From: Solirubrobacterales bacterium
GTDB lineage: Bacteria > Actinomycetota > Thermoleophilia > Solirubrobacterales > 70-9
Direction: 5' to 3'
Assembly (NCBI GenBank): GCA_023958085.1
Contig: JAMLGI010000002.1
Span: 62,001-126,000, forward strand
Length of the DNA: 64,000 bases
Both the position numbers and the translations under genes were made by a program. Position 1 is the stretch's first letter, and each line of letters opens with the position of its first letter. A model generated the notes under the pieces. The model searched no databases. It saw only the letters and a list, made by a program, of their open reading frames with translations, and had not been told where the DNA came from. This document shows, one piece after another, positions 1 to 64,000 of this stretch.

Positions 1-374
1 GTGTAGGGAATCGAGGTCGCGGCCTCGACCATTTCGATCATGCGGCCGACCTCGGCGGTAGCGTCGGGCAGGGTCTTGCCCATCTCGGTGGTCACCAGAC
101 GGGCGATCTCATCCTTGCGGGCGGTCAGTCTTTCGCGCAACTCGAACAGCTTGTTGGCCCGCTTGATCGTGCTGACCTTGCGCCACTCGGGCAGGGCCGC
201 CCGGGCTGCCTGAACCGCCTGGTCGAGGTGACCGGCGGTCGAGTAGGGAACCCGGCCGATCGTCTCGCCGGTGGCCGGATTGACCACGTCGTGGTACTCG
301 GCGCCGTCGGCATCGATCCAGTTGCCGTTCACGTAGTTCTGCAGGGTCTTGGTGCTGGTGTCGGTGACCGTCAT
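1..374 (-). CDS. mmsA: Methylmalonate-semialdehyde dehydrogenase (CoA-acylating), N-terminal part
   Basis: The first 124 codons of an aldehyde dehydrogenase; the rest lies beyond the left edge of the window. The N-terminus (YVNGNW near residue 15, NPATGETIGRVPYS, then a typical TEMGKTLPDA stretch) matches the MmsA/IolA branch, which oxidises methylmalonate or malonate semialdehyde to propionyl-CoA or acetyl-CoA in valine, thymine and inositol breakdown. The ATG at 374 follows a good ribosome site (AAGGAG, about 6 nt away). The gene is divergent from the MFS exporter, and a perfect 6-1-6 palindrome lies in the shared spacer. The catalytic Cys is outside the window, so the exact subfamily rests on the N-terminus. 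Confidence 0.85.
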   Translation of the reverse strand, partial: MTVTDTSTKTLQNYVNGNWIDADGAEYHDVVNPATGETIGRVPYSTAGHLDQAVQAARAALPEWRKVSTIKRANKLFELRERLTARKDEIARLVTTEMGKTLPDATAEVGRMIEMVEAATSIPY

Positions 375-463
375 CTCATCTCCTTGGAAAGCTCTCCCCT
401 TCGAGGCTACCGGGCGAAAGCCCGAATTCCATTTGACACTACGCAGGGAGATCGCGAGTCGTT

Positions 464-476
464 TTACGGCCCGTAA
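464..476. promoter_or_regulatory. Candidate operator palindrome between mmsA and the MFS gene
   Basis: TTACGG-C-CCGTAA is a perfect 6-1-6 inverted repeat in the 167-bp divergent spacer. It is the only AT-flanked palindrome there. A TTGACA-like hexamer lies at 433-438, but no -10 box sits at a proper distance. Binding by a regulator is inferred from position and symmetry only. Confidence 0.35.
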
Positions 477-541
477 TATGCCGATGGGCCCGCAAGGAGC
501 AGTCACCTCCAGGGAAGGATGATCGGTGAAGGGATTCCCCG

Positions 542-2011
542 GTGAGTATCTTCCGGTTCGTGTCCGTCACCTCCACCGATACCCCGGAATCCGGAAGGCT
601 TCGCTACCGCTCGGGGCCCGGCCGCTGGGCACTGGCCGCGGTCATCCTCGGCTCCGGGGCGGCCTTCTTCGAGTCCAGCGTCGTCTCGGTCGCACTCCCC
701 TCGATCGGCCGCGACCTCGGCCTGTCGCTTGGCGGGCTGCAATGGGTGATGAACGCCTACCTGCTCGCTCTCAGCGCCCTGATGATCACCGGCGGGTCGC
801 TGGGCGACATCTACGGCCGACGCCGGATCTTCGTCGGTGGCCTGGCCGGTTTCGGCATCGCCTCCGCCTTCTGTGCCCTGGCCCCCACCGGAGAGATCCT
901 GATCCTCGCCCGGGTGCTGCAGGGGGTGGCGGCGGCGCTGGTGGTCCCGTCCAGCCTGGCGATCATCCAGGCGAGCTTCGCCGAAGCCGACCGGGGAGCC
1001 GCGATCGGCCTCTGGTCCGGTTTCTCCGGAGTCTCGACCCTGTTCGGCCCGGCCCTGGGTGGCTGGCTGGTGGACGCCACCACCTGGCGACTCGTTTTCG
1101 GGGTCGTGCTGCTGTTCGCCGGTCTCGCCGCCTGGACCGCCCTGCGTCACCTGCCGGAAAGCCGTTCCGAAAGAGAGGCCGGCTCACACCCGGACTGGAC
1201 CGGCTCGATCCTGGTTTCACTCGGCCTCGGAGCGGTCACCTACGCGCTGATCGAGGCCCCCGGTGAACGCTTGATGTCGCTTCGGGTGCTGCTTCCGGTC
1301 CTCACCGGGACCGCTCTGCTGGCCGCCTTCCTGTTGGTCGAACGGAGGGTGTCCAACCCGATGCTGCCGCTCGGGGTCTTTCGGTCCCGCCAGTTCTCGG
1401 GGGCGAACGCGGCCACCCTCTGCAACTACATGGCGATCGGTTCGCTCTTCTTCTTCCTTTCCCTTCAGCTCCAGGACGTGCTCGGATACAGCGCCCTCGA
1501 GGCCGGGGCGGCCACGATCCCTCCGACCGTGATCATGCTGCTGTTCTCTCCGCTGGCCGGGCGGATCGGTCAGCGGCTCGGACCGCGCGGACCGATGACG
1601 GTCGGACCGATCGTGATGGGGGCGGGGGTCGCGATGGTTGCGGGGCTCTCGAAGGGAGGTGACTACCTGACCGATGTCTTCCCCGGAATGATCGTGTTCG
1701 GCATCGGGATGACGATCATGGTGGCGCCCCTGACCACCGCGGTGCTGGCCGCGTTGCCGAATCGTCAAGCCGGAATCGCCTCGGCGGTGAACAACGCGGT
1801 CGCCCGTTTCGCCCAGCTGATGGCGTCGGCTGCGCTGCCGGCTGCGGCCGGTCTGAGTGCCGGGGTGGCGGTCGCCTCAGACACCTTCTCGGCAGGCTTT
1901 CACCGGGCGATGCTGATCACCGCCGGGATCGCGGTGCTTGGCGGGCTGGTCTCTTTCATCACCATCCGAGGTGACCGGGTGGCCGCGACCGAACCCGTCG
2001 CCAAACCCTGA
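542..2011 (+). CDS. MFS transporter, DHA2 (14-TMS drug exporter) family
   Basis: A 489-residue polytopic protein of the EmrB/QacA type, which exports drugs or other small molecules using the proton gradient. The loop 2-3 motif A is clear (GSLGDIYGRRR, about residues 85-95) and an antiporter motif C-like GPALGGWLVD follows near residue 172. The length and the two extra central helices fit the 14-TMS DHA2 group rather than 12-TMS carriers. The start is GTG at 542 or GTG at 560 (in frame, six codons later); a GAAGGGA stretch 5' of 542 favours the first. The stop lies 6 bp from the end of the convergent MOSC gene. Substrate unknown. Confidence 0.88.
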   Translation: MSIFRFVSVTSTDTPESGRLRYRSGPGRWALAAVILGSGAAFFESSVVSVALPSIGRDLGLSLGGLQWVMNAYLLALSALMITGGSLGDIYGRRRIFVGGLAGFGIASAFCALAPTGEILILARVLQGVAAALVVPSSLAIIQASFAEADRGAAIGLWSGFSGVSTLFGPALGGWLVDATTWRLVFGVVLLFAGLAAWTALRHLPESRSEREAGSHPDWTGSILVSLGLGAVTYALIEAPGERLMSLRVLLPVLTGTALLAAFLLVERRVSNPMLPLGVFRSRQFSGANAATLCNYMAIGSLFFFLSLQLQDVLGYSALEAGAATIPPTVIMLLFSPLAGRIGQRLGPRGPMTVGPIVMGAGVAMVAGLSKGGDYLTDVFPGMIVFGIGMTIMVAPLTTAVLAALPNRQAGIASAVNNAVARFAQLMASAALPAAAGLSAGVAVASDTFSAGFHRAMLITAGIAVLGGLVSFITIRGDRVAATEPVAKP

Positions 2012-2017
2012 CCTTAA

Positions 2018-2833
2018 TCAGGCCGGTTCCACCGGATCCCCGACCCGCACTCGACCCGGCTCCCGGACCGAGGCGAAGACGCCGAAAGGCAGAGCCTCTT
2101 CCGAGACCACCGTGTCACGGTAGGACTTCAGCAGCCCGAGCACCGGCAGGTCCCGCTCACCATTCTCGGGATCGCGGGTGGTCACGGCGCAGCGTCCGAC
2201 GTGCCCGTTCACCCGGATCCGGGCCTCCCCCACCCGCACTCCCCGGCCGACCCAGTCATCCTCAGCGTGAGCCTCAAATCCCTCGAACTCGATCGACATC
2301 CGGAACCGGCGATGATCGATATCCGCCCCGGTGATCTGCCCGGGGCCGGCTCCCCCTCGGTTTCGGGCAACCTCTTCCAACCGTTTCACCGACGAGGCGC
2401 CGAGCAGGGTGGCCCCGGCTACCGCGCCCCGATCAACCGCCGGATGGGTCTCCGGTCGGGCCATCAGCCGCAGGCTGTGACCGACGAAGTCCGAGATCGC
2501 ATCCGAAAACGGCCCGGCAACCGGCCGGGCCTGAACCTGCTGTCCGAAAAAGGTGACGGCCGCCGGTTCACCGGTCTCGATCTCGCCTTCACAGGTCGAT
2601 CCGTCCGGGAAGTGAAGGGCCAGTCGGTTACCGACCACATCATGTTCGGGACGGATCGTAAGCAACGCCCCGAACCGCTTGGCGTTGACCATCCGGCGGC
2701 GTTCATCGACCAGATAGAAGGCCCGGTCTCCGGGAATGCCGGTCCGGGTCAACTCGGTCTCGCCGAGGGAAAGCACCCGCATCCCCTTGACCGGCGCAAA
2801 GGAGATCCGGCTGACTCTGGCTTGGCCGTCCAT
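2018..2833 (-). CDS. MOSC domain protein (YcbX/mARC-like)
   Basis: A 271-residue protein with an N-terminal MOSC beta-barrel (about 1-115) and a C-terminal MOSC domain (about 120-270). The MOSC Cys is present in GRCAVTTRDPENG (Cys215), the residue that in this family coordinates molybdenum or carries sulfur. Relatives (YcbX, mARC) are molybdenum-cofactor enzymes that reduce N-hydroxylated compounds; MOSC domains also occur in Moco sulfurases. No fused ferredoxin domain is present, so an external electron donor would be needed. The ATG at 2833 is preceded by TAAGGT 8 nt upstream, readable either as a weak ribosome site or as a -10 box. Confidence 0.85.
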   Translation of the reverse strand: MDGQARVSRISFAPVKGMRVLSLGETELTRTGIPGDRAFYLVDERRRMVNAKRFGALLTIRPEHDVVGNRLALHFPDGSTCEGEIETGEPAAVTFFGQQVQARPVAGPFSDAISDFVGHSLRLMARPETHPAVDRGAVAGATLLGASSVKRLEEVARNRGGAGPGQITGADIDHRRFRMSIEFEGFEAHAEDDWVGRGVRVGEARIRVNGHVGRCAVTTRDPENGERDLPVLGLLKSYRDTVVSEEALPFGVFASVREPGRVRVGDPVEPA

Positions 2834-2882
2834 CGAACCGGACCTTACTCCCGCCGCAAGCCCGAACGGGCTCGGGGCTGGT

Positions 2883-3833
2883 TCAGGCGACCACGAGCGC
2901 GGTGCCGGCCAGAAGCAGCAGGAGGCCCCCGGTCCGACGGGCCGTGAGCGGACGCCGGTCGAGGCCGAACGCCCCGAACCGGTCGAGCAGGACCGAGCCG
3001 CAGAGCTGCCCGGTGATCAGGGCGGCGAACAGGACGGTGGCACCGATCGCCTTGACCGCCGCCAGGGAGGCGAGCACCGTGATCACCCCGAAAAGGCCTC
3101 CCAGCAGATAGACCGGCGGGGCCTTCCGGGCCGCCCCGATCCCCCGGAGCCGCCCGGCCAACGCGACCATCAGCAGCAGCATCACCGTCCCGGTCACGAA
3201 GTTCATGAGGGCCGAGGTGAAGTCCCCGACCGTGTCGGAAAGCAGGGCGTTCAACGGATGCTGGAAACCCATCGCGAGACCGACCGCGAGGATCAGAGCG
3301 ATCATGCCTAGGTGACGCTGGCCACCCGGCCGGGCCGACGAAGGCAGGCTTCCGTCGCCGGACAGCCTGAGTGGTTCTCGCCGGGCGACCAGCACGGTGC
3401 CGAGCACGAGGCAGACGACTCCGGCCAGCCGCAGGGCCGTGGCCGGATGCCGCTCCAGCCCGAGCAGACCGAACCGGTCGATCACCACCGCCGAGATCAG
3501 CTGTCCGGTGATCGCCGCAGCCGCCACCGTCCCGGCGCCCACCCGGCCCACCGCGATCGCACTGACCGCCACCCAGAGTCCCCCGATCAGTCCACCGATC
3601 AGCTGCCAGGCCGGGATTTCGGCCAGTCCACCCGGTCCGCTGCTGCCCCCGGACTTCCCGAGGGCCAGAACGACGAAGAAACAGATGATGAGAATCGCGG
3701 TCCCGACCGTGTTGCTGACCAGAGCTGCCGCAAGCCGGCCCACCGAGTCGCCCAGCCGATTGTTCACCGGGGCCTGAAGGGCGAGCTGAACCCCGACCGC
3801 GACGATCAGCAGCGCGATCAGCGACTCACCCAC
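2883..3833 (-). CDS. DMT-superfamily membrane protein, YdcZ/DUF606 type (duplicated)
   Basis: A 316-residue membrane protein built from two related halves of about 150 residues. Each half opens with a Q-x-P-L/V-N motif (LALQAPVNNRLGD; MGFQHPLNALLSD) and closes with TGQLxxxxxxDRFGxxGLxRxP followed by a last helix. This is the YdcZ/DUF606 arrangement in the drug/metabolite transporter superfamily, here as an internal fusion of two 5-helix units giving about 10 helices. Start is GTG after GGAGGAG. Substrate unknown; the gene lies between MOSC and polA on the same strand. Confidence 0.85.
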   Translation of the reverse strand: MGESLIALLIVAVGVQLALQAPVNNRLGDSVGRLAAALVSNTVGTAILIICFFVVLALGKSGGSSGPGGLAEIPAWQLIGGLIGGLWVAVSAIAVGRVGAGTVAAAAITGQLISAVVIDRFGLLGLERHPATALRLAGVVCLVLGTVLVARREPLRLSGDGSLPSSARPGGQRHLGMIALILAVGLAMGFQHPLNALLSDTVGDFTSALMNFVTGTVMLLLMVALAGRLRGIGAARKAPPVYLLGGLFGVITVLASLAAVKAIGATVLFAALITGQLCGSVLLDRFGAFGLDRRPLTARRTGGLLLLLAGTALVVA

Positions 3834-3872
3834 GCCGCTCCTCCCGGGTTGACGGTCCGCGGCCGGGCCGGG

Positions 3873-6506
3873 TCACTTCGCGGCGAGCCAGTCCGGCCCG
3901 GCGCCCGCCTCCACCTCGAGCGGCGGATCGAGATCGAAGGCTTCAACCATCTCCCGCCGGGCCAGATCGATCACCGCCGGAGCCTCCTCCTCCGGCCCTT
4001 CGAAAAGCAGCTCGTCGTGAATCTGAAGGATCAGCCGTGACTGGAGTCCCTCGGATGAGAGCGCGGTGTGGCAGCGAATCATCGCCAGCTTGATGATGTC
4101 GGCGGCCGTCCCCTGGATCACGCTGTTGATCGCCAGACGCTCCCCCAGCCGACGCGAGTTGGCCTGATTCGAGCGCAGCTCCGGAATCGGCCGACGCCGG
4201 CCCAGCAGGGTCGAGACGTAGCCGGACTCGGTGGCTTCGGCGACGACCCGTTCACGGAAGGCGCTGACCGCCGGAAACCGTTCGAGGTAGCGCTTGACGA
4301 ACTCGTCACCCTCGGCCCGGGGGATGTTCAACCGGTCCGCCAGGCCGAAACCGGTCAGCCCGTACATGATCCCGAAGTTGACCATTTTCGCCTTGGAACG
4401 GGCCGCCTCGTCCACCTCGCCGGCGTCGATCCCGAACACCTGGGCCGCGGTCGCCGCGTGGACGTCCACCCCGGCCCGGAAGAACCCCTTCAGCACCTCC
4501 TCGTCGGCGACGTGGGCGAGCACCCGCAGCTCGACCTGGCTGTAATCGGCCGAGACCAGCAGGTTGCCGGGCTCGGCCACGAAGCAGGCGCGAAGCGGAC
4601 GGCCGAGGTCGCTGCGAACCGGGATGCTCTGCAGGTTGGGCTGGATCGAGGAGATCCGTCCGGTCGGGGCCGCGGTCTGCATGAAGGTGGTGTGTACCCG
4701 GCCGGTGTCGGGATCGATCGCCTCCGGCAGCGGCTCGAGATAGGTGTTTTTCAGCTTGGTCAGTTCCCGCCACTGCTCGATCAAGGCGACGATCTCGTGC
4801 TCCGAGCGGATCTGGGCGAGCACCCTCGCATCGGTCGAGTAGCCGGTCTTGCCGCGCCGCTTGCGGGTCAGTCCGAGTTCCTCGAACAGCACCCGGCCGA
4901 CCTGTTGCGGCGATCCGATCGTGAACTCGTGACCGGCGAGAGCGTAAACCCCGGTCTCGAGTTCGGCGATCCGTTCGTTCATGCCGGAGGCCATCTCCTC
5001 GACCTTGCTCCGATCGAGCCTGATCCCGATCCGTTCCATGGCGGCCAGAACCCGGATCAGGGGCTGCTCCACCTGTTCGAACAGTGGCGTCAGCCCGGCC
5101 TCCTCAAGCCGGGGTTTCTGGATCCGGGCGAGATTCCAGACCGTGGCCACGATCTCCGGCGCGATCGAGTCGGGCTCCCCGGACTCCTCTTCATCGATCA
5201 CCAGGGACATCTGTCCGTCCTCGTCGTCGAGCCCGGAGGGAGCGAGGCCGGCCTGGACAGCGAGCTCATCCAGACTGTAGGAGCGACGGGTCGGTTCCAG
5301 CAGATAGGCGGCCAGCAGGGTGTCGTGTTCGATCTCGGGACCGGCTTCGGTCGCCTCGAGCGCCGCCAGCAGTCCCTGCCTTCCCCCGATCCCTTTGAGG
5401 TCATGCGCGATCAGCGGTCGGCCCGCGATCTCGCCGGCAAACGCAGCGAGCGGCTCGTCACCGGCGACGACCTTCTTCCCGTCGGTCGCCGCCCAGCCAC
5501 CGAGGTAGTCCACCGCGATCGGTCCGGTCGCCAGATCGCCGGGTCGCCCGGATGCAACCTCGACGCCGACCGGCTCGGGGGCGCTCTCGGACATTCCCGG
5601 AATCGTTTCGTCGTCGCCGAGGGCCTCCTCGAGCCGGCCGAGGGCGGCCTTCAGCTCGAACTCGAGCATGAAGTCCCGCAGCTTCTCCCGGGAGGGTTCG
5701 GACGCCATCACCTCGTCGAGGTCGAGGCCGGTCTCGACCTCGAACTCCATCGTGGCGAGGGCCTTCGAGATCCGGGCATCCGCGGCAAACTCGGTCAGAT
5801 TCTCCTTGCGTTTCTTGCCTGAGACCTGGTCCACGTTGGCGAGAATCTGCTCGAGCGAACCGAACTGGTCGATCAGTGCGGCCGCCGTCTTCTCACCGAT
5901 ACCGGGAACGCCCGGGATGTTGTCCGAGGTGTCGCCCCGCAGCCCCATCAGGTCGGTGACCAGCTCCGGGTACACCCCGTAGCGTTCCTTCACCGCCTCG
6001 CGGTCGTAGACCTTGACGTCGGTGACCCCGCGCGAGGTGCTCATCACCCGCACGCTGTCCGAAACCAGCTGGAAGGCATCCCGGTCGCCGGTCACCACCA
6101 TCACCGGAATCCCGCGGCGGGTCGCGTCGGCTGCCAGTGAGGCGATCACATCGTCCGCCTCGTAGCCCTCGACCCTGACGTTCGCATACCCGAACGCTTC
6201 GACCATCCGCACCAACTCCGGCCACTGCTCGCGGAGCAGGTCCGGCTTCGGGGGACGATGGGCCTTGTACTCGGGGTAGACCTCCTCACGCCCGGACATC
6301 CCGGCATCCCAGGCGACCACGATCTGGGCGGGCCGGAACTCGCCGATCAGCTTGACCAGCATCGAGGCGAGGCCGAAGATCGCGTTGGTCGGGCGCCCGT
6401 CGGCAGTCGCCATCGAGTCCGGCAGGGCGAAGAAGGCCCGGTAGGCCATGCTGTTGCCGTCGATCAGGAAGAGTTCGGAGGAGTTGCCGGCAGCGGTGTC
6501 GCTCAC
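3873..6506 (-). CDS. polA: DNA polymerase I
   Basis: An 877-residue Pol I that fills gaps and removes RNA primers in replication and repair. The N-terminal 5'-3' exonuclease is intact (VVTGDRDAFQL; helix-hairpin-helix DNIPGVPGIGEKTA). The central 3'-5' exonuclease domain is present but lacks the acidic Asp-x-Glu of motif I (AVDYLGG instead), so proofreading is probably lost, as in many Gram-positive Pol I enzymes. Polymerase motifs A (DYSQVELRVL), B (RxxxKxxxFGIMYG) and C (QIHDELLFE, near residue 830) are complete. The GTG start lies 6 nt after a TATGAT box, suggesting a leaderless transcript. Divergent from a secreted hydrolase. Confidence 0.97.
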   Translation of the reverse strand: MSDTAAGNSSELFLIDGNSMAYRAFFALPDSMATADGRPTNAIFGLASMLVKLIGEFRPAQIVVAWDAGMSGREEVYPEYKAHRPPKPDLLREQWPELVRMVEAFGYANVRVEGYEADDVIASLAADATRRGIPVMVVTGDRDAFQLVSDSVRVMSTSRGVTDVKVYDREAVKERYGVYPELVTDLMGLRGDTSDNIPGVPGIGEKTAAALIDQFGSLEQILANVDQVSGKKRKENLTEFAADARISKALATMEFEVETGLDLDEVMASEPSREKLRDFMLEFELKAALGRLEEALGDDETIPGMSESAPEPVGVEVASGRPGDLATGPIAVDYLGGWAATDGKKVVAGDEPLAAFAGEIAGRPLIAHDLKGIGGRQGLLAALEATEAGPEIEHDTLLAAYLLEPTRRSYSLDELAVQAGLAPSGLDDEDGQMSLVIDEEESGEPDSIAPEIVATVWNLARIQKPRLEEAGLTPLFEQVEQPLIRVLAAMERIGIRLDRSKVEEMASGMNERIAELETGVYALAGHEFTIGSPQQVGRVLFEELGLTRKRRGKTGYSTDARVLAQIRSEHEIVALIEQWRELTKLKNTYLEPLPEAIDPDTGRVHTTFMQTAAPTGRISSIQPNLQSIPVRSDLGRPLRACFVAEPGNLLVSADYSQVELRVLAHVADEEVLKGFFRAGVDVHAATAAQVFGIDAGEVDEAARSKAKMVNFGIMYGLTGFGLADRLNIPRAEGDEFVKRYLERFPAVSAFRERVVAEATESGYVSTLLGRRRPIPELRSNQANSRRLGERLAINSVIQGTAADIIKLAMIRCHTALSSEGLQSRLILQIHDELLFEGPEEEAPAVIDLARREMVEAFDLDPPLEVEAGAGPDWLAAK

Positions 6507-6512
6507 CGGGCG

Positions 6513-6518
6513 ATCATA
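6513..6518 (-). promoter_or_regulatory. -10 box of polA (leaderless geometry)
   Basis: TATGAT on the minus strand, 6 nt before the polA GTG, with no Shine-Dalgarno sequence between. The transcript would begin at or next to the start codon. Confidence 0.55.
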
Positions 6519-6569
6519 CGCGGCCCCGGACGGTTGAACCGGACCGTGCCGGGCGATACGTTGGGGGTG

Positions 6570-8039
6570 ATGTCCGGGGAGAGCTCAGCGGCAGGCGGCC
6601 CGATCGCCAGAACGCTTCGGGGGGTGTTCCCGTTGGTCGCCGTCATGTTCGGCCTGATGCTTCACGGACCGACCGGATCTGACGCCGCAGCGAAGCCGGC
6701 CGCCGAGGTGCCGGTCCGCTCCTTCACGGTTGAGACGCCGAAGGCGGCCGGTCCCGCCCGGTACAACCGGGCCTACGTCCACGCCTACGGCCGCCAAAAG
6801 GCCCGTGACGTCCTGATCCTGATGCCCGGCACCTTCGGCGGAGCCGGGGACTTCACCCTGGCGGCCCGGGCCCTGGTGCGCCGCAACCGGGACCTTCAGG
6901 TCTGGGCGCTCGACCGCCGGGAGCAGGCCCTGGAGGACACGAGCATGTTCCGCCGGGCCCTTGACCGCGAGGCGTCACTGGAGGACGCCTACAACTACTA
7001 CCTCGGCTTCATGGCCGGCGGACCGCCCGGCGCTCACCTGAGGTTCCAGCCGGTGACCACCATGACCTGGGCTCGCGAGTGGGGTATGAGAACCGTCCTC
7101 AAGGACACCCGGGCGGTCGTGAAGCTTGCCCGGAGGGCGGGCAGGCGGGTGATCCTCGGAGGGCACTCGGTCGGGGCGTCGCTGGCGATCTCCTACGCGG
7201 CCTGGGACTTTCAGGGCCGACCCGGTTTCCGGGATCTCGCCGGTCTCGTCCTGATCGACGGGGGGCTGTTGGGCAGCTTCGACCCGTACAACCTGCCCCA
7301 AGCGAAAGAGGCGATGGCGGCGATGGCGGCGAAGGGGCCGTTCTCGGATCTGCTCGGTCTTGGCATTCCGGAACTGACCGGTGTTTTTGCCGAACTCGGC
7401 GGGCTGTATGCCCGGTTCGCGCCGCGGGCACCCGCCACCACACTGCAGGGGTTCCCGCTCCTGCCGGACTACCTGAACCCGCCGATGCCGGTCACCAACC
7501 GGGCCCTGTTCGGCTACGACTTCGACCGCGACACCTCGCCCGACTTCCTCAGCATGCTTCACGTGAACGCGGGCCGGCTCGGAACCGGGCCGGAACCGCG
7601 GGACTGGGTGGACGGCGGCATCACCCCGGTCCGCAACCTCGCCCTGACCTTTGGCCAGGAGCCGGCCAACGCGGTCGACTGGTTCTTTCCGACCCGAATC
7701 ACGATCGACGCCAACGGGGCCGATCAGATGCGCGACAACGCGGTCGCCAGGTATCTCGGCCTCCGTCTGTTCCACACCCGAAAGGTGAACCTGCCTTTCT
7801 ACGTGGTCCAGACCGACGACACCGGCGGCGACGTGCTCAAGGGAGCCCGTAACTGGCTCAGGCGGACCCGCACCCCCCGGGGCAAGGCCGTTCTGATCAA
7901 CGCCGACCCGCAGATGAGCCACCTCGATCCCCTGGTGGCCGCCCCTCGGAAGAACGTTTTCATCAAGACGGTGACCCCGTTTCTGAAGCGGTCGTTCATG
8001 GCTGCGGACCGGTCGAAGCGGCCCGGTCGGGCGAAGTAG
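6570..8039 (+). CDS. Secreted alpha/beta hydrolase
   Basis: A 489-residue protein with an N-terminal export signal (TLRGVFPLVAVMFGLMLHG, about 16-34, then an Ala-rich cleavage region). The mature part has an alpha/beta hydrolase start (VLILMPGTFGG, about 81-91) and a nucleophile elbow GGHSVGAS with Ser200. A likely catalytic His lies in MSHLDPL near the C-terminus. It probably acts as an extracellular or cell-wall esterase/lipase-like enzyme; substrate cannot be read. Start ATG at 6570, with GTG at 6567 also in frame; a long upstream open frame has no support. Divergent from polA with a 63-bp spacer. Confidence 0.8.
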   Translation: MSGESSAAGGPIARTLRGVFPLVAVMFGLMLHGPTGSDAAAKPAAEVPVRSFTVETPKAAGPARYNRAYVHAYGRQKARDVLILMPGTFGGAGDFTLAARALVRRNRDLQVWALDRREQALEDTSMFRRALDREASLEDAYNYYLGFMAGGPPGAHLRFQPVTTMTWAREWGMRTVLKDTRAVVKLARRAGRRVILGGHSVGASLAISYAAWDFQGRPGFRDLAGLVLIDGGLLGSFDPYNLPQAKEAMAAMAAKGPFSDLLGLGIPELTGVFAELGGLYARFAPRAPATTLQGFPLLPDYLNPPMPVTNRALFGYDFDRDTSPDFLSMLHVNAGRLGTGPEPRDWVDGGITPVRNLALTFGQEPANAVDWFFPTRITIDANGADQMRDNAVARYLGLRLFHTRKVNLPFYVVQTDDTGGDVLKGARNWLRRTRTPRGKAVLINADPQMSHLDPLVAAPRKNVFIKTVTPFLKRSFMAADRSKRPGRAK

Positions 8040-8063
8040 TCCCCGGGCCGGAGCGCCCCTAAA

Positions 8064-8069
8064 TATGAT
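8064..8069 (+). promoter_or_regulatory. -10 box of the malic enzyme gene (leaderless geometry)
   Basis: TATGAT followed by 6 nt and the ATG at 8076; no ribosome site in between. The region upstream is GC-rich with no clear -35. Confidence 0.6.
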
Positions 8070-8075
8070 GGGCCA

Positions 8076-9527
8076 ATGCCCTCCGTCTCCGCCCAGTACA
8101 GCGTCACCGTCACCGTCGAGCTCGATGCCCGCAAGGAGCCACTCGGCAAACTGACCGCAGCGATCGCCGGGGCCGGCGGCGGAATCGTCGGGGTGGACCT
8201 GGTACCCGGCGCCGGCAGCGAAGGCAAACGGATCCGCGAGTTCACGGTCGATGCCACCAACCAGGAGCACTGGGAGCAGATCCTGCGTTCGATGGGAGCG
8301 ATCCGCGGGGTCCGGGTGGTCGAGTACACCGACCGCACGATGCAGATGCATCGCGGCGGCAAGATCCGGGTCGAGAACAAGTACCCGCTGAAAACCCGTG
8401 ACGATCTCTCGATGGCCTACACCCCCGGCGTGGCCCGGGTGTGCACCGCGATCAACCGGGATGTAAGCCTGGCCTCGGAGTACACCATCAAGAAGAACAC
8501 GGTGGCGGTGGTATCCGACGGCACCGCCGTTCTCGGCCTCGGCGACATCGGGCCGGAGGCGGCGATGCCGGTGATGGAGGGCAAGGCGATGCTGTTCAAG
8601 GGTTTCGCCGGCGTCGACGCCTTTCCGATCTGCCTGAACACCACCGACCCGGACGAGATCGTGCGGACCTGCGAGCTGATCGCCCCGACCTTCGGCGGCA
8701 TCAACCTTGAAGACATCTCCGCTCCCCGCTGTTTCGAGATCGAGGACCGGCTGAAGGAAAGCCTCGACATTCCGGTCTTCCACGACGATCAGCACGGCAC
8801 GGCAGTGGTCACCATGGCCGCCCTGTTCAACGCGCTGAAGATCATCGACAAGCCGATCGAGGATCTGCGGGTGTTGATGGTCGGCCTCGGGGCGGCCGGG
8901 ATAGCGGTGACCAAGATGATGCTGGCCGCGGGACTCACCCACGTGGTCGGTTGTGACCGCACCGGTGCGCTCTCGGTCAGCCGGGAGGACTACCAGTCGG
9001 GAGAGATGACCGGCATCAAGAAGTGGTTTGCCGAGAACTCGAACCCGGAGCAGCTGCTTGGCATCCCGGACGAGGTGATCGAGGGTATGGACGTTTTCGT
9101 CGGGCTGTCCGGACCGGGGGTGATCCGCTCGGAGTCCCTGGCGAAGATGAACCGGGATGCGATCGTGTTCGCAATGGCAAATCCCGACCCCGAGGTCGCC
9201 CCGGAAGAGGCGGCCAGGTACGTCCGGATCATGGCGACCGGACGCTCCGACTATCCCAACCAGATCAACAACGTGCTCTGCTTCCCCGGGATCTTCCGGG
9301 GCGCGCTGGATGCGGGGGCACCCCAGATCACCGAGGAGATGAAGATGGCGGCAGCCCACGGGATCGCCGATGTGGTCGGAGACGACCTCTCCGAGGACTA
9401 CATCATCCCCTCGGTGTTCGACCGGGACGTCGCGCCCCGGGTAGCCGAGGCGGTGGTCAACGAGGCCAAACGGGCCGGGCTCGCCCGTTTCTCGCTGGAA
9501 ACCGGGGCCTACTCCCCGCTGGGCTGA
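8076..9527 (+). CDS. NAD-dependent malic enzyme with N-terminal ACT domain
   Basis: A 483-residue enzyme that decarboxylates malate to pyruvate with reduction of NAD(P), linking the TCA cycle to pyruvate. Residues 1-85 form an ACT-like regulatory domain (YSVTVTVELDARKEPLGKL onwards), usually a site for amino-acid or metabolite control. The catalytic region shows MAYTPGVARVC, VSDGTAVLGLGDIGP, LEDISAPRCFEIE and FHDDQHGTAVV, then a Rossmann GLGAAG for the dinucleotide. The short bacterial length fits the small-subunit malic enzymes. NAD versus NADP preference is not decided by what is visible. Confidence 0.93.
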   Translation: MPSVSAQYSVTVTVELDARKEPLGKLTAAIAGAGGGIVGVDLVPGAGSEGKRIREFTVDATNQEHWEQILRSMGAIRGVRVVEYTDRTMQMHRGGKIRVENKYPLKTRDDLSMAYTPGVARVCTAINRDVSLASEYTIKKNTVAVVSDGTAVLGLGDIGPEAAMPVMEGKAMLFKGFAGVDAFPICLNTTDPDEIVRTCELIAPTFGGINLEDISAPRCFEIEDRLKESLDIPVFHDDQHGTAVVTMAALFNALKIIDKPIEDLRVLMVGLGAAGIAVTKMMLAAGLTHVVGCDRTGALSVSREDYQSGEMTGIKKWFAENSNPEQLLGIPDEVIEGMDVFVGLSGPGVIRSESLAKMNRDAIVFAMANPDPEVAPEEAARYVRIMATGRSDYPNQINNVLCFPGIFRGALDAGAPQITEEMKMAAAHGIADVVGDDLSEDYIIPSVFDRDVAPRVAEAVVNEAKRAGLARFSLETGAYSPLG

Positions 9528-9538
9528 CCGAAACCGGC

Positions 9539-9553
9539 CAGCGGTACCCGCTG
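9539..9553. terminator. Short hairpin between convergent genes
   Basis: CAGCGG-tac-CCGCTG, a 6-bp perfect stem in the 27-bp gap between the ends of the malic enzyme and the RTX-like gene. It may end transcription from both sides, but has no T tract. Confidence 0.35.
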
Positions 9554-9554
9554 A

Positions 9555-11585
9555 TCAGTAGGCGGCAAAGCCCCAGCCCCAGATCACCTTGTCGATCCGG
9601 TCGGCGATCACCCGGTTGCGGCGTCCACCGGACCCGGTCGTGACCGTGTCCTTGGCCCCGTTGCGGCTGTCGAGGATGTCGATCCCTTCACGACCGACCA
9701 GGGAATGCTTGCCCTGTTGCTGCCTGTATCGACGCCCCAGAGTGAGCCGGTCGTTGTAGCGACTGCCTTCGATTCCCTCGATGTCGTGCTTCATCCGCAG
9801 CGGCGACCCGCAGCCGCCGGACTTCCACTTGGAGGTCCCCCGAGCGAGGTTGGCGTCGACTCCCCGTCTGGAAGGCGCGAAGACGAGGTTGTCCTTGCCG
9901 GGCCCACCCGAGGCGAAGCTTCCGTCACAGACCGCGCGGACCATGATCACGTCCGAGCCGGGTCCCGTCACCGCCGTGACCCGGTCGTAGACGTAGATCA
10001 CATCGGAGTTGCCACGGCCGGTCATGACCGACCCCGCGGAGCTGCCCTCGGCGGTCTCCATGAAGTCCTTGCTGCGACCGCCCGTCAGGACGTTCTGGCC
10101 GGTGCCACCGTTGAGAGTGGTCGTGACCTGGTGGGGGACCGAGTTGCCGACCGTCAGCCGGTCGTCCCCGTAACCACCGTGCATCACCATCCCGTTGAGC
10201 TGGGTCTCGCTGATTCGGCAGTAGACGGTCCGTGAGTCCGGAGACGGTTTCTCACAGCGACCGGAAGCCAGCGGGCTCGCGTCGAGATCGATCCGGTACC
10301 GGCCACGAGAAGCCTCATAGCCGGCGGTGATCCGATCGTCGTAGCGGCTCCCGACGACGGTCAGCACCCCACCCAGATTGGCGTCCACCACGGTTCGACC
10401 GCCGTCCGGCCGGCCGGGGGACTTGCCGTTGCAGTTCGTCATCTCCGCGAAGTCCTCACATGAATTCACACCGATTCCGCCGTCGGCCCGGTCGCCGTCA
10501 CCCGCAGAGCCCTGGAGGTAGTCATCGCCGAGCCCTCCGTCCAGCACGTTCCGCTGGCCGTATCTGCCCTGGATCGAGTCGTTGAACGGGGAGCCTTCCA
10601 CGTTCTCGATGTTGGAGAGGTAGTGCCAGGGAGCGTTCGAGAACATGCCTCGTGCGGTACCCCCGGCAAGGTTGACCGTCACCCCGCCGGTGCCACCGTG
10701 GAGCGGTGCGTGGGCGGCAAACGAGACCACATCGGTCCCGCCCCCGCCGTCCATTTTTGCCTGCCCCTTGGTGCCGGCCAGGATCAGGTCGTCGCCGCCG
10801 CGGGCCCGGATCTTCGTGATCCCGGACTGGGAGGTGATTGTGTCTGCACGGTTGGTGCCGTCAATCCAGTCGTCCCCCGGCCCGGGATCGAGAAAGGCAG
10901 GCCCGTTGCCGGGGGCCCGGTTGGCCAGAAGACGGTCGTTCCCGCGCTCGCCGAAGAGTTGCTCGATCCGGTATCCGGAGCGACCACCGGTCGAGAAGAG
11001 CCAGTCGGATCCGTTCCCCCCGTACACGGAGGAGACCGAGTTGCCGAGGGAGTAGAGGCGATCGACCCCGTCGTCCCCGGAGATCCGGTTGCCGACCCCG
11101 GAGTAATCGAAGATCCGGTCATTGCCGCCGAGCCCGTTGATCCTGTCCCGATCCGGCTTCCCGCGGGGATTTCGCTTCGGCGAGGCGTAGATCCGGTCGT
11201 GCCCTCTCGACCCGGTCACAACGTCGTTTCCGAGTCCGGCGTAGATCACGGCCGGACTGCTCTTGCTGTGCAGGAAGATCCGGTCGCTGTCGGCGCCGGT
11301 GTTGACCCGGGTCCGGCCCTTGTCCACCCTGATGGTCTGGCGTCCACTGTCGCTGCACACGGTCGCGTCGGGTTTGGTGATCACGGTGACCCGGTCGCCC
11401 GCGATCCAGGCCACATCCCGGTACTTCAGCCGGACCGTCTTGCCGGATCCGGTCACCACCTTGTTGATCTTCTTGCCGAAGCATTTCGCGGGCCGGGCGG
11501 ACGCCTGTTCGGGCAGGCCGAAGCCGACGGCGAAAGCGATCAGGCCGAGAACTGCCAGCTGGACTGTGGTTCGATTCCGGGTCAT
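9555..11585 (-). CDS. Secreted RTX-like calcium-binding repeat protein
   Basis: A 676-residue exported protein: signal peptide TVQLAVLGLIAFAVGFGLP near the N-terminus with cleavage around SARPAK, then many irregular nonapeptide-like repeats with GxGxD or GNDRI/DDYL character (GLGNDVV, GLGGNDRIFDYSG, GGLGDDYLQGSAGDG, GGYGDDRLTVGN). Such repeats fold as calcium-loaded beta-rolls. No catalytic domain is visible, so it is probably a structural, surface or adhesive protein. Several Cys (for example CEDFAEMTNC) suggest disulphides. Start chosen at the ATG following AGGGAGG with a 7-nt spacer; an upstream in-frame start has no ribosome site. Confidence 0.82.
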   Translation of the reverse strand: MTRNRTTVQLAVLGLIAFAVGFGLPEQASARPAKCFGKKINKVVTGSGKTVRLKYRDVAWIAGDRVTVITKPDATVCSDSGRQTIRVDKGRTRVNTGADSDRIFLHSKSSPAVIYAGLGNDVVTGSRGHDRIYASPKRNPRGKPDRDRINGLGGNDRIFDYSGVGNRISGDDGVDRLYSLGNSVSSVYGGNGSDWLFSTGGRSGYRIEQLFGERGNDRLLANRAPGNGPAFLDPGPGDDWIDGTNRADTITSQSGITKIRARGGDDLILAGTKGQAKMDGGGGTDVVSFAAHAPLHGGTGGVTVNLAGGTARGMFSNAPWHYLSNIENVEGSPFNDSIQGRYGQRNVLDGGLGDDYLQGSAGDGDRADGGIGVNSCEDFAEMTNCNGKSPGRPDGGRTVVDANLGGVLTVVGSRYDDRITAGYEASRGRYRIDLDASPLASGRCEKPSPDSRTVYCRISETQLNGMVMHGGYGDDRLTVGNSVPHQVTTTLNGGTGQNVLTGGRSKDFMETAEGSSAGSVMTGRGNSDVIYVYDRVTAVTGPGSDVIMVRAVCDGSFASGGPGKDNLVFAPSRRGVDANLARGTSKWKSGGCGSPLRMKHDIEGIEGSRYNDRLTLGRRYRQQQGKHSLVGREGIDILDSRNGAKDTVTTGSGGRRNRVIADRIDKVIWGWGFAAY

Positions 11586-11666
11586 TCGATCTACCTCCCT
11601 GTAACACCGACCCACGCCGGAACTACCTCCGGGAGATCCACCAATGGATCGGATGCGCCCGGATCA

Positions 11667-11672
11667 TAGACT
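11667..11672 (+). promoter_or_regulatory. -10 box of the epimerase gene (leaderless geometry)
   Basis: TAGACT followed by 7 nt and the ATG at 11680. This competes with an upstream ATG at 11644 that has a GGGAG ribosome site. Confidence 0.45.
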
Positions 11673-11679
11673 AAGTTCC

Positions 11680-12621
11680 ATGCCTGAATCGAAAGCAGGG
11701 GGTCCCGCAGGGAGAGTGCTGGTCGCGGGGGCCTCGGGAATGATCGGATCCGCGCTCTGCAACTCGCTGCTGGACCGGGGTGAGGACGTGGTTGGCCTGA
11801 GCCGCAGCCCGGATCGGGCAGCGCGCCGCCAGTCAAGGGTCGAGTGGCACGGCTGGGAGCCGGCCGAGGAACGACCGCCGGCCGCCGCCTTCGACGGAGT
11901 CGACCGGGTGGTGAACCTGACTGGAGAACCGATCAATCAGCGCTGGAACAGCGACGTGAAGGACCGGATCGTCCGTAGCCGGATCCGGGCAACCGGAAAT
12001 CTGGTCGAGACGATCGGCACCCTGAAGGACAGGCCGGAGGTCCTGGTCAACGCCTCGGCGATCGGCTACTACGGCGACCGGGGTGATGAACTGCTCTACG
12101 AATCTGCCGATCCGGGAGACGACTTTCTGGCCGGGGTCGTGGTGCGCTGGGAAGAGGCGGCAACGGCCGCATCCGAGCTCGGGGTCCGGACCGTGACGAT
12201 CCGGTCGGGGACCGTGCTCGACCGGCACGGCGGGCTGCTCGGCGAGCTCCTGACCCCGTTCCGGCTCGGTCTGGGCGGCCCGATCGCGGGCGGGGACCAG
12301 TACATCTCCTGGATCCACCGCCACGACGAGGTCGGCATCCTGCTCTTCGCACTCGACAACGACCGGCTCGAGGGGCCGGTCAACGCCACCGCACCGAACC
12401 CGGTGACAAACCGGGCATTCAGTCAGGAGCTGGGCCGCGCGGTCAACCGTCCGGCCCTGATCCCGGTTCCCGGTTTCGCCGTGGACCTGATCAAGGGTGC
12501 CGGAGTAGGCCAGGCGGCCCGGGAGGGTCAACGGGTCTACCCCCGCAGGGTGACCGACGCCGGCTACGTGTTCAAGCAGCCCGAACTGGCGGGGGCGCTG
12601 GCCCATCTGCTGCGTCGCTGA
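11680..12621 (+). CDS. TIGR01777 / SDR39U1 family NAD(P)-dependent epimerase-like protein
   Basis: A 313-residue extended SDR protein. The nucleotide site GASGMIG is at residues 17-23, followed by LTGEPINQRWN and IGYYGDRGDE (the YxxxK region is degenerate, as is usual here), and the C-terminal DUF1731 stretch VYPRRVTDAGYVFKQP. The biochemical role of this widespread family is not settled; E. coli YfcH is a relative. Two starts are possible: ATG 11644 (GGGAG ribosome site, 12 extra residues) and ATG 11680 (TAGACT box 7 nt upstream, giving the usual short N-terminus). The end is 12 bp from the convergent pfkA. Confidence 0.88.
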   Translation: MPESKAGGPAGRVLVAGASGMIGSALCNSLLDRGEDVVGLSRSPDRAARRQSRVEWHGWEPAEERPPAAAFDGVDRVVNLTGEPINQRWNSDVKDRIVRSRIRATGNLVETIGTLKDRPEVLVNASAIGYYGDRGDELLYESADPGDDFLAGVVVRWEEAATAASELGVRTVTIRSGTVLDRHGGLLGELLTPFRLGLGGPIAGGDQYISWIHRHDEVGILLFALDNDRLEGPVNATAPNPVTNRAFSQELGRAVNRPALIPVPGFAVDLIKGAGVGQAAREGQRVYPRRVTDAGYVFKQPELAGALAHLLRR

Positions 12622-12633
12622 TCGGGCCGGCGG

Positions 12634-13659
12634 TCAGCCGAAGAAGAGTTCGGCTTCGGCGTAGAGCTCCGGCGGCACCGTCTTGCTCACGGCAACCGCA
12701 TCGGCGAGCGGCACCATCTCGATCCGGGTGCCCCGGAGCGCAGCCATCGTGCCCCACTCACCGTTCTCGGCAGCTTCGACCGCCCTCAGACCCAGCCGGG
12801 TCGCCAGGACCCGGTCAAAGGCGCTGGGCGCCCCGCCGCGCTGGATGTGTCCGAGGATGGTCGCCCGGGTGTCATGTCCGGCCCGTTCGGCGATCTCCCG
12901 CTCGAGCCAGTTGGCGATCCCGCCCAGCCGGGCGTGACCGAACTCGTCCGTTCCCGGCAAAAGGGTCTCCGGATTCCCCCCGACCGGCATCGCACCCTCC
13001 GCCACCACGACCACCGGGGCACGGCCGCGGGAGTAGGCCTTCCCGATCCAGCCACACACGCGCTCGAGCTCGAACTGCTGTTCCGGAATCAGGGTCACCT
13101 CCGCCCCGGAGCCAAGCCCGGTATGGAAGGCGATCCAGCCGGCGTGGCGGCCCATCACCTCGACCACCATGGTCCGGTGGTGACTCTGGCCGGTTATCCG
13201 CAGGCGCTCGACTGCCTCGACCGCGATGTTGACCGCGGTGTCGAAGCCGAAGGTGTAGTCGGTGGCCGCGAGATCGTTGTCCACCGTTTTCGGCACCCCG
13301 ATCGCCCGGACTCCCCCCTCGTTCAGGGTGCGGGCCACACCGAGCGTGTCGTCGCCGCCGATCGCGATCAGGGCATCAACCCCGTCCGCGGCAAGGTTCG
13401 AGGTGATCCGGGCGATGCCGTCATCCTCCTTCAGGGGATTGGTCCGGGATGAGCCGAGGACGGTCCCGCCGACCCCGGCCAGATCACGAACTCCGGCCGG
13501 AGTGAGCAGCGAACCGTCCCGTTCCAGGGGACCCCGCCAGCCGTCGCGGTAGCCGATGAAGTCATGCCCGTAACGAGCCGCCCCACCAACCACCACGCTG
13601 CGGATCACGGCATTCAGACCGGGGCAGTCACCTCCTCCGGTCAGCAGCCCGATCCGCAT
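12634..13659 (-). CDS. pfkA: 6-phosphofructokinase with pyrophosphate-type active-site residues
   Basis: A 341-residue group A phosphofructokinase that phosphorylates fructose 6-phosphate. Visible motifs: TGGGDCPGLNAVIR (7-20), GGDDT (101-105), PKTVDND (123-129) and MGRHAGWIA. Asp104 and Lys124 stand where ATP-dependent E. coli PfkA has two glycines; this Asp/Lys pair is the classical mark of PPi-dependent enzymes, though some actinobacterial ATP enzymes carry Lys124. The phosphoryl donor is therefore predicted, not proven, to be pyrophosphate. Start ATG with GAGGAG 7 nt away. Last gene of a trpF-trpB-trpA-membrane protein-pfkA run, only 4 bp after its neighbour. Confidence 0.93.
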   Translation of the reverse strand: MRIGLLTGGGDCPGLNAVIRSVVVGGAARYGHDFIGYRDGWRGPLERDGSLLTPAGVRDLAGVGGTVLGSSRTNPLKEDDGIARITSNLAADGVDALIAIGGDDTLGVARTLNEGGVRAIGVPKTVDNDLAATDYTFGFDTAVNIAVEAVERLRITGQSHHRTMVVEVMGRHAGWIAFHTGLGSGAEVTLIPEQQFELERVCGWIGKAYSRGRAPVVVVAEGAMPVGGNPETLLPGTDEFGHARLGGIANWLEREIAERAGHDTRATILGHIQRGGAPSAFDRVLATRLGLRAVEAAENGEWGTMAALRGTRIEMVPLADAVAVSKTVPPELYAEAELFFG

Positions 13660-13663
13660 CGGA

Positions 13664-13852
13664 TTACTCCTCGGGGCGACCCTCTGGGTCGATCGGCCGG
13701 ACCTTCATGATCAGCGGCTTGGTGACGTGGACGAGTACCCCGATGAACAGGACTCCGAAGAAGACGAGCCCGGCCACGGGGCCGCCCTGTCCCTGCGAGT
13801 AGGAGAAGATCGCGAGGGCGAGAGCAACGAAGAAGGAGACGGGGATAAGCAT
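13664..13852 (-). CDS. Small two-helix membrane protein
   Basis: A 62-residue protein with hydrophobic segments at about 4-17 (VSFFVALALAIFSY) and 26-44 (VAGLVFFGVLFIGVLVHV), then a charged tail ending in EGRPEE. Start ATG 13852 has AGGA about 9 nt upstream; a TTG at 13861 in the same frame lies against that AGGA and is less likely. It sits 11 bp after trpA and 4 bp before pfkA, so it is co-transcribed. No family recognised; function unknown. Confidence 0.7.
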   Translation of the reverse strand: MLIPVSFFVALALAIFSYSQGQGGPVAGLVFFGVLFIGVLVHVTKPLIMKVRPIDPEGRPEE

Positions 13853-13863
13853 TTGCGGCAATC

Positions 13864-14682
13864 CTAGCCAACTGTCCCGGTCGAACGGCGCAGCGCCGAC
13901 GCGACCTCGCCCAGAAATGCCCCGACCGCACCCGGGGCGTCTCGCGGATCGACCTCGTCCACGATCCGGACCAGCCGGGACCCGATGATCACCCCATCGG
14001 CAACCCGTCCCACCGTAGCGGCATTTTCGGGGGTGCTGATTCCGAAGCCGACCGCAACCGGAACCTCGACCCGGGACTCGACATCGGTGACCAGTTCCCG
14101 CAGGTGATCCGGAACCCGGTCCCGCTCCCCGGTGGTGCCGACCTCGGCCACCACGTAGACGAATCCCTCGGCCGAACGGCAGATCAGATCCCGCCGGTCA
14201 CCGACGGTGGTCGGCGCAACCAATGGAACCACGGCGAGACCGGCCGACGAGAGTGCCGCCCGGGCCTCGTCATCCTCACCCGGCGGCAGATCCGGGAGGA
14301 TCACCCCGGCAGCCCCGGCCGCCACCGCCCGCTCGCCGAACGCGGCCGGTCCGCCTCCGCCGAGGACGGAGTTGGCGTAGGCCATCAGAACCACCGGCAC
14401 CCGATCCGCGACGCTGCGGCAGATCTCGAACACCTCGGCCAGGCCGGTTCCTGCGGCAAGGGCCCGGGTCGCCGCATCGTGGATCACCGGACCGTCGGCG
14501 AGGGGATCGGAGAAGGGGACTCCGAGTTCGATCAGGTCCGCTCCCGCATCGGTGTAGGCGCGGGCGATCTCGAGCGAGGTCTCCGGATCCGGAAACCCGG
14601 CGGTCATGAACGGCATCAGGGCCGCCCGACGCTCCGAACGGCAACTGGCGAAGGCGGCCGCGATCCGCTCCGGGCCGGTCAC
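13864..14682 (-). CDS. trpA: Tryptophan synthase alpha subunit
   Basis: A 272-residue TIM-barrel enzyme that cleaves indole-3-glycerol phosphate and hands indole to the beta subunit. The substrate and catalytic regions are recognisable: PFMTAGFPD near residue 24, [16 protein letters not shown] near residue 50 with the catalytic Glu and Asp, and the phosphate-binding VGFGIST and VIIGSRLV near the C-terminus. The GTG start overlaps the trpB stop by 4 bp (GTGA), so translation is coupled to trpB. Confidence 0.96.
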
Positions 14683-15875
14683 ACCGGGACCCCGATCGCG
14701 AGGACCTCCGCGAGGTCCTTGTCGCCCCTGCCGGAGAGACAGATCACGTCGTATCCCGTTCCCCCGACCCGGCCTTCCCCGATCGCCCAGGCGATCGCGT
14801 GGGAGGACTCGAGCGCCGGGATGATCCCTTCCAGGCGACTCAGGCTGCGGAACGCAGCGAGCGCATCGCGATCGGAGACGGCCACGTAACGGGCCCTCCC
14901 CCGGTCCCTCAGCCAGGCATGTTCCGGTCCGACCCCGGGATAGTCGAGGCCGGCCGAGATCGAGTGAGCTTCGAGAATCTGACCCTCCTCGTCGGTCAGC
15001 ACAGCCGAGAGCGACCCGTGAAGGACGGACTTCGAACCGGCCGAAAGCGAGGCCCCGTGGCGGACCGTGTCGAGGCCTTCCCCGGCAGCCTCGACCCCGA
15101 TCAGTTCCACCCCCCCGTCGGCAACGAATCCGGCGAAAGTCCCGATCGCGTTCGAGCCGCCGCCGACACAGGCGATCACCCGGTCGGGAAGCTCACCCCG
15201 CTGCTCCAGCGCCTGCTCCCGGGCCTCGTCGCCGATCACCCGCTGGAGGTCACGCACCAGCCCCGGGAAGGGATGGGGTCCGACCGCCGAGCCGATCACG
15301 TAGTGGGTGGTGGCCACGTTGGCGACCCAGTCGCGGATCGCGGCGGAGACAGCCTCTTTCAGGGTGCGGGCACCCGCCTCGACCGGGACCACCTCGGCCC
15401 CGAGCAGACCCATCCGCTCGACGTTGGGCCGCTGGCGGCGGATGTCTTCGGAACCCATGAAGACGACGCACTCGATGTTCAACAGGGCGCAGGCGGTGGC
15501 GGCGGCCACCCCGTGCTGGCCGGCACCGGTCTCGGCGATGATCCGGGTCTTGCCCATGCGCTTGGCGAGCAGAACCTGGCCGATCGCGTTGTTGATCTTG
15601 TGGGCGCCGGTGTGGGCCAGATCCTCGCGTTTCAGAAAGGTGGTCCGGCCGACCTCCTCACTCAGACGTTCGGCCAGGTAAAGCGGGGTCGGACGACCGA
15701 CGTAGTCGCGGGCGAGTGCCGCGAGGCGATCCCGGAAAGCCAGGTCGGAACGGGCCTCGTCCCAGGCCTCGGTGAGTTCATCCAGCGCCGGTATCAGGGT
15801 CTCGGGAACGTACCGTCCGCCGTAGGGGCCAAAGCGTCCCTCGGGGAACTCCGGTCCCACCTCATCCTGGCTCAC
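14679..15875 (-). CDS. trpB: Tryptophan synthase beta subunit
   Basis: A 398-residue PLP enzyme that joins indole and serine to make tryptophan. The PLP lysine is Lys93 in [14 protein letters not shown]; the phosphate loop is [11 protein letters not shown]-terminal [13 protein letters not shown] is typical of TrpB1, the partner of TrpA. The GTG start overlaps the trpF stop by 4 bp and the end overlaps trpA by 4 bp. Confidence 0.97.
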
Positions 15876-16510
15876 GCTCCGGCCACCGGGGTGTAGTGGG
15901 CGGCTTCGAAGAAGCTGGCCATCCGGCCGTGGTCCTTGATTCCGGGCTTCCGTTCCACCCCGCTGGCCACATCGACCGCGTCGGGTCTCACCACCCGGAT
16001 CGCCTCGGTCACGTTCTCGGGGTCGAGCCCGCCGGCGAGGATGAAAGGCATCGCCGAGTGGTGATCGGCCAGAAGCTCCCAGTCAAAGGCATTTCCGGTT
16101 CCGCCCCAGGTTCCGCGTCCGCCGCTGTCAAACAGGTGGAAGTCGGTTCCGCGGTAGGCCTCGGCCCGGCGGATGTCGGCCGCACTGGCCACGTGGATCG
16201 CCTTGATCACCTTGACCCCGGTTCTACGGGCGACCTCGAGACAGAACTGGGCGCCCTCGTTTCCGGAAAGCTGGACCATCGAGAGATGGGCGTTCTCGAC
16301 CGCGGCCACCACCCGCTCCAGGGTGGGATTGACGAAGACCCCGACGATCTCGGCATCCCGGCGAAACTCGGTGCCGATTCCGGCCGCGACCGATGCCTTG
16401 ACGGACCGCGGACTCTCCTTGTGATGGATCAGCCCGATCGCCCAGGCACCGAGCTCCACCGCCAGCGCGGCGTCCTCGTGATTGGTGATTCCACAGACCT
16501 TGACCTTCAT
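15872..16510 (-). CDS. trpF: Phosphoribosylanthranilate isomerase
   Basis: A 212-residue TIM-barrel isomerase for the third step of tryptophan synthesis. It starts [14 protein letters not shown] with the catalytic Cys in KVCGI, and has the phosphate site [11 protein letters not shown] and the ending [12 protein letters not shown]. Start ATG 16510 puts KVCGI at the usual position; the frame is open further upstream but adds non-conserved residues. A TACGCT box lies 7 nt before the ATG with no ribosome site, so the trpFBA transcript may be leaderless. The gene has its own start point, separated from trpEGDC by the protease gene. Confidence 0.95.
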
Positions 16511-16517
16511 CCGGTCA

Positions 16518-16523
16518 AGCGTA
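16518..16523 (-). promoter_or_regulatory. -10 box of trpF (leaderless geometry)
   Basis: TACGCT on the minus strand, 7 nt before the trpF ATG. It lies just downstream, in the direction of transcription, of the large hairpin at 16547-16580. Confidence 0.4.
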
Positions 16524-16546
16524 CGCGAACCGCTCCCTTCGAGGAC

Positions 16547-16580
16547 GGGGCCGACCACTCACGATGGAGTGTTCGGCCCC
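16547..16580. terminator. Strong hairpin between htrA-like gene and trpF
   Basis: A 14-bp stem with one mismatch (GGGGCCGACCACTC against GAGTGTTCGGCCCC) and a 6-nt loop, 35 bp after the protease stop. There is no T tract, as is common for terminators in high-GC actinobacteria. Because it sits 37 bp upstream of trpF it could also act as an attenuator if transcription reads through. Confidence 0.7.
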
Positions 16581-16614
16581 GCCGCCGCGCTGGACTCTCC
16601 TGCCAGGGTCGCCG

Positions 16615-17946
16615 CTACTGCCCGAATCCCGGGGGTACCGGCGTCGCTTCGCCCTGTCCGGAATCCTGTGGAGTCTGCTCGCCGGAGCCGGAGGCGCTGT
16701 CCGGGCGCACCCCCAGAGTGACGGTCAGATCCTTGGTCTCGCCATCACGGTTGACGGTCAGATCGAGTTCATCGCCGACCTTGGCGCTGTTGACGGCACT
16801 GACAACCTGCTTCATCGAGGTGACCTCGACCCCGTCGACCTTGGTGATCACGTCGCCGCCGGCCAGGATCTGTTCGGCTCCGACCGTCACCGGGGTGTCG
16901 CCACCCTTGATTCCGGCCTTGGCCGCGGCACTGCCCTTCTCCACGGTTCCGACCATCACGCCCTGGTCGACGTCGAGGTTGAGTGCCTCGGCGATCTCCG
17001 GGGTGATGGTTGCCGCGCTGATCCCGAGGAAGGCATGCTTGACCTCGCCGGTCTCCTTGATCTGCTCGACCACATCCTTGACCGTGCTCGAGGGCACCGC
17101 GAAGCCGATTCCCACGTTGCCACCCCCGGAGTTACCGGTTGCGATCTGGGAGTTCACCCCGATCACCTCGCCGTCCGCATTGATCAGGGGGCCACCGGAG
17201 TTGCCGGGGTTGATCGCCGCGTCGGTCTGGATCACGTTCGAGATCGAGGCGTTGTTGGTGCTCTGAATCTCACGCTGGAGTGCGGATACGATCCCGGTCG
17301 TGACGGTCCGGTCGAGCCCGAAAGGATTCCCGATTGCGACGACCGGGTCGCCGACCTTGACCGCATCGGAGTCGCCGAGCACCAGGGGATGAAGGGCGGA
17401 TTCGGGCGCATCGACCTTGAGCAGGGCGAGGTCGGTTGAGGGATCCGCCCCCACCACCTCGGCCTTGTAGGAGGTCTCGTCGTCACCAAGCTTGACCGTG
17501 ACCTTCGAGGCACCGTCGATCACGTGGTTGTTGGTGACCATGTGGCCTTCACTGTCGATCAGGAACCCGGAGCCGGTCGCCGTGCCCTGCTCTGCCTGAC
17601 CGTAGGGGTCGAACGGTGACGAACCGGTGCTGATTCCCTCGGCAGTGATGAAGCCGACCCCGGCCCCGTCACGCTTGTAGATCTCGTGGACGAGACCCTC
17701 GTCGGACTTCCGGTTGGAGGCCGGAATCGAGTTGGCGATCGTCCGGTTCACCGTTTCGGTCTTGCCGACGAGACCGGCGGAGATCGCTCCGAAGCCGAGA
17801 ACGGCCACGACAAGTCCGCCGGCCAGCCCGGCCAGCAGGGTCCTTGCCATTCCGGGCCGTCCACGGGACTCGGGGCTGTTGTCTGAAGATGAGGCGGCCG
17901 GATCCTGTGATCCGGCCGGCGGGAAACTGCGAGGGGTTTCGTTCAT
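16615..17946 (-). CDS. HtrA/DegP-type membrane-anchored serine protease with PDZ domain
   Basis: A 443-residue S1C protease for extracytoplasmic quality control. A disordered cytoplasmic N-terminus (1-33) is followed by one membrane helix (about 36-60), then a trypsin-like domain with His141 (TNNHVIDGA), Asp172 (DPSTDLALLK) and Ser250 (NPGNSGGPL), and one PDZ domain (about 325-420). The start ATG 17946 has AAGGA 8-9 nt upstream; further upstream in-frame starts have no such site. It interrupts the tryptophan genes: trpC lies upstream and trpF downstream, with a hairpin on each side, so it is probably transcribed on its own. Confidence 0.92.
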   Translation of the reverse strand: MNETPRSFPPAGSQDPAASSSDNSPESRGRPGMARTLLAGLAGGLVVAVLGFGAISAGLVGKTETVNRTIANSIPASNRKSDEGLVHEIYKRDGAGVGFITAEGISTGSSPFDPYGQAEQGTATGSGFLIDSEGHMVTNNHVIDGASKVTVKLGDDETSYKAEVVGADPSTDLALLKVDAPESALHPLVLGDSDAVKVGDPVVAIGNPFGLDRTVTTGIVSALQREIQSTNNASISNVIQTDAAINPGNSGGPLINADGEVIGVNSQIATGNSGGGNVGIGFAVPSSTVKDVVEQIKETGEVKHAFLGISAATITPEIAEALNLDVDQGVMVGTVEKGSAAAKAGIKGGDTPVTVGAEQILAGGDVITKVDGVEVTSMKQVVSAVNSAKVGDELDLTVNRDGETKDLTVTLGVRPDSASGSGEQTPQDSGQGEATPVPPGFGQ

Positions 17947-18031
17947 GCGGGCAATCCTTGCTTGGTGCCATTGAGGCCGGCTAAGTCGATCCATAACCTT
18001 GCCTAAAACGGGAGGGGATTTGGAAACGGGG

Positions 18032-18055
18032 ACCGGTTTTCCGGCCGAAACCGGT
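18032..18055. terminator. Hairpin directly after trpC
   Basis: ACCGGTTT and AAACCGGT form a perfect 8-bp stem around an 8-nt loop, starting at the base next to the trpC stop codon. This probably ends the hisIE-trpEGDC transcript. Confidence 0.65.
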
Positions 18056-18865
18056 TCAGGGCAGGAAGTGTTCGGTGGTGGCGTCGCTCATTCCGGCGAG
18101 CTCCCGGACCTTCCGCTCAGGGTCGTCGGAGCGCATCAGGCTCTCTCCGATCAGCGCGGCGTCCACCCCGACCCGGTCCATCTCGACCAGTTCCTCGCGG
18201 TGGGAGATCCCGCTCTCGGTGACCACGGTGTGCCCGGCCGGCACGTCGGTGATCAGGTCGTAGGTTGTCTGAACGTCCACCACACCGGTGTCGAGGTTAC
18301 GGTTGTTGATGCCGATGATCTCCGCTCCGACCTCGAGTGCGCGCTCCAGCTCGGGCGGGCTGTGAACCTCGATCAGGCAGTCGAGATCCAGTTCCGCCGC
18401 CTGATGCTGGAACTCGGACAGCTGCCGGTTGTCGAGGACCGCGACGATCAGCAGCACCGCATCGGCACCGCTCGCCGCCGCCTCGACCAGCTGGTACGGA
18501 TCGACGATGAAGTCCTTGCGCAGGATCGGCAGGGTGCTGTTGGCCCTCGCCGCGGCGAGATCCTCGAGTCGACCGTTGAAGTGAGCTTCGTCGGTGAGTA
18601 CCGAGAGCGCGGCCGCCCCACCGGCTTCATAGGCGGACACCTGGTCGGCTAGTTCGGTTCCGGGTGCGAGTTCACCGGCGCTCGGCGAGCGACGCTTGAA
18701 CTCGCAGATCAGCGACATGCCGTTGGGTCGGGCAAGCGCCTCCTGAAACGGTCGGCTGGGACCACGGGTCGAGAGCCGCTCTTCAAGCCGCTCCAGAGGA
18801 ACCCGGCTCCGGCGTTCCTCCACCCCATCTGCCGCCGATGAAATTAGCTGCTCGAGAATGCCCAC
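18056..18865 (-). CDS. trpC: Indole-3-glycerol phosphate synthase
   Basis: A 269-residue TIM-barrel enzyme closing the indole ring in tryptophan synthesis. Characteristic stretches are LICEFKRRSPSAG near residue 52, ILRKDFIVDPYQL near 112, IGINNRNLDTG near 185 and VTESGISHREEL near 215, which carry the Lys, Glu and Asn residues of the active site. GTG start, 20 bp after trpD in the same transcript. Not fused to TrpF, unlike in enterobacteria. Confidence 0.96.
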   Translation of the reverse strand: MGILEQLISSAADGVEERRSRVPLERLEERLSTRGPSRPFQEALARPNGMSLICEFKRRSPSAGELAPGTELADQVSAYEAGGAAALSVLTDEAHFNGRLEDLAAARANSTLPILRKDFIVDPYQLVEAAASGADAVLLIVAVLDNRQLSEFQHQAAELDLDCLIEVHSPPELERALEVGAEIIGINNRNLDTGVVDVQTTYDLITDVPAGHTVVTESGISHREELVEMDRVGVDAALIGESLMRSDDPERKVRELAGMSDATTEHFLP

Positions 18866-18885
18866 AGTCTGCGCACAGCCTACCG

Positions 18886-19902
18886 TTATGCGGACGCGGC
18901 AACCAGCCGCTCCAGGACATCCGCCGCACTGCCGGAATCGATCGACTCCCGGGCCCGCTCGACCGCTTCGCCGAATCCGTCCGCCCGGCCACCGACCTGG
19001 ATCGCAGCCGCGGCATTGAGCACGGCGAGATCACGACGGGGTGAAACCTCACCGGCCAGAATCCGCCTGGTGAACGCCGCGTTCTCGGCCGGTGCCCCGC
19101 CGGTGACCTCGGACAGCTCGGCCCGGCCGACCCCGTAATCCTCCGGCCGGATGAAGCTCTCCTCGGTGCCCCCGTCCCGAACCTCGATCACCCTGGTCTC
19201 GCCGGAGATCGAGATCTCGTCCATTCCGTCGTCGGCGGAGACGACCATCGCCCGTTCGGCCCCGAGACCGACCAGGGCTTCGGCGATCGACTCCTGGTAG
19301 CGACGGTTCGCGACCCCGAGCACCTGTCTGGTGGCTCCGGCCGGATTGGTCAGCGGACCGAGGAAGTTGAAGATCGTGTGGACGGCCAGCTCCTTTCGCA
19401 CCGGGACGACGTGGGCCATCGCCTGATGGTGCCGGGGGGCGAAGAGGAATCCGAACCCGAACTCGTCGATCGCCCGTCCGATGGCGGCCGGATCGAGCTC
19501 TATGTTCACCCCGAGCGCCTCGAGCAGGTCTGCCGATCCACACTGGCTCGTGTTTGACCGGGCTCCGTGTTTCGCCACCGCGCAGCCGGCTCCGGCGGCG
19601 ATCAGGGCGGCCGTGGTCGAGACGTTGAAGGTCGACGGGCCGCCGCCGGTCCCGGCGGTGTCGACCAGGTCGGTTCGTCCGGTTTCGACCGGGGTGGCCA
19701 GGGATCTCATGGTGCGGGCCAGACCAACCAGTTCCGGCACGGTTTCGCCCTTGGTCCGAAGTGCGATCAGGAAAGCCGCGGTCTGGACTTCGCTCGTCCG
19801 GCCCTCCATCACTTCGGCCAGGACGGCAGAGGCGTGGTCGGCGGTGAGATGGTTCCCGGAAGCGACCGCATCAATCGCCCTGGTCAGGATCTCGTTCGGC
19901 AT
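18886..19902 (-). CDS. trpD: Anthranilate phosphoribosyltransferase
   Basis: A 338-residue enzyme that joins anthranilate to PRPP. Diagnostic stretches include DTAGTGGGPSTFNVSTTAA (the GTGGD-like PRPP loop, here GTGGG), KHGARSNTSQCGSADLLEALG, and NPAGATRQVLGV. The ATG at 19902 overlaps the trpG stop by one base (TGATG), so the long open frame upstream is not part of the protein. Separate from TrpG, not fused. Confidence 0.95.
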   Translation of the reverse strand: MPNEILTRAIDAVASGNHLTADHASAVLAEVMEGRTSEVQTAAFLIALRTKGETVPELVGLARTMRSLATPVETGRTDLVDTAGTGGGPSTFNVSTTAALIAAGAGCAVAKHGARSNTSQCGSADLLEALGVNIELDPAAIGRAIDEFGFGFLFAPRHHQAMAHVVPVRKELAVHTIFNFLGPLTNPAGATRQVLGVANRRYQESIAEALVGLGAERAMVVSADDGMDEISISGETRVIEVRDGGTEESFIRPEDYGVGRAELSEVTGGAPAENAAFTRRILAGEVSPRRDLAVLNAAAAIQVGGRADGFGEAVERARESIDSGSAADVLERLVAASA

Positions 19903-20519
19903 CAGACACCCGCTTTCTTGTTGCCGGACCGGTTCATCATTCCGCCCCGCTCGGTCGGCATCTCCGCTCCGATGAAGGTCGCGATCATCTGTTTCCCGAG
20001 CGGGGTGAGTACCGATTCCGGATGGAACTGAACCCCTTCGGCCGGCAGCTCCCGGTGTCGCACCGCCATCGCCAGCTCTCCGAGTGCGGCGCTGACCTCG
20101 AACTCCTCGGGGATCGAGTCGACCACCAGCGAGTGATAGCGCCCGACCGTGAGCGGACTCGGCAGGCCTTTGAAAACACCCCGGCCATCGTGCTCGACCT
20201 CGGCGCTCTTGCCGTGAACGGGCTCGCCCTGGACCACGCTGCCACCGAACGCCTGAACCATGGCCTGGTGCCCGAGGCACACCCCGAGCACCGGGATTCC
20301 GGCCCGGGCGAAGGCGGGGATTGCCTCCAGGGAAACGCCCGCCTCGTCCGGGGTACATGGCCCGGGTGAGACCACCAGCCGGTCGTAGCCGCCGGCCAGC
20401 AGGTCCTCGACCGGTCGGGCGTCATTTCTGACCGTCTCGACCTCGGCCCCAAGTTCACCCAGGTACTGCACGAGGTTCCAGACGAAGGAGTCGTAGTTGT
20501 CGATCATCAGGACGCGCAT
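19902..20519 (-). CDS. trpG: Anthranilate synthase glutamine amidotransferase subunit
   Basis: A 205-residue class I glutamine amidotransferase that supplies ammonia to TrpE. The nucleophile is Cys81 in GVCLGHQAM, and the His/Glu pair is in VQFHPESVLTP. The oxyanion region is SPGPCTPDEAG. Starts with MRVLMIDNYDSFVWNLVQ, typical for the family, which may also serve p-aminobenzoate synthesis in organisms lacking a second copy. Overlaps both trpE and trpD by one base (TGATG), so the three are translationally coupled. Confidence 0.95.
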   Translation of the reverse strand: MRVLMIDNYDSFVWNLVQYLGELGAEVETVRNDARPVEDLLAGGYDRLVVSPGPCTPDEAGVSLEAIPAFARAGIPVLGVCLGHQAMVQAFGGSVVQGEPVHGKSAEVEHDGRGVFKGLPSPLTVGRYHSLVVDSIPEEFEVSAALGELAMAVRHRELPAEGVQFHPESVLTPLGKQMIATFIGAEMPTERGGMMNRSGNKKAGV

Positions 20520-22045
20520 CAGGGCCAGTCCGGATGTTCGCAGGCCATCTCGACCGCCCGGAACATCGCCTTCGCCTTGTTCACCGATTCCCGGTACTCG
20601 TAGTCCGGCCTGGCGTCGAACACGGTTCCGCCGCCGGCCTGGATGTGGACCTGTCCGTCCTTGATGATCGCGGTGCGGATGTGGATCGCGGTGTCGAGAT
20701 CACCGTTCCAGGAGAGGTAGCCGACCGCCCCGCCGTAGAAGGAGCGCTTCACCGGCTCGACCTCATCGATGATCTGCATCGCCCGTACCTTGGGGGCACC
20801 GGACAGGGTGCCGGCCGGCAGGGCCGAACGGAGAACATCAAGGGCGCCTCGGTCGGCGGGCAGGCGGCCGGTGACCCGGCTCACGATGTGCATTACGTGG
20901 GAATAGGTCTCGACCACCATCAACTCCTCGACCTCGACCGAACCGTAGATCGCCTCCCGGCCGATGTCGTTGCGGGCCAGGTCAACCAGCATCACGTGCT
21001 CAGCTCGTTCCTTGGGATCGGAGACCAGTTTTTCCGCCAGGGCGCGGTCTTCCTCCTCGCTTGATCCGCGAGGCGAGGTACCGGCGATCGGACGGATCTC
21101 CACCCGATCTCCGTTCACCTTGAGCAGCGGCTCCGGTGAGGCTCCGGCGATCTGGAAGTCCCCGAACTCGAGGAAGTACATGTACGGCGACGGGTTGATT
21201 GCCCGCAGGCCCCGGTAGATCGAGAGCGGATCCGCCGGTGTCTCGGCCGAGAAACGCTGGGAGGGTACGACCTGGAAGGCATCTCCCCGGCGGATGTACT
21301 CGACGATCCTTTCGACCGTTCCTTCGAACTGTTCCCGGGTCAGGTTCGAGCTGAACTCGGGGGGCTCGACCGGACCGGCGTCGGGATTGACCGGGACCGG
21401 TCCGCGCAGCCGCTCCCGCACCGCGGCGATCCGGTCGGCGGCGGCATTCCAGGCGGAGCCGAAATCATCGTGGTCGTCGGCCCAGGCACAGGCGATGATC
21501 GTGAGCTGGTTGTGAAGGTGATCGAAGGCCAGCAGGACGTCGGTGATCATCAGGGCCAGGTCGGGCAGTTCGAGCGGGTCGTCCGCCGGATCGCCGAGTG
21601 GCTCCTGGGTCCGCACCAGGTCGTAGCCGAAAAGGCCGACCGCGCCCCCGGCGAACGGGGGCAGGCCGGGTCGCTCCGCCACCCGGTAGCGGTCGAGGTA
21701 TTCACCGAGAGCCCGGTACGGATCCGGCGCGTCGAACCGCTCAATCACCGGGGCCTCTTCGGAGACCGCATCCCCGGCGAACTCGGTCAGCTCGCCCGCG
21801 CGCCAACGGAGGATCCGGTGTGGTCCCGCCCCGACAAACGAGAACCGGCCCACCTGGCCCCGTTCGGCCGACTCCAGAAGGAAGGAAGGCCCGCCGTCGC
21901 GCAGCTTGAGCAGCGCCGAGACCGGGGTTTCACAGTCGTCGGTGTAGGTCAGGCTGACCGGCACCACGTTCGCCGCAGCCGCAAGTTCCCTGGCCTTGGC
22001 CAGGTCCGGTTCCAGCCGGGCGATCAGTTCAGGCGCGACGGCCAT
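20519..22045 (-). CDS. trpE: Anthranilate synthase component I
   Basis: A 508-residue chorismate-utilising enzyme that makes anthranilate. The N-terminal part carries the feedback site region (LLESAERGQVGRFSFVG, ESAE near residue 57-60), so tryptophan inhibition is likely. The catalytic half shows PSPYMYFLEFG, PIAGTSPRG, LVDLARNDIGR and GTLSGAPKVRAMQIIDE, with IQAGGG near the end. The start overlaps the hisIE end by 17 bp; no leader peptide rich in Trp is present because there is no free leader space. Confidence 0.96.
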   Translation of the reverse strand: MAVAPELIARLEPDLAKARELAAAANVVPVSLTYTDDCETPVSALLKLRDGGPSFLLESAERGQVGRFSFVGAGPHRILRWRAGELTEFAGDAVSEEAPVIERFDAPDPYRALGEYLDRYRVAERPGLPPFAGGAVGLFGYDLVRTQEPLGDPADDPLELPDLALMITDVLLAFDHLHNQLTIIACAWADDHDDFGSAWNAAADRIAAVRERLRGPVPVNPDAGPVEPPEFSSNLTREQFEGTVERIVEYIRRGDAFQVVPSQRFSAETPADPLSIYRGLRAINPSPYMYFLEFGDFQIAGASPEPLLKVNGDRVEIRPIAGTSPRGSSEEEDRALAEKLVSDPKERAEHVMLVDLARNDIGREAIYGSVEVEELMVVETYSHVMHIVSRVTGRLPADRGALDVLRSALPAGTLSGAPKVRAMQIIDEVEPVKRSFYGGAVGYLSWNGDLDTAIHIRTAIIKDGQVHIQAGGGTVFDARPDYEYRESVNKAKAMFRAVEMACEHPDWP

Positions 22046-22646
22046 TCAGGACCTCACCCACCTGATCCAGAGTGATCCCGCGGCTGCGGATCAGGGCCGT
22101 CAGGTGGAACAGCACGTCGGCAGCTTCCTCGGCCACCCGTTGATCCGATTCCTCGCGGACCGCCCGACTCACCTCTTCGGCCTCCTCCATCACCTTCTCG
22201 CCGGCGAACGCGGGGTCGTCGAGCAGCCGGACCACGTAACTTCCTTCAGGCCGATCCGCGGACCTCGACCCGATCGTTCGGGCCAGTGTGGCCAACGCCT
22301 CGCCCGGCACCGGTGCGGGGCTCGATCCGGTCTCGAGGTCACGGTAGAAGCAGCTGCGCTCCCCGGTATGGCAGGCCGGACCGGCCGGTTCGACCAGGGC
22401 GACGATCGCATCCGCGTCACAGTCGATTCTGAGCTGAAGGACCCGTTGAACGTTGCCGGACTCCTCGCCCTTGTGCCAGATTCGCTGCCGCGACCGGCTG
22501 AAGAAGTGCATCTCGCCGGTCTGTCGGGTCAGATCGAGGGCCTCACGATTCATCCAGGCCAGGGTGAGCACCTCACCGGTGCGGCCATCCTGCATCACGC
22601 AGGGGAGCAGCCCGTCCGGTCCGAACCTCACCTCGGCGGCGCTCAC
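22029..22646 (-). CDS. hisIE: Bifunctional phosphoribosyl-AMP cyclohydrolase / phosphoribosyl-ATP pyrophosphatase
   Basis: A 205-residue fusion for the second and third steps of histidine synthesis. The HisI half has the metal motif DCDADA (75-80) and the zinc cysteines in PACHTGERSCFY; the HisE half (about 112-205) has the helical EKVMEEAEEVSRA and EEAADVLFHL motifs. GTG start at 22646 overlaps the lipoprotein stop by 4 bp. Unusual place: it is the first enzyme gene of the trpEGDC transcript, overlapping trpE by 17 bp, instead of lying in a his operon. Confidence 0.93.
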   Translation of the reverse strand: MSAAEVRFGPDGLLPCVMQDGRTGEVLTLAWMNREALDLTRQTGEMHFFSRSRQRIWHKGEESGNVQRVLQLRIDCDADAIVALVEPAGPACHTGERSCFYRDLETGSSPAPVPGEALATLARTIGSRSADRPEGSYVVRLLDDPAFAGEKVMEEAEEVSRAVREESDQRVAEEAADVLFHLTALIRSRGITLDQVGEVLNGRRA

Positions 22647-23074
22647 TGGTTCTCCGCCGGCGCGACGCTGTCGCTGTCGGTTTCCGTCTCGGAGCTGATC
22701 GGGAGGTACCACCTGCCATCCTCCCGCACCACATCGACCGCATCGTTTCGACCCTTCAAGGTGACGCTGGCCCGATCTCCCGAGATCTCGATCGATTCCA
22801 CCTCGACCGGGGGCTGGTCCCCGGCCTGCTTCAGAATCGCGCCGGTCTCGGTGATGCAGCGGGCCCGGGTGTTGAAGGTTTCCTCGAGGGAACTCGGGGC
22901 AATGAGGTCGCAGGCCGCCCCGGCATCCCGGTTGGCCGTCGCCTGATTGACCTGGGTGATCAGGTCGCGGATCGCCTGCTCATCGGCAGCATCGTTCCCG
23001 GACTCCCCACCGCAACCGGCGAATGCCAGGAGTGCGACAGAGGTGATTGCCAGAGCGGTGGCTGCTCGCTTCAT
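22643..23074 (-). CDS. Small lipoprotein with NTF2-like character
   Basis: A 143-residue exported lipoprotein: signal ITSVALLAFAGC with lipobox LAFAGC and lipidated Cys20, then a Gly/Ser linker and an about 100-residue alpha+beta domain (DEQAIRDLITQVNQATANRDAGAACDLIAP at the start in outline, later VVREDGRWYL) resembling SnoaL/DUF4878-type NTF2 folds. No catalytic residues are evident. It overlaps hisIE by 4 bp and so heads the tryptophan transcript. The start has TAGGAT 6 nt upstream, which can be read as a ribosome site or a -10 box. Confidence 0.8.
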   Translation of the reverse strand: MKRAATALAITSVALLAFAGCGGESGNDAADEQAIRDLITQVNQATANRDAGAACDLIAPSSLEETFNTRARCITETGAILKQAGDQPPVEVESIEISGDRASVTLKGRNDAVDVVREDGRWYLPISSETETDSDSVAPAENQ

Positions 23075-23110
23075 GCGGGCATCCTACGGAACCGGCCGAC
23101 GGGAACCGTC

Positions 23111-23144
23111 CGCTCTCCTGCCGTTCGGTGGCAGGCGCCGAGCG
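23111..23144. terminator. Hairpin downstream of ndk
   Basis: CCTGCC and GGCAGG pair around a 7-nt loop, extended by outer CGCTC and GAGCG arms. It lies 12 bp after the ndk stop and before the lipoprotein start, separating the two transcripts. Confidence 0.55.
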
Positions 23145-23156
23145 GAGTTTCTGCTT

Positions 23157-23564
23157 TCAGATGCCCTCGGGGAACCAGATCGCGATCTCGCGGGCCGCCG
23201 ACTCGTCGGAATCGGAGCCGTGCACCATGTTGAGGGTCATCTCGAGGGCGAAATCACCGCGGATCGAACCGGGTGCGGCCTCAACCGGGTTGGTGGCGCC
23301 GATCAGCTGACGGGCAGCCGGAACCGCGTCGGGTCCTTCCAGCACCGCGGCAACCAGCGGTCCGCCGGTGATGAACTCGACCAGTTCGCCGAAAAACGGC
23401 TTCTCGCGATGCTCGGCGTAGTGGTCGTTGGCGATCGCTTCGGTCGCGGTCAGCTTCTTCAGTGCCGTGATGCGAAGGCCCTTGCGTTCGAATCGGGCGA
23501 GCACCTCCCCGGTCAGGGCGCGTTCGAAGGCATCGGGCTTCACCAGGATCAGGGTCTGGGACAT
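23157..23564 (-). CDS. ndk: Nucleoside diphosphate kinase
   Basis: A 135-residue enzyme that transfers the ATP gamma-phosphate to other nucleoside diphosphates through a phospho-histidine. The active-site His115 is in NMVHGSDS; the N-terminus [12 protein letters not shown] and [13 protein letters not shown] are standard. The start ATG has GGAG 9 nt upstream. It follows valS and folC in the same direction, an order often seen in Actinomycetota. Confidence 0.97.
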
Positions 23565-23600
23565 GAGTTCGTACTCCGTGTGGTTGGTTTGAGGTGGATT

Positions 23601-24326
23601 TCAGCGACCGCGGTTGATCGGTTCGCGCTTGGTCGCCGCCGCCTTCTTGGGCGGTTCGCCGGTCCGGGTTTCATCCGGATCTTTCGGGGTCCGTCGCCGG
23701 GACCTTGACTCGCCGTCCCCGGTCGAGGCGGCAGCAGGGTCGCGCTCCGCCCGGCCGCTCCGACTCCGGGAAGACCCGGTCCTGGGGGACGAGTCGGAGC
23801 TCTCCGACTTGCCGGACGCGGACCGGGACGGGGTCCGGCCCTTGTCTGCCGGCTTCTTGCCTCCGCGCGCGGGTCTGCGTGGTGCGATCAGGGTCTTTTC
23901 GCAGTACGGGCAGACCTTCCAGCCCAGGCCCACCGGACGGGAACACTCGGGACAGGGCTGTTTCAATCGGGTTCGACAACCCGGGCAGCGGATGAAGTCG
24001 GACTCGACCGGGGTTCCGCACTTGTGGCAGGAGTTGTGCTCGAGGTGCCGGAGCCGGATCTCGGATTCGTGAATCTCGGTTTCCCGCTCACGCACATCCT
24101 CGAGGAACTCCGGCGGCCGGAGGATCGTGTAGATGATCGTTCCGACAAAGGGAAAGAGCGAGGCCGCGGTGGCGCAACCGACCAGGAACGGATCCGAGAT
24201 CCGGCGCCGGGCGTCGGTCAGGGTGAACACGATCAGGGCCAGCCAGACGGCGACCAGCACGAGCACGAAGATCGTGACGGCCAGGTTCAGGGCGGTGTTT
24301 CCGATTCCAAAGATGGCGAGAGGCAT
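23601..24326 (-). CDS. Membrane protein with two zinc ribbons
   Basis: A 241-residue protein. Two membrane helices (about 11-36 and 48-70) are followed by a short helical linker and a double zinc ribbon: CxxC pairs at Cys100/103 and 114/117, then 125/128 and 139/142. The last 90 residues are a Ser/Arg/Lys-rich tail (ARGGKKPADKGRTPSRSASG and more) that is probably disordered. A role in holding zinc or binding a partner at the inner membrane face is likely, but no function is known. It starts 6 bp after a 39-residue membrane peptide. Confidence 0.8.
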   Translation of the reverse strand: MPLAIFGIGNTALNLAVTIFVLVLVAVWLALIVFTLTDARRRISDPFLVGCATAASLFPFVGTIIYTILRPPEFLEDVRERETEIHESEIRLRHLEHNSCHKCGTPVESDFIRCPGCRTRLKQPCPECSRPVGLGWKVCPYCEKTLIAPRRPARGGKKPADKGRTPSRSASGKSESSDSSPRTGSSRSRSGRAERDPAAASTGDGESRSRRRTPKDPDETRTGEPPKKAAATKREPINRGR

Positions 24327-24332
24327 GAGCTA

Positions 24333-24452
24333 CTAGAGAAACATCCTTCCGAATAGGTACCCGATGCCGAAAAAGACGAGGATCACGATCGCCACAACGG
24401 CAGCGACCAGCGCCATCATCGACAGCAGTTGGGAGCCAGTCTGACGATTCAC
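24333..24452 (-). CDS. Single-helix membrane peptide (39 aa)
   Basis: GTG-started frame encoding MNRQTGSQLLSMMALVAA and then a strongly hydrophobic helix (VVAIVILVFFGIGYLF) ending GRMFL. The stop is 6 bp before the zinc-ribbon membrane protein, so the two are probably translated together. No ribosome site is obvious before the GTG. No family recognised. Confidence 0.5.
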   Translation of the reverse strand: MNRQTGSQLLSMMALVAAVVAIVILVFFGIGYLFGRMFL

Positions 24453-24535
24453 CGCGTAATCGTCGCATAACCGGCGGATTCCAGACGGTCCGGGGGCGGC
24501 TGGTCGGCAGATTTCCGCCGACCTGCTGACCCCGC

Positions 24536-25753
24536 TCAGGTTTCGACCGAGAGCAGGAAGTGGGAGCCCGTGAGCAGGGCTGTGCCTCCCGCCTCGACCG
24601 CCAGCCGCCGGGTCCGGTGGATCGCCTCCCGCGGATCGACGACGATCTCACCGGGAATTCCTTCCCGCGATGCAAGTTCGATCAGCTCCTCCGGGGGTCT
24701 GGCTCTTGCCCCGGGACGCCCTCTGGCCGAGAGCAGCGAGACCGGAAGATCGGTGAAGACCGCCCGATCGACCACCCCCGCCAGCTCGGCCAGCATCCCC
24801 GCAGCATCCTTGTCGGCGAGAACCGCGAAACAGACGATCACCGGGCCGTCGCCGACCACTTCCGGCAGGGCGGCGGCAAGGGCGGCCGCCCCGGCCCGGT
24901 TGTGGGCCACATCGGCAAAGGTCGGTGGTTCTGCCCCGATCCGCTCGAGACGTCCGGGGATGACCGTGTTCGCCGCTACCTCGGCGGTCAGATCGGGATC
25001 GATCCGGCCGAGGTAAAGCCCGGCGGCCGACTCGGCCACCGCGAAGTTCCGGCGCTGAAACGACCCACCGCCGGCTCCCGGCCCGGGATCGACCGCCCGG
25101 ACGACCTCGGCCCCGACCGCCTGCGCGGTCTCCCGGGCCAGTTGCTCCACCTCGGCGGAGAGACAGCCGATGATCAGAGTCGTCCCGGGGCGGAGAACCG
25201 CCAGCTTTTCGGCCGCGATCTCGAGCTCGGTTTCGCCGAGATACTCGGTGTGATCGCGCCCGATCGTGGTGAGCACCGTGGCCAGCGAGTTGATCGTGTT
25301 GGTCGCATCGAGCCTTCCGCCGAGGCCCGCCTCGATCAACGCGAGCTCCACCCCGGCTTCAGCCAGGACGAGAAACGCCGCCGCGGTCGCCAGCTCGAAC
25401 TGGGTCACTTCGTCTCCGGGCTCGAGTCGCAACCTCAACCGGTCGGCGGCGGCTGCGGTCCGCTCCACTGCCTCACCGAAGCGAGCGGGATCGACCTCGA
25501 CTCCGTCAATCAGGACCCGCTCCGACCAGTGATTCATGTGGGGCGAGAGCGAACAGCCTGTACGCCGGCCATGAGCGGTGACGATCGCCGCAGTCATGCG
25601 GGCGACCGAGGTCTTGCCGTTGGTTCCGACCACGTGAATCGAGTCGAACGCATCCTGGGGCCGCCCCAGTTCCCCGGAGAGCAGATTCATCCGCTCCAGG
25701 CCGAGCTTCCAGCCGACCGGATTGAGCGAGTCGAGGAATGCGTCCGGATCCAC
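24536..25753 (-). CDS. folC: Dihydrofolate synthase / folylpolyglutamate synthase
   Basis: A 405-residue Mur-ligase-fold enzyme that adds glutamate to dihydropteroate and to reduced folates. ATP loop GTNGKTS at 43-49; folate/Mur motifs ALIEAGLGGRLDATN and TTIGRDHTEYLG follow, and the C-terminal domain contains DVAHNRAGAAAL. GTG start, 11 bp after valS on the same strand. Confidence 0.94.
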   Translation of the reverse strand: MDPDAFLDSLNPVGWKLGLERMNLLSGELGRPQDAFDSIHVVGTNGKTSVARMTAAIVTAHGRRTGCSLSPHMNHWSERVLIDGVEVDPARFGEAVERTAAAADRLRLRLEPGDEVTQFELATAAAFLVLAEAGVELALIEAGLGGRLDATNTINSLATVLTTIGRDHTEYLGETELEIAAEKLAVLRPGTTLIIGCLSAEVEQLARETAQAVGAEVVRAVDPGPGAGGGSFQRRNFAVAESAAGLYLGRIDPDLTAEVAANTVIPGRLERIGAEPPTFADVAHNRAGAAALAAALPEVVGDGPVIVCFAVLADKDAAGMLAELAGVVDRAVFTDLPVSLLSARGRPGARARPPEELIELASREGIPGEIVVDPREAIHRTRRLAVEAGGTALLTGSHFLLSVET

Positions 25754-25764
25754 CGGAACTCAGT

Positions 25765-28311
25765 TCAGCCGAGTTCGGCCAGTTCGGCGAGGACCCGATC
25801 GAGCTTCTCCCGCTCCTCGGCAACCACCTCCGCCGGGGCCCGCTCGACGAAGCGCTCGTTCCCGAGCTTCGCCTCGATCTTCCTGCGCTCGCCGTCCAGC
25901 TTGCCGCGGCGCGCATCGAGCCGGGCCGAAACCGCAGCCAGGTCAAGCCCCTCGCTCGCCCGGATCCCGAACCCGGCGACGGTGGCGACCGGGTCACCCT
26001 CGCCCGGACCGACCCTGACCCGGCTGAGGCGGCCGACGAACTCCGGCACGGAGCCGGGATCACCGGCCGCGTCGAGGGTGACCCGGGCCGGTACCCCGGC
26101 CAGGTCGCGCCAGCCACGAAGCTGTCGGGTGGTGGTGATCGCTCTGCCCACCTCCCGCTCGATCTCTTCGCCGACCCGGGCTGCGTCCGATTCGGGGAAG
26201 CCGTGGACCACCAGATGCCCTTCCCGGTACGGGTGGTATCGCCAGATCTCCTCGGTGACGAACGGCATCACCGGGTGAACCAGGGCAAGGGTCCGTTCCA
26301 GGGTGTGGAGCAGCACCGGCGCCAGTTCCGGATCGCGGTCGTAGATCCGGGGCTTGGCGATCTCCAGGTACCAGTCGCAGAGGTCGGAGAAGACAAAGGA
26401 GTAGAGCTCCTGGACCGCATGGGCGAAGTCGTAACCGGCGAGCAGTTCGCTGACCCGTTCGACCGTCGACTCCAGCCGGGAGAGGATCCAGCGGTCCTCG
26501 AGGGCGGCCGGATCGGACGGCACCGACCGGTCCTCGGGCGGCTCGGTGTTGAGCAGGATCAGCCGGGAGGCGTTCCAGAGCTTGTTGGCCAGATCGCGGC
26601 CCTGCTGGACCTTGGCGTCCGAGTAGCGGACGTCCTGGGTCGAGGACATCGCCAGCAGGCCGAACCTGAGGGCGTCGGCCCCGTGTTCGCCGATCTCGTC
26701 GAGCGGATCGATTCCGGTTCCGAGGCTTTTCGACATCCGCCTTCCGTCGCGAGCCTGGATCACCGAGTGGACGTAGACGTCGTTGAAGGGAATGTCGTCG
26801 GCGAACTCGATCCCGGTCATGATCATCCGGGCCACCCAGAGAAAGAGGATCTCCCGGGCGGTGGTCAGGAAGTCGGTCGGGTAGAACGCCTTGAGTTCGG
26901 CCGTCTCCTCGGGCCAGCCGAGCGTGGCGAACGGCCAGATCGCCGAGGAGAACCAGGTGTCGAGCACGTCCTCCTCCTGAATCCACCCGTCGCCCTCCGG
27001 CGGTTCCTCCCCGGCGTGAATCTCCTCCCCGCGATACCAGACCGGGATCCGGTGACCCCACCAGAGCTGACGGGAGACACACCACGGCCGGATCTCGCGC
27101 ATCCAGTCGAGATACACCCGCTTCCAGCGTTCCGGGGTGATCATTACCCGGTCACGCTCGACCGCCTCGATCGCCGGCCTGGCCAGTTCCTCCATCCGGC
27201 AGAACCACTGGAGCGAGATCAGCGGTTCGATCCGCTCTCCGGAGCGATGCGAGAACGGGACCGAGTGGATGTAGGGCTCGCGGCCCGAGAGCGAGCCTTC
27301 GCTTTCCAGCGCCGCGATCACCGCGACCTGGGCTTCGGCCACGGTCATTCCGGTGAACTGCTCCCCCGCTTCGGCGGTCATCCGGCCGTCCTCGCCGATG
27401 ATCGAGATCTCCTCCAGACCGTGGCGACGACCGATCTCGAAGTCGTTCGCGTCGTGGCCCGGGGTGATCTTGAGGGCGCCGGTTCCGAACTCGAGTTCGA
27501 CGTGCTCGTCGGCGATGATCGGCAGCCGACGGCCGACCAGGGGCAGAATGCAGTGAGAGCCGATCAGGTCGGCGTAGCGCTCATCGGCCGGGTTCACCGC
27601 AACCGCGGTGTCGGCCATGATCGTTTCCGGTCGGACGGTGGCCACGGTCAGGACCCGATCGCTGCCCTCGACCGGGTAGTCGATCGAGAAGAGAGTGTCC
27701 TCGACCTCGCGGTTTTCGACCTCGAGGTCGGAGATCGCCGAGCGGGACCCGGGATCCCAGTTGACCATGTAGTTGTCGCGGTAGATCAGGCCCTTCTCGA
27801 ACAGGGCGACGAAGACCTTGCGCACCGCGAGGGCGTAGCCGTCATCCAGGGTGAACCGCTCCCGGCCGTAGTCGACCGAGGCCCCGATCCGCTTGTACTG
27901 CTCGACGATCTTCGAGCCGTACTCCTCCTTCCACTCCCAGACCTTTTCGGTGAACGCCTCCCGGCCGATCTCGTGCCGGTCGATCCCCTCGGTCCGCAGC
28001 ATCTTCTCGACCACCGACTGGGTCGCGATCCCGGCGTGATCGGTGCCGAGGATCCAGAGCGTGTTCTTCCCTCGCATCCGGTTCATCCGGACCAGGCTGT
28101 CCTGGATCGAACTGTTCAGGGCGTGCCCCATGTGGAGGACCCCGGTCACGTTCGGAGGCGGGATAGCTACCGAGAAGTTGTCTTCGGGGCTGCCTGCAGC
28201 CTCGGGGTGGAAGTAGCCGCCATCAAGCCACTCGGCGAAGATCGGGCCTTCGGCCTCGGCGGGAACCCACTTGGTGGTCTCTTCAAGCTTCTTTCGATCG
28301 GCGGCGTCCAC
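25765..28311 (-). CDS. valS: Valyl-tRNA synthetase
   Basis: An 848-residue class Ia synthetase. HIGH motif as HMGH (60-63, in PPPNVTGVLHMGHALN), KMSKS motif as RMSKS (in DGRRMSKSLGTGIDP), an editing insertion between them (TVRPETIMADTAVAV), the anticodon-binding domain after SSTQDVRYSD, and a C-terminal coiled-coil arm (AVSARLDARRGKLDGERRKI), typical of ValRS. GTG start; TAACAT lies 8 nt upstream. Length is near the usual 850-950. Confidence 0.97.
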   Translation of the reverse strand: MDAADRKKLEETTKWVPAEAEGPIFAEWLDGGYFHPEAAGSPEDNFSVAIPPPNVTGVLHMGHALNSSIQDSLVRMNRMRGKNTLWILGTDHAGIATQSVVEKMLRTEGIDRHEIGREAFTEKVWEWKEEYGSKIVEQYKRIGASVDYGRERFTLDDGYALAVRKVFVALFEKGLIYRDNYMVNWDPGSRSAISDLEVENREVEDTLFSIDYPVEGSDRVLTVATVRPETIMADTAVAVNPADERYADLIGSHCILPLVGRRLPIIADEHVELEFGTGALKITPGHDANDFEIGRRHGLEEISIIGEDGRMTAEAGEQFTGMTVAEAQVAVIAALESEGSLSGREPYIHSVPFSHRSGERIEPLISLQWFCRMEELARPAIEAVERDRVMITPERWKRVYLDWMREIRPWCVSRQLWWGHRIPVWYRGEEIHAGEEPPEGDGWIQEEDVLDTWFSSAIWPFATLGWPEETAELKAFYPTDFLTTAREILFLWVARMIMTGIEFADDIPFNDVYVHSVIQARDGRRMSKSLGTGIDPLDEIGEHGADALRFGLLAMSSTQDVRYSDAKVQQGRDLANKLWNASRLILLNTEPPEDRSVPSDPAALEDRWILSRLESTVERVSELLAGYDFAHAVQELYSFVFSDLCDWYLEIAKPRIYDRDPELAPVLLHTLERTLALVHPVMPFVTEEIWRYHPYREGHLVVHGFPESDAARVGEEIEREVGRAITTTRQLRGWRDLAGVPARVTLDAAGDPGSVPEFVGRLSRVRVGPGEGDPVATVAGFGIRASEGLDLAAVSARLDARRGKLDGERRKIEAKLGNERFVERAPAEVVAEEREKLDRVLAELAELG

Positions 28312-28322
28312 GACGGCCGATG

Positions 28323-28718
28323 TTATCGCCGCAGAGCGGGGGCCAAATCCGTCGCTGCGAAGTCATCACCCTTGAACAACAGCGGCTCCTCCAGGGCCGA
28401 GGCGAGTCCGCAGACACAGAGGTCACCGAAGTTGAGCCTGTCCGCATGGTTGCCCTTGCCGAAGCGCCGCCAGGCCCGTCGGCCTTCGTTGACCTGCTCG
28501 GTGTCGAGATCGGCGATCTCGATTCCCAGACGATGAATCAGCATGTCCAGTTCGTGTCCTCCTGGATCACCGAGCCTGGATTCAGCCACGATCCCGGCTT
28601 CGAGCAGACTGGCCGACGACATCAATCGAACGGGATCGTCAAGGATCGCGGCCGCGAAATCGTCTGCTTCGGGCTCGCCGAGCAGGATCGCAATCAAGGC
28701 TGAACTGTCGATCACCAT
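28323..28718 (-). CDS. vapC: VapC-type PIN-domain toxin
   Basis: A 131-residue PIN nuclease. The acidic residues expected for Mg2+ binding are visible: Asp4 (MVIDSSAL), Glu41 (LLEAGIV), Asp in LNFGDLCVCGLA and Asp in KGDDFAATDL. It is predicted to cut RNA when freed from its antitoxin. The start is 8 bp after the upstream antitoxin gene and the end is 11 bp before valS. Confidence 0.9.
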   Translation of the reverse strand: MVIDSSALIAILLGEPEADDFAAAILDDPVRLMSSASLLEAGIVAESRLGDPGGHELDMLIHRLGIEIADLDTEQVNEGRRAWRRFGKGNHADRLNFGDLCVCGLASALEEPLLFKGDDFAATDLAPALRR

Positions 28719-28726
28719 CGGTCGAC

Positions 28727-28981
28727 TCAGCTCGGGAGTCCGTGTTCGTCATATCCGATGATCTCGTCCGGGGAGCGGTCATCCAGCACCGGCAGCCTGC
28801 TCACCCGGTCGATGATGCGATGGATTTCCTCCATCGCGTCAGCGCGGTCCCCGCGACTGCGGACCCGTCGCAGCTTCTCCCGGGCCGCGTTGCCGACCGC
28901 GTCGGTCAGACTCTCCCCCGTCGCCAAAGCCAGTTCACGGACAACCCGGTCCGTCTCCTCGTCTTTGATGTTGAAGGCCAT
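28727..28981 (-). CDS. vapB: VapB-type antitoxin
   Basis: An 84-residue protein of the Rv0623-like VapB group: N-terminal MAFNIKDEETDRVVRELA and TGESLTDAVGNAAREKL form a likely ribbon-helix-helix DNA-binding part, followed by a toxin-binding tail (SPDEIIGYDEHGLP). It neutralises the VapC encoded directly downstream and should repress its own promoter. No ribosome site precedes the ATG; instead a full promoter ends 6 nt before it, so the mRNA is predicted to be leaderless. Confidence 0.88.
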   Translation of the reverse strand: MAFNIKDEETDRVVRELALATGESLTDAVGNAAREKLRRVRSRGDRADAMEEIHRIIDRVSRLPVLDDRSPDEIIGYDEHGLPS

Positions 28982-28982
28982 G

Positions 28983-29016
28983 TCTAGATTTTAGAGCGCT
29001 TTCTAGATGCGGTCAA
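28983..29016 (-). promoter_or_regulatory. vapBC promoter with paired TCTAGA operator sites
   Basis: On the minus strand: -35 TTGACC (29011-29016), 17-bp spacer, -10 TAAAAT (28988-28993), then 6 nt to the vapB ATG. Two TCTAGA palindromes (28983-28988 and 29002-29007), 19 bp centre to centre, cover the -10 edge and the spacer, so a bound VapB complex would block RNA polymerase. Confidence 0.65.
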
Positions 29017-29119
29017 GTGGGCGCCGGGATCCAACTTCAGCCTGTTGTTCCGACGGGCAGACGGCACATCGGTGGCTCTATTTCACACCGTCCGGGATGG
29101 TCTGACAGAGTGCTGACTG

Positions 29120-31180
29120 ATGAGCGAACCGGATCAAGCCGACACGGGACGCAACCGGGGGCGTCTGCTCACCCGGGCTCTTGCAGTGGTGGCAATCGAT
29201 GCTGCGGCCCTGCTCGTGATCGAGGGGCTGCTGCCTGGCTTCGACATGCACGGACGCGGGGCCGCCCTGGCGACCGCGGTCGGGGTCGGTCTGGTCAACT
29301 CGTTGATCTGGCCCGTACTCTCGCGTTTCACCCTCAAGCTGAGTGTGCTGACCCTCGGTCTCTGGGGTCTCTTCCTCAACGCCCTGCTGGTCGGCCTCGC
29401 TCTGACCGTGATGCCATGGGTGCGGATCGACGGGCTGCCGGAAGCGATCCTGATCTCGGTGGTGATGGCGATCCTGACCTCGCTGTTTTCATCACTTTTC
29501 GCGATCGACGAGGACAGCACCTGGTACTACAACGTGGTCAGGGCCCAGCTGAAACGGCGGGGCGACGTGCTGAAAAGCGACCAGCCCGGTGTGGTGTTCC
29601 TCGAGATCGACGGTCTGGCCCACGATGTCCTGCGGCGGGCGATGATCAACGGCAGTGCCCCGGCAATGGCTAGCTGGCTGCGCGCCGGAAGTCACAGACT
29701 CCAGGGCTGGGAGACGGACTGGTCTTCACAGACCGGAGCCTGCCAGGCCGGGATCCTCCACGGGAACAACGGCGAGATGCCCGCCTTCCGCTGGTGGGAG
29801 AAGGGTCCGGGCAAGGCGATCGTGACCAATCATCCGCGTGATGCAGCCGAGATCGAACGCCGGCAGTCCGACGGCCACGGCCTGCTGGCCGAGGACGGAG
29901 CCAGCCGGGCCAACATTCTCTCCGGCGACGCCCCCCACTCGCTGCTGACGATGAGCACCGTGCTCAAGTCCCGGGGCCGGATCGGCAGGGACTACGCCGC
30001 CTACTTCGCCCGACCCTACGGGGTGATCAAGACCGGCCTTCACACGGTGGCCGAGATCGCCCGGGAGCGCCGGGACAACCGTCGCCAGGAACGAACCGGG
30101 ATCGAGCCGAAGATCAGCCGCTCCCGCACCTACGCGGTGATGCGGGCCTGGGCCACGGTGATCCAGCTCGACCTGCAGGTGGCGGCGGTGATCGGAGACA
30201 TGCTGGCCGGCCGGCCGGCGATCTACACCACCTTTCTGGCCTACGACGAGGTCGCCCACCACTCCGGGATCGAACGGCCGGAGACCCTGGGATCGCTGCG
30301 CAAGGTCGACCGCGAGATCGACCGGATCCGCCGGATCCTGCCGGAAGCACCCCGCCCATACCACCTGGTCGTCCTGTCCGACCACGGACAGACCCAGGGG
30401 GCGACCTTCCTCCAGCGCTACGGCCTGACCCTGGAACAGCTGGTCGAGCAGGCGACCGGCATCGACGCGGAGGGTTCCGGCCCGGAAGGCGAGGCCAACC
30501 CTCGTGCCTACATCAGCGCCGGGGTCGAGGAGGCAAGCCAGGAAGAGGGCGCGGTCGGCACGGCGGCCAAGGCCGCGGCCAGACGCGACCCGAACCGGGA
30601 TGACCTCGGCCTCGACCCCGCCCCGGACCAGGACGGAGAAGAGGTCCCCGAGGTTTCGGTGATGGCCTCCGGCTGCCTCGGCCTGGTCACCTTTCCGCGG
30701 GAGCCCGGACGGCTGACCCGGGAGCGGATCGACCGGATCCACCCCGATCTGATCGACACCCTGAGCCGGCATCCGGGGATCGGATTCGTGATGGTCGATT
30801 CCGAGCGCGGCGGCGTGGCGATCGGGGCCGAGGGCTGTCACTGGCTGGAGACCGGCGAGATCGAGGGAATCGACCCATTGGCCGCGTTTGGAGAAAATAC
30901 CGCGGCTCATGTGCTGCGCACCCACCGCTTCGCCAACTGCCCGGACATCATGATCAACAGCACCTGGTGGCCGGATCTGGACGAGGTGGCCGCCTTCGAG
31001 GAGCTGGTCGGCTCACACGGCGGCCTGGGCGGACCGCAGTCCCACCCCTTCGTGCTGCATCCAACCGAGCTTCCCTGGCCGGATCAGCCCGTGGTCGGGG
31101 CCGAGGCGATCCACCGGATCCTCAAGGGCTGGCTGCCTCCGGTGAACCCCCGGGACGAGTCAGAGACTCCCCCGGCCTGA
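29120..31180 (+). CDS. Membrane protein: holin-4-like N-terminus fused to an alkaline-phosphatase-superfamily phosphodiesterase
   Basis: A 686-residue protein. The first 130 residues hold four hydrophobic helices resembling the mycobacterial-type phage-holin-4 (PF04020) family, common in non-phage actinobacterial proteins. From about 155 a nucleotide-pyrophosphatase/phosphodiesterase-like domain begins: Asp164 (LEIDGLAHD), Thr205 as candidate nucleophile (SSQTGACQAG), Asp376 and His380/381 (YDEVAHHSG), Asp421 and His422 (LSDHGQTQG). This layout matches two-metal alkaline phosphatase enzymes, probably facing the cytoplasm or the outer surface on lipid- or nucleotide-linked phosphodiesters. An acidic low-complexity insert lies around 465-515. 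The 3' end overlaps the convergent MBL gene by 59 bp. Confidence 0.8.
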   Translation: MSEPDQADTGRNRGRLLTRALAVVAIDAAALLVIEGLLPGFDMHGRGAALATAVGVGLVNSLIWPVLSRFTLKLSVLTLGLWGLFLNALLVGLALTVMPWVRIDGLPEAILISVVMAILTSLFSSLFAIDEDSTWYYNVVRAQLKRRGDVLKSDQPGVVFLEIDGLAHDVLRRAMINGSAPAMASWLRAGSHRLQGWETDWSSQTGACQAGILHGNNGEMPAFRWWEKGPGKAIVTNHPRDAAEIERRQSDGHGLLAEDGASRANILSGDAPHSLLTMSTVLKSRGRIGRDYAAYFARPYGVIKTGLHTVAEIARERRDNRRQERTGIEPKISRSRTYAVMRAWATVIQLDLQVAAVIGDMLAGRPAIYTTFLAYDEVAHHSGIERPETLGSLRKVDREIDRIRRILPEAPRPYHLVVLSDHGQTQGATFLQRYGLTLEQLVEQATGIDAEGSGPEGEANPRAYISAGVEEASQEEGAVGTAAKAAARRDPNRDDLGLDPAPDQDGEEVPEVSVMASGCLGLVTFPREPGRLTRERIDRIHPDLIDTLSRHPGIGFVMVDSERGGVAIGAEGCHWLETGEIEGIDPLAAFGENTAAHVLRTHRFANCPDIMINSTWWPDLDEVAAFEELVGSHGGLGGPQSHPFVLHPTELPWPDQPVVGAEAIHRILKGWLPPVNPRDESETPPA

Positions 31181-31931
31181 GCACCCGACGGTCCAGATCG
31201 GGGGCCAGTTCCGTCATCTGCCGGTCGAAGGCACGGGCGGGCGTTTCGAGCAGGCTGCCGCGAATCCGCTTCATGCCGATCGGGAAGTAGGTGCCCCAGT
31301 GGATCGGCACGGTCAAACCGGGTTTGAGCAGCGCCGCAGCCCGGGCCGCTCCGCGGGGATCCATGTGACCGGCCCCGAGCTTGTGTCCCCAACCCCAGAT
31401 CGGCAGCAGCGCCAGGTCCGGCCGGGCGACCATCTCGGCCAGACCAGGGTGAAGATCGGTGTCGCCGGCGAAGTAGATCCGTTGCCGGCCGGCGATCTCG
31501 TAACCGAGTGCTTCGATCCCGGTCCCGAACGGGTAGCGACGGCCGTCATGTTCGGCGTAGACGGCGGTCACCTCGACCGGCCCGACAGCGGTCCGCTCGC
31601 CGGTCCGCAGTTCGGTCACGTTCACGAACCCGGCCCGGTTCAGCCGTGGCCCGGCCCCGGCCGGGGCGATCACCCGGGTCCAGCGTCCGAAGCGTTTCAG
31701 TGAAGGCAGGTCGAGATGGTCGAGATGCTGGTGGGAGATCAGGATCGCGTCCGGATCCCGCAGCAGATCGGGGCCGGGAGGCGGGACCTGCCGGGCCAGA
31801 TGCAGCACCCGCTTCCGCAGCACCGGATCGGTCAGCAGCCGCACCCCGTCAAGTTCCAGCAGGACGGTGGCATGTCCCCCCCAGGTGACCCTGAGGTCGC
31901 GTCTGTCCCTGTTCGTCCGCGAATCGCTCAC
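31122..31931 (-). CDS. MBL-fold metallo-hydrolase (UlaG / NAPE-PLD-like)
   Basis: A 269-residue metallo-beta-lactamase-fold protein. Zinc motif HQHLDH (67-72) followed by Asp/His ligands in YFAGDTDLH and VPIHWGTY near the C-terminus. This is the group containing UlaG lactonase and phosphodiesterase-like NAPE-PLD relatives; substrate unknown. GTG start with a TATGCT box 6 nt upstream. The last 59 bp overlap the tail of the convergent phosphodiesterase gene, which is uncommon. Confidence 0.85.
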   Translation of the reverse strand: MSDSRTNRDRRDLRVTWGGHATVLLELDGVRLLTDPVLRKRVLHLARQVPPPGPDLLRDPDAILISHQHLDHLDLPSLKRFGRWTRVIAPAGAGPRLNRAGFVNVTELRTGERTAVGPVEVTAVYAEHDGRRYPFGTGIEALGYEIAGRQRIYFAGDTDLHPGLAEMVARPDLALLPIWGWGHKLGAGHMDPRGAARAAALLKPGLTVPIHWGTYFPIGMKRIRGSLLETPARAFDRQMTELAPDLDRRVLRPGESLTRPGGSPEAASP

Positions 31932-31937
31932 GAGCCA

Positions 31938-31943
31938 AGCATA
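31938..31943 (-). promoter_or_regulatory. -10 box of the MBL-fold gene (leaderless geometry)
   Basis: TATGCT on the minus strand, 6 nt before the GTG at 31931, no ribosome site between. Confidence 0.5.
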
Positions 31944-31976
31944 CGAGCGGCCCCGAACGGTTACCGGGGGCGGCGA

Positions 31977-33386
31977 TCAGGCGGATCGTTCGTCGAAGCC
32001 TTCGTGCTCGCGGGGGCCGGATGTACCGCGGTCGGGACCGGCGCCGCTATCCGGCGCGTTGATCGGACCGGGGCCGAAGCGGGTTTCGCCCTCATCGGTG
32101 GCACCGGTGACCAGGATCGGGGACTGCCGCTTCTCGATCGTCTCCCGGGTGACCACGCACTTGGTCACGTCGTGGCGCGAGGGTAGCTCGAACTGGACGT
32201 CGAGCAGGGCCTCCTCGATGATCGATCTGAGGCCCCGGGCGCCCGTTTCGTGAGCCAGGGCCCGATCCGAGATCGCTTCAAGGGAGTCCTCGGCGAAGAC
32301 CAGTTCCACCCCGTCAAACTCGAAGAATCGTTCGAACTGACGGGTCAGGGCGTGGCGCGGCTCGGTCAGGATCCGCACCAGGTCGGCCCGGTCCAGCTGG
32401 TGGAGCGCCGCCACCACCGGCAGCCGGCCGATGAACTCGGGGATCAGGCCGAACTCGATCAGGTCCTCCGTGATCACCCGTTCAAACAGCTCTCCCGGAT
32501 CGTCATGAGCAGAGTCACCGACTGCCTGTCCGAAACCGATGCCCTTGTGGCTGACCCGCCGCTCGATCACCTTCTCGAGCTCCGAGAAGGAGCCGCCGCA
32601 GATGAAGAGGATGTTGCTGGTGTCGATCGAGAGGAACTCCTGGTGCGGATGCTTGCGGCCGCCCTGGGGCGGGACCGCGGCGACCGTGCCCTCGAGGATC
32701 TTGAGCAGAGCCTGCTGGACTCCCTCCCCCGAGACGTCGCGGGTCAGCGACGGATTCTCGGCCTTGCGGGTGATCTTGTCGATCTCGTCGATGTAGATGA
32801 TCCCGGTCTCGGCTCGTTTCAGGTCGAAGTCGGCGGCCTGGATCAGTTTCAACAGGATGTTCTCGACGTCCTCGCCGACGTATCCGGCCTCGGTCAGTGC
32901 GGTCGCGTCGGCGATCGCGAACGGAACGTTGAGGATCCGGGCCAGGGTCTGGGCCAGCAGGGTCTTGCCGCAGCCGGTCGGTCCGAGCAGCAGGATGTTC
33001 GACTTCTGGAGCTCGACCTCCGGTTCCTCGGTCTCGGCGATCCGGACCCGCTTGTAGTGGTTGTAGACCGCGACCGCGAGCGCCCGCTTGGCGGCCTCCT
33101 GGCCGACCACGTACTCGTCGAGGGTCGCGTTGATCTCCTTCGGCCTCGGCAGGCGCTCCAGGCCGGTGCCGGGCGAGCCCCCGGACGGGACGATCGCCTC
33201 CTCGTCGATGATCTCGTTGCAGAGGTCGATGCACTCGTCACAGATGTAGACCCCGGGGCCTGCGATCAGCTTCTTCACCTGCCGCTGGGACTTGCCGCAG
33301 AAGCTGCAGAGAAGCTGTTCGTTCGTGTCGCCTTGACGTGCCAGCGGATTACCCCCGGATTCGTGAGTGGGCTCGTCCTGCCTCAC
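31977..33386 (-). CDS. clpX: ClpX, ATP-binding subunit of the Clp protease
   Basis: A 469-residue AAA+ unfoldase that feeds substrates to ClpP. The N-terminal zinc-binding domain has Cys27, Cys30, Cys49 and Cys52; Walker A is GPTGCGKT (135-142), Walker [10 protein letters not shown], and the ClpP-docking IGF loop appears as IGFGQ. About 50 residues beyond the usual end form a Gly/Pro/acidic tail ([19 protein letters not shown] and on), not part of the core fold. GTG start, no ribosome site. clpX is alone here, about 4.6 kb from clpP instead of next to it. Confidence 0.95.
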
Positions 33387-33499
33387 TCTAGGTCACGGAT
33401 CACGCCGATGGGTGGATTCAACCGCGGCAGGATCCCTTGGCCCAGATACGACGGGAACGGGTCGCGACCTTCTCCGGCAAGCGAACTTGCCGTCCGGGA

Positions 33500-33505
33500 T
33501 AGGGT
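33500..33505 (+). promoter_or_regulatory. -10 box of the GNAT gene (leaderless geometry)
   Basis: TAGGGT, 6 nt before the ATG at 33512. Confidence 0.4.
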
Positions 33506-33511
33506 CGGAAC

Positions 33512-33964
33512 ATGGAAATCGAGATTCGCCCGGTGACCGGGGACGAGTTTGAGGCGATCATCCCGCTGATCGTTGCCTACATGGAGTTTTACGAGGTAAC
33601 CGGGATCGGCGAAGACCGGATCAGGGAGTACTTCGGACCGTTTGCGGGGGACCGGGACGACGCCTGGCTCCATGCCGCCTGGGACGGAGCGGATCCAGTC
33701 GGCTTCGCCTGCTACTACCGGGTCAGGAACTCACTGGCCGCGGCCGACACCTTGCTGCTCCATGATCTGTACGTGAAGGAGGACGTCCGTGGCGGCGGGG
33801 TGGGTCGCCGCCTGATCGAGACCGGCATCGGGATTGCCCGCAGCTTCGGTGCCCCCCAACTCGAGTGGTCGACCGCCCCAGACAACCAGGTCGCCCAGCG
33901 CCTCTACGACTCGACCGGGGCCGAGAAGTCCACCTGGCTCACCTACGAACTGAAGGTCGAGTAG
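33512..33964 (+). CDS. GNAT family N-acetyltransferase
   Basis: A 150-residue acetyltransferase. The acetyl-CoA loop is in LYVKEDVRGGGVGRRLIE (R-G-G-G-V-G, near residue 95), and the final strand has the usual NQVAQRLYDSTGAEKSTW pattern. It resembles aminoglycoside- or polyamine-like GNATs; substrate unknown. Divergent from clpX, ending just before a strong terminator. Confidence 0.85.
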   Translation: MEIEIRPVTGDEFEAIIPLIVAYMEFYEVTGIGEDRIREYFGPFAGDRDDAWLHAAWDGADPVGFACYYRVRNSLAAADTLLLHDLYVKEDVRGGGVGRRLIETGIGIARSFGAPQLEWSTAPDNQVAQRLYDSTGAEKSTWLTYELKVE

Positions 33965-33998
33965 CTCCCCCCGGCCGGGACTTCGCCGGGAACGGACT

Positions 33999-34040
33999 GA
34001 AGCCCGGGAATCCCGCTTCTTCGCGGGTTTCCCGGGCTTC
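33999..34040. terminator. Strong bidirectional terminator
   Basis: A 12-bp stem (GAAGCCCGGGAA with TTCCCGGGCTTC), one mismatch, then a further 5-bp stem (CCCGC/GCGGG) and a 6-nt loop. It lies 34 bp after the GNAT stop and 47 bp from the end of the convergent membrane-protein gene. Confidence 0.85.
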
Positions 34041-34087
34041 GGTGGGTTACCAAAAGGTGATGCTTTGCCCGCCGGTGCGGGCCGGGG

Positions 34088-34822
34088 TCAGACTGCCGGG
34101 GGGGCGTCGACGGGAGGAACGTCGACCGGGGCAGCCGCCCCTTCCTTGATCTCCCGGAGATCGAAGTAGAGCACCGCGACGATGATCGATGCCCACGGGT
34201 AGATGATCACGGTCAGGGCGATCCCCACGATGATCCCGATGATCGGGGTGATTGCCGCCAGCAGGAAGACGGCGACGATGATCGCGACGTAGGCGATGAC
34301 CAGGAGAATCCCGAGCCCGAGAATCCGCATCCGGTTGTCCCGGGTCAGGTCGGAACTGCGGGACATCGAGTCGAACACACCCTTGTCTTCCACCACCATC
34401 GCGGGTACCGTGACGATCCACATCAGGGTGAGGATGACCCCGGGGATGATCAGGAGGAAGTAGCCGATCGTGATCAGGATCGCGAGCACGATCGAGAGCA
34501 GGATCAGGGAGATGATCTTGGAGCTCACCGAGCCCAGGAGATCACCGACGGAGGCATCCACACGCCCGTCGAGGCGGGCGTCCTCGACGACCTTGACCAC
34601 CGCTCCGGCAAGCCAGACACCGGCGACCATCTGAACCAGAGATCCGATGAACTGCAGGAACCCGCCGCCCTCGTTCAGCAGTCCGGTGATGATCCCGGCC
34701 GGGACCAGCAGGATGAGCGCGACGATCCAGACCGTCCCGAACGTCTTCTTCCAGAGATCGGTGGTCATCTCGAAGATTCCACCGATGTCGAGTGAACCGG
34801 ATGAACCGGTCGCAGCATTCAT
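34088..34822 (-). CDS. Polytopic membrane protein (GPDPase membrane-domain-like)
   Basis: A 244-residue protein with about six hydrophobic segments from residue 25 to 225 and a Pro/Asp/Val-rich C-terminal tail (PVDVPPVDAPPAV). The pattern FEMTTDLWKKTFGTVWIVALIL followed by long helices and a central TVPAMVVEDKG...SMSRSSDLTR segment resembles the membrane domain found with glycerophosphodiester phosphodiesterases (PF10110) and related DUF families, which lack catalytic residues. Start ATG after AGGAGG with 7 nt spacing. A TCTAAT -10 box lies about 50 bp upstream, like that of the next gene. Confidence 0.75.
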   Translation of the reverse strand: MNAATGSSGSLDIGGIFEMTTDLWKKTFGTVWIVALILLVPAGIITGLLNEGGGFLQFIGSLVQMVAGVWLAGAVVKVVEDARLDGRVDASVGDLLGSVSSKIISLILLSIVLAILITIGYFLLIIPGVILTLMWIVTVPAMVVEDKGVFDSMSRSSDLTRDNRMRILGLGILLVIAYVAIIVAVFLLAAITPIIGIIVGIALTVIIYPWASIIVAVLYFDLREIKEGAAAPVDVPPVDAPPAV

Positions 34823-34870
34823 TTTTTTCCTCCTAGGATTTCCGGGCGGGATGCCGCCCCGTTCAACCGC

Positions 34871-34876
34871 ATTAGA
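34871..34876 (-). promoter_or_regulatory. -10 box TCTAAT of the membrane-protein gene
   Basis: TCTAAT on the minus strand 48 bp upstream of the ATG; no convincing -35. The predicted 5' leader holds a GGGCGG/CCGCCC hairpin (34844-34859) just ahead of the ribosome site. Confidence 0.4.
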
Positions 34877-35004
34877 CACCGGCCGCCGGATACCTTCATC
34901 TGTGATCGGGCAACCGCGGCAGCGCTTTCGCCCCGACAGTTCAGGCAGGAGGACATCCCCGGGGAGCGACGCGGCACGCGGACAGGTCGCTCCCCGGACG
35001 ACAC

Positions 35005-35367
35005 TCAGGCCTGCGGCTGCTCCTGCTCGGGTCCGGCGCCTGTCTCGGGAAGGTTCCCGCCCGCCTCCGGTACCTGACCGGTGAGGATCGCGGTTTGACG
35101 CTCGATCCCTTCATTGATCCGGAACAGAACCATGGCGATCTCCAGGTAGATCCGCATCAGGATCGAGTACAGGACGAATCCCAGCGGCGCCAGGATGAGC
35201 AGCGTGAGCAGACCCATGCCGACGCTCTGAGCGAACGAACCGATCACGAAGATCAGCGCGCCGATGCCCAACAGGGCCAGCCCGATCACATAGATGACCT
35301 TGATGATGCGCGGGAACACGAAGTCGTGAAACGAGAAATCGTAGAGATCCCGAAAAAACCTGTCCAT
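35005..35367 (-). CDS. DUF4282 family membrane protein
   Basis: A 120-residue protein with the family start MDRFFRDLYDFSFHDFVFPR, two membrane helices (about 23-46 and 51-74), a conserved ILMRIYLEIAMVLFRINE helix and a Pro/Glu-rich tail. The family is common in Actinomycetota and has no known function. ATG after GAGGGGG. A textbook promoter lies upstream (TTGACA, 18 bp, TCTAAT). Confidence 0.85.
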   Translation of the reverse strand: MDRFFRDLYDFSFHDFVFPRIIKVIYVIGLALLGIGALIFVIGSFAQSVGMGLLTLLILAPLGFVLYSILMRIYLEIAMVLFRINEGIERQTAILTGQVPEAGGNLPETGAGPEQEQPQA

Positions 35368-35412
35368 TTTGACTACCCCCTCGAGTTTGGTACCGGTACA
35401 GGTGACAACCCG

Positions 35413-35442
35413 ATTAGACCCCCGGATCACCCCCGCTGTCAA
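35413..35442 (-). promoter_or_regulatory. Promoter of the DUF4282 gene
   Basis: On the minus strand -35 TTGACA (35437-35442), 18-bp spacer, -10 TCTAAT (35413-35418). The expected 5' leader is about 40 nt and contains the ribosome site. One of the clearest sigma-A-type promoters in the window. Confidence 0.75.
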
Positions 35443-35517
35443 GGGTCCCACGGGCACCATCGAAGCCTCCAGCGTCGGCTGCCGGCCCGTCCCTGACCCA
35501 GGACGACATCACCCGCC

Positions 35518-35523
35518 TATGCT
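35518..35523 (+). promoter_or_regulatory. -10 box of the DUF2252 gene (leaderless geometry)
   Basis: TATGCT, 5 nt before the ATG at 35529; no ribosome site. Confidence 0.5.
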
Positions 35524-35528
35524 GGGGC

Positions 35529-36935
35529 ATGAACTCAGACCAGCCTGCCGGACCCCCAAACCCCGACCATCAGCCCGTCTCGGGGAAAGCACTACGCCGG
35601 GAAGTTCCGCGCAAGAGCCACGGCGAGTGGGAACCACAGCCCGGTCGTGACCCGATCGGGATCCTTCTGGCGCAGGAGATGGCCCGGGTGCCGGAGCTGC
35701 TGCCGATCCGGCACGGCCGGATGGCCGCCTCCCCGTTCGCCTTCTACCGGGGTGGGGCCGCGATCATGGCGGCCGATCTCGCCCCCACCCCGGCCACCGG
35801 AATCCGGGTGCAGGCCTGCGGGGACGCTCATATCTCGAACTTCGGCGGATATGCCGCCCCGGACCGGCGGCTGATCTTCGACCTGAACGACTTCGACGAG
35901 ACCCTTCCCGCCGCCTGGGAGTGGGACGTCAAGCGGATGGCCGCCAGCGCGGTCATCGCCGCCCGGGAAAACGGGGCCGATCGCCAGACCGCCCGGCAGA
36001 TCGCCCGGACCGGAGCCCGCCGCTACCGGGAGGTGATGCGGGAGCTTGCCGACCGGAGCTTCTGGGAGGTTTGGCACACCCGGCTCGACGTCAAGCGGAT
36101 GATCAAGAGGCTCGAACGGGCCCGCGGCAAGGAGGCGGCGATCGACCTTCGCCGAGACACCGTGAAGGCAGGCCGGAAGGACAGCGACCGCGCCCTGCGG
36201 AAGCTCACCGAGACCCGTGGCGACGACCCTCGCTTCGCCAGCCGCCCGCCGCTCCTGGTGCCGGTCGAGGAGCTCGCCGGTGAGGAAGTGCTGCCGGGCC
36301 TCTGGCATCGGCTGGAAAACCTGCTCGCGATCTATCGCGAGACGCTCCCCGACGACCGCCGGTTTCTGCTCGACCACTATCGATTCGTCCACATGGCCCG
36401 CAAGGTGGTCGGGGTCGGCTCGGTCGGCACCCGGGCCTGGGTGCTCCTGCTGGTTTCCGGCAGGCGCCGGGATCCGCTGGTGCTTCAGGTGAAACAGGCC
36501 CAGGAGTCGGTCCTCGCACCCTACGCCGGAGCCTCCGCCTACCTGCGCCAGGGACAACGGGTGGTCGAGGGCCAGCGCCTCACCCAGGCGGCCAGCGACT
36601 CCCTGCTCGGCTGGCTCTGGGCCGAGGGACCGGAGGGTGTGGAGCGGGATTTCTATGTGCGCCAGCTCTGGGACGGAAAGCTCTCGTTCAACACCGACGC
36701 GATGGACGAGGGGAACCTGACCGCATACGTCTGGGCCTGCGGCGGTGCCCTGGCCCTCGCCCACGCCCGCTCCGGTGACCGGGTCGCGATCGCCGAGTAC
36801 CTCGGCCGGAGCGATACCTTCGACCGGGCGATCGCCGAGTTCAGCGACCGCTATGCGGCCCGTAACCGGCTCGACTACGAGGAGTTTCTCGCCCGGATCG
36901 ATTCCGGCGAGATCGAGGCCACAACCGGGGTTTAG
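35529..36935 (+). CDS. DUF2252 family protein
   Basis: A 468-residue protein of the DUF2252 family, which has distant similarity to aminoglycoside-phosphotransferase/kinase folds. Visible hallmarks are MAASPFAFYRGGAAIM, then CGDAHISNFGG and IFDLNDFDETLPAAWEWDVKR, where the DxHxxN and DFD elements look like kinase catalytic and metal-binding loops. Later RKVVGVGSVGTRAW and KQAQESVLAPY are also typical. Function unknown. The stop codon TAG lies inside a 7-bp target-site duplication made by a MITE-like insertion, so the element landed exactly at the gene end without changing the protein. Confidence 0.88.
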   Translation: MNSDQPAGPPNPDHQPVSGKALRREVPRKSHGEWEPQPGRDPIGILLAQEMARVPELLPIRHGRMAASPFAFYRGGAAIMAADLAPTPATGIRVQACGDAHISNFGGYAAPDRRLIFDLNDFDETLPAAWEWDVKRMAASAVIAARENGADRQTARQIARTGARRYREVMRELADRSFWEVWHTRLDVKRMIKRLERARGKEAAIDLRRDTVKAGRKDSDRALRKLTETRGDDPRFASRPPLLVPVEELAGEEVLPGLWHRLENLLAIYRETLPDDRRFLLDHYRFVHMARKVVGVGSVGTRAWVLLLVSGRRRDPLVLQVKQAQESVLAPYAGASAYLRQGQRVVEGQRLTQAASDSLLGWLWAEGPEGVERDFYVRQLWDGKLSFNTDAMDEGNLTAYVWACGGALALAHARSGDRVAIAEYLGRSDTFDRAIAEFSDRYAARNRLDYEEFLARIDSGEIEATTGV

Positions 36936-36936
36936 C

Positions 36937-37089
36937 CTGTATCCACCGAAATCCGTGGATGCCGAGGTGTGCACGGCCAAGCCAGACGGAAATCGGTGTG
37001 CAGCTCGGGGTGAACCCCCTCGCAAACACCGATTTTCGTGTGGCGCCGTGCCGTGGGCGTTCCGGCGCCGCGCAGATCGGTGGATCCAG
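36937..37089. mobile_element. MITE-like 153-bp palindromic element
   Basis: Terminal inverted repeats of 13 bp with one mismatch (CTGTATCCACCGA at 36937-36949; reverse complement CTGGATCCACCGA at 37077-37089). A 7-bp direct repeat GTTTAGC flanks it on both sides (36930-36936 and 37090-37096), the form of a target-site duplication. The inside continues as an imperfect palindrome: GGAAATCGGTGT pairs with ACACCGATTTTC, GCACGGC with GCCGTGC, and the centre is the hairpin GGGGT-ga-ACCCC near 37012. No coding capacity. It lies between convergent genes and can also fold as a bidirectional terminator. Confidence 0.75.
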
Positions 37090-37104
37090 GTTTAGCTCCC
37101 CTGG

Positions 37105-37953
37105 TCAGCCGAGCCAGGATCTGAGCAACGGCCAGGGGTCCAGCAGCCTCCCGCGACTGCGGATCTCGATGTGGAGGTGGCAGGGGGTGCTCGCCGCGTT
37201 GCCCGTCTTGCCGATCGACCCGAGACGCCGACCCGCCCTCACCCGCTGGCCCTTGCGTACCCGGGCCGGTCGGCGCATGTGGGCGTAGAAGTAGGTGCGC
37301 CGTTCGGCCTCCCCCTTCAGCACCACGTAGTTGCCGTAGAGCACCGGATCGGTTCCGATCTTGAGGATGCGGCCGGAACGGACCGCTACCAGCGGGGTGC
37401 CGCAGCGCCCGGTTGCATCAAAGCCTTCGTGGGTCCGCCCCCCGGTCCTTCCGGCCCCGAACTCCCCTACCGGGCCACGGACACCGTGCCGCCCGGCGAT
37501 CGGGTGGCGGTGACCGAACAGTCGAAACCTTGCGACTCGGTGGAAGGGTCCACCGACCGGACCAGCCACGGCGACGTACCGGCCGGGCGGGGCCAGCCTG
37601 CCGGATCGGGCGCGGCCGTTCCATACGAGCCGGTGCCAGCGTCCGGGGGCCGCACCCTGCGCCCCGCCGACCACGAAACGCCTGACGGTACGCCCGTTCC
37701 GGCGCCGTTTGAACCGGACCGCGACCGGGATCCGGTCACGGGCCCGGAAGCGAAAGAAGACCCGCAGCTGACGGACCGAGGCCGGAACCGACCGCTTGGG
37801 CACAACCTCGCCCCGGGTCAGACGGAAGCCGGGTCCGTCGTCTGGCGTCGAAGCCGTCGCCGTGGCAGCCGCGAAGGTCAGCACGACAAGCGCTGCGGGG
37901 ACTGCACGGGTGAGGAAACGGCCGGAATCCGGTATTCGCCCAGTTCGCCGCAC
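37105..37953 (-). CDS. Secreted M23-family metallopeptidase
   Basis: A 282-residue exported protein: signal AVPAALVVLTFAAATATAS (about 16-34), a beta-rich middle part, and a C-terminal M23/LytM domain. Zinc ligands are visible as HEGFD (H-x3-D), HM in FYAHMRRP and HLHIEIR. Such enzymes cut peptidoglycan cross-links, or act as catalytically weak regulators; here the ligand set looks complete. GTG start, 16 bp after clpP on the same strand. The middle domain may target the cell wall. Confidence 0.87.
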   Translation of the reverse strand: MRRTGRIPDSGRFLTRAVPAALVVLTFAAATATASTPDDGPGFRLTRGEVVPKRSVPASVRQLRVFFRFRARDRIPVAVRFKRRRNGRTVRRFVVGGAQGAAPGRWHRLVWNGRARSGRLAPPGRYVAVAGPVGGPFHRVARFRLFGHRHPIAGRHGVRGPVGEFGAGRTGGRTHEGFDATGRCGTPLVAVRSGRILKIGTDPVLYGNYVVLKGEAERRTYFYAHMRRPARVRKGQRVRAGRRLGSIGKTGNAASTPCHLHIEIRSRGRLLDPWPLLRSWLG

Positions 37954-37969
37954 CGTTGGGCCGCCCGGG

Positions 37970-38554
37970 TTACCGGTGCTCGATAACCCGGTCGATGATG
38001 CCGTACTTGGTGGCTTCCTCGGCGCTCATGAAGTAGTCGCGCTCGGTGTCGTGGGTGATCTTTTCCAGGTCCTGGCCGGTGTGCTTGGCGAGGATCTTGT
38101 CGAGTCGACCGCGGGTGTCGATGATCTCGTTGGCGTGGATCTCGATGTCGGTCGCCTGCCCCTGGAACCCGGAGGACACCTGGTGAATCAGGATCTTCGA
38201 GTTGGGGAGCGACATCCGCTTGCCTTCGGCGCCACCGGCCAGCAGCAGCGCACCCATGCTCATCGCGATCCCGACGCAGATCGTCTGCACGTCCGGCTTG
38301 ATGAACTGCATCGTGTCGTAGATCGCCAGCCCGGCGTACACCGAGCCTCCGGGGGAGTTGATGTAGAGGCTGATGTCCTTCTCCGGGTCCTCCGCATCGA
38401 GGTGAAGCAGCTGGGCCACCACCAGGTTGGCGATGTCCTCGTTCACACCGGTGCCGAGGAAGATGATGCGCTCGTTGAGGAGCCGGGAGTAGATGTCGAA
38501 CGACCGCTCTCCGCGAGAGGTCTGCTCGACGACCATGGGGACAAGTGGACTCAT
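37970..38554 (-). CDS. clpP: ClpP protease subunit
   Basis: A 194-residue serine protease that forms the tetradecameric chamber of Clp. The triad is Ser99 ([11 protein letters not shown]), His124 (ILIHQ) and Asp173 (ERDYFM). N-terminal [23 protein letters not shown] is standard. It lies 32 bp after tig; a TATAGACT sequence 7 nt before the ATG suggests that it also has a leaderless promoter of its own. Only one clpP is in the window, although many actinobacteria have a clpP1P2 pair. Confidence 0.97.
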
Positions 38555-38561
38555 GGGGGCG

Positions 38562-38567
38562 AGTCTA
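38562..38567 (-). promoter_or_regulatory. -10 box of clpP (leaderless geometry)
   Basis: TAGACT (within TATAGACT) on the minus strand, 7 nt before the clpP ATG, inside the short tig-clpP gap. Confidence 0.5.
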
Positions 38568-38586
38568 TAGATGGGCCGGGACCGGC

Positions 38587-39984
38587 TCAGGCCTGGTCTT
38601 CGGTGCCGGCTTCCGCTGCCGGCAGTTCCGGCACATCGGCCTCGGGTGGCTCGATACCCCAGATCTTCTGCCTGGCATCCTCGGCCTTCATCTCGACTCC
38701 GGTGGCGGCCTCCGCGACCCGGTCGATCGCCTTGCGGACCCGGATGTCGGCGGCGATCATCTCGTCCCGGCCGTCCCGACGGAGCCGCTTGAGCAGCTTG
38801 GCGGCGGTGGTTCTCTCGTGCGATGCCATGTGCTCGAGTTCCTCCTCGAGCTCGGCGTCGGAGACCTCAATCCCCTCAGCCTCGGCGACCGCGACCAGCA
38901 CCGCCTCGCGGCGGATCTCCCGCTCGGCGTCGTCCAGGGACTCGCCGATCACTTCCTCCCGGGTCTTGCCCTGGGCCTGGAGATAGGTCTCTGGATTCAT
39001 GCCCTGGGCGGCCATCTGGCGTTCGACCCGATCCCAGCGTTCCTCACCGCGAGCCTTGACGATGTTCTCCGGGATCGAAACCGCCGCCCCGGTCACGACC
39101 GCATCGATCGCAGCGGTCCGGAACTCCTGGTCGATCCGGGCTTCGGCCGACTCGCCCACCTTCTCCGCGATGTCGTCCCGCAGCTCCGCCAGGCTGTCGA
39201 ACTCGGATGCCTCCGCGGCGAACTCGTCGTTCAGTTCGGGCAGCTTCTTTTCCCGGACTTCCTTCACTTTCACCGTGAAGGTCGCGTCCTGCCCGGCCAG
39301 TTCGGCGGCGCCGTAATCCTCCGGGAAGGTGACCTCAACCTCAACCTCGTCACCGGCCGAGGAACCGATCAGCTGCTCCTCGAAATCGTCGATCAGCTGT
39401 CCTGATCCGATGATGATCGTGTGATCGGTGGCCGCGCCACCGTCAAACTCGATCTCGTCGACCCGGCCGACGAAATCGACCAGCAGATGGTCGTCCGCGG
39501 CCGCCGGCCGCTCGACCGGATCGAGTGAGGACATGCCTTCCATCAGCCGCTCCAGCTCACGGTCGATCACCTCGTCGGGAACCTCGGCCGATGCTCGCGG
39601 CACCTCGACTCCGAGGTACTCCCCGAGTTCGGCCACCGGCCGCACACCCACCTCGAACTTGAACTCGACCGTCTCGCCATCGGCTTCGGGAGCCCGGACC
39701 ACCTCGACCTCGGGATCACCGATCGGTACCACCCCCGATGCGTAGACGGCTTTTTCATACCAGCCGGGCAGCGCCTCACGGATCGCCTCCTGAAACACCG
39801 CGTCATATCCCAGCCGCTGGATCGCCACGGACGGCGGCACCTTGCCCTTGCGGAAACCGGACATCCGCATCTCGCGGGCGAGCATGCGGGCGGCGCGCTG
39901 TACCTGGACGGACACCTCGTCGGCCGGAACCTCGACCTCGACCCGTGCCCTTGAGTCTTCAAGTTCTGTAACGGAAGTTTTCAC
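38587..39984 (-). CDS. tig: Trigger factor
   Basis: A 465-residue ribosome-associated chaperone and prolyl isomerase. The ribosome-binding signature is [12 protein letters not shown] (GFRxGKxP, about 43-50), the FKBP-type domain covers about 150-240 ([19 protein letters not shown] region), and the C-terminal helical arms follow, with an acidic tail rich in Glu/Ala. GTG start; TAGGCT lies 8 nt upstream. The tig-clpP order is conserved widely. Confidence 0.96.
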
Positions 39985-40029
39985 GACGGATCAGCCTACC
40001 GGTGCCGCCAAGCCACCGTTGTCCGGGAT

Positions 40030-40071
40030 GTGGGGCCCGGATCCCCTGCCCTTGAAGGCGCAGGGCCCCAC
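40030..40071. repeat. 42-nt stem-loop, copy A of a three-copy family
   Basis: GTGGGGCCC and GGGCCCCAC form a perfect 9-bp stem with an inner CTGC/GCAG stem. It lies just after the small gene ending at 40088. Outer arms and total length match the two copies near 63 kb. It may serve as a terminator. Confidence 0.6.
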
Positions 40072-40087
40072 CCGTTTCGATTCGGGG

Positions 40088-40297
40088 CTACCGGCGGATC
40101 AGCCGCCAGAGTTCCCGGCTGAAGTCAAGGACGAACCCGACCAGACGGCCGACCGGCCCGGACACCAACCAGGCGCGGAGCGGAGCCCGACGGATCGGGC
40201 TGCCCGTGGATCGCGGGGAGCGGTCCATCGACGGTTCCACCGGCGGGGACGAGGAATGGTCGGGGAGCGACCCGGTCGGTCCGGGAGGGTCAGCCAC
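40088..40297 (-). CDS. Small Pro/Ser-rich protein with C-terminal amphipathic helix (69 aa)
   Basis: GTG-started frame overlapping the end of the spermidine-synthase-like gene by 8 bp. The first 30 residues are rich in Pro, Ser and Asp (PPGPTGSLPDHSSSPPVEPS), the last 25 form an Arg-flanked hydrophobic or amphipathic helix (GRLVGFVLDFSRELWRLIRR). Third codon positions are strongly G/C throughout, as in neighbouring genes, which supports real coding. No family recognised. Confidence 0.5.
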   Translation of the reverse strand: MADPPGPTGSLPDHSSSPPVEPSMDRSPRSTGSPIRRAPLRAWLVSGPVGRLVGFVLDFSRELWRLIRR

Positions 40298-41786
40298 CGG
40301 CGTACTCCAGCAGCGAGAGATCGACCATCCACTCGACCGGGGCACGGTCGTCGGTCCAGATGCTGCCTCCCCTGAATCCCGGCTCAAGCCGGGCGGCGGC
40401 AGCCCGGGCAACGGGACGGAGGCCCGCCGGAAGCCCGGACGCCGACCGCGCGAGGCGTGCCGGCGAGATCGTGGTCCGGCCCCCGATCAGCATCGTGTTG
40501 GTCGAGGTGACCGGATCGCGTTTCACCGCCGGCAGCGCGGTGGACATGGTCCGGGTCAGGGTCCGCTCCAGGGCGTTGCTGCCTTCCGGATGGCCGACGT
40601 TGATCAGCACCACCCCGTCCGGCGACAAGCGGTCCCGGACCAGATCGAAAAACTCCCGGGTGGCCATGTAGAACGGAATGTAGGGCTGGCGGTAGGTGTC
40701 GACGATGATCACGTCGTAACCCGGTTCGGACCGACGCAGCCACGGACGGGCGTCCTCGTCGAAAACCCGCATCCGGGGGTTGCCCAGGTCGAAGTAACGG
40801 CGGCCCAGCTCGGTCAGTTTCGCGTCGATCTCGACCCCGTCGACCCGTGACCGCGGGAAGAAATGGCCGAAAGAACGGGCGATGGTTCCACCCGCATTCC
40901 CGAGGATCGCCACCCGTGCAGGTGGTCTCTTCAGGGTTGTGAAGGGCAGGACCAGACTCTCGTCCCAGTAGCCGCCGACCAGGTAGCTCCCCGGCCGGTA
41001 GATCGAGTGGATCGCCTGCCCCTCGTTCAGCTCAAGCCGCCGCTCCCCGTCGGCAGTTTCGACCACCCTGGCGTACTGGTGGGGAGTCTCGGTCTCGTAG
41101 AGCACCCTGCCGGGACCGGCGGCCTTGATCGTCCCGACCGGCAGGACCGCGAGGACCGCAACCGAGGCCGGGACCGCCATCCACCGCCATCCGGCGCCCG
41201 CAACTGCCACCAGGGCGACCACCAGGGCGAACAGCAGAAAGGTCCGCTGGGTGCCGAGCAACGGGATGGTGACCAGGGCCGAAACCATCGTCCCGACCAG
41301 AGATCCGGCGGTCGAGATCGCGTAGAGACGACCGGCAACCTGGCCGCTCGACTCGACCCGGTCCATCCCGATCCGGACCGCCCAGGGAGAGACCGTTCCC
41401 ATCACCATCACCGGGACGGCGAGCAGGACCAGCACCCCGATCAGGGAACCGGCAAAACCCCCGATCGAGACCCGGTCGAACGCCTCGACCGAAGCCCCGA
41501 GAAAGGGCCGGGCGAGGAACGGCACCAGGGCGATCAGCGCCGCCCCGGCCAGGACCACCCGGCAGAGATAGCCCAGGTCCGGATGGCGATCGGCCAGCCG
41601 GCCGCCGAGCCAGTAACCGGTGGAAAGCGCCACCAGGACCACCGCGATCGTGTTCGCCCAGACGATGGTCGAGTCGCCGAAGTACGGGGCCAGCAGTCGG
41701 GCGCCGGCGATCTCGGTACCCATGGTCAGTGCCCCGGTCGCGAACACCAGCAGGTACAGGTAGCGGTCAGTCAGAGGCCGGGTCAC
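40290..41786 (-). CDS. Membrane-anchored spermidine/spermine-synthase-like protein
   Basis: About 498 residues. The N-terminal 210 residues contain roughly seven membrane helices resembling an MFS half (FATGALTMGTEIAGARLLAPYFG, STGYWLGGRLADRHP, GTVSPWAVRIG). The C-terminal half is a spermidine-synthase-type SAM/dcSAM Rossmann domain: AILGNAGGTIARSF, VDGVEIDAKLTELG, VFDEDARPWLRR, DVIIVDTYRQPYIP. Such fusions are common in actinobacteria; whether they make polyamines is unclear. Start taken as GTG 41786 with GAAGGGG 6 nt upstream; an ATG at 41810 is the alternative. It overlaps the CtaG-like gene. Confidence 0.85.
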   Translation of the reverse strand: MTRPLTDRYLYLLVFATGALTMGTEIAGARLLAPYFGDSTIVWANTIAVVLVALSTGYWLGGRLADRHPDLGYLCRVVLAGAALIALVPFLARPFLGASVEAFDRVSIGGFAGSLIGVLVLLAVPVMVMGTVSPWAVRIGMDRVESSGQVAGRLYAISTAGSLVGTMVSALVTIPLLGTQRTFLLFALVVALVAVAGAGWRWMAVPASVAVLAVLPVGTIKAAGPGRVLYETETPHQYARVVETADGERRLELNEGQAIHSIYRPGSYLVGGYWDESLVLPFTTLKRPPARVAILGNAGGTIARSFGHFFPRSRVDGVEIDAKLTELGRRYFDLGNPRMRVFDEDARPWLRRSEPGYDVIIVDTYRQPYIPFYMATREFFDLVRDRLSPDGVVLINVGHPEGSNALERTLTRTMSTALPAVKRDPVTSTNTMLIGGRTTISPARLARSASGLPAGLRPVARAAAARLEPGFRGGSIWTDDRAPVEWMVDLSLLEYAGG

Positions 41787-42858
41787 CGTCAGCCCCTTCG
41801 TCGCGTCCATCTGCCGATTCCGGTGAGGAGTTCTCGCCGGTCACGCTGGCCCCCGGAGCCGTGATCCGGCCCGGACTCACCGGATCCATCCTCGCGGCCG
41901 GGGCCGGAACCTCGTCAGCCGAAACCGAGATCACGGGCAGATCAATCCCGGCCGCCGCGGCCTCCTTCCGGATCCGCGCCTCGAGCAGGTCGTCATGACC
42001 GGATCGCACCGCCCGTTCGATCCGCTCCTCCTCGATCTCGATCCCCCCGAGGTAGGCGAGATCGACCAGCTCCTGCTTGCGCATGCTCTGCCCGGCCGAG
42101 CGGTAGTAGGTCCAGGCGATGATCCCGATGATGAAGAAAAGCCCCTCCATCATCATCACCACGCCGGCGATTCCCTGATCTTCGATCGCGGACAGTCCCC
42201 AACTCCGTTGGCCGGAGCCGTACCGGGTGTAGATCTCGGTCCCGCTCCACATCAGCACGTTGCCGAGCAGTCCGGCCATGAACCGGACTACAACCACATA
42301 GATGATCTTCCAGCCGGGACCGAACCAGCGTGGAACCGGGAGCGGACCGAAAACCGGCATCCACATGAGGGCACCGAAAAAGAAGAACATCCCGTGCTGC
42401 AGGCCGTGCACGAGGGCGCCCCCGTAGGCCGCATCGTAGAGCGCCGGAATGTGCCAGATGAAGAGGTTGATTCCCCACAGGAGGAAGGCGAGGATCGGGT
42501 TGGTCAGCACCTGCAGCCGGTTGAAAAGCGGGATCGCCAGGATCGGCTGAAGCAGCGAGCGGGTGAGTCCCAGCACCACCAGCAGGGTGGCGACGTCGCC
42601 GATCATCAGGTGCTCGACCATGTGGAAGATCACCAGGTCCTCGGCCAGGCTCCCGACCGGGCTGAACAGCGCGAGAGCGAAGATGCCGATCCCGCTGCCG
42701 AAGCAGACCTGGCGCCAGACCGGGATCGGCCGTCCCTCCCAGGAGAGAGTCATCGCCCGATGCCAGTAGTAGACGACCGCAAGGGTGAGCGGGGTCAGCT
42801 CCATGATCGCGACCAGGGTCGGGCTGACCGCGAACGGAAGGTGAGGCAGGAGATTCAC
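41767..42858 (-). CDS. CtaG-like cytochrome c oxidase assembly membrane protein
   Basis: A 363-residue protein of the CtaG_caa3 (PF09678) family with about seven helices in the first 270 residues and a cytoplasmic acidic/Pro-Ser tail. Conserved His-containing stretches are FHMVEHLMIGD, LFIWHIPALYD and HGLQHGMFFF, likely copper-handling residues. Members assist insertion of copper into heme-copper oxidases, though no oxidase genes are in this window. GTG start; its end overlaps the next gene by 20 bp, so the two are co-translated. Confidence 0.87.
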   Translation of the reverse strand: MNLLPHLPFAVSPTLVAIMELTPLTLAVVYYWHRAMTLSWEGRPIPVWRQVCFGSGIGIFALALFSPVGSLAEDLVIFHMVEHLMIGDVATLLVVLGLTRSLLQPILAIPLFNRLQVLTNPILAFLLWGINLFIWHIPALYDAAYGGALVHGLQHGMFFFFGALMWMPVFGPLPVPRWFGPGWKIIYVVVVRFMAGLLGNVLMWSGTEIYTRYGSGQRSWGLSAIEDQGIAGVVMMMEGLFFIIGIIAWTYYRSAGQSMRKQELVDLAYLGGIEIEEERIERAVRSGHDDLLEARIRKEAAAAGIDLPVISVSADEVPAPAARMDPVSPGRITAPGASVTGENSSPESADGRDEGADGDPASD

Positions 42859-42919
42859 GGCCCCTCAGAGTACCGGCGGTGAACCGGAGGGACCCGGCCT
42901 GCGGATGCGTCGGGTCCGG

Positions 42920-42948
42920 TTGAACCCGCGCCGGACGGGGAATAAGGT
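42920..42948 (+). promoter_or_regulatory. Promoter of the ferritin-like gene
   Basis: -35 TTGAAC (42920-42925), 17-bp spacer, -10 TAAGGT (42943-42948). The predicted leader is about 30 nt and carries an AAGGAG ribosome site before the ATG at 42984. Confidence 0.65.
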
Positions 42949-42983
42949 CATCTGACACAGGAAACGACCGCAAGGAGACCGGA

Positions 42984-43478
42984 ATGCCTGAAGGGATCCT
43001 CAGCCCGGACAGCCGGGGACAGCGCGAAGAGATAGTCGAGATGCTGAAGAAGGCTTACTGGATGGAGATCGAGACGGTGATGAACTACATCAGCAACTCG
43101 ACCAACCCGGACGGGGTTCGCGCCCAAGAGATCATCGAGTCGCTGGGGCAGGACATCCAGGAGGAACTCGGCCACGCCCAGCAGTTCGCTTCAAGGATCA
43201 AGGAGCTCTACGGAGTGGTGCCAGGCTCCGAGGATTTCCGGGCCGAACAGGCTTTCCTTCAGCCCCCGAACCACCAGACCGACATCGTGCATGTGATCAA
43301 GGGCGTGATCGAGGCCGAAACCGGCGGGATCAGGTTCTACGAGCAGATCATCGCGGCCACCGATGGAATCGATCCGGTGACCCAGGACATGGTGATCTCG
43401 ATCCTCCATGACGAGCAGGGGCATCGCCGCCTGTTTGAGGGTTTTCTGCGCGAGTACGAGGCGGAGGGTCTGGCCTGA
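42984..43478 (+). CDS. Ferritin-like / Dps-like di-iron protein
   Basis: A 164-residue four-helix protein. Di-iron ligand patterns are visible: Glu28/Glu30 in AYWMEIETVMNYI, ExxH in EELGHAQQF (Glu61, His64), Glu in IEAETGGIRFYEQ and ExxH in DEQGHRRLFEG. This is the ferritin-like superfamily used in iron storage or oxidative protection; the precise branch (bacterioferritin-like or DUF892-like) is not settled. Clear sigma-A-type promoter and AAGGAG site. It overlaps the next gene at its stop codon (CTGA). Confidence 0.85.
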   Translation: MPEGILSPDSRGQREEIVEMLKKAYWMEIETVMNYISNSTNPDGVRAQEIIESLGQDIQEELGHAQQFASRIKELYGVVPGSEDFRAEQAFLQPPNHQTDIVHVIKGVIEAETGGIRFYEQIIAATDGIDPVTQDMVISILHDEQGHRRLFEGFLREYEAEGLA

Positions 43479-45346
43479 CCTCCGGCTTCCCCGGAATCGG
43501 CAGTTGCGGGTTCCTCTCCGACTGCCACACCGCTGCCCTGGTCGCCCCCGACGGGGCGGTCGAGTGGTTCTGCCTGCCCCGGTTCGATTCCCCCAGCGTC
43601 TTCGGGGCGATCCTCGATCGTGGAGCCGGGCATTTCCGCTTCGGGCCCAGCGGAGTCTCCGCCCCGCTCAGCCGTCGCTATGAACCTGGCTCACTGGTGC
43701 TCGAGACGACCTGGTGGACCGAAACCGGATGGCTGGTGATCCGCGATGCCCTCACGGTGGCCGAATGGTCACCGTCTGCCCGGTCGGAGATGGTGAAGCA
43801 CGAGGCCGATGCGACCCTGGTCCGACTCGCCACCTGCTCCGAAGGCGAGGTCATGCTCGAACTGGCCTGCCAGCCGGCTTTCGAGTACGGCCGAGAGCAG
43901 GCAGCCTGGCGGCCGGTGACCAGCGGCGAGATCGAGGCAGGCCAAGGGTCGTCCGCCCTGCAGCTGGCGACCGATCTGGATCTCCGGACCACGGCCGGCG
44001 CGGCGACCGGGACCCTGAAACTCCGGGCCGGGGACTCCGCCTTCTGTGCCCTGGCCTGGGGTGAGGGGATCGGCGGACACCCGAAAAGCGCCCCGGCCGC
44101 CCGGGAGCGAATCGAGGCGACCCGACGCACCTGGCGCCACTGGCTCGGCGGCGGAACCTTCCCCGACCACCCCTGGCGGATCCACCTGCAGCGCTCCGCC
44201 CTAGTGCTCAAGGGACTCACCTACAGCCCGACCGGGGCGGTGGTGGCGGCGGCGACCACCTCCCTGCCGGAGGATCCCGGCGGTGAACGGAACTGGGACT
44301 ACCGCTACAGCTGGATCCGGGACTCCACCTTCGCGCTCTGGGCGATGCACTCGCTCGGCTTCGATCAGGAGGGCCGCGACTTCATGGGATTCGTCCGGGA
44401 GCGGGCGATCGAGGCCGATGGCGACCTCCAGATCATGTACGGGATCGGCGGCGAGCGCGACCTGACCGAGCGGACCCTCGACCATCTCGGAGGGTACGGC
44501 GGAGCGAAGCCGGTCCGGATCGGCAACGGGGCCTTCGACCAGCGTCAGAACGACGTCTGGGGGGCCCTGCTCGACTCGATCTACGTCCACCGCAAGGTGA
44601 TCGACCGTGAGCAGATGGACCCCCGGGTGCCGGGACTGATCCGGCGGGCGGTCGAGAACGCGATCACCGCCTGGCCCGAACCCGACCAGGGAATCTGGGA
44701 GTCCCGGGGGGCGCCGCAGCACTACGTGTCCTCGAAACTGATGATCTGGGTGGCGGTCGATCGCGGAGCCCGGATGGCCCGACAGTTCGATCGCGGGGAA
44801 CTTGCCGACGACTGGGACCGGACGGCCGCCGGGATCAAGCAGGAGATCCTCGAGCGCGGGCTTCGCGACGGCGTGTTCCGGCAGCATTACGAGACCGATG
44901 CGCTCGACGCCTCGGTCCTGCTGATGCCGCTGGTTCGCTTCCTTCCCCATGACGACCCGCGGATCAGGGCGACGGTGCTGGCCGTGCAAGAGGGCCTCTC
45001 GGCCCACGGCTTCATCCGGAGGTATCTCCCCGACGAAACCGATGACGGCGTCGGCGGCGGCGAAGCCACCTTCCTGATCTGTTCTTTCTGGATGGTCTCG
45101 GCGCTTTCCGAGATCGGCGAGCCGGAAGCGGCCAGACGACTCTGCGAGCGCCTGCTCGGGGTGGCCGGTTCACTTGATCTCTACGCCGAGGAGCTGGAGC
45201 ACGACACCCACCGTCAGCTCGGGAACTTCCCCCAGGCTTTCACCCATCTGGCCCTGATCAACGCCGTCTCACACGTGATTCAGGACGAGACGCGGGCCCG
45301 TCGCGAGGGCTCTCCGACCGCGGTCTTCACCGAGATGCGAGACTAG
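43475..45346 (+). CDS. Glycoside hydrolase family 15 (glucoamylase/trehalase-like), probable CTG start
   Basis: A 623-residue GH15 enzyme. The conserved N-terminal domain opens IGSCGFLSDCHTAALVAPDG and continues EWFCLPRFDSPSVFG; the (alpha/alpha)6 catalytic part has NWDYRYSWIRDSTFALWAM and later GIWESRGAPQHYVSSKLM, which contain probable acid/base residues. In bacteria such proteins hydrolyse alpha-glucans or trehalose. The conserved N-terminus is encoded before any ATG, GTG or TTG: the first such codon is GTG 43697, 74 codons inside. The only well-placed start is CTG 43475, overlapping the ferritin stop (CTGA), with GGAGGG 6 nt upstream. Confidence 0.88.
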   Translation: MTSGFPGIGSCGFLSDCHTAALVAPDGAVEWFCLPRFDSPSVFGAILDRGAGHFRFGPSGVSAPLSRRYEPGSLVLETTWWTETGWLVIRDALTVAEWSPSARSEMVKHEADATLVRLATCSEGEVMLELACQPAFEYGREQAAWRPVTSGEIEAGQGSSALQLATDLDLRTTAGAATGTLKLRAGDSAFCALAWGEGIGGHPKSAPAARERIEATRRTWRHWLGGGTFPDHPWRIHLQRSALVLKGLTYSPTGAVVAAATTSLPEDPGGERNWDYRYSWIRDSTFALWAMHSLGFDQEGRDFMGFVRERAIEADGDLQIMYGIGGERDLTERTLDHLGGYGGAKPVRIGNGAFDQRQNDVWGALLDSIYVHRKVIDREQMDPRVPGLIRRAVENAITAWPEPDQGIWESRGAPQHYVSSKLMIWVAVDRGARMARQFDRGELADDWDRTAAGIKQEILERGLRDGVFRQHYETDALDASVLLMPLVRFLPHDDPRIRATVLAVQEGLSAHGFIRRYLPDETDDGVGGGEATFLICSFWMVSALSEIGEPEAARRLCERLLGVAGSLDLYAEELEHDTHRQLGNFPQAFTHLALINAVSHVIQDETRARREGSPTAVFTEMRD

Positions 45347-45354
45347 GAAACGGG

Positions 45355-46113
45355 TTGACGATCGACGACACAGACCTGATCCGCCAGAATCTGGCGGCCG
45401 TTCGTGGCCGGATCGATGCGGCCTGCGACCGGGCCGGGCGTTCTCGTGACGAGGTTCGGCTGCTGCTGGCGACCAAGACGGTTTCTGCGGAGCGGGTCCG
45501 GATCGCGATCCAGGCCGGTGCGACCCTGATCGCGGAGAACCGGGTCCAGGAGGTCCGGCCGAAGGCCGAGGCGCTGGCCGATCTCGAGTACGAAAGTCAC
45601 TTCATCGGCCATCTCCAGTCGAACAAGATCAACGCCCTGGTCCCCTACGTGAGCTGCATCCAGTCGGTCGACCGGATGTCGCTGGCGAGGAAACTTCAGA
45701 AGCGACTGGAGCGAGAGGGTGAGCAGCGGGATGTCCTGCTCCAGGTGAACACCTCACGCGAGGACTCGAAGTTCGGGCTGTCGCCAGAGGACCTGCCCGG
45801 GTTTGCCCGGCAGGTAGCCGAACTCGACGCCCTGAAGATCCGCGGACTGATGACCATCGGGCTGTTCGCCGCGGAACCGGAGGAGGCCCGCCCGAGCCTG
45901 GCGCTACTCCGGGAGCTCGCCGGCCGGGTGCGTGAACTGAACCTGGACGGGGTTTCGATGGATGAACTCTCGATGGGGATGAGCGGCGACCTCGAGGTCG
46001 CGATCGAGGAGGGTTCGACCATCGTCCGGGTCGGAACCGCGGTCTTCGGCGACCGGGGAACGCCGGACTCCGCCTACTGGCCGCCGGATCAGGGACCGGC
46101 CCCGGTCGGCTGA
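45355..46113 (+). CDS. YggS/PROSC family PLP-binding protein
   Basis: A 252-residue member of the PLP homeostasis family (PLPBP). The cofactor lysine is Lys41 (LLLATKTVS), followed by IAENRVQEVRPK, FIGHLQSNKIN and the phosphate-binding MDELSMGMSGDLEVAIEEG. It has no known enzymatic reaction and influences vitamin B6 and amino-acid balance. TTG start with AGGAA upstream, 8 bp after the GH15 stop. The 3' end overlaps the convergent GNAT gene by 25 bp. Confidence 0.92.
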   Translation: MTIDDTDLIRQNLAAVRGRIDAACDRAGRSRDEVRLLLATKTVSAERVRIAIQAGATLIAENRVQEVRPKAEALADLEYESHFIGHLQSNKINALVPYVSCIQSVDRMSLARKLQKRLEREGEQRDVLLQVNTSREDSKFGLSPEDLPGFARQVAELDALKIRGLMTIGLFAAEPEEARPSLALLRELAGRVRELNLDGVSMDELSMGMSGDLEVAIEEGSTIVRVGTAVFGDRGTPDSAYWPPDQGPAPVG

Positions 46114-46661
46114 TCCGGCCCGCCCGGGCGATCAGCGCCATCGGCCAGCGGCAGCTCGTAGAGAACGTGATCCAGCCCGGCGTGTTCGACCTCGCCGACC
46201 AGCTGAAACCCGGACTTCTCCATCACCCGACGGGAAGCCAGGTTTCGGGGCAGGGTGAGCGAGACAAGCCGGTCGATTCCGAAGCTGCGAGCGGTGCAGA
46301 TAGCGGCCTTCGCCTGCTCGGTAGCCAGTCCCACACCCTGAAACTCCCGCAGCAGGGCCCAGGGCAGCTCAACCACGGCCCGCCCCTCCACCCTGGTCCA
46401 GGCCAAACCTCCACGACCGACGAACCGTCCGCCCTCCCGCTCGCTCAGCAGCCACGGACCGAAACCGTGCCGGCGCCAGTGATTACGGTCGTGGCGCAGC
46501 AGGCGGTCGATCTCGACCGCGGTGAACGACTTCAGGGGCGGGGGGCGCAGCCACCGATTGACCGTCTCGTCGCCGAAGAGCTGCCGGTACTCGGTGAGAG
46601 AGCCGGCGCCGGGCCGTCTGCAGCTCAGCCGCTGCGTCTCCGCTTCACCGAAATCGACCAT
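46089..46661 (-). CDS. GNAT family N-acetyltransferase (RimJ/RimL-like)
   Basis: A 190-residue acetyltransferase of the group that modifies protein N-termini or small molecules. It begins TQRLSCRRPGAGSLTEYRQLF, has FVGRGGLAW, and an acetyl-CoA region around EFQGVGLATEQAKAAI (Q-G-V-G-L-A); it ends with ASRRVMEKSGFQLVGEVEH, all typical. Overlaps the convergent YggS gene by 25 bp and starts 6 bp after the CNNM-like gene ends, so it is probably the last gene of that transcript. Confidence 0.87.
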   Translation of the reverse strand: MVDFGEAETQRLSCRRPGAGSLTEYRQLFGDETVNRWLRPPPLKSFTAVEIDRLLRHDRNHWRRHGFGPWLLSEREGGRFVGRGGLAWTRVEGRAVVELPWALLREFQGVGLATEQAKAAICTARSFGIDRLVSLTLPRNLASRRVMEKSGFQLVGEVEHAGLDHVLYELPLADGADRPGGPDQPTGAGP

Positions 46662-46667
46662 TAAGGA

Positions 46668-47707
46668 TCAGGACCCGACCTTCCGGGTGGCGTCCTCGAC
46701 CTTCCCGATCAGTTCCTCGACGACGTCCTCGAATGCGACCACCCCCCGGGTCGATCCGTCCGGCCCGACCACCCGGGCCAGATGGGATCCGGCCTCCTGC
46801 ATGGTTTCCAGGGCAGATCGGAGTTCGTCACTGCTCTTCACGGTCGGCAGCGGGTGGACCCAGGACCTGGCGATCGGCCGGGTTCGGTGTCGCTGCTCCG
46901 TCTCGAGCGCATCCTTGAGGTGGAGATACCCGATCATCCGGCCCCGCTCCGTGATCGGAAAGCGGGAAAAGCCGGTGCGGCGGACAGCCTCCTCCACCCC
47001 GATCGGGGTCACCGTCACCGGCAGGGACACGACCTCGTCCGGGCCGAGCAGGACCACCCCGACATTCCGGTCCTCGAAGGTCAGGGCCCCGGTCAGCAGA
47101 TCCCGCTCGTGCGAATCGAGCATCCCCTTGCGCCGGGACTCCTCCACCAGCCCGGCGACCTCGTCCCGGGTGAAGGCCGAGGCAACCTCGCGCCGCGGCT
47201 CCACCCCGCAGAGTCGAACCACTCCGTTGGCGAACGCGTTCAACAGCCAGATCACCGGATGGAGCAGCTTCACGATCAGGGCGAGCGGTGGCGCCAGGAG
47301 CAGCGCCGATCGGTCCGGGCCGGCCAGGGCGAGATTCTTCGGCACCATCTCACCGAGGATCACGTGCAGGCCTCCGACCAGCATCAGGGCGATCAGCAGC
47401 GCGGCCAGGTGTGCCGCTCCGGACGGCAGCCCCAAGGCATGGAAGGGGGACTCGAGGAATCCGGCCAGCGCCGGTTCGGCGAGCGCGCCCAGTCCAAGGG
47501 TGCACAGGGTGATCCCGAGCTGCGCTCCGGCCATCATCAGGGAGACGTTCTCCATCGCACCGAGCGTGATCCTCGCCCGACGTCCGCCCTTTCCGGCCCG
47601 CGGTTCGATCACCGAGCGACGGGCCGAGATGAGGGCGAACTCCGCCCCGACGAAGAAGGCGTTTCCGGCCAGCAGCAAGAGCGAGATCGCAAGCGCGTAG
47701 CTGGTGC

Positions 47708-47711
<4 letters not shown>
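46668..47711 (-). CDS. CNNM/DUF21-CBS membrane protein lacking the CorC_HlyC domain
   Basis: A 347-residue protein: four-helix DUF21/CNNM transporter domain (about 1-180, including GNAFFVGAEFALISARRS and ILGEMVPKNLAL) and a CBS pair (about 200-345). It ends right after the second CBS domain, so the C-terminal CorC_HlyC domain of full-length members is absent. Such proteins are linked to magnesium/divalent cation efflux. GTG start at 47711 overlaps the stop of the larger paralogue by 4 bp, so the two are made together and may pair. Confidence 0.9.
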
Positions 47712-49078
<1,367 letters not shown>

Positions 49079-49251
49079 CCGCGGGACCGGGTGCGCCAGG
49101 GACTAGAGCCGGGGTCGTCGTCCATCCCGTTTTCCGTACTGGATCATCACCGCAGAGGATACCTCCCGGTCGCGTCGGAACCGCCCGGTCGCCGGGAGGC
49201 AGTGTGACCGGATGCACGTCGCAAACGGCTACAGACTGCGAGACTGTGCCA

Positions 49252-50160
49252 ATGGCCGGACGCGAAACGATCGAGATTCACGGTCACCCGGTGACTTTTC
49301 ACCGCTTCGGACAGGGGCCGGCGGTACTCCTGCTCCACGGGATCACCTCGTCGTCAAGAACCTGGAAAACCGTCACCACCCGGCTCGCCCGTGACTACAC
49401 GGTGATCGCCCCGGACCTGCTCGGTCACGGCCGATCGGCCAAGCCGGAGGGTGACTACACCCTCGGCGGCTACGCCAGTGGAGTCCGGGACCTGATGATC
49501 GCCCTTGGCATCCCCAAGGCCACCGTGGTCGGACACTCGCTCGGTGGCGGCATCGCGATGCAGTTCGCCTACCAGTTCCCCCAGCGGGTCAGCCGCCTGG
49601 CCCTGGTCTCGAGCGGCGGGCTGGGCCGTGAGGTGAACCCGATCCTGCGGGCCGCAACGCTCCCGGGATCGGAGCTGGTGCTGCCGTTCCTTTTCACGCC
49701 GAAGTTCCGCGACGCGATGCTCGGGCTGAGGCGGGTCCTGGGCAAGGGCGGCCTCAAGCCGAGCGCCGACCTCGAAGGGGTGGCCGACGGTTTCGCCTCG
49801 CTCACCGAAGCCGATGCCAGAAAGGCCTTCCTCGACACCGTTCGCTCGGTGATCGGACCGGCCGGACAGCGGGTCTCGGCCGACGACCGCCTGTATCTGA
49901 CCACGGAGATCCCCTCCCTGATCCTGTGGGGCGAGAACGACCGGATCATTCCGGTTGCCCATGCGAATGCCGCCCACGAACTGATGCCCGGCAGCCGCCT
50001 GGAGATCTTCGAAGGGGCGGGCCACTTCCCGTTCAACGACGACCCCGAGCGGTTTGCCACGGTGCTGCGTGAGTTCATCGAGGAAACCGAACCGGCCGAC
50101 CTCGACGACGACCATTTCCGTTGGCTCCTGGAAGAGCACGGGACGGTGTCCCCGGGATGA
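49252..50160 (+). CDS. Alpha/beta hydrolase
   Basis: A 302-residue alpha/beta hydrolase with HGITSSSRTW oxyanion region (29-38), nucleophile Ser96 in VVGHSLGGG, acid in LILWGENDRIIP and His in GAGHFPFND. The lid region (about 130-190) is typical of esterases and C-C bond hydrolases of the MhpC/BphD kind. Start ATG 49252 puts the fold at its usual place; longer in-frame starts add unrelated residues. First gene of a three-gene run with a TetR-C-like protein and an amidohydrolase, a possible small catabolic unit. Confidence 0.85.
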   Translation: MAGRETIEIHGHPVTFHRFGQGPAVLLLHGITSSSRTWKTVTTRLARDYTVIAPDLLGHGRSAKPEGDYTLGGYASGVRDLMIALGIPKATVVGHSLGGGIAMQFAYQFPQRVSRLALVSSGGLGREVNPILRAATLPGSELVLPFLFTPKFRDAMLGLRRVLGKGGLKPSADLEGVADGFASLTEADARKAFLDTVRSVIGPAGQRVSADDRLYLTTEIPSLILWGENDRIIPVAHANAAHELMPGSRLEIFEGAGHFPFNDDPERFATVLREFIEETEPADLDDDHFRWLLEEHGTVSPG

Positions 50161-50182
50161 ATCGGCAGGGACCGCACTACCG

Positions 50183-50692
50183 ATGAGCGGTACCGCCGGC
50201 AGCGGCGAGCACCCGGGCGAGATCCCAGCGGACGAGGTGATCGCGGCGCTCGAGGACTACCAGCGGCGAACGATCGAGCTTTACGCGCTTCACCGCGGAG
50301 ACCCGGAAGGCTGCGTGATGGCCCTGGTCCGGCTGCATCTGGCCTGGACCGAAGAGGATCCGGCTCGGGCACGCATGGTCGCGGTTCATCGCAACGCGGT
50401 GATGGCGGGGCCGGATCGGGAGCGGCTGTCCCGGTCGAACTCGGCCTACTTCAAGCAGACCCGGGAGTGGCTTGAACTGGAGCGCGCGAGCGGGCTGATG
50501 CCTGTCGTGTCCTTCAACGTCCTCCACGCCCTGGTCTTCGCCCCCAGTCAGGAGCTCGCGAAACACTGGCTTGGCGGCAGGTTGCGCAAGCTACCGACCG
50601 AGTACGCCGATCGCATGGGAAGAGCAGCCTGGGCCGGAATACTGGCCGCCGGCGACCAAGCTGGTGGTCTGCAGGAAAGAGGAGTGAGATGA
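50183..50692 (+). CDS. TetR C-terminal-domain-like protein without DNA-binding domain
   Basis: A 169-residue all-helical protein. From about residue 14 (IPADEVIAALEDYQRRTIEL) to the end (FAPSQELAKHWLGG, ADRMGRAAWAGI) it reads like the ligand-binding half of a TetR regulator, but the helix-turn-helix part expected in front is absent: upstream is the end of the hydrolase gene, only 22 bp away. The final codons overlap the amidohydrolase start (ATGA). A lone effector-binding domain could sense a ligand and act through another protein; the assignment is by eye and is moderate. Confidence 0.6.
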   Translation: MSGTAGSGEHPGEIPADEVIAALEDYQRRTIELYALHRGDPEGCVMALVRLHLAWTEEDPARARMVAVHRNAVMAGPDRERLSRSNSAYFKQTREWLELERASGLMPVVSFNVLHALVFAPSQELAKHWLGGRLRKLPTEYADRMGRAAWAGILAAGDQAGGLQERGVR

Positions 50693-51516
50693 CGGTCGAT
50701 GTCTGGATGCAACACCCGACCGCCCGCTTCATCGGGCACGACATGCTGGCCTCGCTGAGGCGGTGGACCGGCATGGAGAAACCGACCGGGGAGATTCCGG
50801 TCGAGGCGACGCTGGCTTCGATGGATGCCGGGGACGTCGGGTTCGGCCTGCTCAGCGCCTGGCACGGACCGTCCGGCTCGTTGATCGGCAACGAGGAGGT
50901 CGCCGGCTGGATCCGCGAGCACCCGGACCGTTTCGCCGGGCTTGCGGCGGTAGACCTTACCCGTCCGATGGAGGCGGTTCGGGAGTTCCGGCACTGCGTC
51001 CAGGACCTCGGCTTCAAGGGTCTCAGGGTGGTTCCGTGGCTCTGGGAGGCGCCTCCGACCGACCGGCGCTACTACCCGCTCTACGCGGCCTGCGTCGACC
51101 TCGGAGTTCCGTTCTGCACCCAGGTCGGTCACACCGGTCCACTGATGCCGTCGGAGACCGGCCGCCCGATCCCCTACATCGATCAGATCGCACTCGATTT
51201 TCCGGAACTGGTGATTGTCGGTGGGCATATCGGATACCCGTGGACCGAGGAGATGATCGCGGTCTGCCGAAAGCACGAGAATGTGTACATCGACACCTCC
51301 GCGTACACGCCGCAACGCTTCCCGCCGGAGCTCGTCGAGTACATGCGTTCCGGATCCGGACGCCACAGGGTGATGTTCGGGACCAACTTTCCGATGATCG
51401 CCCACCGGCAGGCTCTGGACGGCCTCGACCGGCTCGCACTGGATGACGAGACGACGGACCTCTACCTTGAGGGCAACGCCCGGCGCGTTTTCAGACTTCA
51501 CTCCTCACCGGGGTGA
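50689..51516 (+). CDS. Amidohydrolase-2 family protein with altered HxH motif
   Basis: A 275-residue TIM-barrel hydrolase related to ACMSD and resorcylate decarboxylases. The N-terminal metal motif DxHxH is changed to DVWMQHPT, so one His is replaced by Trp; later family residues are kept: GLRVVPWLWE, CTQVGHTGP, VGGHIGYPWTEEMI and YIDTSAY. The loss suggests different metal binding and reaction, perhaps decarboxylation or hydrolysis of an unknown ring compound. Co-translated with the TetR-C-like gene. The last 26 bp overlap the convergent SGNH hydrolase gene. Confidence 0.85.
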   Translation: MTVDVWMQHPTARFIGHDMLASLRRWTGMEKPTGEIPVEATLASMDAGDVGFGLLSAWHGPSGSLIGNEEVAGWIREHPDRFAGLAAVDLTRPMEAVREFRHCVQDLGFKGLRVVPWLWEAPPTDRRYYPLYAACVDLGVPFCTQVGHTGPLMPSETGRPIPYIDQIALDFPELVIVGGHIGYPWTEEMIAVCRKHENVYIDTSAYTPQRFPPELVEYMRSGSGRHRVMFGTNFPMIAHRQALDGLDRLALDDETTDLYLEGNARRVFRLHSSPG

Positions 51517-52288
51517 GGAGGGGCCGTCTGGCCACCCTGCCGTCGCCGCTGGAGCGACCCCGCAGCCGACGCCAGATCCAGGGGGCGAGGAAGGCAGCGG
51601 CCCAGCGAAGTTCAGCCGCAGTGCGTCGGACCGGACCGGGTGGCTGCTGCTGCGGCAGACCTTCGAGCCATCCGTCCGGGTCGACGGTCGGGTCGATCAG
51701 TCCGATCATCCCGGAGGCGAGGCGCTCGTGGCCCAGCGGATTGAGGTGGAGACGGTCCGGGCACCAGAGCCGGCCGTCGGTGGCCGCGGCGATCGGTTCA
51801 ATGTCGAGCAGCCGGGTCCCGTGGCGGGCAGCGATCTCCCGCAACCCCCGGTTGAAGGCGGCGAAGGTGTCTGCCAGATACTTTCCGGCCGGCATCATCC
51901 GGGCCGGGTCCGGGTAGGTGATGGTCAGGACCGTAGCCCCGGATCGGCTCAGTCGGGCCTGCATCCGGTCCATCCGCTCCAGCACCGAATCAACCTCGCA
52001 GCCCGGCCGGATCACGTCGTTCAAACCGGCGACCAGGCTGACCAGGTCCGGCTCCATGGCGAGGGTGGGTTCGAGCTGCTCCTGTTCGACCTGGGCAATC
52101 AACCGGCCCCGGATCGCCAGGTTGGCGTAGAGCAGTTCGCCCTGGTGTGCGGCCAGCGTCTCGGCGAACCGATCCGCCCAACCGCGCTCAAGGCCAGCCG
52201 GTCCGGTCGGATCTCCGACGCCCTCGGTCTGACTGTCTCCCAAGGCAACGAATCGCTGCCACGAATCCCGCTCCGCCAGATCTTCCAC
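51491..52288 (-). CDS. SGNH/GDSL hydrolase
   Basis: A 265-residue esterase-like protein. Block I is FVALGDSQTEG (catalytic Ser), block III GLNDVIRPG (oxyanion Asn), and block V DRLHLNPLGHERLA (Asp and His). No signal peptide, so cytoplasmic; the last 45 residues are Arg-rich with a hydrophobic WAAAFLAPWIW segment. GTG start after AGGA with 7 nt spacing. Substrate unknown. Confidence 0.9.
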   Translation of the reverse strand: MEDLAERDSWQRFVALGDSQTEGVGDPTGPAGLERGWADRFAETLAAHQGELLYANLAIRGRLIAQVEQEQLEPTLAMEPDLVSLVAGLNDVIRPGCEVDSVLERMDRMQARLSRSGATVLTITYPDPARMMPAGKYLADTFAAFNRGLREIAARHGTRLLDIEPIAAATDGRLWCPDRLHLNPLGHERLASGMIGLIDPTVDPDGWLEGLPQQQPPGPVRRTAAELRWAAAFLAPWIWRRLRGRSSGDGRVARRPLLTPVRSEV

Positions 52289-52371
52289 AAAGGGATCCTA
52301 AGAGCCTTTCCAGGTAGGCGGTGCTTGCCAGCGCACCGCTCGGTTGGTTCTCGTCCCCGGCAACCCCACCC

Positions 52372-52497
52372 GATCGCCAGCGCTGCCGGACTGGGCCCCA
52401 ACAGGTCTCGGATCACCAGCACTGCCGATCCGGGCCCGGGCAGCTCCTTCGATCAGAGCCCAAACAGGTCCCCGATCGCCAGTGCTGCCGATCCGGG
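52372..52497. repeat. Degenerate 63-bp-period direct repeats
   Basis: Part of the 409-bp gene-free stretch 52289-52697. A 35-bp unit starting AACAGGTC at 52400-52434 recurs at 52463-52497 with 30 of 35 bases the same, and its inner 17 bp (GATCRCCAGYRCTGCCG) occurs a third time at 52372-52388. Spacing 39 and 63 bp. It lies upstream of the SGNH hydrolase and holds no credible gene; the only frames there are short and repeat-derived. Confidence 0.6.
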
Positions 52498-52661
52498 AGG
52501 GAAAGAGTTCAAGCCAAACCCAACCCCCCGCGGGTGGCCCGCAGGGACCATCCAGAGCGGATGGATGCAAGGAACCGGAAGGAAACGGCCCGCGATCGTA
52601 CGTTGGTACCTGAGCTGGTCGTTTCCGGCTGCTGACGAAGCCAGCGTGCGGCTGGTGGTTC

Positions 52662-52695
52662 CTGCGGGCCGCCCGCCCCCTGCGGGCCGCCCGCC
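52662..52695. repeat. Tandem 18-bp-period GC palindromes
   Basis: CTGCGGGCCGCCCGCC occurs twice in tandem (52662-52677, 52680-52695). Each contains GCGGGC-c-GCCCGC, a perfect 6-1-6 palindrome. It lies directly after the stop of the membrane-protein gene at 52698 and may end that transcript. Confidence 0.6.
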
Positions 52696-52697
52696 TC

Positions 52698-53153
52698 CTA
52701 GGCGTAGCGGGCTGTCGTGAATGCGATCAGGACGGGGACGTGGACCGCGTAGATCACGATCGAGAGGGTCAGCACCACGAGGGGCCCGCCGCTGAGCCCG
52801 TTGCGGAGGAAGGCGTACTCGATCAGGCCCGCGGTGATCGCGTAGGCCAGGAGCGCCCACCTGCCGACCTGGAAGAAGCGGGTCCAGTTGAACTCCTTGA
52901 CCCGGGACAGGGCGAACATGTTGCCGGCCAGGAGTCCGGCCGAGAGCACCAGCAGGACGATCGCCGGAGTCAGGGGCACCTCGTTCGGCAGGTGCGAGGC
53001 CAGGTAGATCCCGCCGATCACGATCAGGGCCAGCGAGGTCATGCCGATCGCGGTCACCGGCGGCAGGTTGTCTTCGGGCAGGGACGGCGGCCCGTCGGCG
53101 GGCACCGGACCATCGCCACCGGCCCCGTCGGGACTCACCGCGCGGGAGCTCAT
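52698..53153 (-). CDS. Four-helix membrane protein
   Basis: A 151-residue protein with a charged, Pro/Gly/Asp-rich N-terminus (about 1-30) and four hydrophobic helices (about 34-51, 58-78, 94-111, 124-145). No family recognised and no conserved motif beyond the helices. Its ATG overlaps the stop of the upstream membrane protein (ATGA), so the two are probably made as a pair. Confidence 0.7.
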   Translation of the reverse strand: MSSRAVSPDGAGGDGPVPADGPPSLPEDNLPPVTAIGMTSLALIVIGGIYLASHLPNEVPLTPAIVLLVLSAGLLAGNMFALSRVKEFNWTRFFQVGRWALLAYAITAGLIEYAFLRNGLSGGPLVVLTLSIVIYAVHVPVLIAFTTARYA

Positions 53154-53794
53154 CCGGCCGCCAGCTTGGTCATGATCACGAGAATCGCGATCTGCATGGC
53201 GCCGGTCACCCCGGCCGTGTAGATGAACCGCTTCATCAGTTTTTCGATCACCGCCGGGTTCGGTCGCTTCTTTTTCAGTTCGAACAGGACCGCGATGTTG
53301 GCCGGTTCCAGCAGGCCGAGGGCGATCACCGCCATGATCCCGACCACGATGTAGCTGGCTACAACCCAGCCGTGGTTGTAGTAGGCGCTGTCCACCGTGC
53401 CCATGTGGACTCCGAGCTGCCAGCCGGCGGCAAGGGTGGCGGTGACCACGGTCGGCATGATCAGCACCATTTTCGGCATCAGGCTGGTGACGAACTCGAC
53501 CCGCGACGGGACCGACATCCGGCCCATGATCGGGCCGAGCACAAAGCCGAGGAAGAGGTCGATGATGGTCCAGGCGGCCCCGAAAGCGACGTGCAGGAAG
53601 ACCAGCGGCCAGAGTTCGTTGACCGCGATCGCCGCAACCAGCAGGACGAACACCAGACCGACGATCGGCAGACCCTTGAGCGGGACGATCTCGAAATCCG
53701 GCCTGGCGATCGCCGGTGGACCACCGGACGGCGGACTGGCTTCCTCCGTCGTCGGTGTCTGGCGGGCATCCGGCTCAACCGCAATCTCGGTCAC
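53150..53794 (-). CDS. Polytopic membrane protein
   Basis: A 214-residue protein: a disordered Pro/Thr-rich N-terminus (1-40) and about five helices, with His residues at helix edges (VFLHVAFGAAW, LGVHMGTVDSAYYNHGW) that could bind a metal or heme. The motif FLGFVLGPIMGRMSVPSRVEF and the Lys-rich loop LKKKRPNPAVIEKLMKRF are notable. Similar in outline to DUF2269/CopD-like proteins, but this is uncertain. Operon with the four-helix protein. Confidence 0.7.
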   Translation of the reverse strand: MTEIAVEPDARQTPTTEEASPPSGGPPAIARPDFEIVPLKGLPIVGLVFVLLVAAIAVNELWPLVFLHVAFGAAWTIIDLFLGFVLGPIMGRMSVPSRVEFVTSLMPKMVLIMPTVVTATLAAGWQLGVHMGTVDSAYYNHGWVVASYIVVGIMAVIALGLLEPANIAVLFELKKKRPNPAVIEKLMKRFIYTAGVTGAMQIAILVIMTKLAAG

Positions 53795-53850
53795 GATGTG
53801 CCGTTACCCGGCCGGACGGCGGCCCAAACACCTGCGGTCCGGCTACTGGC

Positions 53851-54348
53851 TCAGTCGCTGCCGTAGGGCGAAACGTAGTCGCCGGAGGGTGCGGCAAACC
53901 CGATCGAGAGCCGGTTCCAGCCGTTGATCGCGACGATCGCGAAGGTGAGGGCGGCGATCTCTTCCTGGTCGAAGTTCTCTTCGAGGTCCCGGTAGAGATT
54001 CTCTGGTGCGCCCCGTTCAGAGACCAGGGTGAGCGACTCGCACCAGGCCAGGGCCGCGCGCTCGGCCGGGCTGTAGAGATCGGTCTCCCGCCAGGCCGGT
54101 AGCAGGTAAAGCCGCTGCTCGCTCTCACCGCGGGCACGGGCGTCCTTGCTGTGCATGTCGAGACAGAAGGCACAGCCGTTGAGCTGTGAGGCCCGCATCT
54201 TGACCAGCTCGAAAATCGTCGGATCGAGCGCGCTTGCGTGGATGTACTTCTCGATCTCCAACAGTCCCTTCAACCCCTGGGGGGCCACGCTCGCGTACTC
54301 GAGCCGCGGGCCGTGGGCCGTTTGGGGCACTTCCGTTACGTCCGTCAC
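53851..54348 (-). CDS. AhpD-like carboxymuconolactone decarboxylase family protein
   Basis: A 165-residue protein with the peroxidase motif CAFCLDMHSKDAR: Cys59, Cys62 and His66, in the CxxC-x3-H pattern of AhpD-type alkylhydroperoxidases. KMRASQLNGCAFC and NGWNRLSIGF are typical. Likely reduces organic peroxides or acts as a redox adaptor. Start GTG 54348 has GGAGGT with a 7-nt spacer; a GTG at 54357 overlaps that site and is unlikely. A palindrome lies 27 bp upstream. Confidence 0.92.
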   Translation of the reverse strand: MTDVTEVPQTAHGPRLEYASVAPQGLKGLLEIEKYIHASALDPTIFELVKMRASQLNGCAFCLDMHSKDARARGESEQRLYLLPAWRETDLYSPAERAALAWCESLTLVSERGAPENLYRDLEENFDQEEIAALTFAIVAINGWNRLSIGFAAPSGDYVSPYGSD

Positions 54349-54374
54349 GTCGATCACCTCCGTTGTCGCAGAAA

Positions 54375-54387
54375 CCTGCCTGGCAGG
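54375..54387. promoter_or_regulatory. Candidate operator upstream of the AhpD-like gene
   Basis: CCTGCC-t-GGCAGG, a perfect 6-1-6 palindrome in the spacer between the AhpD-like gene and dinB, close to where transcription of the former should begin. Confidence 0.35.
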
Positions 54388-54503
54388 CTTTCATCTCAAG
54401 TTACTCCGATCGACTCACCGGCCCGTCCGGTCCGGGACAGGGCCTGTTCGCAGGCTCGCAGGCGGGACATCGGAACCGCCGCGGTCGATGCCACCATGGC
54501 AGG

Positions 54504-55739
54504 GTGGGTACCGCCGCGACCATCCTCCATGCCGACCTCGACGCCTTCTTCGCCTCGGTCGAGCAGCGCGACGACCCGACGCTGCGGAACCGGCCGATGG
54601 CGGTCGGCACCGGCGTCGTCCTGGCCGCCAGTTACGAGGCCCGGGCCCGCGGCGTCTTCACCACGATGAACTCCGCCCAGGCCAGACGGGCCTGTCCGGA
54701 ACTGACCATGGTCCCGCCCCGGATGGGTGCCTACTCGGCCGCCAGCCGGGAGGTCTACTCGATCTTCCGGGAGACCGTCCCGGTGGTCGAGGCGCTCTCG
54801 ATCGATGAGGCGTTTCTCGAGACACGGGGCCTCGGCCGGATCAAGGGCAGCCCCGAGCAGATCGCGATCGAGCTGCGGCGCGAAGTGCAGGACAGGTGTG
54901 GACTGAAGATCTCGGTCGGTGTCGCCCGGACCAAGTTCCTGGCCAAGGTGGCCTCCGGTGAGGCCAAACCCGATGGGCTGCTCGTGATCGAACCCGACCG
55001 GGAGGAGGACTTCCTCCATCCGCTGCCGGTCGGTCGGCTCTGGGGAGTCGGACGGGTCACTGCCGGGAAACTCGAGTCGATCGGGATCCGGCGGGTCGGT
55101 GATCTGGCCCGGGCCCGGGAGAGCACCCTGATCGGACTGCTCGGCGAGCGGGCCGGGCAGCGCCTGATCGACCTGGCCCACAATCGGGATCCGCGCGAGG
55201 TGGAGCCACGCGAGCGGCGGCGCTCGGTCGGGGCACAGGCGGCGTTCCCCTCCGGCTCACGTGGTCCGGCCGAGGTCGAGTCGCTGGCCGCATCCCTCAC
55301 CGACCGGGTCTGCGGCCGGCTCCGATCCGGGGGCCGGGCTTGCCGAACTGTGACCCTCGGGCTGCGGTTCGGTGACTTCTCCCGGGCAAGCCGCTCCCGC
55401 TCGCTGGCCCACCCAACCGACACCACTTCGGATGTTCTGGGGGCAGTCCGGGCGCTGCTTCGCGAGAGCCGTGCCGAGGCCGAGGCGAAGGGGCTCACCC
55501 TGATCGGGATCTCGCTGGAGAACCTGGTCGGCGCCGGGTCGGTCCAGCTCTCGCTGCCGCTCACCGGGGAGACTCCCGGAGCGGACGGCCGGGATGTGGC
55601 CGCACCCACCCACCGTGATCCCGCCGCTCTCGACGCCGCCCTCGACCGGGTTCGGGATCGGTTCGGAGCCGACTCGATCCGCCGGGCCTCCGGAATCGGG
55701 ACCGAGCCGGAGGTCGCCGCCCCGACTCTGCCGGAGTAG
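54504..55739 (+). CDS. dinB: DNA polymerase IV (Y-family)
   Basis: A 411-residue translesion polymerase. Catalytic acidic residues are in ILHADLDAFFASVEQ (Asp11) and SIDEAFLE (Asp101, Glu102); the fingers motif YEARARGVFTTM and the helix-hairpin-helix region LWGVGRVTAGKLESIGI follow, with a little-finger domain to the end. The C-terminal tail shows no obvious beta-clamp peptide, though QLSLPL near residue 355 fits the clamp-binding pattern. Start GTG at 54504 gives the standard N-terminus. Confidence 0.95.
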   Translation: MGTAATILHADLDAFFASVEQRDDPTLRNRPMAVGTGVVLAASYEARARGVFTTMNSAQARRACPELTMVPPRMGAYSAASREVYSIFRETVPVVEALSIDEAFLETRGLGRIKGSPEQIAIELRREVQDRCGLKISVGVARTKFLAKVASGEAKPDGLLVIEPDREEDFLHPLPVGRLWGVGRVTAGKLESIGIRRVGDLARARESTLIGLLGERAGQRLIDLAHNRDPREVEPRERRRSVGAQAAFPSGSRGPAEVESLAASLTDRVCGRLRSGGRACRTVTLGLRFGDFSRASRSRSLAHPTDTTSDVLGAVRALLRESRAEAEAKGLTLIGISLENLVGAGSVQLSLPLTGETPGADGRDVAAPTHRDPAALDAALDRVRDRFGADSIRRASGIGTEPEVAAPTLPE

Positions 55740-55769
55740 CAACCGCTCCAGCATGGTGGGCCTGCACCG

Positions 55770-55775
55770 TAGACT
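55770..55775 (+). promoter_or_regulatory. -10 box of the ABC permease gene (leaderless geometry)
   Basis: TAGACT, 6 nt before the ATG at 55782. Confidence 0.5.
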
Positions 55776-55781
55776 GGCCGC

Positions 55782-56891
55782 ATGTTCCTCGCCCTGCGCG
55801 AACTGCGCCGGAGCTGGCGCCGGTTCGTGCTGGTCGCCCTGGTGGTCGCCCTGGTCGCGGTGCTTTCAACCGTGCTCACCGGCCTCGCCAACGGTCTGGT
55901 CACCGACAACATTTCCGGCCTGCGTGCCCTGCCCCTCACCCACCTCGCTTTCTCCCCCGGATCGGATGCGACCTTCAGCCGGTCGACCCTCGGACCGAAG
56001 GCGCTGCACTCGTGGCAGCAGGAAGCCGGGGTTGAGGCCTCCCCGATCGGGGTTTCGTTCGTGAACGCGGCTTCCGCCGGCGATGGGCCGAGCATCGATC
56101 TCGCCCTGTTCGGGGTTGCTCCGGACAGCTTCCTCTATCGCGAGGCGCACAACGCCCCGGACCGGGAGGAGACCGGCGCCGGTCGCCCGCTGCACGGACT
56201 GGTCCTGTCCCATGAGCTTCAGGAGGAGGGCGTCAAGGTAGGTGACCGGTACCGGCTTGGTGGATCCGGAACCAGCCTGCCGGTGATCGGGTTCACCTTC
56301 GCCGGCACCTACGGACACGCGCCGATTGCCTACACCGACCTTGACATCTGGCGCCAGTCGGTATTCGGGAGCGACGCCGAGGGCCGGTACTCGGCGATCG
56401 CCCTGCAGCTCCCCTCCGGCTTCGACATCGGTGCCGCCGATCGTCGGGCCGGAACCGACACCGTGAGCAAGGCCGAGGCCTACCAGGGTTCCCCCGGGTT
56501 CACCGCCGAGACCACCACGATGACCCTGATCCGGTCCTTCCTGCTGGTGATCTCCGCCCTGATCGTCGGTGCCTTTTTCACCATTCTCACGATCCAGCGA
56601 ACCCGCCAGATCGGCCTGCTCAAGGCGATCGGTGCCTCCAGTGCCTATGTGCTGAGGGACGGGATCGGCCAGATCACGACCGTGGTCGTGATCGCCACCG
56701 TGGCCGGGACTCTGATCGGGGCCGGGATCATCGCGCTTCTCGGCAGCGGTGCGGTGCCGGTCGAACTAGCGGTGGGTGGAATGGTCAGGACCGCCCTGCT
56801 CCTTATCGTCGCCGGGGTTGCCGGCTCGCTGTTCGCCTTCCGGCGGGTGACCAGGGTGGAACCGGCGATCGCGCTCGGAGTTGAGTCGTGA
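55782..56891 (+). CDS. ABC transporter permease, FtsX/MacB type
   Basis: A 369-residue permease: N-terminal helix (RFVLVALVVALVAVLSTVLTG), a large extracytoplasmic MacB-like domain (about 40-235), and three C-terminal FtsX helices (LIRSFLLVISALIVGAFFTIL; TTVVVIATVAGTLIGAGII; LLIVAGVAGSLFAF). The coupling segment KAIGASSAYVLRDGI is typical. Such pairs move lipids, peptides or drugs out, or act as mechanotransmitters. Its stop overlaps the ATPase start by 4 bp. Confidence 0.92.
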   Translation: MFLALRELRRSWRRFVLVALVVALVAVLSTVLTGLANGLVTDNISGLRALPLTHLAFSPGSDATFSRSTLGPKALHSWQQEAGVEASPIGVSFVNAASAGDGPSIDLALFGVAPDSFLYREAHNAPDREETGAGRPLHGLVLSHELQEEGVKVGDRYRLGGSGTSLPVIGFTFAGTYGHAPIAYTDLDIWRQSVFGSDAEGRYSAIALQLPSGFDIGAADRRAGTDTVSKAEAYQGSPGFTAETTTMTLIRSFLLVISALIVGAFFTILTIQRTRQIGLLKAIGASSAYVLRDGIGQITTVVVIATVAGTLIGAGIIALLGSGAVPVELAVGGMVRTALLLIVAGVAGSLFAFRRVTRVEPAIALGVES

Positions 56892-57616
56892 GCTCGACCG
56901 GAAATCGTGGCCGGCCGGGGGCGATGACGCCCCCGCTGGCCCTCCGCGATCTCGAGGTCAGCGTGCCCGACGGCCGCGAACGTCGCGTCCTGCTCGATCA
57001 CACCAACCTAGAGGTCGGGGCCGGTGAAGTGGTGGTGGTCACCGGGGCCTCCGGTTCGGGAAAGTCCACCCTGCTGGCCCTGGCCGGCCTGCTTCGCCGA
57101 CCGGACTCGGGCGAGGTGATGATCTCCGGTCAGCCCACCTCGACTCTCGGCGAGCGCCAGCGGACCGATCTCAGACGCCGGGAGATCGCGATCGTCTACC
57201 AGTCGGCCAACCTGCTGCCGTCATTGACCGCGAGCGAACAGCTGGAACTGGTCGGACACATCAACCGGGAGCGGCGCGACACCTCACGGGAGCGGGCCCG
57301 GGTGCTACTGGATGAGCTCGGCCTGACCGACCGGCGCGGCCAGCTCCCCGGCAAGATGTCCGGCGGGGAGCGCCAGCGGGTCGGGATCGCCCGGGCGCTG
57401 ATGGCCGAGCCATCGGTGCTGCTGGCCGACGAGCCGACCGCCTCACTCGACCGGGATCTCTCGGTCCAGATCGCGGAGCTGCTGGCTTTCCAGACCACCT
57501 CCCGCGGTCTTGCAACCGTGATCGTCAGTCACGACGAGACCCCGCTGGAGTACGCCGACCGGCACCTCCACCTCGAGGGCGGAAAGCTGGAGGCCGTCGT
57601 CCTGAAGGACGGCTGA
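56888..57616 (+). CDS. ABC transporter ATP-binding protein, LolD/MacB type
   Basis: A 242-residue ATPase partner of the permease. Walker A is GASGSGKST (53-61), Q-loop VYQSANLLPSLTA, signature MSGGERQRVGIARAL, Walker B VLLADEPTASLD, H-loop VIVSHDE. GTG start overlaps the permease stop (GTGA). Ends 1 bp from the convergent sulfatase. Confidence 0.95.
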   Translation: MSSTGNRGRPGAMTPPLALRDLEVSVPDGRERRVLLDHTNLEVGAGEVVVVTGASGSGKSTLLALAGLLRRPDSGEVMISGQPTSTLGERQRTDLRRREIAIVYQSANLLPSLTASEQLELVGHINRERRDTSRERARVLLDELGLTDRRGQLPGKMSGGERQRVGIARALMAEPSVLLADEPTASLDRDLSVQIAELLAFQTTSRGLATVIVSHDETPLEYADRHLHLEGGKLEAVVLKDG

Positions 57617-57617
57617 G

Positions 57618-59258
57618 CTACCCGGCCCCTTTCATCCCGTCCGATGAAGTGACCCCGCAGCGCTCAAGCTCCGCCCGCAGCGCGATCCGCATCCGTTCCA
57701 ACAGTTCCCGGTCATCCGGGTCGACCGCCTCACCGGTGTCACGGTCGACCAGATTGCTGATCTGGAGCGGGTCCCGGGCCGTGTCGTAGAGCTCGTACTC
57801 CGGGGCCTCCCCCCCGGAGGGATCGACGTACTCTGCGTACATCGCGTCCGGGGTCCGCCAGGCCCTGATCCGGTTCGGCGGGGGCACCACGTTCCGGTAG
57901 GCGGTTCCGGACTGGTGGTCGTCGAAGGTGAAGAGCGACCCCTCCTGAACGGTTTCGGCTTCACCACTCAGAATCGGCACGAGGCTTCGGCCCCGGATCC
58001 CGTCTCCCTCGGTGTCGACCCCGGCCAGCCCGGCCATGGTCGGCAGGATGTCGCAGAGCGAGACCGGGGCCTCACTTTCGCGGGGTTCGGGAAAGAGCCG
58101 GGGGTTGGAGATGATCAGCGGAACGTTCAGCGTCTCCTCGTAGGCGTTGAACATCTTCTGCCTCATGCCGCCGTGGGACATCCCCATCTCGCCGTGATCG
58201 GAGGTCCGGAGGATCACCGTCCGCGAGCGGAGCGAGTTCGGCTCTTCGGGATCGCCGAGGGCCGCGATCACCCGGCCGATCTTCTCGTCCGCCAGCCGGT
58301 GGAGATGGGCGTAGAACCGGCAGTACTCGGCCTGTTCCGCCGGCGACTTGAGGCCACCGATGAAGCTCGCCTGCCCGTTCTTCATCCGGGCATGGGCCCG
58401 CGGCTTGGTGCCGAGCGGCTCGTTCACGGTAGCTGGAAGCCCGACCCGGTCCAGGTCGGACCACTCCGAGGTCGAGTAGCCGCCCTCACGAAACGACTCC
58501 GGGTAGCCGAGCACATCGTGGGGGTTGACCAGGGAGACGATCAGGGCCCACGGCGCCGGCGGGGGGTCGGCCAGGAACGCCTCGGCCTGCCGGGTGAAAT
58601 CCTCGTCAAATCCCATCCCGCTCGCTCCGGCCAGGGTGCCACCGCCGAAGTGTTCGGGCTCGATGTTCTCCCCGGCGTCGGGCGGTTCCCATCCGGTGAA
58701 GCCGAGATCATCGGCGAGCCGCCGACTGTCGGCGGAGCCCCACTCCTCCCCGACCGGCTGGGTCAGGTGCCACTTGCCCTTGAGCACGGTGCGATACCCG
58801 GCCCGCGCCAGGATCCGGGCGAGGTTTGGGGTGGCGGGATCGAGTTCGGTCTCTTCGCCACCTCCGTCGGGGCGACGGCCCGCGCCCAGCGCCAGCATCG
58901 CCAGGGCCTCTCGCAGAGTCAGCTCCCCGCGACGAACCGATCGTCCAAGGCTGCGAAGCACCCCGGGAAAGCTGCGCGGGTTGAGGCGGGCTCCGCCGCG
59001 GGTCAGGGTCAGGGTCACCCCGTGTTCGGCCGGCCAGCGCCCGGTCAGGAGCGATGCCCGGCTGGGGGAGCACATGGCGGTGGCGATCGTCGCCTGGTTG
59101 AATCGGATCCCGGTGCGAGCAAGCTCGGCGTCGGCCGGCATCAGGGAGTCGAGCCAGTCCCGGTCGTCGGGCCAGTGCATCGGCTGCCGCTGTTGGTCGG
59201 TGATTATCAGCAGGAGGTTGGGCCGCTTTTCCCGTTCTCCCGGATCCGTCTCTCGTTC
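57618..59258 (-). CDS. Sulfatase (formylglycine type)
   Basis: A 546-residue alkaline-phosphatase-superfamily sulfatase. The motif CSPSRASLLTG (Cys64) gives the formylglycine residue after modification by a maturase; metal and substrate residues appear in RPNLLLIITDQQR, KGKWHL and TSDHGEMGMSHG. No signal peptide, so probably cytoplasmic. GTG 59258 has GGAG 8 nt upstream and gives the usual short N-terminus; the frame is open to GTG 59366 (36 more residues, Ala/Asp repeat-like) without a ribosome site. Substrate (a sulfate ester or phosphonate monoester) cannot be read. Confidence 0.88.
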   Translation of the reverse strand, partial: ERETDPGEREKRPNLLLIITDQQRQPMHWPDDRDWLDSLMPADAELARTGIRFNQATIATAMCSPSRASLLTGRWPAEHGVTLTLTRGGARLNPRSFPGVLRSLGRSVRRGELTLREALAMLALGAGRRPDGGGEETELDPATPNLARILARAGYRTVLKGKWHLTQPVGEEWGSADSRRLADDLGFTGWEPPDAGENIEPEHFGGGTLAGASGMGFDEDFTRQAEAFLADPPPAPWALIVSLVNPHDVLGYPESFREGGYSTSEWSDLDRVGLPATVNEPLGTKPRAHARMKNGQASFIGGLKSPAEQAEYCRFYAHLHRLADEKIGRVIAALGDPEEPNSLRSRTVILRTSDHGEMGMSHGGMRQKMFNAYEETLNVPLIISNPRLFPEPRESEAPVSLCDILPTMAGLAGVDTEGDGIRGRSLVPILSGEAETVQEGSLFTFDDHQSGTAYRNVVPPPNRIRAWRTPDAMYAEYVDPSGGEAPEYELYDTARDPLQISNLVDRDTGEAVDPDDRELLERMRIALRAELERCGVTSSDGMKGAG

Positions 59259-59437
59259 CACCTGCCTCGCTCCAGTTCCGGGTCGCCACCCCGCATGATC
59301 GGCGTCGGCCACCTTGGCGTCGGCCACCCTATGCCATGGGTCGGCTTCTATCGCCGGCTGGGACACGCGCCGCGGCGGACGCAGGTATCGTGAGACCCGT
59401 CCTTTCGGGCCGTGGACCCGGCTGCTATTTTATCCAT

Positions 59438-59451
59438 TGACTGTGTGTAAA
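59438..59451 (+). promoter_or_regulatory. Shared motif copy 1, upstream of ferredoxin
   Basis: TGACTGTGTGTAAA, 7 bp ahead of the GGAGGT ribosome site. A nearly identical 15-bp sequence is at 61733-61747 in the regulator/TDT spacer. Likely position is around the transcription start, as expected for a repressor site. Confidence 0.4.
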
Positions 59452-59468
59452 CTCGACGGAGGTACCCA

Positions 59469-59729
59469 TTGGCTTACGTGATCAACGAGCCGTGCATCGG
59501 CACCAAAGACCACTCCTGCGTCGAGGTCTGTCCGGTCGACTGCATCCACCCCACTCAGGACGAAGCGGCGTTCGAAACCGAACCCCAGCTCTACATCGAT
59601 CCCGACGAGTGCATCGACTGCGACGCCTGCGTCGAGGCCTGCCCGGTGGATGCGATCACTCCCGAGGACCAGGTACCGCCGGAGTGGCAGAAATACATCG
59701 AGATCAACGCCAACTACTACAAGAACTGA
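59469..59729 (+). CDS. fdxA: Ferredoxin, 7Fe (3Fe-4S/4Fe-4S) type
   Basis: An 86-residue ferredoxin with eight cysteines: 9, 17, 21 and 25 in the first half and 48, 51, 54 and 58 (CIDCDACVEACPVDAI) in the second. The wide C-x7-C-x3-C spacing of the first set with Cys25 before IHP fits the actinobacterial FdxA type; the second set is a classical 4Fe-4S site. It carries electrons for redox enzymes or cytochrome P450s. TTG start with GGAGGT at 59458-59463. Confidence 0.93.
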   Translation: MAYVINEPCIGTKDHSCVEVCPVDCIHPTQDEAAFETEPQLYIDPDECIDCDACVEACPVDAITPEDQVPPEWQKYIEINANYYKN

Positions 59730-59744
59730 GCCTCGAAGCGGCGC

Positions 59745-61058
59745 TCAGACGACCGGACGGGCGTGCCTCAGCACCCGGATACCGAGCCAGGCGACCCGGG
59801 CCGCCAGAACGGAATACCCGATCAGCAGAAGCACCTGAAACGCCCGGCCGAGATCCTCGGCTCCGACAATCTGGCTGACCGCCACTCCCGCTACGCCGAA
59901 CGCTGCAACCCCGGCTAGGAGAGAGTCCCGAATCGGCCGCACCACCGGCACCGGACGCCGGTGATCCCGGGCCCGGACCAGTATCACCAGCAGATGAATC
60001 AGGGAACCGAGGACGGTCAGCCCGACCCAGCCGGCGACCAGCAGGGTTCCGGCGGCAGCCCTGCTTGAACCGGCCAGCGACCAGGCCGAACCGTCCACGA
60101 TCGTCGCGACCGCCAGAACGATCAGCCCGGCCGGCAGGAAGGGCTGGGCAGTCCCGACCACCCTGGCCGGCAGGGAGAGGATGGTCCGGGAAGCGATCCG
60201 ACAGGCGATCACGTTGACCAAGAGCAGGCCGGCCGATCCAATCAGCAGGATCCATCCGGCGATCACCAGGAAGTCAGCCGCGATCAGGTAGCCGCCGGCG
60301 AGCAGCGCCACCCCGCCGGACCAGAGCCCGAATGCCGCCGGTTGAAGCCGCTCAAAACGAAGCCTGGTCCTGGTCAGGGTGGGATAAAAGGTGTGAAGGG
60401 TGCCGATGATCGCGGCGCCGAACCAGCCACCGAGGTTGAGCACCATGTGGGCCCCGGCCAGATGCCCGTAGGGCCAGGCGATGCCCCCGGCGAGGAGGCC
60501 ACCGGCGAGAATGCCGGCCAGGAAGAAGGCCGCGGCGGCCAGATACCACCGGGTCGCCCAGGGGGTCCGGTTGAGCGAGCGCTTCTTCATCAGGACGAGG
60601 CTCCGGATCCAGGCAGTCAGTGCGGACGCGAGCAGGGCAACCGCGATGCAGATCAGAATCCTGGACCCGAGCGGGACCGCAAGCCCGAGCAGAATCGACC
60701 CCCCGTTCCAGAGCAGCAGCTGGGAGCGGACCATCCGCCGGGATGGCGGATCGATCGCGAGAAACGCTCCGGCAAAGAACTGGCCGGCACCGAGAATCAG
60801 CTGTGACACGCCCCCGAAAAAAGCGAGGTGGAGGGCCAGCCACCGGCCCTCATCCCACGGGGAGATCGCCTGGATGAGCCCGCAGAACGCGGCCGCGGCC
60901 AGAAAGACGAGACCACAGACGAAGAAGGAGCCAAGCAGGTCGGTCGGGTGGAGCTCGGCCCGGGGATACGGCTGATGGAGCGGACCGTCCGGAATTCGCA
61001 GTGGGCTGCCACCACCGGCCGGGGGGCGGTGGCCGGCCCCGGAAATGTCCGGGTTCAC
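59745..61058 (-). CDS. Histidine-rich 12-helix membrane protein (NnrS / nitrite-reductase-partner like)
   Basis: A 437-residue protein with about 12 hydrophobic helices. Conserved-looking His clusters are in LALHLAFFGGVSQLILG and HLAGAHMVLNLGGWFG...GTLHTFYPTLTRTR; similar H-x-x-LNLxGWxG...GTLxTxxPTxxRT segments occur in membrane domains found next to copper nitrite reductases and in NnrS-like heme-copper proteins of actinobacteria. Heme or copper binding is therefore suspected. GTG start overlaps the stop of the four-cysteine regulator by 4 bp, so the regulator and this protein form an operon. Family assignment is from memory of the pattern, moderate. Confidence 0.7.
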   Translation of the reverse strand: MNPDISGAGHRPPAGGGSPLRIPDGPLHQPYPRAELHPTDLLGSFFVCGLVFLAAAAFCGLIQAISPWDEGRWLALHLAFFGGVSQLILGAGQFFAGAFLAIDPPSRRMVRSQLLLWNGGSILLGLAVPLGSRILICIAVALLASALTAWIRSLVLMKKRSLNRTPWATRWYLAAAAFFLAGILAGGLLAGGIAWPYGHLAGAHMVLNLGGWFGAAIIGTLHTFYPTLTRTRLRFERLQPAAFGLWSGGVALLAGGYLIAADFLVIAGWILLIGSAGLLLVNVIACRIASRTILSLPARVVGTAQPFLPAGLIVLAVATIVDGSAWSLAGSSRAAAGTLLVAGWVGLTVLGSLIHLLVILVRARDHRRPVPVVRPIRDSLLAGVAAFGVAGVAVSQIVGAEDLGRAFQVLLLIGYSVLAARVAWLGIRVLRHARPVV

Positions 61059-61714
61059 TTCACCTTCACCAGACAGCCGGCCTCATGCGGATCGCGCGGC
61101 TCGAACCCGACCAGTTCCGCATCGCCGTCGATCTGCTCGAGCAGCCCCTCGGTCATCCCGCGGTGAAGCCCGCATACCGCTCTGGGGTTGGTCACCGCGG
61201 ATTCGACGTAGGGACAGTTCAGCAACCCGCAGGTGAACCCGGTCTCGCCGGACTCCTCGATCCGGGGTTTGAACCCGAGCGCCGCGAAGGCATCGCGGAA
61301 GGCCTGGCTGACCGATTCCCCGGCGTCCCGGGACGGGTCGGTGCGTAGCCGCCGACCGATCCGGCGACCGACCTCCTCGGCCCGACGGACCGTCTCGGGA
61401 TCATCGGGCATCACCTCAGCCAGCCAGACTGCAAGCTCGGCGTAGGCGGTCGGCCGCTCGCCGCCGGGACTCGCATCCGGCGCGACCGCCCAGCGGTCGC
61501 CCGGTCGTCCCCGACCGCCACGCTCGGTACGGCGTTCGATCAGCCCCTCCTCGGCCAGACGCTCCAGATGCCGCCTCACCCCGTTGGCGTGAAGGTCGAG
61601 CCGCCCGGCGATATCACCGGTCGAAACCGGGCGCTTGAGCTCGGTCAGGAGCTCGAAAATGCGTGCCCTGGTGGGCTGGGCGAGTACATCTTCTGACGAG
61701 TCGGGGAGATCCAT
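61055..61714 (-). CDS. Winged-helix regulator with four-cysteine C-terminus (SufR-like Fe-S sensor)
   Basis: A 219-residue regulator: winged helix (about 10-75: VLAQPTRARIFELL, DIAGRLDLHANGVRRHLERL, and wing RRTERGGRGRPGDRW), helical middle, and C-terminal part with Cys162, Cys167, Cys181 and Cys214 (FTCGLLNCPYVESAV, AVCGLHRGM, EAGCLVKV). The domain order and Cys pattern match SufR-type regulators that hold an Fe-S cluster and respond to oxygen, NO or iron. ATG at 61714; a TTG one codon earlier is also possible. It precedes a His-rich membrane protein and has a motif just upstream that also occurs before the ferredoxin gene. Confidence 0.8.
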   Translation of the reverse strand: MDLPDSSEDVLAQPTRARIFELLTELKRPVSTGDIAGRLDLHANGVRRHLERLAEEGLIERRTERGGRGRPGDRWAVAPDASPGGERPTAYAELAVWLAEVMPDDPETVRRAEEVGRRIGRRLRTDPSRDAGESVSQAFRDAFAALGFKPRIEESGETGFTCGLLNCPYVESAVTNPRAVCGLHRGMTEGLLEQIDGDAELVGFEPRDPHEAGCLVKVK

Positions 61715-61732
61715 CAAGGCCAGTTTCTCACA

Positions 61733-61747
61733 TGACTGCTGTGTAAA
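61733..61747 (+). promoter_or_regulatory. Shared motif copy 2, regulator/TDT spacer
   Basis: TGACTGCTGTGTAAA, differing from the ferredoxin copy by a single inserted C. It lies 19 bp before the regulator start and about 125 bp before the TDT transporter, so one site could serve both. Confidence 0.4.
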
Positions 61748-61866
61748 TCCAGTCGAGCGTCGGAGCGGTTCGCCGCCGGCCGTCCGGGACCGGCAGCCGC
61801 AGTAGAGGATAGTCTCTCGATGTGCTCAGAGCCAGCGGCTCGATACGAAAGCCGGAGGGGAATCAG

Positions 61867-61902
61867 ATGTTGTGCGATCGAGCAGGGCGGCGCCTCCGGT
61901 GA
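61867..61902 (+). CDS. Possible 11-codon leader peptide of the TDT gene
   Basis: ATG at 61867 stands exactly 6 nt after a strong GGAGGGG (61854-61860) and opens the frame MLCDRAGRRLR, whose TGA overlaps a GTG (61899) in the transporter frame. This would couple transporter translation to a leader. It could be chance, because the transporter also has a GTG at 61872 using the same ribosome site at 11 nt. Confidence 0.35.
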   Translation: MLCDRAGRRLR

Positions 61903-62927
61903 GAAACGCGATCCGCACCCTCTACCCCGGCTATTTCGCCCTGATCATGGCCACCGGAATCATCTCCAACGGCTTCTACCTGCTCGACATCAAGCTGATC
62001 TCCAACGCGCTGCTGGTGGTCGACACCGCCGCGTTCCTGGTGCTGATCCCGATGACCGTTGCCCGTGGATTCATGTTTCCCCGCGAACTCTGGGCCGACA
62101 TGATCAACCCGCGGCTCGTTTTTTCCTTTTTCACGATCGTTGCCGGAGCCAACGTGTTCGGAGTCCAGTTGCTTCTGCGGGGGCAGGTGACCCTGGCGGT
62201 GGTCCTCTGGATATTTTCGCTGTCCGTCTGGATCCCGCTCAGCTACTTCAGCTTCTCGGTGCTGACCTTCCGCGACACCGAGGAGAACGTGGGTGTGGTC
62301 GGGGGCGGCTGGCTGATCGCGATCGTCGGGGCGGAGTCGATCGCCGCCCTTGGCGGAAAGCTGAGCGCCCAGGTCTCGACCGGAGCCGACCAGATCTTCG
62401 TGATCGCCCACGCCTTCTGGGGCATCGGAATCTTGCTCTACCTGATCTTCATCACCCTCTTCGCCTACCGGATCTTCTTTTTCCACGTGACCGCGGAGGA
62501 GATGAACCCGCTGTTCTGGGTGGTGATGGGGGCGGCCGCAATCACCGTGAATGCAGGCTCGGCGATGATGATCGCCGAGGACCAGATCGGCTACCTGTCG
62601 AACATCAAACCGTTCGTCGACGGGGTCTCGCTGGTGCTCTGGGCCTGGGCCACCTGGTGGATTCCGCTGCTGGTCATCTTCGGAATCTGGCGGCATGTGG
62701 TGATGAAGGCCCCGATCGAGTACAGCCCGATGTACTGGAGCCTCGTGTTCCCCCTGGGGATGTACACCGTCGCGACCTGGCAGCTGGCCGCCGCGGACCG
62801 GTTTACCTTCATGAAGGACATTCCGGACGTCACGATCTGGATCGCGCTCGCCGCCTGGCTGGTGGCGATGACCGGCCTGGTCCGCACCCTGATCCGTCCC
62901 CTTCGCAGTCCCGCCGGAAACGGATAG
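61872..62927 (+). CDS. TDT family transporter (TehA/SLAC1-like)
   Basis: A protein of up to 351 residues with ten membrane helices. The start YPGYFALIMATGIISNGFY is the hallmark of the tellurite-resistance/dicarboxylate transporter family, which contains TehA, malate permeases and SLAC1 anion channels. Further family features are the alternating helices through NAGSAMMI and PMYWSLVFPLGMYTVAT. Substrate may be an anion such as sulfite, nitrate or a dicarboxylate. The start is GTG 61872 or GTG 61899 (9 residues shorter). Divergent from the Fe-S-type regulator. Confidence 0.88.
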   Translation: MRSSRAAPPVRNAIRTLYPGYFALIMATGIISNGFYLLDIKLISNALLVVDTAAFLVLIPMTVARGFMFPRELWADMINPRLVFSFFTIVAGANVFGVQLLLRGQVTLAVVLWIFSLSVWIPLSYFSFSVLTFRDTEENVGVVGGGWLIAIVGAESIAALGGKLSAQVSTGADQIFVIAHAFWGIGILLYLIFITLFAYRIFFFHVTAEEMNPLFWVVMGAAAITVNAGSAMMIAEDQIGYLSNIKPFVDGVSLVLWAWATWWIPLLVIFGIWRHVVMKAPIEYSPMYWSLVFPLGMYTVATWQLAAADRFTFMKDIPDVTIWIALAAWLVAMTGLVRTLIRPLRSPAGNG

Positions 62928-62947
62928 CCGCGGCACCCCCCGCCGAT

Positions 62948-62994
62948 GGGTGGGGCCAACTGATGCCTATATAGACACCTGCGGGGCCCCACCC
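62948..62994. repeat. Stem-loop repeat, copy B
   Basis: GGGTGGGGCC and GGCCCCACCC form a perfect 10-bp stem. The loop contains TATATAGACACCTGCGG, also present in copy C 62 bp further on. It lies between the convergent TDT gene and the last gene of the window. Confidence 0.7.
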
Positions 62995-63009
62995 CCGGGG
63001 CGTCCGCCT

Positions 63010-63054
63010 GGGTGGGGCCAACCAGTGCCCATATAGACACCTGCGGGCCCCACC
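63010..63054. repeat. Stem-loop repeat, copy C
   Basis: GGTGGGGCC and GGCCCCACC form a 9-bp stem; the loop has CATATAGACACCTGCG, nearly the same as copy B. Tandem arrangement with a 62-bp period; 22 bp from the end of the convergent gene. Confidence 0.7.
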
Positions 63055-63076
63055 ATCGTGGCGTTCGCTGGGGAGA

Positions 63077-64000
63077 TCAGGCGGTCGCCGGTTGGCTGGT
63101 GGGTTTCGGTTTCATGGCGCGCTTTGCCCGGACGGCGCTGGAGACGGCCAGCCCGAAGTAGGCCAGGATCGCCACCTCGTTGATGACCCCGCCAATCTGC
63201 CAGGCGACGGTGTTGCCCGCCGCATCGCCAAGCAGCCGGATCACCAGTCCAATGTGAAGCAGGACAAGCGGACCGTAGAAGGACTGCCGGAAGGGCAGTG
63301 GCACACCCAGGACCGCGGGCACGATGACCGGGGCGTGGGCGAAGATCATCGAGAAGACGAAGCCGACGAAGATCGCGTGGACCATCGCGTCGTAGCTGAA
63401 TCCGTAGCCGGTCAGGGAGCCCCCGATCAGCCAGGCCACACCCGCCACCGCGAGCCAGAAGTATCCGATGATCAGCGAGGCCGCCATGAATCTGGTCGGT
63501 CCGGGAATACGGATCGTGCGGCGGGCGACGTCGTAGCGGGCCAGCCAGAGTGCCTGGCCCACCAGCCCGATCCCGGCGATCCGGATGCCCACTTCGGTGA
63601 GGCCGGCCGAGTTGAGAATCACCCCGACAAGAAAGATCGTGAGGATCCCCAGAAGCACCCAGATCGCATATTCCGGCGGCTTGGCCATCCGCGACAGTTC
63701 AAGCCGTTCTCCGACGATCGTGAGTACGAGGAAGACCGCGAGCCACGGAACGACCGAGGTGATCGCCCCTCCGGCCAGCAGAATCGCTGCCCCTACCAGC
63801 CAGCCGACCGCCCCCAGGCCCATCACCAGGTTGTGCCAGCTCGCGTGAATTCGGTGGACCACGACGAAGACCGCGACCAGAACCACGCCACCGATCACGA
63901 ACAGGACCTCGCCGACCGTCGGGGGCAGCCCGAGGATCAGCCAGAGGGCACCCGCACCGGCGGTGGCCGGCGCGATGTAGGTCCAGCCGCGGCCGAGCGC
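63077..64000 (-). CDS. Polytopic membrane protein, NnrS-like pattern, 5' end outside window
   Basis: At least 307 residues, with eight or more helices. The frame stays open through the right edge (ALGRGWTYIAPATAG at the start of what is visible), so a GTG at 63898 is not the true start. The core HAIFVGFVFSMIFAHAPVIVPAVLG, with two His in one helix, and LLHIGLVIRLLGDAAG resemble NnrS-like and other heme- or copper-binding membrane proteins. The end is Lys/Pro/Thr-rich (RAMKPKPTSQPATA). Function unknown; the neighbouring regulator and His-rich protein suggest a shared theme. Confidence 0.65.
   Translation of the reverse strand, partial: ALGRGWTYIAPATAGAGALWLILGLPPTVGEVLFVIGGVVLVAVFVVVHRIHASWHNLVMGLGAVGWLVGAAILLAGGAITSVVPWLAVFLVLTIVGERLELSRMAKPPEYAIWVLLGILTIFLVGVILNSAGLTEVGIRIAGIGLVGQALWLARYDVARRTIRIPGPTRFMAASLIIGYFWLAVAGVAWLIGGSLTGYGFSYDAMVHAIFVGFVFSMIFAHAPVIVPAVLGVPLPFRQSFYGPLVLLHIGLVIRLLGDAAGNTVAWQIGGVINEVAILAYFGLAVSSAVRAKRAMKPKPTSQPATA

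What the first reader, a model, noticed from the sequence alone, without database searches (positions are those of the whole stretch)
36930..37096. MITE-like palindrome inserted exactly at a stop codon
A 153-bp element (36937-37089) has 13-bp terminal inverted repeats with one mismatch and is flanked by a perfect 7-bp direct repeat GTTTAGC. The left repeat contains the TAG stop of the DUF2252 gene, so insertion with target duplication left the protein intact. The inside is also an extended imperfect palindrome with a central hairpin. It has no transposase and may now work as a terminator between convergent genes.
Basis: seen in the sequence. Interest (0 to 1): 0.7.

Follow-up and report, generated by a model that had tools for sequence, protein, structure and literature searches.

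The report
Stop-codon MITE of the IS1380 family
A 155-base "hitch-hiker" transposon with no genes of its own sits exactly on the stop codon of a gene; it belongs to a family spread through soil actinobacteria and is probably moved by IS1380-type transposases, whose 5-base landing site (C/T-T-N-A-A/G) can contain any of the three stop codons, which explains how it lands there without harm.

Summary
Confirmed and extended. The element is a real non-autonomous transposon (MITE). The left copy carries the TAG stop of the DUF2252 gene. The genome holds three more full copies (95, 95 and 89% identical) at other sites. The same tips bound 1.6-1.8 kb elements in many Actinomycetota that encode IS1380-family transposases, so the MITE is an IS1380 derivative. 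No IS1380 transposase was found in this draft genome; a full copy lies in a same-genus genome. A covariance model finds the family patchily across the order (9 of 101 genomes, about 25 copies in one). The whole element is one long hairpin kept by compensatory changes (20 of 46 pairs). The stop-codon position is not a freak: 12 of 41 copies overlap a native stop codon, against 9% of all CTNAG sites. In that set the rate equals CTNAG sites lying outside genes (27%), so target motif plus purging of gene-breaking insertions suffices. No empty site was found, because the locus is not syntenic in relatives. The terminator role is untested; there is no U-tract.

The parts
36936..37090 (.). MITE (non-autonomous IS1380-type element), 155 bp
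   Evidence: four full copies in own genome, boundaries by alignment, covariance-model family
36931..36935 (+). left copy of 5-bp target duplication TTTAG, containing the TAG stop codon (36933-36935)
37091..37095 (+). right copy of 5-bp target duplication TTTAG
36936..36949 (+). left terminal inverted repeat CCTGTATCCACCGA
37077..37090 (-). right terminal inverted repeat CCTGGATCCACCGA (minus strand)
36981..37044 (.). central long hairpin of the full-length palindrome
   Evidence: conserved with compensatory changes
35529..36935 (+). DUF2252 gene (PF10009) whose TAG stop lies in the target duplication; its C-terminus matches relatives
37105..37953 (-). convergent M23 peptidase gene (PF01551)

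Best explanation
The feature is a 155-bp MITE derived from the IS1380 family. A transposase of that family, acting in trans, recognises the CCTGGATCCACCG tips, cuts the element out or copies it, and inserts it at a YTNAR (best CTNAG) site, duplicating the 5 bp. Because YTNAR can contain TAA, TAG or TGA on one strand or the other, native stop codons are frequent non-disruptive targets: the gene keeps its stop in the left copy of the duplication. Shown by sequence: copies, tips, TSDs, target motif, matching transposase-bearing elements, fold conservation. Inferred: mobilisation in trans and the source of the transposase (absent from this draft genome). After insertion the element would be transcribed from both convergent genes as a very stable hairpin at their 3' ends; an effect on RNA ends or stability is possible but untested.
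For: Four full dispersed copies in the own genome, at 100, 95, 95 and 89% identity, with different flanks and TSDs TTTAG and CTTAG. Same tips and CTWAG flanks in 16 of 232 genomes of the order. In a 1614-bp element (L083:1494-3107, TSD CTTAG) they flank an IS1380-family transposase (NF033539 E 4.9e-92; PF13701 E 1.6e-46). A scan of 85k species stopped at 119 loci; every title that names a group is actinobacterial. Tip-pair spans pile up at 150-170 bp (26) and 1500-1850 bp (18), with none for a reversed-tip control; all 15 long elements tested match the IS1380 transposase. Elements found by transposase alone have 5-bp TSDs of the same type: 13 of 18 perfect, 5 with one mismatch (one spurious row, a 1858-bp span in L287, left out). 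MITE copies found by covariance model alone have flank consensus YTNAR and 20 of 41 perfect TSDs. Same-genus full IS1380 in G003.
Against: No IS1380 transposase found in the own genome, although the assembly is a 31-contig draft. No empty-site allele found. The direct parent IS of this MITE subfamily (matching beyond about 14 bp) was not found. Two of the four own copies lack a perfect TSD (L003, L004); in L004 another repeat abuts that end.
Confidence: 0.93

Rival explanations
1. A structured RNA or DNA element (bidirectional terminator or RNase III site) conserved for a host function at gene 3' ends rather than a selfish mobile element.
For: Full-length hairpin with 20 of 46 pairs showing compensatory double changes, covariation score 0.364 against 0.126 in shuffles; 12 of 41 copies abut a stop codon; convergent genes here.
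Against: Copies are dispersed at unrelated loci with target duplications, patchy between genomes (9 of 101; none in the 17 other genomes of the genus), and share tips with transposase elements. No Rfam match reaching its gathering score. No terminator-like site.
Confidence: 0.1
2. The transposase actively prefers stop codons or gene 3' ends beyond its 5-bp motif.
For: In the broader CTWAG-selected set 39 of 218 element ends overlap a called stop codon against 16 of 334 control sites; stop versus intergenic OR 3.3, p 7.5e-5; a cruder classifier gave OR 11.
Against: In the set found without using the flank, 12 of 41 is the same as control CTNAG sites that lie outside genes (24 of 88, p 0.84). 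Gene calls were home-made, and the CTWAG set is motif-selected and mixes many taxa.
Confidence: 0.15
3. Chance palindrome near a stop codon.
For: none
Against: Unique in the window, none in shuffles; multiple copies in the genome.
Confidence: 0.01

Closest known systems
IS1380 family insertion sequences (e.g. IS1247)
   Same: Tips begin CC, about 1.6-1.8 kb relatives with NF033539/PF13701 transposase, 5-bp target duplication (IS1247: 1672 bp, DR 5, PMC3281130)
   Different: 155 bp, no transposase; the target motif YTNAR was derived here and was not found stated in the papers searched
Bacterial MITEs such as MITEAba12 (PMC6382973) and TIMEs (PMC4133298)
   Same: short, non-autonomous, TIRs shared with a resident or related IS, TSDs, fixed length
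   Different: other parent families (ISAba12; Tn3); here the parent is IS1380, the whole element is one covarying hairpin, and the TSD motif can contain stop codons
piggyBac transposons
   Same: IS1380 transposases are used as their prokaryotic outgroup; short palindromic TSD TTAA (PMC10813416)
   Different: 4-bp TTAA target, eukaryotic, longer transposase; resemblance only

Membership tests
MITE (class of element) | terminal inverted repeats | tested here: met
   14 bp, 1 mismatch
MITE (class of element) | target site duplication | tested here: met
   TTTAG here, CTTAG in L002; 20 of 41 family copies perfect
MITE (class of element) | several dispersed copies, no coding capacity | tested here: met
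   four full copies; no transposase ORF within 155 bp
MITE (class of element) | observed transposition | not testable with these tools
   needs strains or an assay; no empty site found
IS1380 family derivative | tips shared with elements that encode IS1380 transposase | tested here: met
IS1380 family derivative | same TSD length and motif as the autonomous elements | tested here: met
   5 bp, CTWAG/YTNAR for both
IS1380 family derivative | direct parent IS with internal homology | tested here: not met
   no IS with homology beyond the tips was seen among those fetched (by inspection)
IS1380 family derivative | transposase present in the same genome (not strictly required of a MITE) | tested here: not met
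   none by protein or Pfam search; draft genome
Structured RNA family (Rfam) | match above gathering score | tested here: not met
   best 15.9 bits against 42.5

The most novel reading that the evidence does not exclude
The full-length hairpin is itself under selection (20 of 46 pairs kept by double changes across genera), so the MITE may work as a portable, stop-codon-seated 3'-end module (RNase III site or bidirectional end block) for convergent genes, inserted by a transposase whose target motif makes such landings safe.
Probability: 0.15. Interest if true: 0.65.

Novelty: new member of a known kind. Interest (0 to 1): 0.42.

Why it matters
It ties a widespread, apparently undescribed MITE family of actinobacteria to the IS1380 family, gives that branch a target motif (YTNAR), and explains simply why such elements sit on stop codons: the motif can hold a stop codon and the duplication preserves it, so genes survive. 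It also gives a clear case where covariation in a repeat does not by itself mean a host RNA gene.

Tried and rejected
Rfam search: nothing above threshold. Terminator/promoter scan: nothing. Empty-site search through M23 and DUF2252 orthologues in 17 same-genus genomes: no synteny. Active stop-codon targeting: suggested by the CTWAG-selected set, not supported in the set found without flank selection. The first control used ORF length only and was replaced by gene calling. A 7-bp TSD was rejected because L002 and the IS copies show 5 bp. Papers: no description of an IS1380-derived MITE or a YTNAR target was found in eight searches of the open library, which is weak negative evidence.

Full report
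Observation. The nearest direct repeat is GGTTTAGC (8 bp), but comparison with other copies shows that only TTTAG is target duplication: the flanking GG/C happen to equal the element's own ends. The element is 36936-37090, 155 bp, with tips CCTGTATCCACCGA and CCTGGATCCACCGA. It is the only such TIR+TSD combination in the window and none arises in ten shuffles. The left TTTAG holds the TAG of the DUF2252 gene (35529-36935, PF10009), and a convergent M23 peptidase gene ends at 37105.

Copies. In the own genome (2.44 Mb, 31 contigs, 95% complete) there are three further full copies at 95, 95 and 89% identity and several end fragments. L002 has TSD CTTAG. L003 and L004 have one intact flank (TTTAG, CTTAG) and a damaged other one. 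No full copy is found by DNA search in 100 relatives.

Parent. The tip plus flank pattern GGTGGATCCAGGYTWAG occurs in 16 of 232 genomes of the order, often as facing pairs: about 155 bp apart in G102, G147 and G069, and 1614 bp apart in G175. The 1614-bp element encodes a 443-aa IS1380-family transposase. Facing tip pairs in those loci cluster at 150-170 bp and 1500-1850 bp, with zero for a reversed-tip control. All 15 long elements checked match the IS1380 transposase at 36-57% identity. Elements found through the transposase protein, so without looking at flanks, show the same 5-bp duplications (CTTAG, CTAAG, TTTAG, CTAAC, GTTAG, CTGAG; 13 of 18 perfect). IS1247 of this family is published with a 5-bp DR (PMC3281130). 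The own genome lacks a detectable IS1380 transposase; a same-genus genome has a full one, tips CCTGAATCCACCGT. Mobilisation in trans, or by a since-lost element, is inferred.

Family and fold. Aligned in the right orientation, the window element and MITEs of G102, G147, G069 and G023 are homologous. Their common fold is one end-to-end hairpin; 20 of 46 pairs show changes on both sides with pairing kept, 95% of cells pair, and sliding the partners by one base destroys this. The structure was derived from these sequences, which favours it, but the excess is large. A covariance model from 10 sequences finds the family in 9 of 101 relatives, including genomes not used to build it (G025, G050, G071, G073, G077, G084), with about 25 copies in G023 and none in the other 17 genomes of the genus. 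Compensatory change may reflect selection on the hairpin or hairpin-templated correction of palindromes; this cannot be told apart here.

Stop codons. For 41 family copies found by the model, the flank consensus is YTNAR (C56/T20 of 82, T70, N, A74, G64/A14). 12 of 41 overlap the stop codon of a called neighbouring gene, using TAA, TAG or TGA; one (L390) serves the stops of two convergent genes at once. Of all CTNAG sites in the same loci 24 of 261 overlap a stop (odds ratio 4.1, p 9e-4), but of those not inside a gene 24 of 88 do (27%; p 0.84 against 29%). Target motif plus loss of gene-breaking insertions therefore accounts for it. A CTWAG-selected set over many taxa gave extra enrichment over intergenic sites (OR 3.3); it is motif-selected and rests on home-made gene calls, so active targeting stays open.

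Locus history. DUF2252 orthologues in the genus mostly end at the same residue, usually with TGA, so the protein end is intact. Relatives carry 3-4.5 kb of other genes between DUF2252 and M23, hence no clean empty site.

Function. With a fold of -100 kcal/mol and no U-tract, an intrinsic terminator of the classical kind is not supported; an RNA-stability or RNase III role is only conjecture.

Taxonomy.

Noticed in passing
window 52298-52342; L317, L318, L319: A second palindromic repeat family (about 165 bp, tips about CCTATCCCGGTAGG, TSD CTTAG/CTAAG) has 11 matches in the genome and is nested against ends of the first MITE; a 45-bp piece lies in this window.
   Followed up: partly
loci L105-L213: MITEs with interiors unrelated by BLAST in Bifidobacteriaceae/Propionibacteriaceae, Acidimicrobiia and Solirubrobacterales all have lengths of 153-158 or 163-166 bp, a step of about one DNA turn; most of those folded outside the Acidimicrobiia group form full-length hairpins.
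   Followed up: partly
L179:5360-5414, L102:2115-2172, L178:118-159: Very short (42-58 bp) elements made almost only of the two tips; those in L179 and L102 have perfect 5-bp duplications.
   Followed up: no
L009:1501-1560: A diverged MITE end lies immediately beside what looks like a tRNA gene (not checked with a tRNA finder).
   Followed up: no
G095 (Conexibacter) and G200: Six to seven IS1380 transposase copies per genome at YTNAR-type sites, suggesting recent activity and good material for an assay.
   Followed up: partly
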